Shown here: piece after piece, positions 1 to 38,598 of the stretch
How the letters are laid out: every line of letters begins with the position of its first letter
How positions within the stretch are numbered: position 1 is the first letter of the stretch
NCBI GenBank assembly: GCA_030836535.1
Contig: JAURPT010000094.1
Span: 1 to 38,598, forward strand
Source of the DNA: Alphaproteobacteria bacterium
GTDB lineage: Bacteria; Pseudomonadota; Alphaproteobacteria; SMXS01
DNA: 38,598 bases
Direction of reading: 5' to 3'
Position numbers and translations under genes: made by a program
Notes under the pieces: model-generated
Told to the model about the DNA's origin: nothing
What the model saw: only the letters and a program-made list of their open reading frames with translations
The model's database searches: none

Positions 1-744
1 CAACACTTTGATGCGTTCACCCTCATGCTCGAACCAGGCGCCGGGGAAGGGGCTGATCCCACGAATAAGTTGGTCAACTTCGGCGGCGGGCTTGGCCCAG
101 TCGATACGGGCTTCGGCCTTGTCGATTTTGGCGGCATAAGTCACGCCGTCTTCCAGCTGCGGCGTGGGGTTTTGGCCGGCTATCACCTTGGCCATAGCTT
201 GGGTCAGGATGTCCGTATTACCGCTGGCGAGGGCATCATGCAGGCTACCTGCAGTCGTACCTGCGGTGATAGGGATGCGTCGCTCAGTATAGACACCGCC
301 CGTGTCCAGCCCCTCTTCCATCTGCATGATGTTGACGCCAGTCTCAGGGTCCCCAGCCATGATCGCCCGCTGTATGGGTGCCGCGCCGCGCCAGCGCGGC
401 AACAGGGAGCCATGCACATTCAGGCAGCCATATTTTGGGGCATCCAGAATGGCCTTCGGCAGAATAAGCCCATAAGCGGCCACGATGGCAAAGTCGGCAC
501 GCAGTGCTGCAAATTCCGTCTGCTCGGTCTCGCCCTTCAGGCTGACGGGGGTAAAGATCGGCAGGTCGTGCGCTTCTGCCCATTGATGAACAGGTGAGGG
601 AATAGTCTTTTTGCCGCGCCCGGCCCGCCGTGGTGGTTGACTGTACACACCAACAACTTCGTGTCCCTCTTGCTGGCACCAGTCGTAAAGTTCGGAAAAG
701 ACGGTACGAGCCAAGTCGGGCGTACCCATGAAAATCAGACGCAT
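1..744 (-). CDS. fmt: Methionyl-tRNA formyltransferase, 3' part outside the window
   Basis: Fmt formylates the methionine on initiator tRNA using 10-formyl-THF. The reading frame is open from an ATG at 744 to the window edge (248 codons, no stop), so the C-terminal roughly 60 residues are missing. The start reads [12 protein letters not shown], the usual Fmt N-terminus. The formyl-transferase core is present: the [16 protein letters not shown] segment with the conserved Asn and His just before it (NVHGS, near residues 107-111), and the MEEGLDTG segment about 40 residues later that carries the catalytic Asp. The end in the window ([13 protein letters not shown]) is the start of the C-terminal tRNA-binding part. 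It follows def by 10 bases on the same strand, the classic def-fmt operon. Recognition is firm; only the end is unseen. Confidence 0.97.
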
Positions 745-754
745 GCTCGCCCCG

Positions 755-1270
755 CTATTCTGCGGCCTGTTTGCTCGCTTTAATGAGCTTGCGGACAATC
801 ATATTGCGTTTGACGTTGGACAGATGGTCGATGAACAGAACGCCTTTCAAATGGTCCATTTCGTGCTGGATGCAGGTAGCCAGCAGGCCATCAGCATGCA
901 TTTCCTGTTCCTTGCCGTCATAGTCCAGATAGCGCAGGCGAATTGCCGCTGGGCGATCAACCTCTGCGGCGAATTCCGGCACAGAAAGGCAGCCTTCCTC
1001 ATAGGTCGACAGGTCTTCTGAAGCCCAGATGATCTCCGGGTTCACAAAATATTGCGGCTTGGGCTCATCTTCATCATGGGCAACATCGAGCACGAGAATT
1101 TGCAGTGGCTCGCCCACCTGGATCGCTGCCAGGCCAATGCCCGGTGCGTCGTACATAGTTTCCAGCATGTCATCCATGAGGGCGCGCAAGTCATCCGTCA
1201 CCGCTTCAACAGGTTTTGAAACCTGCTTCAGGATGGGATTGGGTGCCGTCAAGATGGGTCGGATCGCCAT
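755..1270 (-). CDS. def: Peptide deformylase
   Basis: This enzyme removes the formyl group from the N-terminal methionine of new proteins, acting with Fmt just downstream. The protein has 171 residues, normal for the family. All three signature motifs are present: GIGLAAIQ (44-51), EGCLS (92-96) and QHEMDH (135-140). Cys94, His136 and His140 are the expected metal ligands and Glu137 the catalytic base. Motif 1 reads GIGLAAIQ rather than GxGLAAPQ. The ATG at 1270 has a good upstream GAGGAG ribosome site. It is the first gene of the def-fmt operon, and a promoter-like sequence lies about 30 bases upstream. Confidence 0.98.
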
Positions 1271-1298
1271 AAAGCTCTACTCCTCGTGCCTGGCAGAC

Positions 1299-1327
1299 TA
1301 ATTAGTGTTGCGCTTCGTGACCGTCAA
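1299..1327 (-). promoter_or_regulatory. Candidate sigma-70-type promoter of def-fmt
   Basis: On the minus strand TTGACG (1322-1327) lies 17 bases upstream of TAATTA (1299-1304), which would start transcription about 20-25 bases before the def ATG. The -35 matches 5 of 6 consensus bases, the -10 is weak. The -10 lies in a perfect 10-base palindrome, ACTAATTAGT (1297-1306), which could equally be an operator. Inferred from sequence only. Confidence 0.4.
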
Positions 1328-1368
1328 GAGCCGCCATGCTAGGGTAGCAAGCATAAGGGGTTTGGCCA

Positions 1369-2457
1369 ATGATTGAAAATGTAACCGTGGAACAGTTGAT
1401 GATGGGTGGCATTGTGGTGCTGGCCATTGGAATCATTGGCCTTTTTGTGGTGATTCTGCGGCAGAATAAGCCGGAAGAGCCCGTCGAACAGCAGCCGGAC
1501 GAACATCTGTTGATGCTCAAGGCACAGATGGACCAATTGGCACATACTCAGCATAGCTTGCAGGCTGCCCTGAACGAGCAATTGCAGAATGTCTCGCACC
1601 GTCTGAACCAGAATATGTCAGACAATGCTGAGAAGACGGCTAAGTCACTGGGTGAGCTGACGCATCGGCTCAAGGTGATTGATGATGCGCAGGAGAATAT
1701 CAAGAAGCTCTCGGGCGACATGATCAGCCTGCAGGACATTCTGTCGAACAAGCAGGCACGCGGGTCCTTTGGCGAAATCCAACTGGAAGATTTGGTGCGC
1801 AATACCATGCCGCCCAATGCCTATACGTTCCAGGCGACGCTGAGTAATGGCCGTCGGCCGGACTGCATCATCCACCTGCCGAACCCACCAGGGTCGATCG
1901 TGATCGATGCCAAATTTCCGTTGGAGAGTTTCCGGGCGGTGCAGGAGGCTGCCGATGAAGATGGCCGCCGGGTCGCGCGGCGGTCATTTTCGCAGGATAT
2001 TCTCAAACATGTGAACGACATTGCAGAGAAGTACATTCTGGCGGGCGAGACGGCAGAGACGGCGCTGATGTTTGTCCCCGCAGAAGCCGTGCATGCGGAG
2101 CTATACGCCAGCCTCGAAGACACCGTGAAAAAGGCCTATCAGCAGCGGGTGGTGATTGTGTCACCCAACACGCTCTATGCGACCCTGAACACGATGCGGG
2201 CGGTGCTGCGCGATGCGCAGATGCGCGAACAGGCCGGCTTGATCCAAAAGGCTGTTGAGACGTTGCTGAAGGATGTCGACCGGCTCGATACCCGCGTCGG
2301 GAACCTGCAGAAGCACTACCAGCTTGTTGAAAAGGACCTGCGGGAAATCCAGACCTCAACCGGCAAGATCGCCCGCCAGGGTGAGAAGATTGCCGAGATT
2401 GATGTAGAAGATGACGACATCCCGGATTTGAACGTCGTTACCGGCGGCCGAAGCTAG
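1369..2457 (+). CDS. rmuC: DNA recombination protein RmuC homologue
   Basis: RmuC proteins carry a PD-(D/E)XK nuclease-like core and are linked to genome stability; in E. coli rmuC limits inversions at short inverted repeats. This protein has 362 residues, with one N-terminal membrane segment (about 12-30, GGIVVLAIGIIGLFVVIL), a charged coiled-coil-like stretch (about 35-125), then the conserved core: GSFGEIQLEDLV, RPDCIIHLPN, IDAKFPLE, MFVPAEAVHAELY and VVIVSPNTLYATLNT. The start at 1369 follows AAGGGG at a workable spacing. It is divergent from def (98 bases between) and converges on recR with 5 bases between stop codons. It is shorter than E. coli RmuC, mainly in the coiled coil. Confidence 0.92.
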   Translation: MIENVTVEQLMMGGIVVLAIGIIGLFVVILRQNKPEEPVEQQPDEHLLMLKAQMDQLAHTQHSLQAALNEQLQNVSHRLNQNMSDNAEKTAKSLGELTHRLKVIDDAQENIKKLSGDMISLQDILSNKQARGSFGEIQLEDLVRNTMPPNAYTFQATLSNGRRPDCIIHLPNPPGSIVIDAKFPLESFRAVQEAADEDGRRVARRSFSQDILKHVNDIAEKYILAGETAETALMFVPAEAVHAELYASLEDTVKKAYQQRVVIVSPNTLYATLNTMRAVLRDAQMREQAGLIQKAVETLLKDVDRLDTRVGNLQKHYQLVEKDLREIQTSTGKIARQGEKIAEIDVEDDDIPDLNVVTGGRS

Positions 2458-2462
2458 AAAAT

Positions 2463-3065
2463 CTAAAAAGGCTGGCGGGCTTTCATGGCTTGGGCCAGCG
2501 TGCCATCATCGAGGTAATCCAATTCGCCCCCCACGGGCACGCCATGGGCCAGGCGGGTCACGGAGACGCCGCAATCAGTAAGCCGGTCGGTGATGTAGTG
2601 CGCGGTTGTCTGGCCATCGACTGTGGCGTTCATGGCAAGGATTACTTCAGTGATGTCATCCTGCCCGGCGCGGCTGACAAGGCTGGCAATCGACAGATCT
2701 TCCGGCCCCACGCCATCCAATGCTGAGAGCACCCCACCCAGCACATGATATTGCCCACCATAATTGGCGCGTTCCAGCGCCCACAGGTCAGCAACTTCTT
2801 CCACCACACATAAGGTGTTTTTGGCGCGCCTGGGGTCGGTGCAGATGTGGCAGGGGTCCGATGTATCCAGATTCCCACAGGCGCTGCAGGCGGTGATGTT
2901 CTCGGCGGCGTCACGCAGGGCATCGGCCAGTGGTGCCATGGCGCTTTCGCCCTTCTTTAACAGGTCGAGGGCTGCCCGGCGGGCAGACCGAGGCCCCAGG
3001 CCTGGCAGGCGGGCCAGTAGCTGAATAAGCCGGTCAATTTCAGGGCCGATAATAGGTCCGGGCAC
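2463..3065 (-). CDS. recR: Recombination mediator protein RecR
   Basis: RecR works with RecF and RecO to load RecA on gapped DNA. The 200-residue protein has the expected layout: helix-hairpin-helix around [17 protein letters not shown] (17-33), a four-cysteine zinc site (Cys60, Cys63, Cys72, Cys75), then a Toprim domain starting with [14 protein letters not shown] and ending near [16 protein letters not shown]. The start is a GTG at 3065, chosen because the protein then begins just before [11 protein letters not shown], where RecR normally begins; no strong ribosome site is visible. It is the last gene of the dnaX-ybaB-recR operon, 7 bases after the ybaB stop. Confidence 0.97.
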
Positions 3066-3072
3066 GGCGGGC

Positions 3073-3390
3073 CTACAGGCTGAAGCCGGGTGGCATTTGC
3101 AGCCCGCCGGTGACTTTCTTCATTTTTTCCGCGGCGTGGGCCTCAACCCGTGCTTTGGTGTCTGCATGGGCCGCGACGATCAAATCTTCCAGCACGTCTT
3201 TTTCTTCACCGTCAAACAATGCCGGATCGATGGTCAGGCGTTTCAGGCTGCCTTTGCCGTCCATGACCATCTGTACCATGCCAGCCCCTGCGGAGCCGGC
3301 AATCTCAGCATTTTCCAGCGCGGCATGCATATCGCTCATGCTCTGTTGCATCTGTTGCGCCTGTTGCAGCATGTCCTTGAGGTCTTTCAT
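3073..3390 (-). CDS. ybaB: YbaB/EbfC-family nucleoid-associated protein
   Basis: This small DNA-binding protein (105 residues) belongs to the YbaB/EbfC family, which forms dimers and binds DNA as a nucleoid-associated factor. The N-terminus is a Gln/Met-rich helix ([19 protein letters not shown]), followed by the small beta core ([22 protein letters not shown]) and a C-terminal helix ending in MPPGFSL. Its ATG overlaps the dnaX stop codon by four bases (ATGA at 3390-3387), so translation is probably coupled. The dnaX-ybaB-recR order is conserved in many bacteria. Confidence 0.96.
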
Positions 3391-5207
3391 TCTTCGTCTT
3401 CTTCCTCATCGAAATAATCGTCGGTCGGTGCTTCTTCCATGGCCAGGGGGGCTTTGTCGAGCACCTGGTCAATCTTGGCATCCGGGAAGGTCTCCAGTAC
3501 GGACTGGATCAGCGGGTGTTGTTTTACCTCGGCCAATATCCGTTCGCGCTTTGCCTCGCCCTGTTCGCGCAGGGTCATGTCGCCCTTTTCTTCGGAGACA
3601 GAGATCATCCAGTGCTGGCCGGTCCACTCTTTCAGCTTCTGGCTCAGCTGGTTGGGCAGGTCGCGCCGCGCCCGTTGGGTCAGGCGCATATCGATCTTGC
3701 CCTGCTGGAACGATACGAGGTGCACATTATTGGTCAGCTCGGCGGCCAGGACCATTTCTTTTTCCTGCTCGCAGCGCTCGCGTACTTCTTCAATATTGTT
3801 GAAAAGTATGGCCTCTTCGGCGGGCACTTCTTCTGCAACGGGTTCCGGTTCTGCCTGTTGGGCCTGGGTTGCCGGCGCATTCATGGCAGCATTTGTGGGC
3901 GTTGGCTCACTCGTTGGTGGGGTGGGCTGCGCGGATGGCGCGCTCACAGGGGCCTGCTGGGCCGCAGGCTCGCTTTGGCTTGGTGCCGGCGCCGCAGAGC
4001 TGGCCGTGCCGCCTGTATTCAGGCTGGCCGTCGGGCCTTCCTGTTCTAACTTGCGGACAAGATCTGCCGGGTTGGGCAGGTCGGTGGCATAGGCCAGGCG
4101 AATCAATGCCATTTCGGCAGAGGCCAGCGGCATTGGGGCCATGCGTGTTTCTTCCAGCCCTTTGAGCAACATTTGCCAGGCACGAGTCAGTGTTGGCATG
4201 GACAGGCCTTCGGCCATTTTCTTGCCGAATTGCCGTTCGGCCTCGGGGGCAGAGATCATATCTCCCGCATCGGGCACGGCCTTGGCCTGGGTAATCCAGT
4301 GGGTCAGCTCCAGCAGGTCCTGCAGCACAGTTACCGGGTCTGCGCCTGCATTATATTGGTCGCGCATATTAGCGAGCGCGGTGCCAATATCCCCACCCAT
4401 CAGCGATTCGAACAGGTCCATCACCATCAGCCGGTCGGCCAGACCCAGCATGGCCCGTACTTGTTCGGTAGTGGTGGTGCCAGCACCATGGGCAATGGCT
4501 TGGTCCAGCAGCGACAGGCCGTCACGGACAGAGCCATCGGCAGCGCGGGCAATCAGATTGATGGCTTCTTCTTCCACACTAGCATTTTCACGCCCTGCAA
4601 TATCAGTGAAATACTCTGCCAGGGTTGCCGTCTCGATTCGCCGAAGGTCGAATCGCTGGCAGCGCGACAGCACTGTGATAGGCACCTTGCGAATCTCGGT
4701 GGTCGCAAAAACGAATTTCACATGCTCGGGTGGTTCTTCCAGCGTTTTGAGTAGTGCGTTGAAGGCATTGCGCGACAGCATGTGCACTTCGTCGATAATG
4801 TAGATCTTGAAGCGGGCGCTGCCAGGCGCATAGCGCACACCGTCGATAATTTCGCGGATGTCATCGACCCCGGTACGTGAGGCGGCATCCATCTCCAACA
4901 CGTCAACGTGGCGCGACTCGGCAATCGCCGTGCAATGGTCGCAAACGCCGCAGGGGTCAACCGTTGGGCCGCCTTGGCCATCGGCACCAACACAGTTTAG
5001 CGCGCGGGCAACTAGGCGGGCGGTGGTGGTTTTACCGATACCGCGCACCCCGGTCAGAATAAAGGCGTGGGCCAGCCTGTCCTGCTCAATGGCATTGCGC
5101 AGGGTGCGCACCATGGGCTCCTGGCCAATGAGCTCAGAAAAGGTGCCTGGGCGATATTTACGCGCCAGCACGCGGTAGGGCGTGTTTTCTGAAACTGTAT
5201 CACTCAT
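3387..5207 (-). CDS. dnaX: DNA polymerase III subunit gamma/tau
   Basis: This is the clamp-loader ATPase and organiser of the replicative polymerase. It has 606 residues. The AAA+ part shows Walker A GVRGIGKTT (53-61), a zinc module (Cys72, Cys86, Cys89, Cys92), Walker B IYIIDEVH (135-142), sensor 1 FATTE (near 167-171) and the SRC arginine-finger motif (181-183). Residues about 390-460 are a Pro/Ala/Gln/Glu-rich linker typical of tau, followed by a C-terminal domain of the alphaproteobacterial tau type and an acidic tail (EEEDEE). I saw no obvious slippery A-run that would make a separate gamma form. It is the first gene of the dnaX-ybaB-recR operon, with ffs upstream on the same strand. Confidence 0.98.
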   Translation of the reverse strand: MSDTVSENTPYRVLARKYRPGTFSELIGQEPMVRTLRNAIEQDRLAHAFILTGVRGIGKTTTARLVARALNCVGADGQGGPTVDPCGVCDHCTAIAESRHVDVLEMDAASRTGVDDIREIIDGVRYAPGSARFKIYIIDEVHMLSRNAFNALLKTLEEPPEHVKFVFATTEIRKVPITVLSRCQRFDLRRIETATLAEYFTDIAGRENASVEEEAINLIARAADGSVRDGLSLLDQAIAHGAGTTTTEQVRAMLGLADRLMVMDLFESLMGGDIGTALANMRDQYNAGADPVTVLQDLLELTHWITQAKAVPDAGDMISAPEAERQFGKKMAEGLSMPTLTRAWQMLLKGLEETRMAPMPLASAEMALIRLAYATDLPNPADLVRKLEQEGPTASLNTGGTASSAAPAPSQSEPAAQQAPVSAPSAQPTPPTSEPTPTNAAMNAPATQAQQAEPEPVAEEVPAEEAILFNNIEEVRERCEQEKEMVLAAELTNNVHLVSFQQGKIDMRLTQRARRDLPNQLSQKLKEWTGQHWMISVSEEKGDMTLREQGEAKRERILAEVKQHPLIQSVLETFPDAKIDQVLDKAPLAMEEAPTDDYFDEEEDEE

Positions 5208-5262
5208 GCGATGGCGGACTCCCCTTGGTGGGGACTCATCTTAAGCGGAAAGGGGGAAGGGT

Positions 5263-5359
5263 GGAAGGCTGGTGACGCGACCCGGACAAAAACTCGTTAC
5301 GGCTGCTTCCTCTCGGACCTGACCGGGTTGGCGAGGAGCCCGTCCGCGGCCAACCTTCC
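5263..5359 (-). ncRNA. ffs: Signal recognition particle RNA, small bacterial type (4.5S)
   Basis: On the minus strand the universally conserved SRP domain IV hairpin is visible: GGTCAGGTCCGAGAGG followed by AAGCAGCC (about 5303-5325), with the asymmetric-loop AGCAG and the apical tetraloop region. The two ends pair almost perfectly: the 10 bases at 5359-5350 (GGAAGGTTGG) with those at 5272-5263 (CCAGCCTTCC), one pair being G-U. That sets a 97-nt molecule. The RNA binds Ffh and targets membrane proteins to SecYEG. The tetraloop area reads GAGA-type instead of the common GGAA, still a GNRA loop. Location upstream of dnaX is typical of alphaproteobacteria. Confidence 0.93.
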
Positions 5360-5364
5360 GGGCG

Positions 5365-5395
5365 CTTATATCGTCTATCCGGCCCGATTCTGCAA
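5365..5395 (-). promoter_or_regulatory. Candidate promoter of ffs
   Basis: On the minus strand TATAAG (5370-5365) is a 5-of-6 match to the -10 box and lies 5 bases before the predicted 5' end of the SRP RNA, the right distance. A TTGCAG -35-like box (5395-5390) is 19 bases further up, slightly long. Agreement of the -10 with the RNA end deduced from pairing supports the call. Confidence 0.5.
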
Positions 5396-5460
5396 GTGCT
5401 TTACTGATATTGGAGCGTGCGCCCTTTGCAAGAGCAGGCGCGGCGGGTAAGGTGCGTGCC

Positions 5461-6402
5461 ATGCTAGACACACTTCTTCCGCTTAACGCACCGAACACCT
5501 TTGCGGGTAACCCCATCGACCGGGGGGAACGCTTTCGCAATGATCCCGACAAAATCGCCGAATTCATGGAATCACCCGCGGCGCAATTCGTTGTGTTCCA
5601 TCGGCTTAAGCCTTTCCTGACCAGTGGTGACATTGCTCATGTGCAATGGTTGTCCCGCGCGGCGGTGAAGGACCAGATATCCCTGGGCGCAACATGGGTA
5701 TTTTTGGGACTGCTGAATGATGCACCGCATTTTGCGGTCGATATTTCCCGGCTGCGGGACCCGGAGAATAATGGTCCGCTTGCAGGGCTGGGTGTGTTCC
5801 TCGACATGCGCGCCTCTGCCGGGCAGCTCGACCCGCAAGAGGCGGGCATTCTGGCCCAGGGCAAGGCGCTGATCGACTGGCACAATCGGCACCAATTCTG
5901 CGCTGTTTGTGGCCATGAAACCGAGATGCAGCAGGCGGGTGCTGCGCGCCATTGCACAAATGAGCGGTGCAAGGCGCAGCATTTCCCGCGCACCGACCCT
6001 GTGGCGATCATGCTGGCGATCCATGAAGACAAGTGCTTGCTGGGCCGCCAGAGCATGTTCCCGCCCAAGATGTTTTCTGCACTGGCCGGGTTTCTTGAGC
6101 CAGGCGAGACGTTTGAAGATTGCGTCCGCCGCGAGGTTTGGGAAGAAGCAGGTATTGAAGTTGGTGAGGTGCGGTACCATTCCAACCAGCCATGGCCGTT
6201 CCCGGCATCTCTGATGATCGGTTGTCATGCCGAAGCCCTGACGACGGAGATTGATACGTCGTCGGACGAGCTCGAAGAAGCGCAATGGTTCGACAAGGAC
6301 TTCGTCAAAGCGGCCCTGTCAGGCAAGCGGTCTGATGAGCTGTGGATGCCACCACCCTTTGCCATCGCCCATCAACTCATTCGTTCCTGGGCGCTGAGCT
6401 AG
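5461..6402 (+). CDS. nudC: NAD(H) pyrophosphatase NudC (Nudix family)
   Basis: NudC splits NAD(H) into NMN(H) and AMP and, in E. coli, removes NAD caps from RNA. With the ATG at 5461 the protein has 313 residues. The N-terminal domain is followed by a four-cysteine zinc ribbon (Cys147, Cys150, Cys165, Cys170), the Nudix box (Gly210, Glu216, Arg224-Glu225, Glu228-Glu229, Gly231) and then SNQPWPFPAS (241-250), the motif that separates NADH pyrophosphatases from other Nudix enzymes. A TTG at 5410 would add 17 residues, but it lies closer to the ffs promoter and the extra residues do not resemble the family; a GGTAAGG-like site precedes 5461. It converges on pheA with one base between stop codons. 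Confidence 0.95.
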   Translation: MLDTLLPLNAPNTFAGNPIDRGERFRNDPDKIAEFMESPAAQFVVFHRLKPFLTSGDIAHVQWLSRAAVKDQISLGATWVFLGLLNDAPHFAVDISRLRDPENNGPLAGLGVFLDMRASAGQLDPQEAGILAQGKALIDWHNRHQFCAVCGHETEMQQAGAARHCTNERCKAQHFPRTDPVAIMLAIHEDKCLLGRQSMFPPKMFSALAGFLEPGETFEDCVRREVWEEAGIEVGEVRYHSNQPWPFPASLMIGCHAEALTTEIDTSSDELEEAQWFDKDFVKAALSGKRSDELWMPPPFAIAHQLIRSWALS

Positions 6403-6403
6403 G

Positions 6404-7267
6404 CTACAGCCCGTTGCGGAAGGGGCTTTTGGGGTACACACCTAGAAGGGTGACCCGTGACGTGTAGAAATCCAGTTCTTCCATGGCCAGCTTGACCGAA
6501 TGGTCATCCGGGTGGCCCTCAATATCAGCGTAGAACTGCGTGGCCTGGAAGCTACCACCCAGCTGGTAGCTCTCCAACTTGGTCATGTTCACGCCATTGG
6601 TGGCAAAGCCGCCCAGCGCCTTGTAGAGCGCGGCGGGCACATTGCGCACCTGGAAGACAAAGCTCATCATGCAGGGCACGTCGGCCGCAGGCTTTTCAGC
6701 CTCGCGTGACATCAGCAAAAAGCGTGTTGTGTTGTGGTCGGCGTCTTCGGCCTCTTCTTCCAGAATGTCGAGGTCGTAAATTTCCGCCGCCAGCGAAGAC
6801 GCAATCGCCCCAAAGCGCGGGTCGCCTTCTTCTGCAATATGGCGGGCGGCCCCGGCAGTATCGTGGAAGATATGCCCGTTGACACCCAGGCGTCGCAGAA
6901 TATTGCGGCACTGCCCCAGCGCGTGAACATGGCTATAGACTTCATCCAGTCCTTCTTTGGTGGCCCCGCGGACGCCCAATAACATGTGGTTAATGCGCAG
7001 GAAGTGCTCACCAATAATGTGCAGGCCCGATTCGGGCAGCAGGTGGTGGTTGTCAGCGACCCGCCCGGCGAGCGAATTTTCGATGGGCACCATGGCGTAA
7101 TCGGCACGGCCATCGGCGACCGAGGCGTACATATCTTCGAACGTCGCGCAGGGTACAGGCGATGCATTGGGCATCATTTCCCGGCTCGCCAGGTGCGAAT
7201 AGGCCCCGGCTTCGCCCTGAAAGGCAATGCGGCCGCCGCTTTTGGGGTGTGCTGTATCTTCTGTCAT
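6404..7267 (-). CDS. pheA: Prephenate dehydratase (monofunctional, with ACT domain)
   Basis: This enzyme converts prephenate to phenylpyruvate in phenylalanine synthesis. From the ATG at 7267 it has 287 residues, typical of alphaproteobacterial PheA without chorismate mutase. The catalytic part starts RIAFQGEAGAYSHLA and includes VPIENSLAGRV and the HNTTRFLLM segment carrying the conserved Thr-Arg-Phe. The C-terminal ACT domain (from about VPCMMSFVFQV) has MTKLESYQLGG at the place of the ESRP motif, so feedback inhibition by phenylalanine is likely. A TTG at 7309 would add 14 residues with no better ribosome site, so I prefer the ATG. It is divergent from the cytochrome c gene. Confidence 0.95.
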   Translation of the reverse strand: MTEDTAHPKSGGRIAFQGEAGAYSHLASREMMPNASPVPCATFEDMYASVADGRADYAMVPIENSLAGRVADNHHLLPESGLHIIGEHFLRINHMLLGVRGATKEGLDEVYSHVHALGQCRNILRRLGVNGHIFHDTAGAARHIAEEGDPRFGAIASSLAAEIYDLDILEEEAEDADHNTTRFLLMSREAEKPAADVPCMMSFVFQVRNVPAALYKALGGFATNGVNMTKLESYQLGGSFQATQFYADIEGHPDDHSVKLAMEELDFYTSRVTLLGVYPKSPFRNGL

Positions 7268-7369
7268 GCTTTGCCGGTGTGTTTTTTTTCGGTCTTTGCG
7301 CGAGGTCAATTTCTTTTGCCCAAGCTGGTTATACGACTTGAAAATGTGATGGGGAAGCGGCTAATGTCC

Positions 7370-7386
7370 GCCCGACTTCGTCGGGC
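7370..7386. other. Strong hairpin in the pheA/cytochrome intergenic region
   Basis: A perfect 7-base inverted repeat, GCCCGAC (7370-7376) and GTCGGGC (7380-7386), is separated only by TTC. No T-run follows on either strand, so it is not a plain terminator. It lies between two divergent genes, about 55 bases before the cytochrome start, and might be a protein-binding site or a leader RNA structure. Confidence 0.45.
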
Positions 7387-7392
7387 CGTGGC

Positions 7393-7398
7393 TTGACA
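7393..7398 (+). promoter_or_regulatory. Consensus -35-like box upstream of the cytochrome c gene
   Basis: A perfect TTGACA lies 42 bases before the GTG start. No good -10 box is found 16-18 bases downstream (the sequence there is around ACAAGC), so only the -35-like half can be supported. Confidence 0.25.
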
Positions 7399-7439
7399 GG
7401 TCGCGTCATCATTCCACAAGCAACAATAAAGGCAGAACG

Positions 7440-8075
7440 GTGGACGGGTACAAACTGAATAAATTTGCAGGCGCTGCGCTGCTCGCACTGCTGATCATCA
7501 TGGGCATTCGTGAAGTGAACAACGCTGTTGTTCCCGATGTCGAACTGGAACAGCAGGCCTATGTTATTGAAGGTGTCGAGGTAGAGGCCGCCGCTGGCGC
7601 AGCCCCGGTCGAAGCAGCCCCGGTTGTCTCCCTTGCTGAACGCCTGGCTGTCGCCGATGCAGAAGCTGGCGCCAAGGTTTTCAAGAAGTGCACCCAGTGC
7701 CACACCATCGAGCCGGGTGGTCGTCACCTGCAGGGCCCGAACCTGTATGACATTGTTGGAGCACCGGTTGGCGGTAAGGAAGGGTTTAACTATTCCGCCG
7801 CTGTTCGCGATGCCGGTGGTGTCTGGGACTATGAAGCCCTGGACGCATGGCTAAAGAAGCCGAGCGATTACATCAAGCGCACCAAGATGGTGCTGGCCCT
7901 TCGCAAGGATAAGGATCGTGCCAACGTAATCCTCTATTTGCGCGAGAATGGTGAAAACCCGCCGGCACTGCCTGAGGTCGTGATGCCGGAAGCCCCGGCG
8001 GTTGAAGATGCAATGCCTGAAGAGGTCGCACCAGCCGTTGAGGAAGCTGTAGAAGAGGCCGCCAGCGCAAGCTAG
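7440..8075 (+). CDS. Membrane-anchored class I cytochrome c (CycM-like)
   Basis: This 211-residue protein is an electron carrier that probably links the bc1 complex to cytochrome oxidase at the outer face of the inner membrane, as CycM does in rhizobia (family knowledge). It has an uncleaved N-terminal membrane anchor (about 9-22, FAGAALLALLIIMG), an Ala/Val/Glu-rich linker, and a class I cytochrome c domain with heme motif CTQCH (Cys84, Cys87, His88) and a likely axial Met150 in TKM. An unusual feature is the roughly 40-residue tail rich in Glu, Pro, Ala and Val (173-211). The start is a GTG following AAAGGCAGAA. A terminator lies 35 bases after the stop, so it is probably a single-gene unit. 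Confidence 0.92.
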   Translation: MDGYKLNKFAGAALLALLIIMGIREVNNAVVPDVELEQQAYVIEGVEVEAAAGAAPVEAAPVVSLAERLAVADAEAGAKVFKKCTQCHTIEPGGRHLQGPNLYDIVGAPVGGKEGFNYSAAVRDAGGVWDYEALDAWLKKPSDYIKRTKMVLALRKDKDRANVILYLRENGENPPALPEVVMPEAPAVEDAMPEEVAPAVEEAVEEAASAS

Positions 8076-8109
8076 GCAAGCCGTCTGGAAACAGGCTAAG
8101 AAATTAAGA

Positions 8110-8141
8110 GGGCGAGCCGTTATTGACGGGTCGCCCTTTTT
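8110..8141 (+). terminator. Rho-independent terminator after the cytochrome c gene
   Basis: The stem GGGCGAGCC (8110-8118) pairs with GGGTCGCCC (8128-8136), with one G-T pair, around a 9-base loop, and is followed by TTTTT (8137-8141). It separates the cytochrome unit from the yej operon. Confidence 0.9.
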
Positions 8142-8167
8142 GCGTCACACAACGGGCGTGCTATATC
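8140..8167 (+). promoter_or_regulatory. Candidate promoter of the yej operon
   Basis: TTGCGT (8140-8145) and TATATC (8162-8167) are 16 bases apart; the -10 matches 4 of 6 and the -35 three of 6. They would start RNA about 27 bases before the first yej ATG. The -35 overlaps the T-run of the preceding terminator. Confidence 0.33.
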
Positions 8168-8200
8168 TTTAGTATCTCTCACGAACGGCCTGTAGTGCTT

Positions 8201-10054
8201 ATGATCTCCTCCTTTCTTCGTGCGCTCCCTCTTCGGGCATTGGGCATCATCCTTGCCCTTGCGCCTGCAACGGTTTTGGCCTCAGACACAGGGGTGCAGA
8301 CGACCCACGCATTGTCTCTGACAGGTCCTCCAAAGTATGACGCGGATTTTCGAGCTTTCGACTATGTCAATGTGGAGGCCCCCAAGGGCGGGCATGTCCG
8401 TATGGCGGTGGCCCCCGGCACGTTTGACAGCTTGAACCCGTTCATCGTCAAAGGCAGCCCGGCATCCGGCATGGGGCTGGTTTATGAAAACCTGATGGAA
8501 ACGGCGTTTGATGATATTTCCGCAGAATATCCGCTGATTGCTGAAAGCGTGACAGTGCCGGATGATCAGTCATGGGTGAAGTTTTCATTAAACCCGCATG
8601 CCCGCTGGCACGATGGCAAACCCATTACGCCTGACGATGTGGTGTTTTCTTTCGAGGCGATCATGGAGCATGGCTCGCCGCGCTATCAGTTCTATTACCG
8701 CAACGTGGTGAAGGCTGAGAAAACAGGTGACCGCACCGTCAAATTTACGTTCGACCAGGCAGGCAACCGCGAACTCCCACAGATTGTTGGCCAATTGCCG
8801 GTATTACCCAAGCACTATTGGGAAGGGCGCGACTTTGGCGCCGTGTCGCTGGAGCCGCCCTTGGGTAGTGGACCCTATAAAGTGAGTGAGGTTGAACCAG
8901 GTCGGTCCATCACGCTGGAGCGGGTGGAAGATTATTGGGGCAAGGACCTACCAGTTCGTCGCGGCCAATATAATTTTGACAAATTGTCTTGGGAATATTA
9001 CCGCGACAGCAAAATTGCCATCGAAGCCCTCAAAGCAGGGGAATATGACTTCCGGTTGGAAAGTAGCTCCAAGGACTGGGCGACGGAATATGACTTCCCG
9101 GCCCGCCAGAACGGCCTGTTCGTTGCGGAAGAAATTGCCCATCAACGGCCCACAGGCATGCAGGCCTTTGTGTTCAACACGCGCCGGGCTGTCTTTGCCG
9201 ACCGCAAGGTGCGCCAGGCGCTGTCCTATGCCTTTGACTTTGAATGGACGAACAAGACGCTGTTCTTTGGTCAGTACACCCGGACGCAGAGTTATTTCTC
9301 TAATTCCGAGCTCGCCAGTTCCGGCTTGCCGAGCGAGGAAGAACTGGCCTTGTTGGAGCCTTTCCGCGACCAATTGCCAGAAGAGGTCTTTACAACGCCC
9401 TTCAAAGCGCCCGAGACAGATGGCAGTGGCAATAACCGCGCCAATCTGCGCCAGGCGGCCATGCTGCTGCGCGAGGCGGGTTGGCGGGTAAAGGACGGCG
9501 TGCTGGTCAATACGACAACGGGCGTGCCATTAGAGTTTGAAGTGCTCTTGGTGCAGCCTTCCTTTGAGCGTGTTGTCAGCCCCATGCTTGCCAATCTGGA
9601 ACGGTTGGGGGTCAAGGCCACCATGCGGGTCGTCGATGCGGCGCAATACCAGTCTCTGCTGGAAAGCAAAGATTACGGCATGATCGTCACCTCTTGGGGG
9701 CAGTCGCTGAGCCCGGGCAATGAACAACGCAATTATTGGGGCTCGGTGACCATGGACGCGCCAGGCAGCCGCAATTTCTCCGGCGTTAGCAACCCGGTGA
9801 TTGATGCGCTGATCGACAAGATCATCTTCGCGCCAGATCGCGCATCATTGGTCGCTGCCACGCAGGCGATGGACCGCGTGCTGCTGCATATGCATTACGT
9901 TATCCCCCAGCATCACACGCGGACGTTCCGGGTGGGTTACTGGAACCGCTTCGCGCGGCCTGCGAAGATGGCACCGCATCATCACGGCTTCCCCTTTACC
10001 TGGTGGATTGACGCTGAGAAAGAGGCCGCCGTGCAGAGCAAGCGGAGGCCATAG
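8201..10054 (+). CDS. yejA: YejA-type peptide-binding protein, first copy
   Basis: This is a periplasmic substrate-binding protein of the SBP_bac_5 family that delivers oligopeptides to YejBEF. The ATG at 8201 gives 617 residues with a classical signal peptide (FLRALPLRALGIILALAPATVLA, cleavage probably after VLA). The mature part shows the family landmarks YDADFRAFDYVNVEAPKGG, ARWHDGKPITPDDVVFSFE, GSGPYKV and NTRRAVFADRKVRQALSYAFDFEW. An upstream frame reaching 8123 is ignored because it overlaps the terminator and precedes the signal peptide. It is followed directly by a paralogue, so the operon has two binding proteins. Substrate is not visible; the family handles microcin C-like and murein peptides. 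Confidence 0.93.
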   Translation: MISSFLRALPLRALGIILALAPATVLASDTGVQTTHALSLTGPPKYDADFRAFDYVNVEAPKGGHVRMAVAPGTFDSLNPFIVKGSPASGMGLVYENLMETAFDDISAEYPLIAESVTVPDDQSWVKFSLNPHARWHDGKPITPDDVVFSFEAIMEHGSPRYQFYYRNVVKAEKTGDRTVKFTFDQAGNRELPQIVGQLPVLPKHYWEGRDFGAVSLEPPLGSGPYKVSEVEPGRSITLERVEDYWGKDLPVRRGQYNFDKLSWEYYRDSKIAIEALKAGEYDFRLESSSKDWATEYDFPARQNGLFVAEEIAHQRPTGMQAFVFNTRRAVFADRKVRQALSYAFDFEWTNKTLFFGQYTRTQSYFSNSELASSGLPSEEELALLEPFRDQLPEEVFTTPFKAPETDGSGNNRANLRQAAMLLREAGWRVKDGVLVNTTTGVPLEFEVLLVQPSFERVVSPMLANLERLGVKATMRVVDAAQYQSLLESKDYGMIVTSWGQSLSPGNEQRNYWGSVTMDAPGSRNFSGVSNPVIDALIDKIIFAPDRASLVAATQAMDRVLLHMHYVIPQHHTRTFRVGYWNRFARPAKMAPHHHGFPFTWWIDAEKEAAVQSKRRP

Positions 10055-11908
10055 GTGCGCAGAATAATTCTCTCTGCCGCGGCCGCTCTGTTCGGGCTGG
10101 CTGCGACCACCGCCTGGGCAGGTACGGTCAGCCATGGCCTTTCAGCCTTTGGCGACCTGAAATATGACGCCGACTTTACGCATTTTGACTATGTGAACCC
10201 GGAGGCACCGAAAGGCGGGACGTTCTCGACCCTGTCTCGCCAAGCCAAGACGAGCTTTGACTCGATCAACCCTTTCATTATGGAAGGCGAAGCCCCTGAG
10301 GGTATCGGGAGGCGGGAGCCGGGCAGCCTTGTCTATGATTCCCTGATGGCCCGGGCCTATGATGAGCCGGATGCTGTTTACGGACAGGTTGCCGAGAAGG
10401 TTGAGCTGGCGGAAGACCGTTCCTGGGTCATTTTCCACATGCGCAAGGAGGCCCGCTGGCATGATGGCACGCCGATCACCGCGCATGATGTTGTGTTTAC
10501 CCACGACATCAAGATGGAGAAGGGTCACCCGCGCTATGCCTTGGTGATGAAGGATGTCATCGGCGTTGAGGCACTAGATGACCATACGGTCAGATACAGC
10601 TTCAACCCCAAGGGTGCGCTGCGCGACCTGGCGCTGGCGGTCTCGACCTTACCGATCCTGTCGAAAGCCTATTACCAGGAACACGACTTTACCCGCGTTA
10701 CACTGGACCCGCCGCTCACGAGCGGGCCCTACACCTTTGGCAAAATCGTTCCAGGCCAGTCGATCACCTATGACCGGGTGGATGACTATTGGGGCAAAGA
10801 CCTGCCGGTCAATGTCGGGCGATATAATTTCGACCACATCCGGATCGAGTATTTCCGGGAGCGCGCAATTGCGCTTGAGGCCTTTCTGGCAGGGGGCTAT
10901 GCGCTGCGCGAAGAGTTCACTTCGAAAATGTGGGCTACAGCCTATAAGGGCCCGGCGGTAGAGCAAGGGCTGATCAAGCGGGAGCTGACGGAAGACAACC
11001 GTCCCGCAGGTGCCCAGGCCTTCTATATCAATACGCGGCGGGCCAAGTTTGCGGACCCGCGTGTGCGCCAGGCGCTCGATTTGGCGTTCGATTATGAGTG
11101 GACCAACAAGGCCATTTTCTATGGCGCATATCTGCGCATGGGTTCTGTTTTTGATAATTCCCCCATGATGGCAACTGGTAAGCCGGAGGGCAAAGAGCTT
11201 GCCTTGCTGGAACCCTTCAGGGACCAGCTAACCGACGACATTTTTGGTGAGGCCTATAAGCCGCCGGTTAATGACGGCACGGGCAACAACCGCGCCAATT
11301 TGCGCGAGGCTGCCATGCTACTGCGTGAGGCAGGCTGGAGCATCAAAGACGGTGTGCTGCAGAATGCAGCCGGTGAGGCCATGGACATCGAGTTCCTGGC
11401 CTTCGGCGAAACGTTCATACGCGTCGTGAACCCCTATATTGAGAATCTCAAGCGGCTTGGCATTAATGCGGCAGCCCGGATTGTCGACTCCGCCCAATAT
11501 CAGCGCCGGTTGGAAGAGTTCGATTTCGATATCACTACCCGCCGCTATGTCATGCGACAGACGCCAGGGATTGACCAACGCAATATGTGGCACTCTCAGG
11601 CGGCCGCGACCGATGGCAGCTTCAACATTGCGGGCGTCAGCAACCCGGCGGTCGATGCCATGATCGGCAACATTATCAGCGCCACAACGCGGGAAGATCA
11701 CATTGCTGCCGCAAAGGCGCTGGACCGACTGTTGATGCACGGCCACTATTTTGTGCCGCAATGGTACAAGGGCAGCCACACACTGGCCTATTGGGACCGG
11801 TTCTCGCGCCCGGCGATCAAGCCAAAATATGCGCGCGGCATCCTTGATCTTTGGTGGTGGGATGCGGAAAAATCAGCCGCAGTAGATGCAGCAAGGGCAG
11901 CGCGCTAA
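10055..11908 (+). CDS. YejA-type peptide-binding protein, second tandem copy
   Basis: This second extracytoplasmic binding protein also has 617 residues and aligns with the preceding gene along its whole length (for example [76 protein letters not shown]), so the pair arose by tandem duplication. The divergence is large enough to suggest different ligands. It starts with a GTG immediately after the TAG of the first copy, with GCGGAGG as ribosome site, and has a signal peptide ending TTAWA. Its stop overlaps the yejB start (TAATG). It may correspond to YepA, the second binding protein linked with YejBEF in Agrobacterium, but which copy matches which cannot be decided by eye. Confidence 0.92.
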
Positions 11909-13029
11909 TGGCCGCCTATATTCTCCGCAGGCTTTTCCTGATTGTCCCGACATTGTTGGGCATCATGCTGCTCAACTTTGCCATCGTCCAAGTGGCCCCC
12001 GGCGGGCCGGTCGAACAGATGATTGCCCAGATAACGGGTACAGATGCGGGTGCAACCTCACGCCTCGGCGGCGGCCCGGGCGGTGACATGGTGGGCGAGG
12101 GCGCTCAGGCCGAGCTCGACATCACCACTTCGCGGGCTGACTCAAAATATCGCGGTGCCCAGGGGCTGGACCCGGCGCTGATTGAGCGGATCGAGAAGCA
12201 ATTCGGTTTCGACAAGCCAGCCTATGAACGCTTCTTCATCATGATGACGGATTATCTGTCCTTCGACTTTGGCGAGAGCTTCTTCAAGGACCGGCCGGTG
12301 GTTGACCTGGTGATCGAAAAACTGCCGGTCTCCATCTCGCTTGGTCTGTGGTCGACGCTGCTGACCTATCTGATCGCCATCCCGCTCGGCATTCGCAAGG
12401 CGGTACGCGATGGCTCGCGTTTCGACGTCTGGACCAGCGGTGTCATCATCGTTGGCTATGCGATCCCCAGCTTCCTGTTTGCGGTGATGCTGATCGTACT
12501 GTTCGCCGGTGGGTCCTATTGGGATGTCTTCCCGCTGCGTGGCCTGGTGTCCGACAATTTTGACGACCTCAGTTGGTGGGGGCAGGTGACTGACTATTTC
12601 TGGCATATCACCTTGCCGGTCATTGCCCTGACCATTGGAGGCTTTGCCAGCCTGACTATGCTGACGAAAAACTCCTTCCTCGACGAGATCAACAAGCAAT
12701 ATGTGCTGACGGCCCGTGCCAAGGGGCTAACGGAGCGCCGAGTGCTCTATAGTCACGTCTTCCGCAATGCGATGCTGATTGTGATTTCCAGCCTGCCCGG
12801 CGCGATCCTGGCGATCCTGCTGACCGGTGTGCTGTTCATCGAATTCATCTTCTCGCTCGATGGTCTTGGCCTGCTGGGGTTCGAGGCACTGATTCAGCGA
12901 GACTATCCGGTCATTTTCGGGACACTCTACATCTTCACCCTGCTAGGCATGCTGGTGAAGCTGCTGGGTGATCTGGTCAAGGTCTGGGTTGATCCGCGCA
13001 TCGACTTTGAAAGTCGGGAGGTCAGCTAA
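11908..13029 (+). CDS. yejB: Oligopeptide ABC transporter permease YejB
   Basis: This is the first inner-membrane permease of the Yej importer. From the ATG at 11908 it has 373 residues, starting [19 protein letters not shown], the standard start of the DppB/YejB family. The ORF extends 19 codons upstream, but that lies in the preceding gene and has no ribosome site advantage. A soluble periplasmic loop follows TM1 (about 30-115), including a YejB-type Gly-rich insert. Five more membrane segments follow, with the cytoplasmic coupling loop near [27 protein letters not shown] (EAA motif). Translation is coupled by the TAATG overlap. Confidence 0.95.
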
Positions 13030-14106
13030 ATGAGTGCGCAGCAGCCTGACCGCTTCCTGTTCTGGACCCTGACACCGCTGAACGCGCGGCGGGTGCAGAA
13101 TTTCAAGGCCAATCGCCGTGGCTATTGGTCGCTGATGATCTTCCTGGTGTTGTTTGTGCTGTCGCTCTTTGCGGAGTTGATCGCCAATGACAAGCCGCTG
13201 CTGGTGAAGTTCGAAGACAGCTATTACACGCCTGTCTTCAAAATGTACCCGGAGACGACTTTTGGCGGTTTCTTTGAGACTGAGGCGGATTATCGCGACC
13301 CCTATGTGGAAGAGCTGATCACCGACAGCGGTGGCTGGATGGTCTGGCCGCTGATCCGCTTCAGCTACAACACCATTAACCGCGATATTCCGGTACCTGC
13401 GCCTTCACCACCAGACAGTGCCAATTTGTTGGGAACAGATGACCAGGCGCGAGACGTGGTGGCGCGGGCTATCTATGGCTTCCGTATTTCCATTTTGTTT
13501 GCGTTGGCCCTGACATTCTTCAGCACCATTGTGGGCGTGGCTGCAGGCGCCATCCAGGGCTATTTCGGCGGGCGGACGGACTTGTATTTCCAACGCTTTA
13601 TCGAGGTCTGGGCCAGTATGCCGGTGCTCTATGTACTGATTATTCTGGCTTCTATCATCACACCCAACTTCTGGTGGTTGCTGGGCATCATGCTGCTGTT
13701 CAACTGGATGGGGTTGGTCGATGTGGTGCGCACAGAATTTCTGCGGGCCCGAAATTTCGACTATGTGCGGTCTGCCCGCGCGCTTGGGGTTGGCGATACG
13801 ACCATCATGTGGCGGCATGTGCTGCCCAACGCCATGGTGGCGACCATCACCTATCTACCCTTCATCGTGACCGGGGCTATTGGCACGCTGACTGCGCTGG
13901 ACTTTCTGGGGTTTGGCCTGCCGCCGGGCTCGGCATCCTTGGGGGAGCTGGTCAAACAGGGTAAAAACAATTTGCAGGCGCCGTGGTTGGGGCTGACGGC
14001 GTTCTTTGTGCTGGCCATTTTGCTATCCCTGCTGACTTTTATCGGCGAGGCCGTGCGCGATGCCTTTGATCCGCGCAAGTCGCTGGAAAATGGAGGCGGT
14101 GCATGA
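13030..14106 (+). CDS. yejE: Oligopeptide ABC transporter permease YejE
   Basis: This is the second permease of the Yej importer, 358 residues. It begins with a cytosolic segment containing PLNARRVQNFKANRRGYWSL, then TM1, and a long periplasmic loop containing YEDSYY-like and YPETTFGGFFETEADYRDP sequences characteristic of YejE compared with DppC. The permease domain follows NLLGTDDQARDVVARAIYGF, and the EAA coupling loop is at FDYVRSARALGVGDTTIMWRHVLPNA. The ATG directly follows the yejB TAA without a gap, and the stop overlaps yejF by four bases. Confidence 0.95.
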   Translation: MSAQQPDRFLFWTLTPLNARRVQNFKANRRGYWSLMIFLVLFVLSLFAELIANDKPLLVKFEDSYYTPVFKMYPETTFGGFFETEADYRDPYVEELITDSGGWMVWPLIRFSYNTINRDIPVPAPSPPDSANLLGTDDQARDVVARAIYGFRISILFALALTFFSTIVGVAAGAIQGYFGGRTDLYFQRFIEVWASMPVLYVLIILASIITPNFWWLLGIMLLFNWMGLVDVVRTEFLRARNFDYVRSARALGVGDTTIMWRHVLPNAMVATITYLPFIVTGAIGTLTALDFLGFGLPPGSASLGELVKQGKNNLQAPWLGLTAFFVLAILLSLLTFIGEAVRDAFDPRKSLENGGGA

Positions 14107-15725
14107 GCCTCCTACAAGTGAATGACCTGTCTGTTTCGTTTCGCGTACCAGGTGGCGATGTCGCGGCTGTTAAAGGCGTGTCCTTCGGAATTGAAAAGGG
14201 CGAGACCCTGGCACTGGTGGGCGAATCCGGCTCTGGCAAGTCGGTCAGTGCCTTGTCTGTTCTGCAATTGCTGCCTTACCCGACGGCGCAGCACCCCAGT
14301 GGGTCTATCCGGTTCAGGGGAACAGAACTCGTCGGCGCTGACAAGCAGACATTGTTTGACGTGCGCGGTGACAAAATCTCCATGATCTTCCAGGAACCGC
14401 TGACATCGCTGAACCCGCTGCACAGCATTGAAAAGCAAATTGCCGAGGTGCTGCAATTACATAATGGTCTGCGCGGTCAGCCTCTGAAAGACCGCGTGCT
14501 TAAGCTACTGGATCTTGTCGGTCTTGCTGGTCTGAAGGATCGCCTGAATGCCTACCCACATGAGCTATCCGGCGGACAGCGCCAGCGCATCATGATCGCC
14601 ATGGCGCTGGCCAATGAACCGGATTTGCTGATTGCTGACGAGCCCACCACGGCGTTGGACGTGACCATTCAGGCACAGATTCTGGAACTGTTGCGTGAGC
14701 TACAGCAAAAAATGGGCATGGCCATCCTGATGATTACCCATGATTTGGGGATCGTTGAGAAATTTGCCCATCGCGTCTGCGTCATGACCGATGGAGAGAT
14801 TGTCGAAAGCGGCGCGACGGCAGATATTTTTGCTGACCCTCAGCACGATTATACCAAACACCTGTTGGGCGCGGCACCGTCTGGCGTAGCAGATGTGCCG
14901 GTGAATGAGGGGGCGGGACTGCTCTCGACAGATGATTTGAAAGTCCACTTCCCCATTAAGGGTGGTTTCCTGGGTCGGGTCCAGGATCACGTAAAGGCCG
15001 TCGATGGCATTTCTCTGAGTCTGAAAGCCGGGCACAGTCTGGGTGTTGTTGGGGAATCAGGGTCGGGCAAGTCGACGCTCGGCATGGCGATTTTGCGGCT
15101 GATTTCCAGTGACGGGGGTATCAATTTTGATGGCAACGAATTGGCGGGTGCTGGTTTTGCCGATATGCGCCCCCTGCGCTCTGACATGCAGATTGTGTTC
15201 CAGGACCCGTTCGGGTCGCTCAGCCCGCGCTTGTCTGTGGGGCAGATCGTTGGTGAAGGCTTGTTGATCCATGAACCTAGCCTTTCGGACGAAGACCGGG
15301 ATGCTCGTATTTGTCAGGCGTTGGCCGAAGTGGGGCTCGACCCTGAATCGCGGCATCGTTACCCGCACGAATTTTCCGGCGGACAGCGCCAGCGAATCTC
15401 TATCGCCCGCGCCATGGTGCTCAACCCGCGCTTTGTTGTGCTGGACGAACCGACATCAGCGTTGGATGTGTCCGTCCAGGCACAGATCGTTGATCTGCTG
15501 AAGGACCTTCAGCGCAAATATGACCTGGCCTATCTGTTTATTAGCCATGACCTGCGGGTTGTGCGCGCCCTGTGCCACGACGTCATGGTCATGAAAGACG
15601 GCGTGATCGTTGAGCAGGGTTCCGCTGAGCAGATATTCGACGCACCACAGACAGATTACACCAAGGCGCTGATGGCAGCTGCCTTTAACCTTGAAGTGGT
15701 GCATCAAGACGCTGTGCAGGGCTGA
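14103..15725 (+). CDS. yejF: Oligopeptide ABC transporter double ATPase YejF
   Basis: This 540-residue protein carries two ATPase domains in one chain and powers the Yej importer. Half one has Walker A GESGSGKS (40-47), signature LSGGQRQR (155-162) and Walker B LLIADEP (175-181). Half two has GESGSGKS (317-324), FSGGQRQR (424-431) and FVVLDEP (444-450). The oligopeptide-type C-terminal extension after each half ([22 protein letters not shown]) is present. All catalytic motifs look intact in both halves. It overlaps yejE by ATGA, so five genes from 8201 to 15725 form one coupled operon. Confidence 0.96.
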
Positions 15726-15747
15726 TCCTGCGCGCTAGACTGCGACC

Positions 15748-15927
15748 ATGACGAAACGACAACTTATCACCGCCTATCTGGCAGTTGCCGCACTTACATG
15801 GGTTTACCTGCTGTTCTTTGATGGCTTTGTCTATTCCCACGGCAATTGGATGACGCAGGTGCCTTCCTCTTTCGGGGCGGCGATCCTCTGGCCGATTTAT
15901 TGGGGCGTGCTACACTGGCTCTATTAG
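15748..15927 (+). CDS. Small two-helix membrane protein of unknown function
   Basis: A 59-residue frame runs from ATG 15748 to TAG 15927, 22 bases after the yejF stop, in the same direction. The product starts MTKRQLITAYLAVAALTWVY and has two hydrophobic stretches (about 7-24 and 43-58) separated by a short polar loop with SHGNWMTQVPS. It is rich in Trp and Tyr (AILWPIYWGVLHWLY at the end). I do not recognise the family. The position suggests it may be part of the yej transcript. The stop lies 11 bases from the convergent peptidase stop. Evidence is a continuous frame with sensible membrane topology and a basic N-terminus; no strong ribosome site is seen. Confidence 0.6.
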   Translation: MTKRQLITAYLAVAALTWVYLLFFDGFVYSHGNWMTQVPSSFGAAILWPIYWGVLHWLY

Positions 15928-15938
15928 AGCCGCAAGGG

Positions 15939-16793
15939 CTACTTTGTCAGCCGTCGTACGCTGGTGATCGGCTGTTCGTGCTTCTTGGCAATTTCTGCAA
16001 CAACAAAACGCAGCGGATGTGGTGAAACCATCATGTCCCAGGCATTGGCGTGCAACAGCGTGCCTTGGTCAACAATGATGCCAACATGACCGGGGAAGAA
16101 CACCAGATCGCCTCGTTCCATGCTGGCCGGATTGGGGTCAACCTCCCGTCCCAAGGCAAGTTCCTGCATGTCGGTGTCGCGCGGGGCGCCAACGCCAGCG
16201 GCCTGTAAGGCCAACTGCACCAGACCGGAACAATCGAGGCCCAGGCTAGTGCGCCCGCCCCAAAGGTAAGGCACGCCGATGAAGCGTATTGCCGTGGTCA
16301 GATAATCGCCTTCCAGATCGGAGACTGTCTTGAGATGGTCGGTAAAGATCCAGCCGCCATTCTGAATCTGGGTAAAGCTGTCATGAATGTTGCCGGCGGT
16401 GACCATGCTGCCCAGGCTCAAGGGCTCCAGCATCTGCGACTTCAGGTCGGGCTCTGCATACACAAAGGTGCGCAGCACGGCGACCTTGTGACTAACGGGG
16501 TCATCTGTAACGCCCAGAGTCGCCGATGGCACATAGCCGACATAGTCATCCATCAGGGCCTGGCCCCAGGCCCAGCCATCTTTTTCTTCATAGACAACGA
16601 AGGCCTCGCCCATCAGCAGTTCAGTGGCGCGCTGGCTTGAGGCATCAGGCGACGTGTGCAGCGGCGCGCTGGCAGCAGCGACGCATTTGGTTGCCCCTTT
16701 AACGTAATTGGCGGCGTTCACAGTGCTGCGCAGGAAGTCGGCGGCAAGGTCGTCCCGAGCGGGTGTCAGGCGCGGATCATACTGGTTGGGCAT
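15939..16793 (-). CDS. SH3-domain NlpC/P60 (C40) peptidase without signal peptide
   Basis: Peptidases of this type cleave the gamma-D-Glu-diamino acid bond of murein peptides. The 284-residue protein has two SH3-like modules (about 35-95 and 100-160) and a C-terminal NlpC/P60 domain with catalytic Cys188 in LDCSG, His236 in GHVGI and a third polar residue at His248 (LLHAN). The N-terminus (MPNQYDPRLTPARDDL) has no signal peptide, so it probably acts in the cytoplasm, like YkfC, which splits L-Ala-gamma-D-Glu from recycled peptides. It lies 15 bases after the M17 aminopeptidase on the same strand and faces the yej operon, which supports a role in using imported murein peptides. Confidence 0.92.
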   Translation of the reverse strand: MPNQYDPRLTPARDDLAADFLRSTVNAANYVKGATKCVAAASAPLHTSPDASSQRATELLMGEAFVVYEEKDGWAWGQALMDDYVGYVPSATLGVTDDPVSHKVAVLRTFVYAEPDLKSQMLEPLSLGSMVTAGNIHDSFTQIQNGGWIFTDHLKTVSDLEGDYLTTAIRFIGVPYLWGGRTSLGLDCSGLVQLALQAAGVGAPRDTDMQELALGREVDPNPASMERGDLVFFPGHVGIIVDQGTLLHANAWDMMVSPHPLRFVVAEIAKKHEQPITSVRRLTK

Positions 16794-16808
16794 AGCTTTT
16801 CCGAGGCT

Positions 16809-18197
16809 CTAGAGAACGGTTTCGCAGATCGCGCCATAAACGGTGCGCAGGCATTGGGCCGCTGCTCCCACAACGCGTCCTGGGCGCTTGTTGGGGTTCC
16901 AGGCATAGATATCGAGATGCGCCCATTTAGTGTTGGGTTCCACGAAGTGCTGCAGGAACAGGGCGGCGGTGATGGAACCTGCAAACGGGCCTCCATCATT
17001 GCGGATATCGCCCAGCGTGCCCTTGATGCTGGCATTGTACGACTTCCAAAGCGGTAGGCGCCAAAGTGGGTCTGCCCAATAGGTCGCCTGGTCTGCCAGA
17101 CAGCGGGCGAGCTTGCTATCATCCGTATAGAAAGGCGGCACATCGGGTCCCAGGGCAGACCGCGCTGCACCGGTAAGGGTCGCAAAATCGATAATGAGTT
17201 CAGGCTTTTGTTCGCAGGCCAATGTCAGCGCGTCGGACAGCACCAGGCGGCCTTCTGCATCCGTATTGCCAATCTCAATGTCTGAGCCCTTGCGGGACTT
17301 GATGATGTCACCAGGCCGGAACGCATTGCCAGAGACCGAATTCTCAACGGCGGGGATCAGCACCTGCAGGCGAACGGGCAGCTTGTTGGCCATGATCATA
17401 TGTGCCAGGCCCAACACGTGGGCGGCACCGCCCATGTCCTTTTTCATCAGCGCCATGGCACCACCAGGCTTGAGGTTATAGCCGCCCGTGTCGAAGCAAA
17501 CGCCCTTGCCGACCAATGCAACGCGCGGGTCTTTTGGGTCGCCCCATTCAAGGTTGATCAGTCGAGGCCTACGGTCACTGCCTTTGCCAACTTCATAAAT
17601 GGCGGGGAAGTTTTGGTCCAACAGGTCGGTGTCCAGAATGATTTTATGCTCTGCTTCGAACTGTTCGGCCAGTTTGAGCGCCGCATCCTGTAGTTCTTCT
17701 GGCCCCATGTCGTTGGCCGGTACGTCCACCAGCGTGCGGGTCAGGGCGGCACCGTCAATGCATGCCTTAGTAGGTTCCCTGTGGCATGCTTCCGGCCAGG
17801 TCAGCTGCGGGCGTTCCTTGCCCGGCTTGCCATAAAAGTCGAACTGATAGCCGCCTTGGGCCCAGCCAATGGCGGCCAAGTCCGCCTCATGCGCTGCCAG
17901 GTCTGTTTCCAGATGATACTTGCCTGGCTGCAGACTTTCCGCGAGCCCGCCCATGGTTGCCAGTAGGGACTCAGGCGACAGCTCTTCACCAAGGCCTGCG
18001 AGAATATGAGCGATCTTGCCTGCCCGGCCCGGGACAACACAATGACTGGCCTCGCTGGCGGTGAAGCCATTGTTATTGACCCAATTGGCAGTGGTCTTGC
18101 CCTGTTCCTCGAGCCAGCCCTCCAGTTCACTCTTGGTGACCAAGGCAATGGGTGTGCTGTTTCGTGCAACGCTGTCGAGGAAAAGGTTGTCGGTCAT
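16809..18197 (-). CDS. M17-family leucyl aminopeptidase (PepA/PepB-like)
   Basis: This cytosolic di-metal aminopeptidase removes N-terminal residues from peptides. From the ATG at 18197 it has 462 residues, beginning MTDNLFLD. The frame remains open upstream to 18650, but that part runs antisense through the MFS gene and reads as low-complexity nonsense. The catalytic domain shows VGKGVCFDTGGYNLKPGG (Lys231, Asp236, Lys243), MKKDMGGAAH (Asp254) and NTDAEGRLVLSDAL (Asp313, Glu315, Arg317), the expected metal ligands and catalytic residues of the family. The N-terminal domain is variable. It is probably co-transcribed with the NlpC/P60 gene downstream. Confidence 0.94.
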   Translation of the reverse strand: MTDNLFLDSVARNSTPIALVTKSELEGWLEEQGKTTANWVNNNGFTASEASHCVVPGRAGKIAHILAGLGEELSPESLLATMGGLAESLQPGKYHLETDLAAHEADLAAIGWAQGGYQFDFYGKPGKERPQLTWPEACHREPTKACIDGAALTRTLVDVPANDMGPEELQDAALKLAEQFEAEHKIILDTDLLDQNFPAIYEVGKGSDRRPRLINLEWGDPKDPRVALVGKGVCFDTGGYNLKPGGAMALMKKDMGGAAHVLGLAHMIMANKLPVRLQVLIPAVENSVSGNAFRPGDIIKSRKGSDIEIGNTDAEGRLVLSDALTLACEQKPELIIDFATLTGAARSALGPDVPPFYTDDSKLARCLADQATYWADPLWRLPLWKSYNASIKGTLGDIRNDGGPFAGSITAALFLQHFVEPNTKWAHLDIYAWNPNKRPGRVVGAAAQCLRTVYGAICETVL

Positions 18198-18311
18198 GGC
18201 TGTGTGCTCACTGTCGTCCGGCTGTGAATCGCGACCCTTGCGAGACGCGGCTGTTTCAGGGCAAAAAGATATAGTCAGAGGTTGGTCTTCACGCAAGACA
18301 GGGGAGGGTCC

Positions 18312-19514
18312 GTGAGCCGCTTTAACCGTTTCAGGAAGAAACCGGAAAATATGTTGTTGCTGATGGCCGTTGGCGTGCCATTGAGCTTCGACGTCTGGCG
18401 CACGCTGCTTAACAATTTTGCCATTGAACGGGTTGCCTTTACTGGCGATCTGATCGGCATTTTGCAGAGCCTGCGCGAAGTGCCTGGCTTCCTGGTTTTT
18501 ACGGCAATTTTCGTCCTGTTGCTCATCCGGGAACAACGCTTTGCCGTGCTGGCACTGGCAACCATGGGGCTTGGCACGGCGCTGACAGGCTTTTTCCCCA
18601 GCGTCTACGGGCTTTATTTTACCACCATCATTATGAGCATCGGCTTCCACTATTTCGAGGCGGTTCAGACATCGCTATCTCTGCAATGGCTGCCCAAAGA
18701 ACGCGCGCCGGTTGTTATGGGACGGCTTATCAGTGTGGGGGCTTTTGGTGGGTTGGTGACGTTCGGGTTCATCTACCTGGCGTATGACACCCTGAAACTT
18801 GATTTCACCTGGCTGTATTTGATTGGCGGTGGGGCGACGATGATGGTGGCTTTTGCAGCCTATAGCCTGTTTCCCAGGTTCGAGAGCCACACAGCCCAGC
18901 GCAAAACCATTGTGCTGCGTAAACGCTATTGGCTCTATTATGCGCTGACCTTTATGGCAGGGGCGCGGCGGCAAATCTTCGTTGTCTTCGCCGGCTTTAT
19001 GATGGTCGAGCGCTTTGGCTTTGCGGTGCACGACATGGCGTTGCTGTTTTTAGCCAATGGGGTGATGTCGATGCTGCTGGCACCGCGCATTGGCAGGCTG
19101 ATTGCCTATTGGGGTGAACGCAAATCACTAACAGTGGAATATATCGGGCTCATTGCGGTCTTCCTGGGCTATGCCTTCGTCGGCAGCGCAGAGATGGCCA
19201 TCTTCCTCTTCATTCTCGACCACGTGTTTTTCGCCATGGCGATCGCCATCAAAACCTATTTCCAGAAAATCGCAGACCCGGCAGATATTGCCTCAACCGC
19301 CAGTGTTGGGTTTTCCATCAACCATGTGGCAGCTGTCGTTATTCCCGCCGTTTTTGGGCTGATCTGGATGGTGGCACCATCCATGGTCTTCTTCTTGGGG
19401 GCAAGTATGGCGGCGGTATCATTGATGCTCTCTCGCCTCATTCCGCCCAACCCGGAACCGGGGGCGGAAGTCTATTGGCCGGGGCGCCTGCAGGGGGCAC
19501 CCGCAGGCGAATAG
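18312..19514 (+). CDS. Major facilitator superfamily transporter
   Basis: This 400-residue protein is a polytopic inner-membrane transporter. Ten to twelve hydrophobic segments can be traced, with a half-break around residues 190-208 (basic loop AQRKTIVLRKRY). A motif-A-like loop occurs in the second half (GRLIAYWGERKS, 261-272), which supports the MFS call. The start is the GTG at 18312 after GGGGAGG; a TTG at 18282 would add 10 residues with a poorer site. It is divergent from the M17 aminopeptidase (114 bases between). The substrate is unknown; peptides, sugars or drugs are all possible. It does not look like AmpG, which is larger with 14 segments. Confidence 0.8.
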   Translation: MSRFNRFRKKPENMLLLMAVGVPLSFDVWRTLLNNFAIERVAFTGDLIGILQSLREVPGFLVFTAIFVLLLIREQRFAVLALATMGLGTALTGFFPSVYGLYFTTIIMSIGFHYFEAVQTSLSLQWLPKERAPVVMGRLISVGAFGGLVTFGFIYLAYDTLKLDFTWLYLIGGGATMMVAFAAYSLFPRFESHTAQRKTIVLRKRYWLYYALTFMAGARRQIFVVFAGFMMVERFGFAVHDMALLFLANGVMSMLLAPRIGRLIAYWGERKSLTVEYIGLIAVFLGYAFVGSAEMAIFLFILDHVFFAMAIAIKTYFQKIADPADIASTASVGFSINHVAAVVIPAVFGLIWMVAPSMVFFLGASMAAVSLMLSRLIPPNPEPGAEVYWPGRLQGAPAGE

Positions 19515-19539
19515 TCTAGTAATCCAGTTGATAAACAAG

Positions 19540-19559
19540 ATTGTGCAGGAGTGCACAAT
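19540..19559. promoter_or_regulatory. Perfect inverted repeat, candidate operator of the ACAD cluster
   Basis: Two perfect 8-base arms, ATTGTGCA (19540-19547) and TGCACAAT (19552-19559), are separated by GGAG. The site lies 75 bases before the acyl-CoA dehydrogenase ATG and after the MFS stop, where a promoter should be. The TTGT...ACAA arrangement is compatible with a GntR/FadR-type or MarR/TetR-type repressor site; no regulator gene is in the window. A TTGATA (19528-19533) is nearby but has no well-placed -10 partner. Confidence 0.55.
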
Positions 19560-19633
19560 TATGAGTCGACGCAGCGCGGCGGCTTCAATAGAGTTTGGCC
19601 CACATTCATTACATTTCGAGGCAGGAGGGAACC

Positions 19634-20923
19634 ATGGCCTGGGACTTTGAAACAGACGCCGAATATCAAGAAAAACTCGACTGGGCAGCAGACTTTGTCC
19701 GTGAAGAAGTGCAGCCCCTGCAGTTCGTTATTGACCACGCGCTCGACATGAAAGACCCTCTGCGCAACAAGCTGATCAAGCCCTTGCAGGAAAAGGTTAA
19801 AGAAAAAGGCCTGTGGGCCTGCCATCTCGGCCCCGAACTCGGCGGCCCGGGTTATGGTCAGGTCAAGTTGGGCCTGCTGAACGAAATTCTCGGCGGTGCA
19901 GGCTTTGCTCCTGTCGTGTTCGGCTGCCAGGCACCGGATACAGGTAATGCCGAAATTCTCGCCCATTACGGTACGGAAGAGCACAAGGAAAAATACCTTA
20001 AGCCACTGCTGAACAATGAAATCTGCTCCTGCTTCTCCATGACGGAGCCGCAGGGCGGCGCTGACCCCAAAGTCTTCAAAACCACTGCTGTGCTGGAAGG
20101 CGATGAATGGGTCATTAATGGTGAAAAGTGGTTTTCTTCCAACGCCCGCTGGTCAGAATTCCTGATCGTGATGTGCGTCACCGAACCGGATGCCGCACCC
20201 TATAACAAGATGTCCATGATCATCGTGCCGACCAACACGCCGGGTGTGAACATCATCCGCAATGTCGGCGTTGGTGAGGAGGAAGAAGGCAGCCACGCCT
20301 ATATTCGCTACGAAAATGTGCGCGTACCGGCCGAAAACATTCTCGGTGGTCGCGGTGAGGCCTTTGCCGTGGCCCAGACGCGACTGGGCGGTGGGCGTAT
20401 TCACCACGCCATGCGCACCATTGGTCAGGTTCAAAAAAGCTTCGACATGATGTGCGAACGCGTGCTGTCTCGTGAAACGCAGGGCGAACTTCTGGCCAAG
20501 AAGCAGATGGTGCAGGAAAAGATCGCCGATAGCTGGATGGACATTCAGCAGTTCCGTCTGCTGGTGCTGCAGACCGCCTGGAAGATCGACAAATATCAGG
20601 ATTATCTGATGGTCCGTAAGGACATCGCGGCCGTGAAGGCTGCCATGCCGCGTGTCTTCCATGATGTTGCTGCCCGTGCCCTGCAGATCCACGGTTCACT
20701 TGGCGTGTCTGGTGAAATGCCGTTCTCGCGCCAGGTGATTGAAAGCTTCCATATGGCACTGGCCGATGGCCCGACGGAAGTGCACAAGGTGACCGTCGCC
20801 CGTCAGGTGCTGCGCGATTACAATGGCACGAATGGTATGTTCCCGACTCGCCACATTCCGGCACTGCGGGAAGAGGCCATTAAGCGCTTTGCCGATGTCA
20901 TTGAAGATGCCGTGAACGCCTAA
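19634..20923 (+). CDS. Acyl-CoA dehydrogenase, ACAD10/11 or LvaC-like
   Basis: This FAD enzyme of 429 residues belongs to the acyl-CoA dehydrogenase fold: an N-terminal helical domain, the flavin segment CFSMTEPQGGADP (133-145), the middle beta domain with VINGEKWFSSNA, and a C-terminal helical domain with QIHGSLGVSGEMP. At the usual position of the catalytic Glu (YEGT in short- and medium-chain enzymes) it has LADGPTEVHK, with Asp378. The DGPxEVH form is that of ACAD10/ACAD11 and the bacterial LvaC group. Those enzymes act with a kinase domain that phosphorylates a hydroxyacyl-CoA, and a matching kinase is encoded two genes downstream. The start at 19634 follows a strong AGGAGGG; the upstream extension is ignored. 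Confidence 0.92.
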   Translation: MAWDFETDAEYQEKLDWAADFVREEVQPLQFVIDHALDMKDPLRNKLIKPLQEKVKEKGLWACHLGPELGGPGYGQVKLGLLNEILGGAGFAPVVFGCQAPDTGNAEILAHYGTEEHKEKYLKPLLNNEICSCFSMTEPQGGADPKVFKTTAVLEGDEWVINGEKWFSSNARWSEFLIVMCVTEPDAAPYNKMSMIIVPTNTPGVNIIRNVGVGEEEEGSHAYIRYENVRVPAENILGGRGEAFAVAQTRLGGGRIHHAMRTIGQVQKSFDMMCERVLSRETQGELLAKKQMVQEKIADSWMDIQQFRLLVLQTAWKIDKYQDYLMVRKDIAAVKAAMPRVFHDVAARALQIHGSLGVSGEMPFSRQVIESFHMALADGPTEVHKVTVARQVLRDYNGTNGMFPTRHIPALREEAIKRFADVIEDAVNA

Positions 20924-20951
20924 GGCGCTCACCCAGCGGAGGAGGAAAGAC

Positions 20952-21848
20952 ATGGCGAATATGCCAGCCTTGACCATTGTGGCTACACCTGGCCGTCGTC
21001 AGAAGATGATCGATTTGGCAGTAGAAGCCGAAGAACGCGGCTTTAAGGGCATCTATGTGCCCAGCCTGTCGGCACTTATGCCGTTTTGCCAGGCGCTGTT
21101 GTCTGCGACCAAAAAGATCTGGGTCGGCACAGCCATCCAGCCAATCTATGTGCAGCATCCGCGGGAGCTCGCGGCCACAGCCGCCTTCCTTCACGAGATG
21201 TCCGAAGGACGTTTTCGCATGGGCCTGGGTGTGTCGCACGCCCCGGTTTATGACCGGCTAAACCTGAATGTCGGCAAGCCCTTGTCTGACATGCGCGATT
21301 ATGTTGCCGGCATGCGGGCGCAGGAAGATGTCGGTGAATTGCCGCCGATCATCCTGGCCACTTTGCGCAACAAGATGCTCACCATGTCGGGCGAGATTGC
21401 CCAGGGCGCCATCTGGGCCAATGGTGCGCGGTCTTATGTGCCGGGCCAGCTGGCAGCCACAGGCGTTACGCCGGGGGATGACTTCTTTGTCTCCAACATG
21501 CAGCCCACAGTGGTTGATGAAGACCGTGACGCCGCAGGCGCTGTCCACAAGCGGACGCTGACCGGCTATTTGATGTTGCCGAACTATCGCAATTACTGGC
21601 GTGAAGCCGGTTATGCGGACGGCATCGACCGGGTAGAGGCCTCATTGGCTGCAGAAGACGGCGCCTTTTTGCCGGACCTGATGAGTGACGACTGGCTTTC
21701 AGACGTCACGCTTTATGGGTCCGCAGATTATATTCGCGATGAAGTGCAAAAGAGCCTGGACCATGGCATCACGCCTATTCTGGTGCCATCATCAACCTCG
21801 GGCGGTATGTCCAAGGGTATAAGGGAAGTCTTCGACGTCTTTGCCTAG
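20952..21848 (+). CDS. LLM-class (luciferase-like) flavin- or F420-dependent oxidoreductase
   Basis: This 298-residue protein has the bacterial luciferase-like TIM-barrel fold seen in F420-dependent reductases and FMN monooxygenases. Family landmarks are AEERGFKGIYVPS near the start, IWVGTAIQPIYVQHPRELAATAAFLHEMSEGRFRMGLGVSH in the middle, and NGARSYVPGQLAA. Overall it resembles the F420-dependent LLM group more than two-component monooxygenases, but cofactor cannot be settled by eye. It has a strong GGAGGAGG ribosome site and lies 28 bases after the dehydrogenase gene and 31 bases before the kinase gene, so it belongs to the same operon. Its step in the pathway is unknown. A Ddn-like F420-type protein is encoded about 1.2 kb further on. 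Confidence 0.88.
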   Translation: MANMPALTIVATPGRRQKMIDLAVEAEERGFKGIYVPSLSALMPFCQALLSATKKIWVGTAIQPIYVQHPRELAATAAFLHEMSEGRFRMGLGVSHAPVYDRLNLNVGKPLSDMRDYVAGMRAQEDVGELPPIILATLRNKMLTMSGEIAQGAIWANGARSYVPGQLAATGVTPGDDFFVSNMQPTVVDEDRDAAGAVHKRTLTGYLMLPNYRNYWREAGYADGIDRVEASLAAEDGAFLPDLMSDDWLSDVTLYGSADYIRDEVQKSLDHGITPILVPSSTSGGMSKGIREVFDVFA

Positions 21849-21879
21849 GCGCCGACGGGGAAATTAAAGAGAACACATA

Positions 21880-22956
21880 ATGGCAGATGAACGTACAGTA
21901 TCCGCAGGTGAAACAGTTGACGTGGCAGAACGCCACCAGTTCGAGGTCAAAAACCTCGAACGGTTTATGGAAGAACATGTCGAAGATTTTCGTGGCCCAC
22001 TAACCGTGGGCCAGTTTGCCGGTGGGCAATCCAACCCCACCTATAAGCTCGAAGCCCCTTCTGGTGAATATGTGCTGCGCCGCAAACCGCCGGGAACATT
22101 GCTTAAGTCGGCCCACGCGGTGGACCGTGAATATCGGGTGATGAAAGCCCTGAACCAGACGGATTTCCCCGTGCCGCATATGTGCGCCTATTCCGACGAT
22201 GAAAGCATTGTGGGGACTGAGTTCTTCATCATGACCTTCATGCCGGGCCGTGTGTTCTGGGACCCCACCATGCCAGACGTGGCCAAGGGTGACCGCACCA
22301 AGATGTATGACTCGATGAACGAGACCTTGGCCAAGCTTCACTCTTACGACTACAAGGAGTTGGGCCTTGAAGGCTATGGCAAGGAGGGCAATTATATTGC
22401 CCGTCAGATCCATACCTGGACTCGGCAATACAAGAATTCTGAAACCCAGCAGATTGATGAAATGGACGCCCTCATAGAGTGGCTGCCTGCTCATAACAAT
22501 ACGCCGGATGAAACCCGCATCGTGCATGGCGACTATGCCCCACATAATGTGATGTTCCACCCGACCGCACCGCGCGTTCAGGCGGTGCTGGACTGGGAAA
22601 TTTCAACCCTGGGCAACCCGATTGGCGACCTGACCTATAACACCATGAACTGGTACGGCCCAGCTACCTCAACCGGCCGCCCGAACTTCTCCGGTGTTGA
22701 TCTGGACTCGCTCGGCATTCCATCATTCGACGACTACATTGCCAAATATTGCGAACGCACGGGGCGCGACGGCATTGAGAACATCCACTTCTACAAGGCC
22801 TATAATCTGTTCCGTCTGGCGGCCATTCTGCAGGGCATTGTTGGCCGCGTGCGCGACGGCACAGCCAACGACCCGAATGCCGCCCAGAACGCCGCCCGCG
22901 TTATCCCGCTGGCCCAGCGCGCCTGGGAAGAAGCCCAGCTGGCTGAAAAAGGCTAA
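21880..22956 (+). CDS. Aminoglycoside-phosphotransferase-fold kinase, ACAD10/11 N-domain or LvaA-like
   Basis: This 358-residue protein has a small-molecule kinase fold: a glycine-rich loop GGQSNPTY (48-55), the nucleotide-binding segment YVLRRKPPG (64-72), a catalytic loop HGDYAPHNVM (216-225, Asp218 and Asn223) and the metal site LDWE (Asp238). It is not likely to be a resistance enzyme. The same fold is fused to acyl-CoA dehydrogenase in ACAD10/11 and is LvaA in the Pseudomonas levulinate pathway, where it phosphorylates 4-hydroxyacyl-CoA. Here the kinase and dehydrogenase are separate genes of one operon. The small LvaB partner needed by LvaA is not seen. A terminator follows 14 bases after the stop. 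Confidence 0.9.
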   Translation: MADERTVSAGETVDVAERHQFEVKNLERFMEEHVEDFRGPLTVGQFAGGQSNPTYKLEAPSGEYVLRRKPPGTLLKSAHAVDREYRVMKALNQTDFPVPHMCAYSDDESIVGTEFFIMTFMPGRVFWDPTMPDVAKGDRTKMYDSMNETLAKLHSYDYKELGLEGYGKEGNYIARQIHTWTRQYKNSETQQIDEMDALIEWLPAHNNTPDETRIVHGDYAPHNVMFHPTAPRVQAVLDWEISTLGNPIGDLTYNTMNWYGPATSTGRPNFSGVDLDSLGIPSFDDYIAKYCERTGRDGIENIHFYKAYNLFRLAAILQGIVGRVRDGTANDPNAAQNAARVIPLAQRAWEEAQLAEKG

Positions 22957-22970
22957 GGGCCAGCGGCATA

Positions 22971-23009
22971 AATGAAAAGGGCTCGGCTATTCGCCGGGCC
23001 CTTTTCATT
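22971..23009. terminator. Long bidirectional terminator hairpin
   Basis: The 17-base arms 22971-22987 and 22993-23009 pair completely except for one G-T pair, around a 5-base loop. Each arm begins with AATGAAAAGGGC or its complement, so either strand gives a GC stem flanked by A and T runs. It sits between convergent genes (kinase and Ddn-like) and should end both transcripts. Confidence 0.85.
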
Positions 23010-23034
23010 TGGGGTAGGTTCTCTGATCAGCTGA

Positions 23035-23490
23035 CTAGGCTTTCTCCAGCACCACCACGGGGATTTCGCGGCCCTGTGCCTTTTCAACATAGTCGTTATA
23101 GCCGGGGTTCATGGTGGCCATCATGTCCCATAGTTTCTGGCGTTCTTCACCCTCAGTAATGCGGGCGGTGGCGGCAAATTGGTCGGGCCCAACCATCACG
23201 GCGACATTGGGGTCGGCCTCCAGGTTCAAATACCAGGCAGGGTGCGTGGGCGCCCCGGCCTTGGAGGCAATGATCACATATCCCCCATCGGCTTCTCCAT
23301 AGACCAACGGCAGGGTTATGGCCTTGCCAGACTTGCGGCCTTTGGTGACCAGAAGCAGCGCCGTCATGGGTGGGCCATCTCGGCCTGGCATCTGCCACAG
23401 ATGGCCATCTTCACCATTGCTGTCGAGATATTCCTTCACATGGCTGCTGATGAAATCTGGCAGGTGGTCGGGGACGGAAAATTCCAACAT
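23035..23490 (-). CDS. Ddn-like deazaflavin (F420)-dependent oxidoreductase
   Basis: This small split-beta-barrel protein (151 residues) belongs to the family named after mycobacterial Ddn, the F420H2-dependent nitroreductase/quinone reductase. The diagnostic stretch is TKGRKSGKAITLPLVYG followed by DGGYVIIASKAGAPTHPAWYLNLEADP (about residues 49-93), which lines the F420 site in characterised members. The start ATG at 23490 has a GGAG site about 6 bases upstream. It is the last gene of a minus-strand run, 9 bases after the MDR reductase. In a proteobacterium this family hints that F420 or a similar deazaflavin is made, though some members bind other flavins. Confidence 0.9.
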   Translation of the reverse strand: MLEFSVPDHLPDFISSHVKEYLDSNGEDGHLWQMPGRDGPPMTALLLVTKGRKSGKAITLPLVYGEADGGYVIIASKAGAPTHPAWYLNLEADPNVAVMVGPDQFAATARITEGEERQKLWDMMATMNPGYNDYVEKAQGREIPVVVLEKA

Positions 23491-23499
23491 GAGACTCTC

Positions 23500-24522
23500 C
23501 TAGTCGTTGACGCGGACAATGCGCTTGCCGCGGTTTTCACCGGCCAACAGGCCGATCAGCGCATCGGGGACATTCTCAAATCCATCGACGATATCTTCCA
23601 GCACATGGATTTTGCCGGCATCCACCCATTCCTTCAGCTGGTTGATGGCATCGGTACGGGTGCCGACGGACGAGCCTGCAAAAAAGTCTGAGACGATAAA
23701 GCCACGCATGGTCAGTCGTTTGACCACGAGCAGGCCAGGCACGCCGCGCGGGCCCGCCTGTGGCGGGGCGCCATCATAGCTTGACACCGCCCCGCAGCAG
23801 GAAATGCGGCCATAAATGTTCATCTGGAACAGGGCGGCCTCCAGAATTTCACCGCCCGTATTGTCGAAATAACAATCGATGCCGTTCGGGCAGGCTTCTT
23901 TCAGGTCCTTGAACACGCTGCCATTGCGATAGTTCACCGCGGCATCAAAGCCTAATTCATTCACCAGCCAGTCGCATTTTTCGTCGCTGCCTGCCGTGCC
24001 AACGACGCGGCAGCCTTTGATCTTGGCAATCTGGCCCACGATGGTGCCCACGGCACCAGCGGCTGCAGAAACCAATACGGTTTCGCCTGCCTTGGGTTGG
24101 CAAATCTCCAGGAAACCGAAATAGGCGGTCAAGCCGGTGACGCCATAGATGCTGAGCAGATGCGTCTTGGGTTCAATATGGGGCTGCTTCTGACACACAC
24201 TGCCGGGCAGAGCCGCATATTCGCGCCAGCCCCCATCGGCGGAAATCAGATCGCCTGCTTGAAAATTTGGATCATTGGATTCTAAAACCTCGCCGAGAAT
24301 GCCGCCTGCCATTACCTGGCCGCCTTCAATGGCATCGCGATAGGTTGCGCCCTGCATCCAGGCGCGGTTGGCCGCGTCGAGCGAGATGTAGCGTGTTTTG
24401 ACCAGAATTTCCCCGTCCCCCGGCGTAGGGATGGGGGCTGTCTCCAGCTTAAAATTGCTGTTGGTCAGTTTTCCCTGCGGAATTTCCGCCAGCACAAATT
24501 GGCGCATTTCGTTTGATGACAT
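23500..24522 (-). CDS. Zinc-free MDR-type NADP-dependent oxidoreductase (CurA/PTGR-like)
   Basis: This 340-residue medium-chain reductase resembles CurA, leukotriene B4 dehydrogenase and related enone reductases, which reduce alpha,beta-unsaturated ketones with NADPH. It starts MSSNEMRQFVLAEIPQGKLT at an ATG (24522) with strong GGAGGGG; an upstream extension is discarded. The family landmarks are ISLDAANRAWM (47-57), MAGGILGEVLES and the nucleotide-binding motif AAAGAVG (153-159). No catalytic zinc ligands are present. It is followed 9 bases later by the Ddn-like gene, so both probably act on the same substrate or detoxification task. Confidence 0.92.
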   Translation of the reverse strand: MSSNEMRQFVLAEIPQGKLTNSNFKLETAPIPTPGDGEILVKTRYISLDAANRAWMQGATYRDAIEGGQVMAGGILGEVLESNDPNFQAGDLISADGGWREYAALPGSVCQKQPHIEPKTHLLSIYGVTGLTAYFGFLEICQPKAGETVLVSAAAGAVGTIVGQIAKIKGCRVVGTAGSDEKCDWLVNELGFDAAVNYRNGSVFKDLKEACPNGIDCYFDNTGGEILEAALFQMNIYGRISCCGAVSSYDGAPPQAGPRGVPGLLVVKRLTMRGFIVSDFFAGSSVGTRTDAINQLKEWVDAGKIHVLEDIVDGFENVPDALIGLLAGENRGKRIVRVND

Positions 24523-24573
24523 TCTTCCCCTCCATAAACGGGTCATGTGACCCGGTAAATCCTTGTTGAGCCA

Positions 24574-25404
24574 TCAGGCCCGGCAGATCAATTGTGCCAC
24601 GGTAAAGTTCGCGCGCAAGCGTTTCCCGGCTTTGTGCAGCCTCTTTGGGTCTGGTTGCGGATATAGGTGCCCGCTGACTTGCGGCTGCTTGCCGGCAGTC
24701 TGGAACAGGCGGACCCACGACCGTGGTGCGGTGCCGATCACCCGGCCTCGCCGCCGATTTTCGGCAACGGTAACGCCGACAACCTGTCCGCTGGCATTGA
24801 AAATTGGCCCGCCGGACAGGCCGCCGAGCGAGCCAGAAAAATTGGGAAAGCGGCGCTTCTCCACATAGGCAATCACCGGCTCATCCGACCGGTGCCGCCC
24901 GGTCGTGATCATCCGTGCGCGCCCCACTGTAGTGGTGACGACGTCACCCGGCCGGCCCTGTGGGAAGCCGATATGAAAGGCTGTCTCACCAGCGGTTGGT
25001 GGGGCGCCCACCAGTTCAAAGGCGCTTTTGGTAGACGGGCCGGATATCAACGCCATGTCACTGTTGGGGTGAACCCACACATCGCGTGCAGGCTTCAACC
25101 AACGCTGGCCCGGCTGTACGAAGCCAACTTCGCTGCAGCCGGCGACAACATGGCGGGCGGTCATCCACAAGCCATGACGGTCAACCGCAAAGCCGGTGCC
25201 CGTACCATCCTGCACGCGGCCTTTGTCTTCGATATACATTTTGGGGTCACTGAAGCTGGGGCCGGGCAGGGGCGCACCCTCTGGGGCGGCCTGTTGCTCA
25301 GCGCCCTGCCGAGGCGTGCGCAGCTCAGGCGTACCCTCCTCGTCCAGGTTCCACCAGACGATGACCAGAATGATAAAGAGGTAAAAGGGAACCTCGCCGC
25401 GCAT
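24574..25404 (-). CDS. Membrane-anchored trypsin-like (S1C-type) serine protease
   Basis: The 276-residue protein has one N-terminal membrane segment (about 6-19, PFYLFIILVIVWWN), a Pro/Ala/Glu-rich linker, and a trypsin-like domain with an intact triad: His85 in TARHVV, Asp116 in NSDMAL and Ser197 in GLSGGP. There is no PDZ domain, unlike DegP or DegS, so this is a short stand-alone protease facing the periplasm. It starts two bases after the DUF350 stop and is probably coupled with it. The 51 bases between this gene and the MDR gene downstream hold no clear terminator. The substrate is unknown. Confidence 0.88.
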   Translation of the reverse strand: MRGEVPFYLFIILVIVWWNLDEEGTPELRTPRQGAEQQAAPEGAPLPGPSFSDPKMYIEDKGRVQDGTGTGFAVDRHGLWMTARHVVAGCSEVGFVQPGQRWLKPARDVWVHPNSDMALISGPSTKSAFELVGAPPTAGETAFHIGFPQGRPGDVVTTTVGRARMITTGRHRSDEPVIAYVEKRRFPNFSGSLGGLSGGPIFNASGQVVGVTVAENRRRGRVIGTAPRSWVRLFQTAGKQPQVSGHLYPQPDPKRLHKAGKRLRANFTVAQLICRA

Positions 25405-25406
25405 GC

Positions 25407-25820
25407 CTAGCCAGAAACCGCCGCCGCATTGATGGCAGCTGTTGTCAGTTTCACCGAGACCAATAGTACTGCCGAGGCCATATCACCGTCGGCCAAGCGA
25501 GCCGAGAGATTGCGCAGCACCTTGTCGACAATGAAGAAGGCAATGATTTGCAGCACCAGCGTCACCACACCCCACAGGACCACATCCAGCACGGAGACGG
25601 AAAAGGCCAGCACGAAGGCAAGTGGGATGGCCATGCCAAGGATAGTCCCGCCCAGCGAGAGGCTGACGGCCACATTACCCTGACGGATCAGCGCCAGATC
25701 ATCATGGGGCGTCACCAGCATGTAAAGCCGCACGCCCAGCAGCAGGATCACAAAGGCGGCCGCACTGTGTGCCATCAGATAAGGAAAGCCGTTCAGGAAC
25801 GACTGGAACAAGGCATCCAT
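25407..25820 (-). CDS. DUF350 family inner-membrane protein
   Basis: This 137-residue membrane protein has four hydrophobic segments (about 14-34, 52-72, 76-98 and 113-133) in two repeats. The loops DDLALIRQGNVAVSLSLGGTILGMAIPLAF and DGDMASAVLLVSVKLTTAAINAA match the DUF350 (YjfL) pattern. Function of the family is unknown. It lies 14 bases after the alcohol dehydrogenase and 2 bases before the protease gene, on the same strand. The DUF350-protease coupling suggests the two work together at the membrane. Confidence 0.85.
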   Translation of the reverse strand: MDALFQSFLNGFPYLMAHSAAAFVILLLGVRLYMLVTPHDDLALIRQGNVAVSLSLGGTILGMAIPLAFVLAFSVSVLDVVLWGVVTLVLQIIAFFIVDKVLRNLSARLADGDMASAVLLVSVKLTTAAINAAAVSG

Positions 25821-25834
25821 GGTTCGATCCCCGT

Positions 25835-26977
25835 TTAACTCATGGCCTGTTCATACAGCACGGGGAAGTCCTCCGGCGTTACAGGCTTGGAATTGGAGAA
25901 GTTGCAGACGTCCTTGGCGGCATGCTCCACCAGGAAGGGGAAGTCGTCTGTCGTTACGCCCATTTCGGCCAGATTAGCGGGCAGACCGATATCGGCATTC
26001 AACTGCTCAATATAATCTGCCAGATCAGTGCTTTCGGGCACGCGCATGGCTTCGCGGATACGGGTGTATTTCTCCTGTACGCCGGGTGCATCGGCATTAA
26101 AGCGTAGCAATGTCGGCAGGAAAATTGCGTTCAGCGTGCCATGGTGCAATTGCAGATACGGCAGCGCACCGCAAGCATGGCTCATGGAATGAACGGTGCC
26201 TAACCCCTTTGTAAAGGCCAGCGCGCCTTCGGTGGAGGCCATCATCATATTCCACCGGGCATCGCGGTCAGACCCATCGGCCACGGCGGCCTTGAGCGCG
26301 CCATCGCCCAGCGACCGGCGCAACCCGTCCAGCCCCACGGCTTCTGCAGGCGGGTTCACCGCTGGAGAGAGCACGGCTTCAATACAATGGGTGACCGCGT
26401 CCATGCCAGTGGCCGCCGTTAGCCGTGCGGGCAGGCCCAGGGTTAACTCCGGGTCGCAAATGGCGGTGCGGGGCACCAGATTGTCGCTGGCGAAGATCAG
26501 CTTTTCGCCATTGTCCATAATCACAACGGAGCCGGTGGAAACCTCGCTACCCGTACCTGCAGTGGTGGGGATGGCCACTAGAGGCGCCACTTCGCCAATG
26601 GCGTCTCGCCCGCCAATACCGGCGGTATATTGCATGAAGTCGCCTTCATGGGTAACGCGCAGGGCCACGCCTTTTGCAAGGTCGATGCTCGAGCCACCAC
26701 CGACGGCCAGCACACCGTCACAGTCATTTTCGGTATAGAGGCTGGCGGCTGCTTCAATGGCGCTCTGTGTCGGGTTTTCAGGTGTGCCGTCAAAAATAGT
26801 GGTGGCGATGTCGTTGGGAATGACGCCACGGATTGTGTCAATAACGCCGACATCCACCAGGCCTTTGTCGGTGCATAGCAAGGGGCGCATGATACCATGC
26901 TGTTTGAGTGTGCCCGCCAGGTGCTGGATGGCCCCGAAGTCAAATTCGGTCGTATTCCGGAAGGTTAAAGTCGCCAT
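25835..26977 (-). CDS. Iron-containing (group III) alcohol dehydrogenase
   Basis: This 380-residue NAD(P)-dependent enzyme interconverts alcohols and aldehydes or hydroxyacids and oxoacids. The nucleotide site GGGSSIDLAKG is at 93-103, the family motif IPTTAGTGSEVS at 136-147, and the metal ligands are Asp193 and His197 (GMDAVTH), His263 (TVHSMSH, with His267) and His279. All four are present, so it should be active. The start is an ATG at 26977 with GAGGG about 11 bases upstream. It is the first gene of a minus-strand run of five and is divergent from the HMGCS-like gene, with which it may share a regulatory region. Substrate unknown. Confidence 0.93.
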   Translation of the reverse strand: MATLTFRNTTEFDFGAIQHLAGTLKQHGIMRPLLCTDKGLVDVGVIDTIRGVIPNDIATTIFDGTPENPTQSAIEAAASLYTENDCDGVLAVGGGSSIDLAKGVALRVTHEGDFMQYTAGIGGRDAIGEVAPLVAIPTTAGTGSEVSTGSVVIMDNGEKLIFASDNLVPRTAICDPELTLGLPARLTAATGMDAVTHCIEAVLSPAVNPPAEAVGLDGLRRSLGDGALKAAVADGSDRDARWNMMMASTEGALAFTKGLGTVHSMSHACGALPYLQLHHGTLNAIFLPTLLRFNADAPGVQEKYTRIREAMRVPESTDLADYIEQLNADIGLPANLAEMGVTTDDFPFLVEHAAKDVCNFSNSKPVTPEDFPVLYEQAMS

Positions 26978-27105
26978 AATCTGTTTTCCCTCTAATTCCC
27001 CAAGACGTTGACCGCCGAGCTTAACCGGGAATGGTTTATTGCGCTATGGGGCATTATTGCCTAACAATTTGGCTCATATTTCAAGCGACTCAGGAGGGCA
27101 AACAG

Positions 27106-28554
27106 GTGACACAATCCGTCGGTATTACGGCCTATGGGGCTTATCTGCCGCGCCTGCGGCTCGACCGGGCCAGTATTGCCAAGGCCCACGCCTGGGCCAT
27201 GCCGGGCCTGCGCGGCCAGGGCGAGGGCGAACGCTCTATGGCTGACTGGGATGAAGACGCCATCACCATGGCGGTTGAGGCCGCCCGGGACTGCCTGCAG
27301 GAAACCGACCGCAGCAGCATCACTGGGGCCTACCTGGCATCGACGACATTGCCCTTTGCCGACCGGCAGAATGTTGGCGTTGTTGCCTCCGCATTGAACT
27401 TGGGCCGCAACATCAAGTCGATGGATATTGCCGGCTCCATGCGGGCAGGCACGTCCGGGCTGATTGCGGCATTGCGTGGCGCAGGCCAGGGAACAACGCT
27501 ATTTGCAGCCGCTGACGCCCGCAAGGCCAAGCCCGCCAGCACCAATGAGTTTCAGTATGGCCATGGTGCTGCCGCCCTGATGCTAGGCAGCGAAGGTATT
27601 GTCGCGACCTTCTTGGGCTCCAACACGGTGACGGCAGACTTTGTCGACCATTTCCGCGGAGCGGGGGAAGATGAAGACTACGCGTGGGAAGAACGCTGGG
27701 TGCGTGACGAAGGCTATATGAAAATTGTGCCCGAGACCGTCCAGGGCTTGCTGGATGAAACAGGTGTTGCCGCTGGCGATATCGACCACTTCATCATGCC
27801 CTGTACCATGGGTCGGGTGGCCAGCGGTGTTGCCAAGCGGCTTGGTATTAATGATGAGGCTCTGCGTGACAATCTGGCCGCCAATGTAGGTGACACGGGC
27901 GCGGCCCATGCCATCCTGATGCTGGCTCATGCACTGGAAGACGCCACACCGGGTCAAAAGATATTGCTGGTGCAATTTGGCCAGGGCGCTGATGCATTGT
28001 TGTTTGAGACGACAGACGCGCTGTCCAGCCTGCCAGCCCGTAAGGGTGTTGCCGGGGCCATTGCGCGCGGTAAGACCGAGACGGAATATATGAAGTTTCT
28101 CTCGTTCCAGGATCAGGTCTCTATCGACTTTGGTATGCGAGCCGAGGTCGATAATAAAACGGCTCTGTCGACGGAATATCGCAAGAAGGACATGGTCACC
28201 GGCTTTATGGGCGGGCAGTGCTCGCAGTGTGGCACGGTGCAATATCCGCGCACGCTGTATTGCGTGAACCCAAACTGCAAGGCGCATGATAGCCAGGAGC
28301 CTATCTCCTTCGCCGATGTGCCGGCGGCTGTGATGTCCTACACGGCCGACTGGCTGTCCTACAGCCCCAGCCCGCCTTACTATTATGGCCAGGTTCAGTT
28401 TGAAAATGGTGGTCGGGTGCTAATGGGCTTTACCGATGTTGACCCGGAAGACATCGCGGTGGGCACCTCGCTAAAGATGGTGTTCCGCATCAAGGATTTT
28501 GATAAACAAAGAGGGTATCGCCGTTATTTCTGGAAAGCGGCACCCGCTGCATAG
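27106..28554 (+). CDS. HMG-CoA-synthase-like protein fused to a DUF35 zinc-ribbon/OB domain
   Basis: The 482-residue protein joins a thiolase-fold HMG-CoA-synthase-like part (about 1-350) to a C-terminal DUF35 part: zinc ribbon Cys372, Cys375, Cys386, Cys391, then an OB fold that binds CoA in known cases. At the place where HMG-CoA synthases carry the nucleophilic Cys (archaeal form ACKAGT) the sequence is SMRAGT (111-116), and there is no Cys between residues 64 and 232. Classical condensation is therefore unlikely. The GTG start at 27106 has AGGAGGG in front. It is followed by an SCP2-type thiolase gene 34 bases later, a pair that resembles the archaeal thiolase-DUF35-HMGCS complex and steroid side-chain thiolase complexes. 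Confidence 0.88.
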   Translation: MTQSVGITAYGAYLPRLRLDRASIAKAHAWAMPGLRGQGEGERSMADWDEDAITMAVEAARDCLQETDRSSITGAYLASTTLPFADRQNVGVVASALNLGRNIKSMDIAGSMRAGTSGLIAALRGAGQGTTLFAAADARKAKPASTNEFQYGHGAAALMLGSEGIVATFLGSNTVTADFVDHFRGAGEDEDYAWEERWVRDEGYMKIVPETVQGLLDETGVAAGDIDHFIMPCTMGRVASGVAKRLGINDEALRDNLAANVGDTGAAHAILMLAHALEDATPGQKILLVQFGQGADALLFETTDALSSLPARKGVAGAIARGKTETEYMKFLSFQDQVSIDFGMRAEVDNKTALSTEYRKKDMVTGFMGGQCSQCGTVQYPRTLYCVNPNCKAHDSQEPISFADVPAAVMSYTADWLSYSPSPPYYYGQVQFENGGRVLMGFTDVDPEDIAVGTSLKMVFRIKDFDKQRGYRRYFWKAAPAA

Positions 28555-28588
28555 AACTGAAAAGTTTGTTAGCGAAAGGAGTTCTAAG

Positions 28589-29788
28589 ATGGCTCGAGGC
28601 ATTAAAGACAAGGTCGCCATTATTGGCATGGGCTGCTCATCATTTGGTGAGCGCTGGGATTGTGGCGCGGAAGAATTGATGGTCGAAGCGTTTGAAGAAG
28701 CGCTGGGCGATGCCGGTATTGACCGCTCGCAGATCGAAGCTGCCTGGTTCGGCACGGCGTTCGACAAGGTCCATGTCGGTGGCTCTGCCTTGCCCATGGC
28801 CACAACGCTGCGTCTGTCGGGCATCCCGATCACGCGCGTTGAAAATATGTGCGCCACAGGCACCGAAGCCCTGCGTGGGGCGGCCTATGCCGTTGCCTCT
28901 GGCGCGGCGGACATCGCGGTTGCAATGGGTGTCGAGAAGCTGAAAGACACGGGCTATGGCGGGCTTCCTGCGGGGTCCAAAGGCACATTGCCGGACCTGT
29001 GGGTACCCAATGGCTCTGCGCCAGGTAACTTCGCGCAGCTGGCGACGGCCTATTCGGCCAAGCATGGCATTTCAAGCGAAGATGTGAAGCAGGCCATGGC
29101 GCATGTTTCATGGAAGAGCCACCAGAACGGCGCCAAGAATGAAAAGGCGCATCTGCAAAAGGCCGTGACGATGGACACGATCCTCGGCGCGCCGATGATT
29201 GCTGAGCCGCTCGGCCTATTCGATTGCTGCGGCGTGTCTGACGGTTCTGCCTGTGCGATCCTGACAACGCCAGAGATTGCCAAGGCCCTCGGCAAAACGG
29301 ACATCATCACCATCAAGGCGCTGCAGCTGTGCCTGTCAGACGGTGTGGAAGCCAGCTTCAATTCCTGGGATGGTAGCCATTTCGCCACCACCCGCGTCGC
29401 TTCCAAAAAGGCTTATGAAGAAGCCGGTATCAAGAACCCACGTGAAGAAGTCTCGATGTTCGAGGTGCATGATTGCTTCTCCATCACCGAATTGGTGACG
29501 ATGGAAGATTTGTATATCTCTGAAGAAGGTGGTGCGGTCCGCGACATTCTCGACGGCTTTTATGATGCCGATGGCGGCGTCCCCTGCCAAATCGATGGCG
29601 GGCTGAAATGTTTCGGCCACCCCATTGGCGCATCGGGCCTGCGCATGGCTTATGAGATGTATCTGCAGTTGCAGGGCAAGGCGGGCGAACGCCAGCTCAA
29701 GGACCCGCGCATTGGCATGACGCATAATCTCGGTGGCGCCCCCCACAATAATGTGGCGGCTGTTGCCGTGATTGGCCGTATGGATTAG
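28589..29788 (+). CDS. SCP2/SCPx-type thiolase
   Basis: This 399-residue acyl-CoA C-acyltransferase cleaves or forms beta-ketoacyl-CoA. Catalytic residues of the SCP2-thiolase group can be seen: Cys88 in ENMCATGTEAL, His294 in FEVHDCFS and His344 in FGHPIGASG. The C-terminal motif reads NLGGAPHNNVAAV (380-392), without the second Cys of classical thiolases, as is common in this group. The ATG at 28589 is preceded by AAAGGAG; upstream residues overlapping the previous gene are not used. It forms an operon with the DUF35 fusion, which probably gives it a CoA-binding partner. Confidence 0.92.
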   Translation: MARGIKDKVAIIGMGCSSFGERWDCGAEELMVEAFEEALGDAGIDRSQIEAAWFGTAFDKVHVGGSALPMATTLRLSGIPITRVENMCATGTEALRGAAYAVASGAADIAVAMGVEKLKDTGYGGLPAGSKGTLPDLWVPNGSAPGNFAQLATAYSAKHGISSEDVKQAMAHVSWKSHQNGAKNEKAHLQKAVTMDTILGAPMIAEPLGLFDCCGVSDGSACAILTTPEIAKALGKTDIITIKALQLCLSDGVEASFNSWDGSHFATTRVASKKAYEEAGIKNPREEVSMFEVHDCFSITELVTMEDLYISEEGGAVRDILDGFYDADGGVPCQIDGGLKCFGHPIGASGLRMAYEMYLQLQGKAGERQLKDPRIGMTHNLGGAPHNNVAAVAVIGRMD

Positions 29789-29809
29789 CGCTATCGCGCA
29801 TCAAGTGAC

Positions 29810-29843
29810 AAAACCCGGCGGGAAACTGCCGGGCTTTTCTTTT
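29810..29843. terminator. Bidirectional rho-independent terminator
   Basis: The stem CCCGGC (29814-29819) pairs with GCCGGG (29828-29833) around an 8-base loop. TTTT-C-TTTT follows on the plus strand, and the AAAA at 29810-29813 gives TTTT on the minus strand. It ends the thiolase transcript and the convergent Rieske oxygenase transcript. Confidence 0.85.
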
Positions 29844-29851
29844 GTCTATTG

Positions 29852-31258
29852 TTAGTCGCTGTCCGCCAGATATTTATCCAGCGTTTGGTGCAGGTGGCGG
29901 ATGCGGATTTCCTGGTAGTTCAGCAGTGTCTCACCCGGTTTGCGGCTGGCGTGGAAGCCTTCCTGCTGGGCGCGCAGATTGCCCGTATCCTGATCGTAAA
30001 CATGCCCCAATATCGGGTCAAAGCCCGGTACGGTGGTAAAGCTCTCTTCTTCCTTCAGGCGGATGGGCTCCGCAGGTGCGGGTCGGGGCCCAGCGTCTGG
30101 CACAGGCCGCAAAAAGACGATTTCGAACAAAGACCGTTCCGGGTGGTTTCCGATGGGGCGGAAGCGATACATCATCGGCAGTGAAAGCTGCGGGAAGGCA
30201 ATGGCATTGGGGAACAGGCCATATTGCGACACGTCGATCATCTCTGTGTCTGTATAGCGGGACAGGTCCACGCCATAGGCTTCACCGAGCTGGCGGCGCA
30301 GCACGCGGGCCATGACAACACGAGCGCTTTCGCCTTCCTTGACGATGACATCATCCCCCAGCAGCGACCGGTCGCCCGTCAGGGTCTGGTCTACCAGTTC
30401 CTGTTCGCTCGGGCGCGGATCGATTAGCCTACTGGGCACGCCAAACAGGCAGAAAAAGCGGGTTACGTGATCCCCCAACACGTCATATTGGGTGCCTTCA
30501 TCATCGCTGCCCAGCAGCAATTGCGGGTGGGTTTCCTGCGTATGGTAGTTCTCGACAAAGGCCTCTTTGGCGGCCTTCCAATTGCAGGCCAGTTCTTTTT
30601 CGATATGCAGTTCGACATAGCGGTCTTCCAGCCGGAAGTTCTCCAGATGCTCGGGCGTGGGCGCGATATAATCTGCCAGCGGGCCGGCATCTTCATCGAA
30701 GTTCACAAAAACAAACCCTCCCCAAATATCGACGCTGATTTGCGGTAGGGAGAAATCCCGCTCCTTAAGGTGCGGGACGTCCCAGTCATAGGGCACGCGT
30801 TCCAGCGCACCCGCCAGGCTCCATGTCCAGCCGTGAAAGGGGCAGCGGATTTCGTCCATGCCGCCACAATCGCTACCGGGTCGAAACTTTGTGCCCCGGT
30901 GCAGGCAGGAATTGGCGAAGGCTTTGAGGCTCCCATCTTCCTGGCGCACGATGAGGGCCGAATGTGGGCCAATGTCATAGACATAGTAGTCGCCGGGCTC
31001 TGGAATATGTTCTTCGCGGCATGCCCATTGCCAGACGTTGGGCCACATGTCTGTCATTTCACGTGCAAAGAAGGCCGGGTCGAGATAGCGCGAAAAGGGA
31101 ATGTCCTCGTCGCCGAGAAAGCGCGGTTGTTCCGTCTCGAACACGGGCGGTACGGGGCGGCCCTCAGCGCGCAAAATCTCCTGCGCCGACGGGCTCTGCC
31201 GGCCCTTCGTCAGGAAATCGAGCGAGTTTTTGTTATGGTCATGGTCAGCCAATGTCAT
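29852..31258 (-). CDS. Rieske-type ring-hydroxylating oxygenase, alpha subunit
   Basis: This 468-residue protein has an N-terminal Rieske domain binding a 2Fe-2S cluster (Cys118 and His120 in CLHRG; Cys139 and His142 in CPFHG) and a C-terminal catalytic domain with mononuclear iron ligands His239 and His244 in ENYHTQETH. Such enzymes oxygenate aromatic, steroid or quaternary amine compounds with electrons from a reductase; no reductase, ferredoxin or beta subunit is in the window. The ATG at 31258 directly abuts a GGGGGG tract, too close for a ribosome site; a TTG two codons later (31252) would have six bases of spacing and may be the true start. It is divergent from an SDR gene. Confidence 0.9.
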   Translation of the reverse strand: MTLADHDHNKNSLDFLTKGRQSPSAQEILRAEGRPVPPVFETEQPRFLGDEDIPFSRYLDPAFFAREMTDMWPNVWQWACREEHIPEPGDYYVYDIGPHSALIVRQEDGSLKAFANSCLHRGTKFRPGSDCGGMDEIRCPFHGWTWSLAGALERVPYDWDVPHLKERDFSLPQISVDIWGGFVFVNFDEDAGPLADYIAPTPEHLENFRLEDRYVELHIEKELACNWKAAKEAFVENYHTQETHPQLLLGSDDEGTQYDVLGDHVTRFFCLFGVPSRLIDPRPSEQELVDQTLTGDRSLLGDDVIVKEGESARVVMARVLRRQLGEAYGVDLSRYTDTEMIDVSQYGLFPNAIAFPQLSLPMMYRFRPIGNHPERSLFEIVFLRPVPDAGPRPAPAEPIRLKEEESFTTVPGFDPILGHVYDQDTGNLRAQQEGFHASRKPGETLLNYQEIRIRHLHQTLDKYLADSD

Positions 31259-31374
31259 CCCCCCTATGACATGCGTTCCGCTTCAGCCTATGCATCCGGT
31301 GCGCCTTTATTTGTAATTTCTATGCTGCACGGGCACAATCCCCTTACAGATCACCAGACTTGTTGGGGGGAACA

Positions 31375-32190
31375 ATGGGAAGACTGGACGGAAAATGCGC
31401 CGTGATCATCGGCGCATCGCTAACAGGTAATATCGGGCAGGCCATTGCGCGCTACTTCGTGGACGAAGGGGCCAAGGTCATGGTCGCCAGCCGTAATCTG
31501 GCCAGCAGTCAGGCCTTTGCCGACGAAATTGGCGGCTATGCTGCGGCCTGCGACATCACCAAAAAGGACGACTTGTTCGCCCTGGCGGCCGAGGCGCAAA
31601 AGCAAATGGGCGGGCTGGATATCGCGGTGAACTCAACCGGCCTGGCCCTTGGTGGGCCGTTCCTGGAGTTTGGTGAAGAGGACCTTGATACGCTTATTGC
31701 TCTGCAGTTCAAGGGCTCGTTCTTCTTTTTGCAGGCCATGGTCGCGGCCATGAAGCAAGCCGGTAAAGGGGGCTCGATCATCCAGATCAGCTCTGCCGTT
31801 GCTCAGCGGGGCACTACGGTGGATGGTGGTTTCGATGCCTATATGGGTACCAAGGCGGGGATCGATCAGGTGGTCCACGCCGTGGCTAACCAGTTCGGTC
31901 GCGACGGCATTCGGGTCAACACCATTGCTGCAGGCCATACAGACACGCCCATGCATCATGGCAATAATAGCGGTGACATCCCCGACTGGATGAAAGCCGC
32001 CTTTGCTGATGCCACGCCGCTGGGTCGATACGGTACCAGCGAAGATGTTGCCGCAGGCGCCGTCTGGCTCGCCAGTGATGAATGCTTCATGACCGGCGAC
32101 ACGCTGCAAATCAATGGCGGGCTGACCTTGCGACGCAACCCGCTGCAGGACGACCTTGATCGTTACGAACGGGACTGGAAGCCCGGCTAG
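31375..32190 (+). CDS. Short-chain dehydrogenase/reductase
   Basis: This 271-residue SDR has a nonstandard nucleotide loop, GASLTGNIGQ (13-22), Arg40 after beta-2 favouring NADP, the NSTG motif (86-89) in place of NNAG, and the catalytic Ser139 or Ser140 with Tyr156 and Lys160 (YMGTK). It ends in the usual INGG segment plus a short tail. The ATG at 31375 follows GGGGGG at 4 bases spacing; a frame start at 31360 is not preferred. It is divergent from the Rieske oxygenase gene, so it may oxidise a dihydrodiol or alcohol product of that enzyme. That link is inference. Confidence 0.9.
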   Translation: MGRLDGKCAVIIGASLTGNIGQAIARYFVDEGAKVMVASRNLASSQAFADEIGGYAAACDITKKDDLFALAAEAQKQMGGLDIAVNSTGLALGGPFLEFGEEDLDTLIALQFKGSFFFLQAMVAAMKQAGKGGSIIQISSAVAQRGTTVDGGFDAYMGTKAGIDQVVHAVANQFGRDGIRVNTIAAGHTDTPMHHGNNSGDIPDWMKAAFADATPLGRYGTSEDVAAGAVWLASDECFMTGDTLQINGGLTLRRNPLQDDLDRYERDWKPG

Positions 32191-32193
32191 GGG

Positions 32194-33708
32194 CTACATG
32201 TCCTGCCAGTGTTTCGACTGCTCAAAAGCATGGGCCGCACGATAGATCGTTGATTCGTCGAAGTGTCGGCCCGTCAGCATCAGCCCCACCGGTAACCCAT
32301 CGCGCATACCGCAAGGAATGCTCATGGACGGGTGATGCGTCAGGTCGAAGGAGACGGTGTTGGCGAACATGTCCATGGCCCGGTTGACCTTTTCAATCCG
32401 GCTGGCTTCCGGGCCTGGGATCGGCGTTGCCTTGATGGGTAGCGTCGGCATGAGCAGGATGTCATATTCATCCAGCGCAGCGTCGAAGATACGGCGCAGG
32501 CGACGGGAGACGTTTACAGCTTTCCCATAATGCTTCATGCCATGTTCGCGGAACACATGCGTGCCAGAGAGGGCGAACAGCAACGCATTGTCGGAAAACT
32601 CGTTGATACGTTCGCGCCAGTTGCGGTGATAGTCCATCAGGCTAGCGACATAGAGGTCGTTGCGCCCGCCGCCATAACCATCACCGGCCAGCATGGTTTG
32701 CAACACACCATAGGTCAGGATCGGCATGGCCACGGGCTGGGCCTCCAGATGTGCCGGGATCGAGATTTCCGTAACTTCCGCACCGAGTGCCTCGAAGTGG
32801 GCAGCTGCGGCGCGCACGCAGTCATCCACGTCTACCTCAGAATTGTCGTGGCCGAAGCCTTCTGTGACCAGACCCATTTTTATGCCCTTAATGTCGCCGG
32901 TCAGAGCATCTGTATATGTATCGGTCTTCACCCCAGCCTGGCGCGGGTCATAGCCATCGATACCGGCAATGGCTTCGAGCAACAGGGCGTTGTCGGCGAC
33001 AGAATTTGTCATTGGGCCGACATGGTCCACGAAGGCCTCCAGCGGCATTACCCCGGTATAAGGTACCAGCCCAAAAGTGGGTTTCATGCCATAGACGCCG
33101 CAAAAGGATGCGGGAATGCGGACCGAACCGCCCTGGTCGGCGCCAATGGCCATATCGACCAGGCCAGCGCCCACCAAGGCACCACTGCCAGAGGAGGACC
33201 CACCCGCTGAATAGCCATGTTTGTGCGGGTTATGGGTTGGGCCTTTGGAGTTGGTATGGCTGCCGCCGGACAGGCAGAAGAACTCACAATTAGCCTTGCC
33301 GGTAATCTCACCGCCCGCATCGAGAATGCGTTCTGCCAGTGTGGCATCCACATCGGGCACATAGCCTTCCAGTGTCGCAGAGCCATTCATCATGGGCACG
33401 CCTGCCAGCATGATATTGTCCTTCAGCGCGACGGTTTTGCCTGCCAGCTTGCCGCTGGGCGCCCCCTTGATGCTGGTTTTGACGTAAAAGCCATTCACCG
33501 GGTCTTCCTCGGGCCCCGGTTCGTAGCTTTCGCCGCGTGGATATTTCACCGCAGGCAGGTCGTCCGGCATCTCATCCACGTCGTTGAAGGCGCCGATATT
33601 GGCCTCCATTAGCTCCAGGAACATGTCGATGTCGTCCTGACGGAGCTTGAGACCGAGATCATCGGCAATTTTTCGCAACTCATCGTTGCTTGGCATATTG
33701 ATTGTCAT
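32194..33708 (-). CDS. Amidase signature enzyme
   Basis: This 504-residue amidase hydrolyses carboxamides to acids and ammonia. The Ser-cisSer-Lys triad is visible: Lys96 in VALKDN, Ser171 in GGSSSGSG and Ser195 in DQGGSVRIPAS. These are the same residue numbers as in the Rhodococcus nitrile-degradation amidases, which supports the ATG at 33708 (with AGGGGGG five bases upstream) over the longer frame to 33867. The N-terminal segment (about 1-60) before the core is also typical of that subgroup. No nitrile hydratase genes are next to it. It converges on the SDR with three bases between stops and is divergent from ilvD. Confidence 0.93.
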   Translation of the reverse strand: MTINMPSNDELRKIADDLGLKLRQDDIDMFLELMEANIGAFNDVDEMPDDLPAVKYPRGESYEPGPEEDPVNGFYVKTSIKGAPSGKLAGKTVALKDNIMLAGVPMMNGSATLEGYVPDVDATLAERILDAGGEITGKANCEFFCLSGGSHTNSKGPTHNPHKHGYSAGGSSSGSGALVGAGLVDMAIGADQGGSVRIPASFCGVYGMKPTFGLVPYTGVMPLEAFVDHVGPMTNSVADNALLLEAIAGIDGYDPRQAGVKTDTYTDALTGDIKGIKMGLVTEGFGHDNSEVDVDDCVRAAAAHFEALGAEVTEISIPAHLEAQPVAMPILTYGVLQTMLAGDGYGGGRNDLYVASLMDYHRNWRERINEFSDNALLFALSGTHVFREHGMKHYGKAVNVSRRLRRIFDAALDEYDILLMPTLPIKATPIPGPEASRIEKVNRAMDMFANTVSFDLTHHPSMSIPCGMRDGLPVGLMLTGRHFDESTIYRAAHAFEQSKHWQDM

Positions 33709-33769
33709 TGTTTCCCCCCTATGTAACCCAATGAGCTTAGAACAGAACATGACAGCTGTGGTGGATTTT

Positions 33770-33781
33770 CCCGATATCGGG
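33770..33781. promoter_or_regulatory. Perfect 12-base palindrome between amidase and ilvD
   Basis: CCCGATATCGGG is a perfect palindrome lying 68 bases before the ilvD ATG and 61 bases before the amidase ATG, in a divergent promoter region. A dimeric regulator could bind here and control either gene. A GGGCCC lies about 10 bases further on. No promoter boxes are obvious. Confidence 0.4.
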
Positions 33782-33848
33782 TGACAGAACCGGGCCCTCG
33801 GGCTATAGATCGCCAAAGCTTTTCCGTGCCTTTGAAGGACTTGCACAG

Positions 33849-35699
33849 ATGCCTCAATATCGTTCACGTACGTCGACCCATGGCCGTAATATGGCTGGTG
33901 CTCGCGGCCTTTGGCGCGCCACCGGCATGAAGGATGGTGACTTTGGTAAGCCGATTATTGCCATTGCCAATTCTTTTACCCAGTTCGTACCGGGCCATGT
34001 GCATTTGAAAGATCTGGGCCAGATGGTCGCCCGAGAAATTGAAAAGGCAGGCGGTGTCGCCAAAGAGTTCAACTCCATTGCAGTAGACGACGGCATTGCC
34101 ATGGGCCATGACGGTATGCTCTACAGCCTGCCATCGCGCGATCTGATCGCCGACAGCGTCGAATATATGGCCAACGCCCATTGTGCTGATGCGCTGGTCT
34201 GCATTTCCAATTGTGACAAGATCACCCCGGGCATGTTGATGGCCGCCATGCGCCTCAATATCCCCACAGTCTTCGTATCCGGCGGCCCGATGGAAGCCGG
34301 TAAGGTCGATTGGGGCGAGCATGACAAGATCGACCTGATCGACGCCATGGTCGCCGCGGTTGACGACAGCGTCAGCGACGAGAAACTGGCAGAGATAGAA
34401 CGCTCTGCCTGCCCAACCTGCGGGTCGTGCTCCGGTATGTTTACGGCGAATTCCATGAACTGCCTGACAGAGGCATTGGGGCTTTCATTGCCGGGTAATG
34501 GGTCGACCCTGGCCACTCATGCTGACCGCAAGGAATTGTTTCTGCAGGCGGGCCGCACGGTGGTGGACCTTGCCAAGCGTTATTATGAAGGCGACGACGA
34601 AAGCGTCCTGCCGCGCTCCATCGCGACGTTTGAGAGTTTTGAAAACGCCATGACGCTCGACATCGCCATGGGCGGCTCTACCAACACGGTACTGCACCTG
34701 CTGGCTGCTGCCTATGAAGCCGGCGTCGACTTTACCATGGCTGACATTGACCGGCTGTCGCGCCGCGTACCTTGCCTGTGTAAGGTCGCACCGAATATTG
34801 CCAATGTGCATATGGAAGACGTCCACCGTGCTGGCGGCATCATGGGCATTCTTGGTGAGTTGGATCGGGCCGGTCTGTTGGATACAGGCCAATCAACCGT
34901 CCATAGCCCGACAATGGCAGACGCGCTTTCCAAGTGGGATATCGCAGGTGATGTCTCTGAAAACGTAAAAGATTTCTATCGAGCCGCGCCAGGCGGCATC
35001 CCGACCCAGGTTGCCTTTAGCCAGAACCGACGCTTTGCCGAGGTGGATGATGACCGCGATGGTGGCGTCATCCGTAATCTTGAAAATGCCTTTAGCCAGG
35101 ACGGCGGCCTTGCCGTGCTGTTCGGCAATATTGCCGAGCTGGGCTGCATCGTGAAGACGGCTGGTGTTGACGAAAATGTCCTGAAGTTCACGGGCAAGGC
35201 CCGGATATTCGAAAGCCAGGATTCTGCTGTTAAGGCCATCATCAGCGACAAGATCAATGAAGGCGATGTTGTCGTTATCCGTTATGAAGGCCCGAAGGGC
35301 GGTCCGGGCATGCAGGAAATGTTGTATCCCACCAGCTATCTCAAGGCCAAGGGCCTGGGCAAGGCCTGTGCGCTGGTGACCGACGGGCGTTTCTCTGGTG
35401 GTACGTCAGGCCTGTCTATTGGCCACGCCTCGCCAGAGGCTGCCGAAGGCGGCGCTATCGGCCTGGTCGAAGAAGGTGATATGATCGAAATCGATATCCC
35501 TAACCGGACGATCAATTTGTCAGTAAGCGATGAAGAGCTGGCCGAACGACGTGCGAAGGAAGAAGTCAAAGGTCGCGATGCCTGGAAACCTTCTGAGCAT
35601 CGCGAACGGGCCGTATCACCTGCGCTGAAAGCCTATGCGGCCATGACGACGTCTGCTGCCCGTGGCGCGGTGCGCGATGTGGACCAGCTTTATCGCTGA
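33849..35699 (+). CDS. ilvD: Dihydroxy-acid dehydratase
   Basis: IlvD dehydrates 2,3-dihydroxy-isovalerate and -methylvalerate in branched-chain amino acid synthesis. The protein has 616 residues, the same as E. coli IlvD. It starts [26 protein letters not shown] and contains [13 protein letters not shown], the iron-sulfur ligands Cys122 (NCDKITPG) and Cys194 ([16 protein letters not shown]), and the C-terminal [21 protein letters not shown] with the catalytic region. It is a true IlvD rather than a sugar-acid dehydratase. The nearest ribosome-site candidate is GAAGGA about 10 bases before the ATG. It appears to be a single-gene unit, out of pathway with its neighbours. Confidence 0.97.
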
Positions 35700-35711
35700 T
35701 TTTGGTAAGCA

Positions 35712-36701
35712 CTAAGGCAGTAACACGCCCTTGCCGGTGACCTTGCGGTCCAGCAGATCACGCATGGCTTTGCCGGCTTCAGCGAGTGGATATTGCTGAC
35801 CCTGTGGTGGGTTCAGCTTGTTACTGGTGACCAATTCGGCCAGCTTGGCCAGTAGCTTGCCTTGACCTTCTGCATTCCCGCCGCGCACCCAGCCACCCCA
35901 GTCGACGCCGACAATCTGGCACTGCTTTAGCAGCGCCAGGTTCAGCGGTATGCGCGGAATTTCGCCATTGGCAAACCCAATGACCAGAAAGCGCCCCCAA
36001 GGCTTTAACGTCCGTAGGGCGATGTTGGAAAAGTCTCCGCCAACGGGGTCGTAGACCGCATCGACACCGCTACTGGGGCTAGCTTTGGCGGCTGCTTCAA
36101 CCTCTTTGCGCCAGTCTTCCTGCGTATAGTCGACCACGGCATCCGCGCCCTGGTCGAGGCATGCCTGTCGTTTTTCCTCAGACGATGCACAGGCAATCAC
36201 AAAGGCACCCATGGCTTTGGCCAGATCAATCGCAGCGAGGCCCACGCCGCCACCGGCGCCCAGCACCAGCATGGTCTCGCCTGGGCCAGTAATGCCGGCC
36301 CGGTTTTCAAAGGCAAACAAAGCGGTGCAGTAGGACACCAAAAAGCCTGCTGCGGCCTCAAATGACAGGTTCTGCGGTTTGCGCACGCAGGCAGCGGCCT
36401 GCATCAGGGTTTGCTCAGCAAAGGCGCCGCCTTGGGCCATGCCGAAGACTTCGTCACCCACGGAGAGGTGTTCAACGCCCTCGCCCAGCGCGGCTATTGT
36501 GCCAGAAACTTCGCTGCCGGGAATAAAGGGCAGGGGTGGTTTTACCTGGTAGAGCCCCTGCACATAGAGCGCATCGACAAAGCCGAGACCGGCTGCCTTG
36601 ACGGTCACCAATACCTGGCCCGGCCCTGGTGTGGGGGCGTCAACGGCAGTGAAGGATAGTTCCTCTGGTGGTGCGTAGTCGGTGCACAGAATGGCGCGCA
36701 T
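35712..36701 (-). CDS. Quinone-oxidoreductase-like MDR enzyme
   Basis: This 329-residue zinc-free medium-chain dehydrogenase starts MRAILCTDYAPPEELSF at an ATG (36701) with AGAGGGAA upstream; the longer frame to 36761 lies in the intergenic repeats and is rejected. The nucleotide loop GAGGGVG is at 148-154, and PGSEVSGTIAALGEGV and VGDEVFG are typical of the QOR/NADPH:quinone reductase group. In actinobacterial and alphaproteobacterial catabolic clusters such proteins reduce enoyl-type substrates, but the substrate here is unknown. It converges on ilvD with 12 bases between and is divergent from an SDR. Confidence 0.9.
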   Translation of the reverse strand: MRAILCTDYAPPEELSFTAVDAPTPGPGQVLVTVKAAGLGFVDALYVQGLYQVKPPLPFIPGSEVSGTIAALGEGVEHLSVGDEVFGMAQGGAFAEQTLMQAAACVRKPQNLSFEAAAGFLVSYCTALFAFENRAGITGPGETMLVLGAGGGVGLAAIDLAKAMGAFVIACASSEEKRQACLDQGADAVVDYTQEDWRKEVEAAAKASPSSGVDAVYDPVGGDFSNIALRTLKPWGRFLVIGFANGEIPRIPLNLALLKQCQIVGVDWGGWVRGGNAEGQGKLLAKLAELVTSNKLNPPQGQQYPLAEAGKAMRDLLDRKVTGKGVLLP

Positions 36702-36753
36702 TGGTTCCCTCTTCAAAAGCCGTCGACAGATGACGAATTGCCGCACACTATAG

Positions 36754-36777
36754 CGGTTCATCGGGCCGGTTCACCGG
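36754..36777. repeat. Two near-identical 11-base direct repeats in a divergent promoter region
   Basis: CGGTTCATCGG (36754-36764) and CGGTTCACCGG (36767-36777) differ at one base and are spaced 13 bases start to start. They lie between the MDR and SDR starts, about 40 to 65 bases before each gene. A small hairpin (CGCCT-CAG-AGGCG, 36794-36806) follows just before the SDR ribosome site. They may be operator sites for a regulator controlling both genes. Confidence 0.5.
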
Positions 36778-36817
36778 AAAAGAATAGCGAAGGCGCCTCA
36801 GAGGCGGGGAGAAGAAA

Positions 36818-37654
36818 GTGTCAGGAAAACTTGAAGGAAAAGTAGCGGTTATTACCGGAGCAGCCAGCGGTATTGGCGCGCAGACAGCGCGGCTATTCGC
36901 CAGCGAAGGCGCGTGTGTTGTCATCGCTGATATGCAGGTGGACAAAGGCCAGTCTGTGGCCGAAGAGCTGGGTGAGGCGGGCATCTTTCATCAGGTTGAT
37001 GTGCGCTCAGAGGAAGACATTGCTGCGATAATGGATACGGCCATGGCTGAATGGGGCCGGTTGGATATCTTGTTCAACAATGCCGGGTTCGGCGGCGCGC
37101 TGGGGCCAATCGAGGCCATCAAGTTGGAAGATTATGACCTGACATTTGATGTGCTGGTCAAAAGCGTGTTCCTGGGCATGAAGCATGCTGCCCCCATCAT
37201 GAAGCAGCAGAATAGCGGCAACATTATCAGCACGGCCAGCGTGGCGGGGCTGATGAACGGAGTCTCGCCGCATCTCTATGGCGTGGCCAAGGCGGCGGTG
37301 ATCAAGCTGACCGAAACGGTCTCGCTTGAATTGGGTGAACACAATATCCGCGTCAATGCCATTTGCCCCGGTATGGTTGCCACACCCCTGGTGACGGGTC
37401 GACTAAAGCCAACCGAAGAAGACGTTGCTGCCATTCGTGATAACGCAGGTAAGGATACACCGTTGGGCCGTTCCGGTGTGCCAGAAGATATCGCCGAGGC
37501 GGCGTTGTTCCTGGCGTCTGATGCGTCGAGCTACATCACCGGCCATGCTCTGGTAGTGGATGGTGGCATTACATCGGGTCCCAGTTGGCCTGAATGGCCG
37601 GAATATATGCGCAGCCCTTTGCCGCTGCGGATGTACCGGCCTGAAGGCGCTTAA
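36818..37654 (+). CDS. Short-chain dehydrogenase/reductase, NAD-type
   Basis: This 278-residue SDR has TGAASGIG (13-20), Asp38 after beta-2 favouring NAD, NNAG (87-90), Ser141, Tyr154 and Lys158 (YGVAK). A C-terminal extension of about 25 residues rich in Pro and Trp (PSWPEWPEYMRSPLPLRMY) is uncommon for the core family and may shape the substrate site. The start is a GTG at 36818 after GGGGAG. It aligns residue for residue with the next SDR in the first 160 positions, so the two are paralogues. It probably oxidises a secondary alcohol in a catabolic route. Confidence 0.9.
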   Translation: MSGKLEGKVAVITGAASGIGAQTARLFASEGACVVIADMQVDKGQSVAEELGEAGIFHQVDVRSEEDIAAIMDTAMAEWGRLDILFNNAGFGGALGPIEAIKLEDYDLTFDVLVKSVFLGMKHAAPIMKQQNSGNIISTASVAGLMNGVSPHLYGVAKAAVIKLTETVSLELGEHNIRVNAICPGMVATPLVTGRLKPTEEDVAAIRDNAGKDTPLGRSGVPEDIAEAALFLASDASSYITGHALVVDGGITSGPSWPEWPEYMRSPLPLRMYRPEGA

Positions 37655-37669
37655 AAAATTTGCTTCCCC

Positions 37670-37698
37670 AAAAAAAGGCCCGGCAAAAGCCGGGCCTT
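37670..37698. terminator. Terminator between two convergent SDR genes
   Basis: The arms AAGGCCCGGC (37675-37684) and GCCGGGCCTT (37689-37698) pair perfectly around AAAA. The seven A residues at 37670-37676 give a T-run on the minus strand, so it is best suited to end the minus-strand SDR. On the plus strand only a short weak T-tract (CATTTT) follows. Confidence 0.88.
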
Positions 37699-37722
37699 GA
37701 TCATTTTAGATGGCGCTGAGCC

Positions 37723-38553
37723 TTAGAGGTCGCGGCGCCCGGCTTCGCGGTAAATACCGCCTTCGCCGTCGTTAAAGTCGGTGCCGCCGCCAGAACTGGT
37801 CTGGCCGGCATCGATGACCAGCGTGTGACCAGAAACGTAAGGCGCTTCGTCGGAGGCCAGGTACAGCAGGCCATTGGCAATGTCGATCGGGAAGCCCGCA
37901 TAACCAAGGGGCGAGCCAGAAGCAATGCCGTCTGCTGTCTTGTCATAGGCTTCATTGTCACCGGTCATCACCGCAGCGGTCATGTCCGTCACAGTATTGC
38001 CGGGTGCAACCGCGTTGACGCGGATCTGGTATTTGCCCACTTCTGAGGCCACAGACTTGGTCAGGCCGACAACGCCATGTTTACAGGCAGTGTAGCAGTG
38101 CGGGCCCAGGCCGCCGATCACACCTGCGGTAGAGGCGATGGACAGAATGACGCCGGATTTCTGCGGGATCATCACACGAGCGGCGTGCTTCATACCCAGA
38201 TAGACGCCCTTGAGCAGAATGGCGACGGTCAGGTCCCAGGCTTCTGTATTCATCTGTGCAATGGAACCGACAGAGCCAACAATGCCTGCATTGTTGACCA
38301 TGCAGTCAAGTTTGCCGAATTCGGAGACGGCAAGATCCACAGCGGCGGCAACCTGGTCTTCCTGTGTTACGTCGCATTTGATGAAGCGGGCAGCGTCGCC
38401 CAGCTCGGCGGCTTTAGCCTGGCCTGCTTCTTCCTGGAAGTCTGCAATGATAACCTTGCCGCCTTCTTTGACGAACAGTTCTGCGGTGCCGGCGCCAATG
38501 CCGCTGGCTGCGCCTGTGATGACGGATACTTTGCCGTCCATTCTACCTGCCAT
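37723..38553 (-). CDS. Short-chain dehydrogenase/reductase, NAD-type
   Basis: This 276-residue SDR has TGAASGIG (13-20), Asp38, NNAG (87-90), Ser141, Tyr154 and Lys158 (YTACK). It carries a Gly- and Asp-rich tail (GGGTDFNDGEGGIYREAGRRDL) after the usual end of the fold. All catalytic residues are present. The ATG at 38553 has GGGGAG at 8 bases spacing. The paralogue at 36818-37654 has the same motif positions but a different tail, which suggests different substrates in a related pathway. The remaining 45 bases to the window end are its leader; no promoter can be called there. Confidence 0.92.
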   Translation of the reverse strand: MAGRMDGKVSVITGAASGIGAGTAELFVKEGGKVIIADFQEEAGQAKAAELGDAARFIKCDVTQEDQVAAAVDLAVSEFGKLDCMVNNAGIVGSVGSIAQMNTEAWDLTVAILLKGVYLGMKHAARVMIPQKSGVILSIASTAGVIGGLGPHCYTACKHGVVGLTKSVASEVGKYQIRVNAVAPGNTVTDMTAAVMTGDNEAYDKTADGIASGSPLGYAGFPIDIANGLLYLASDEAPYVSGHTLVIDAGQTSSGGGTDFNDGEGGIYREAGRRDL

Positions 38554-38598
38554 GTGAATTCTCCCCTGAGTTCTGGTGTGGAATGCTTTTGAATCGCC

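Follow-up and report, generated by a model that had tools for sequence, protein, structure and literature searches.

The question raised by this locus is whether three adjacent genes, coding for an acyl-CoA dehydrogenase (ACAD), a luciferase-like oxidoreductase (LLM) and a kinase, represent a split bacterial version of mammalian ACAD10/ACAD11 and, if so, what the enzyme encoded in the middle would do. In the window, i.e. the whole stretch of 38,598 nucleotides that was analyzed, the three genes are intact co-directional ORFs: ACAD at 19634..20923 (+ strand, 429 aa), LLM at 20952..21848 (+, 298 aa) and kinase at 21880..22956 (+, 358 aa); their products belong to the Pfam families Acyl-CoA_dh N/M/C, Bac_luciferase and APH, respectively. 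The initial annotation had described the genes as closely spaced and had cited the motifs DGPTEVH and HGDYAPHNVM; the gaps are indeed 28 and 31 bp, and the motifs were found in ACAD (as LADGPTEVH) and in the kinase. Good Shine-Dalgarno sequences precede ACAD (GGCAGGAGGGAACC-ATG) and LLM (GGAGGAGGAAAGAC-ATG); the one of the kinase is weaker. Past the kinase stop codon, at 22974..23010 (no strand assigned), there is a near-perfect stem-loop with a 19-bp stem (predicted -31.7 kcal/mol); this terminator, common to the triad and to a convergent gene, would be the predicted end of the transcription unit.

Four residues required in ACAD11, R626, H634, R637 and D753 (PMC12440821; numbering of the mouse protein), align with R250, H258, R261 and D378 of the window ACAD; the equivalents are present in its relatives as well and are absent from the ordinary ACADs of the same alignment. 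The catalytic base, D378 in LADGPTEVH, is Asp instead of Glu, and the ordinary ACADs in the alignment are without Asp here. The ACAD11 motif HCMR is incomplete: in RLGGGRIHHAMR Ala stands where ACAD11 has Cys635, HAMR being the form found in the window ACAD, in nearly all its clade and in 4hr3; the Pro flanking HCMR is replaced by Gly in the window ACAD. The best solved matches were 4hr3, ACAD11 (8v3u/8v3v) and 2wbi. In a tree with ordinary ACADs as outgroup, the protein was placed on a branch sister to the ACAD11-like branch (SH-aLRT 99), and forcing it into the latter was rejected (AU p 0.00019).

The catalytic Asp and Asn of the kinase lie in HGDYAPHN; the protein also carries an Arg equivalent to R176, aligned by number, and one more Arg beside the alpha-C Glu, assigned by this position. 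Its best solved matches were 3dxp and ACAD11, and it grouped with 3dxp and the ACAD11 kinase domain (SH-aLRT 99), which ruled out a choline or homoserine kinase. With ACAD11 among the best solved matches of both proteins, the label ‘split ACAD10/11’ given by the initial annotation was well chosen. The LvaA clade, represented in our comparison by DUF6285-linked kinases of other organisms rather than by LvaA of Pseudomonas putida, formed a separate branch, at about 18–20% identity to the window kinase.

Kinase-paired loci of the window ACAD's clade recur, unrelated, in alpha- and betaproteobacteria and actinobacteria, and outside the family ACADs of this clade are paired with another kinase subfamily, often together with an SDR. 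In Caulobacter sp. FWC26, Massilia putida, Variovorax sp. PDNC026 and genome G190 such modules, which we call clade B, contain ACADs 58–61% identical to that of the window; they differ from the triad in having an SDR as redox partner and kinases only 26–31% identical to the window kinase. Placing the window kinase with clade-B kinases was rejected (AU p 0.0002), and AU tests, made on the ACAD tree and on the kinase tree, spoke against a common origin of the two as a pair and led us to reject it (p about 2e-4 each). As the two proteins fall in different clades, the kinase partner of this ACAD is, judging from the trees, exchanged between clades. A kinase and an ACAD from Burkholderia pseudomallei can each take the place of the ACAD10 domain (PMC11342911).

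Given the ACAD10/11 phosphate-binding residues and the Asp base in ACAD, and the kinase being in the ACAD10/11 clade, the best reading, which we consider quite likely, is that the two enzymes carry out phosphorylation–elimination of a hydroxyacyl-CoA, most likely a 4-hydroxy one; the initial annotation had also proposed such a reaction for a hydroxyacyl-CoA. By homology to the characterized enzymes, the kinase would use ATP to phosphorylate a hydroxyl, probably the one at C4, of a hydroxy acid bound to CoA. ACAD would eliminate phosphate from the phosphoacyl-CoA: R250, H258 and R261 would hold the phosphate, D378 would take the C2 proton and, with FAD used transiently, phosphate would be expelled to leave a 2-enoyl-CoA. 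The latter could enter beta-oxidation, and a hydroxylated fatty-acid-type molecule would become fuel.

The triad is like ACAD10/ACAD11 (of mammals, with split bacterial orthologues, e.g. in B. pseudomallei) in the kinase/ACAD pair, the kinase clade, the identical ACAD phosphate-binding residues and the Asp base; it differs in having separate genes with the LLM gene between them and an ACAD from the sister clade, about 40% identical to ACAD11, with HAMR rather than HCMR. With LvaABC of P. putida (levulinate/4-hydroxyvalerate catabolism) it shares the kinase and ACAD logic with a 4-phosphoacyl-CoA intermediate; the upstream ketone reductase LvaD is the proposed counterpart of LLM. Unlike LvaABC, the triad has a kinase outside the LvaA clade, no adjoining DUF6285 gene (LvaB), no acyl-CoA ligase in the unit and an F420-type LLM instead of an SDR.

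The initial annotation took the absence of LvaB as a sign of a variant system, a view that we abandoned: DUF6285 was seen only next to LvaA-type kinases (loci L101, L154, L155 and L162) and never, in the loci examined, beside ACAD10/11-type or clade-B kinases, so its absence from the window and from the vicinity of all triads is not a special trait. Elsewhere in the source genome a DUF6285 gene was found, on contig C42, adjoining its own LvaA-like kinase. Mammalian ACAD10/11 have been described as bifunctional, doing both steps (PMC12440821).

As for LLM, its top PDB fold matches, found with a predicted model (pLDDT 94), were F420 enzymes: Mer and PepI, then Fgd and F420 secondary alcohol dehydrogenase. 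The source genome encodes F420 biosynthesis (CofE and an 832-aa FbiC frame), and an F420 ligase was present in all 21 LLM-bearing Alphaproteobacteria compared with 52 of the 289 sampled genomes overall (Fisher p about 4e-18, uncorrected for relatedness); no F420 ligase was seen in the triad genome G007. From the fold, the capacity of the genome to make F420 and the co-occurrence with the ligase, we expect that LLM is very probably F420-dependent. Compared with the F420-dependent LLM enzymes (Mer, PepI, Fgd, Adf, TIGR03620 subfamily), it shares the fold and the co-occurrence with F420 biosynthesis; it differs in being encoded in an ACAD/kinase operon, in showing only 14–21% sequence identity to the solved members and in scoring under the named-subfamily cut-offs (113.5 bits against 219.8 for TIGR03620, the nearest NCBIfam subfamily). 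The redox step that the initial annotation ascribed to LLM without specifying it narrows to a likely F420-linked one.

The LLM reaction and native substrate are assigned with lower certainty than the kinase/ACAD reaction. Of 18 related loci outside the family, only 7 (L145, L149, L150, L153, L159, L161 and L173) have an SDR immediately adjoining ACAD, the kinase or both, and in L145 it stands between the two; none was found beside the family triads. By position, we propose that LLM replaces this SDR: most likely, it would convert 4-oxoacyl-CoA to 4-hydroxyacyl-CoA, a job done elsewhere by LvaD-like enzymes or operon SDRs. We put forward this 4-oxo/4-hydroxy interconversion tentatively, at somewhat less than even chances. 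The best explanation as a whole, a single transcription unit making up a split ACAD10/11-type module with an F420-dependent LLM as the 4-oxo/4-hydroxy redox enzyme, is one that we favour moderately. HAMR and the adjoining Gly in ACAD, the low TIGR03620 score of LLM, the lack of a ligase hit in G007 and the small share of related loci with an SDR count against it. The initial annotation had overlooked the different clades of ACAD and kinase, the likely F420 cofactor and the SDR that often accompanies related modules.

The order and direction ACAD-LLM-kinase were the same in all ten sampled family genomes (G001, whose contig stops inside LLM, before the kinase, is counted here), so the arrangement is more than chance. 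Identity across these triads was 78–90% for ACAD, 54–73% for LLM and 68–73% for the kinase. LLM does lie between the other genes, as had been noted; instead of ‘inserted’, it is better called fixed between both genes throughout the family. When separate origins of LLM in the triads of g1 and of g2/g3 were considered, a single origin was not rejected (AU p 0.51). Outside the family, no triad was present among 80 named genome loci with LLM (the family's own named copies apart) or among seven non-family genomes carrying a 57–62% identical ACAD, and LLM homologues had no such ACAD or kinase adjoining.

One could suppose that LLM acts after the elimination, with the kinase and ACAD reaction unchanged: its substrate would be an intermediate of the enoyl, dienoyl or enone kind, reduced with F420H2, or else another part of the same larger molecule (such as a terpenoid or steroid side chain). 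Activated C=C bonds are commonly reduced by F420H2-dependent enzymes. Neighbours of the triad also suggest unsaturated-carbonyl chemistry: an F420H2-dependent quinone reductase/deazaflavin-dependent nitroreductase (DDN) family protein (23035..23490, − strand), convergent with the triad, and an MDR-type alkenal/enone reductase (curcumin reductase/LTB4 12-hydroxydehydrogenase-like; 23500..24546, −), a homologue of which (68–69%) is downstream of the triad in g2 too. Furthermore, homologues (45–50%) of a Rieske oxygenase alpha-subunit-like protein encoded in the window at 29852..31258 (−) are upstream of the triad in g2 and g3, in six of the six loci with enough flank, one of them with a TonB receptor. 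On the other hand, the SDR partner of related loci points rather to alcohol/ketone redox, and in g3 an apparent terminator parts the Rieske gene from ACAD, which also weakens the idea of a common transcript with the triad. We regard this alternative as unlikely, while giving it appreciable weight.

That LLM is a two-component FMN-dependent monooxygenase, making the hydroxylated or cleaved substrate of the kinase, we find very improbable: in Rhodococcus sp. ZPP and R. opacus PD630, ACAD/kinase pairs do have FMN-type LLMs and a flavin reductase in their vicinity, but around the triad we identified no such reductase, F420 enzymes lead the fold matches, and the ligase accompanies LLM in every sampled alphaproteobacterium that has it. 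No more credible is an incidental linkage of an ordinary fatty acyl-CoA dehydrogenase with a kinase for an unrelated small molecule. Contig C168 of the source genome, where an ACAD10/11-type kinase adjoins an ACAD of the ordinary kind, whose base is Glu, speaks in its favour; the Arg/His/Arg set and Asp base kept by the window ACAD, its branch apart from the ordinary outgroup and the recurrence of kinase pairing in unrelated loci speak against it.

ACAD10/11 chemistry was explained only in 2024–2025, the reported bacterial counterpart being the lva operon and its close orthologues; beyond lva and ACAD10/11 we found no description in the literature of this gene combination or of phosphoacyl-CoA intermediates. 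An F420-type LLM built into a kinase/ACAD operon appears to be a combination new to this pathway. Seen from this locus, a second, deeply separated ACAD clade retains the same phosphate-binding residues and widely pairs with kinases, kinase partners have been swapped between clades, and one lineage has probably linked the phosphorylation–elimination pathway to cofactor F420. One could speculate further about F420-linked 4-hydroxy-acid catabolism, with LLM in place of an NAD(P)-dependent SDR as 4-oxoacyl-CoA reductase/4-hydroxyacyl-CoA dehydrogenase, with a clade-B ACAD given a new ACAD10/11-type kinase and with the family-fixed three-enzyme module coupled to a Rieske oxygenase as source of the oxygenated substrate; that all of this holds jointly is doubtful. 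These small, separate bacterial enzymes make FAD-dependent phosphate elimination and kinase/ACAD partner specificity easy to test.

Upstream of ACAD, after a gap of about 120 bp, is an MFS transporter gene (18282..19514, +), kept only within the same genus (82%). The palindrome ATTGTGCAGGAGTGCACAAT at 19540-19559, considered as a conserved operator, was absent from relatives and had a single copy in the genome at ≤1 mismatch. In four of the five g3 loci MeaB is directly 3′ of the triad, which hints at propionyl-CoA use; it may be a housekeeping gene, as a conserved 103-residue ORF follows it, which by eye we take to be an L28-like ribosomal protein.

The three genes at 19634-22956, an intact and co-directional triad, code for proteins of 429, 298 and 358 aa, in order an acyl-CoA dehydrogenase (ACAD), an LLM-type oxidoreductase and an APH-fold kinase. 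The intergenic gaps are 28 and 31 bp; the ACAD and LLM genes are each preceded by a strong ribosome-binding site. With a 19-bp stem-loop (22974-23010, -31.7 kcal/mol; common to the triad and a convergent gene) directly 3′ of the kinase stop, the transcription unit very probably terminates there. An MFS transporter gene lies ~120 bp upstream of the triad; also, a perfect palindrome, ATTGTGCA-GGAG-TGCACAAT (19540-19559), is situated 75 bp 5′ of the ACAD start, with no second copy in the genome and no conservation among relatives.

The initial annotation left conservation of the gene order to be checked. We found the LLM gene in each of the 10 family genomes searched, always in the order ACAD-LLM-kinase (the G001 contig stops inside the LLM gene); identity to the window proteins was 78-90% for ACAD, 54-73% for LLM and 68-73% for kinase. 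Among 80 named genome loci with LLM homologues, from Acidimicrobiia, Chloroflexota, Gamma- and Alphaproteobacteria and others, none had a close ACAD or kinase adjoining, the family's own named copies excepted. Thus, the triad is fixed within the family and was not seen outside it. The LLM tree is compatible with the triad LLMs having arisen once (AU p 0.51).

The closest solved structures to the window ACAD were 4hr3 and mouse and human ACAD11. Analysis of ACAD11 mutants has shown that R626, H634 and R637 are required for phosphate elimination, with D753 as the catalytic base (PMC12440821); R250, H258, R261 and D378 of the window ACAD align to these residues. In the same alignment, the phosphate-site residues and the Asp base were kept in all members of the branch holding the window ACAD (clade B), while ordinary ACADs lacked them. 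Unlike ACAD11, the window ACAD has Ala in place of Cys635 of the HCMR motif. Its branch (SH-aLRT 99) is sister to the ACAD11-like branch; a constrained tree with the window ACAD inside the latter was rejected (AU p 0.00019). The proposed ACAD mechanism involves chemistry at C2 and C3, with a leaving group expelled from C4 (PMC11342911); a 4-hydroxy substrate would therefore be the natural expectation for the window ACAD and kinase.

Four more ACAD10/11-like ACADs, 34-41% identical to the window ACAD, are encoded on contigs C25, C115, C120 and C140 of the source genome; HCMR is present in the C25 and C115 proteins, YGMR occupies that site in C120, and the C140 frame is broken by one TAG.

The window kinase, with matches to the kinase domain of ACAD11 and to 3dxp (Ralstonia), retains the catalytic Asp and Asn as well as an Arg equivalent to R176. 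In the kinase tree it clustered with ACAD10/11 kinases (SH-aLRT 99), whereas the branch of LvaA-type kinases was distant. Genes of the LvaB family (DUF6285) were seen beside LvaA-type kinases only, and the source genome does carry such a pair, on contig C42. The absence of LvaB from the triad, which had been read as the mark of a variant system, is thus to be expected for a kinase of this type.

On contig C168 of the source genome (locus L100, 601-3205) an ACAD10/11-type kinase, 43-46% identical to the window kinase, adjoins an ACAD of ordinary type, which has Glu as its base and lacks the phosphate-binding Arg/His/Arg; some 4 kb upstream we saw, by eye, a methylmalonyl-CoA mutase-like ORF. 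An ACAD of the same ordinary type is present in the Sulfitobacter LvaA/DUF6285 locus (L154).

Outside the family, clade-B ACADs (in Caulobacter sp. FWC26, Massilia putida, Variovorax, Rhodococcus, Streptomyces, Novosphingobium and genome G190) were mostly paired with other kinase subfamilies, whose members share only about 23-31% identity with the window kinase; grouping of the triad kinase with the main clade-B kinase subfamily was rejected (AU p 0.0002). As the partner kinases differ and joint placement is rejected, sequence comparison indicates different histories for the two triad proteins, a clade-B ACAD and an ACAD10/11-type kinase.

The structural model of the LLM (mean pLDDT 94) first matched F420 enzymes, methylene-H4MPT reductase (Mer) and PepI, with Fgd and F420 secondary alcohol dehydrogenase following; the protein does not reach the score thresholds of named NCBIfam subfamilies. 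The source genome has a gene for F420 ligase as well as a fused FbiC frame. Among 289 Alphaproteobacteria, all 21 LLM-bearing genomes belonged to the 52 in which F420 ligase is present (Fisher p 4e-18 by genome and 2e-13 by genus, uncorrected for relatedness). In a smaller genome set, the ligase was not found in triad genome G007 and was cut by contig ends in triad genomes G006 and G009; in genome G099 the LLM gene is ~3 kb from the ligase gene. Fold matches, host F420 genes and ligase co-occurrence make F420 the likely cofactor. The convergent gene at 23035-23490 (minus strand), of the F420H2-dependent quinone reductase/deazaflavin-dependent nitroreductase family, probably codes for a second F420 protein at this locus.

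Pairs of kinase and ACAD acting on hydroxyacyl-CoA are already known (lva, ACAD10/11); the novelty lies in clade B, in the exchange of the kinase and in an F420-type LLM that is fixed in the family. We found no description of a clade-B ACAD combined with an ACAD10/11-type kinase and an F420-type LLM in open-access literature.

An SDR directly adjoins ACAD and/or kinase in 7 of the 18 clade-B loci outside the family; four of the seven SDRs are closely related (49-66%), and in G190 the SDR gene is exactly between ACAD and kinase, the place taken by the LLM in the triad. The lva pathway turns the 4-oxo acid levulinate into 4-hydroxyvalerate ahead of the phosphorylation step; the reductase is an SDR, LvaD. 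Judging by position and chemistry, the leading candidate role for the LLM would be an F420-linked 4-oxo/4-hydroxy interconversion of the substrate, a tentative assignment that we consider somewhat less than probable; the main rival is that the LLM reduces an unsaturated intermediate.

On plasmids of Rhodococcus and Streptomyces, kinase/ACAD pairs have LLMs from other subfamilies nearby (L163, L164, L165, L159), both F420-type and FMN-type and in two cases with a flavin reductase; since LLMs are abundant there, this proximity is possibly due to chance.

At least one Rieske oxygenase gene was present upstream of the triad in all six loci of genera g2 and g3 with sufficient flank; in g3 an apparent terminator separates the two. 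In the window, a homologous Rieske gene is 7 kb from the triad on the opposite strand; another is near the LvaA/DUF6285 pair on C42. In one locus (L054) a TonB receptor gene is located between the Rieske gene and ACAD. Rieske and TonB genes near triads suggest uptake and oxygenation of a hydrophobic compound.

A gene for MeaB, the methylmalonyl-CoA mutase chaperone, is directly 3′ of the triad kinase in four of five g3 loci (L103, L052, L057, L091). In the window, 3 kb from the triad, an iron-containing alcohol dehydrogenase (25835-26977, minus strand) scored just under the 4-hydroxybutyrate dehydrogenase equivalog cut-off (480.7 versus 500 bits) and is possibly related to 4-hydroxy acid supply. 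At 27031-29788 (plus strand) an HMG-CoA synthase-like/DUF35 fusion is followed by a thiolase (PRK06157 equivalog); this pair resembles the thiolase/OB-fold genes adjoining clade-B ACADs in Rhodococcus (L148, L164).
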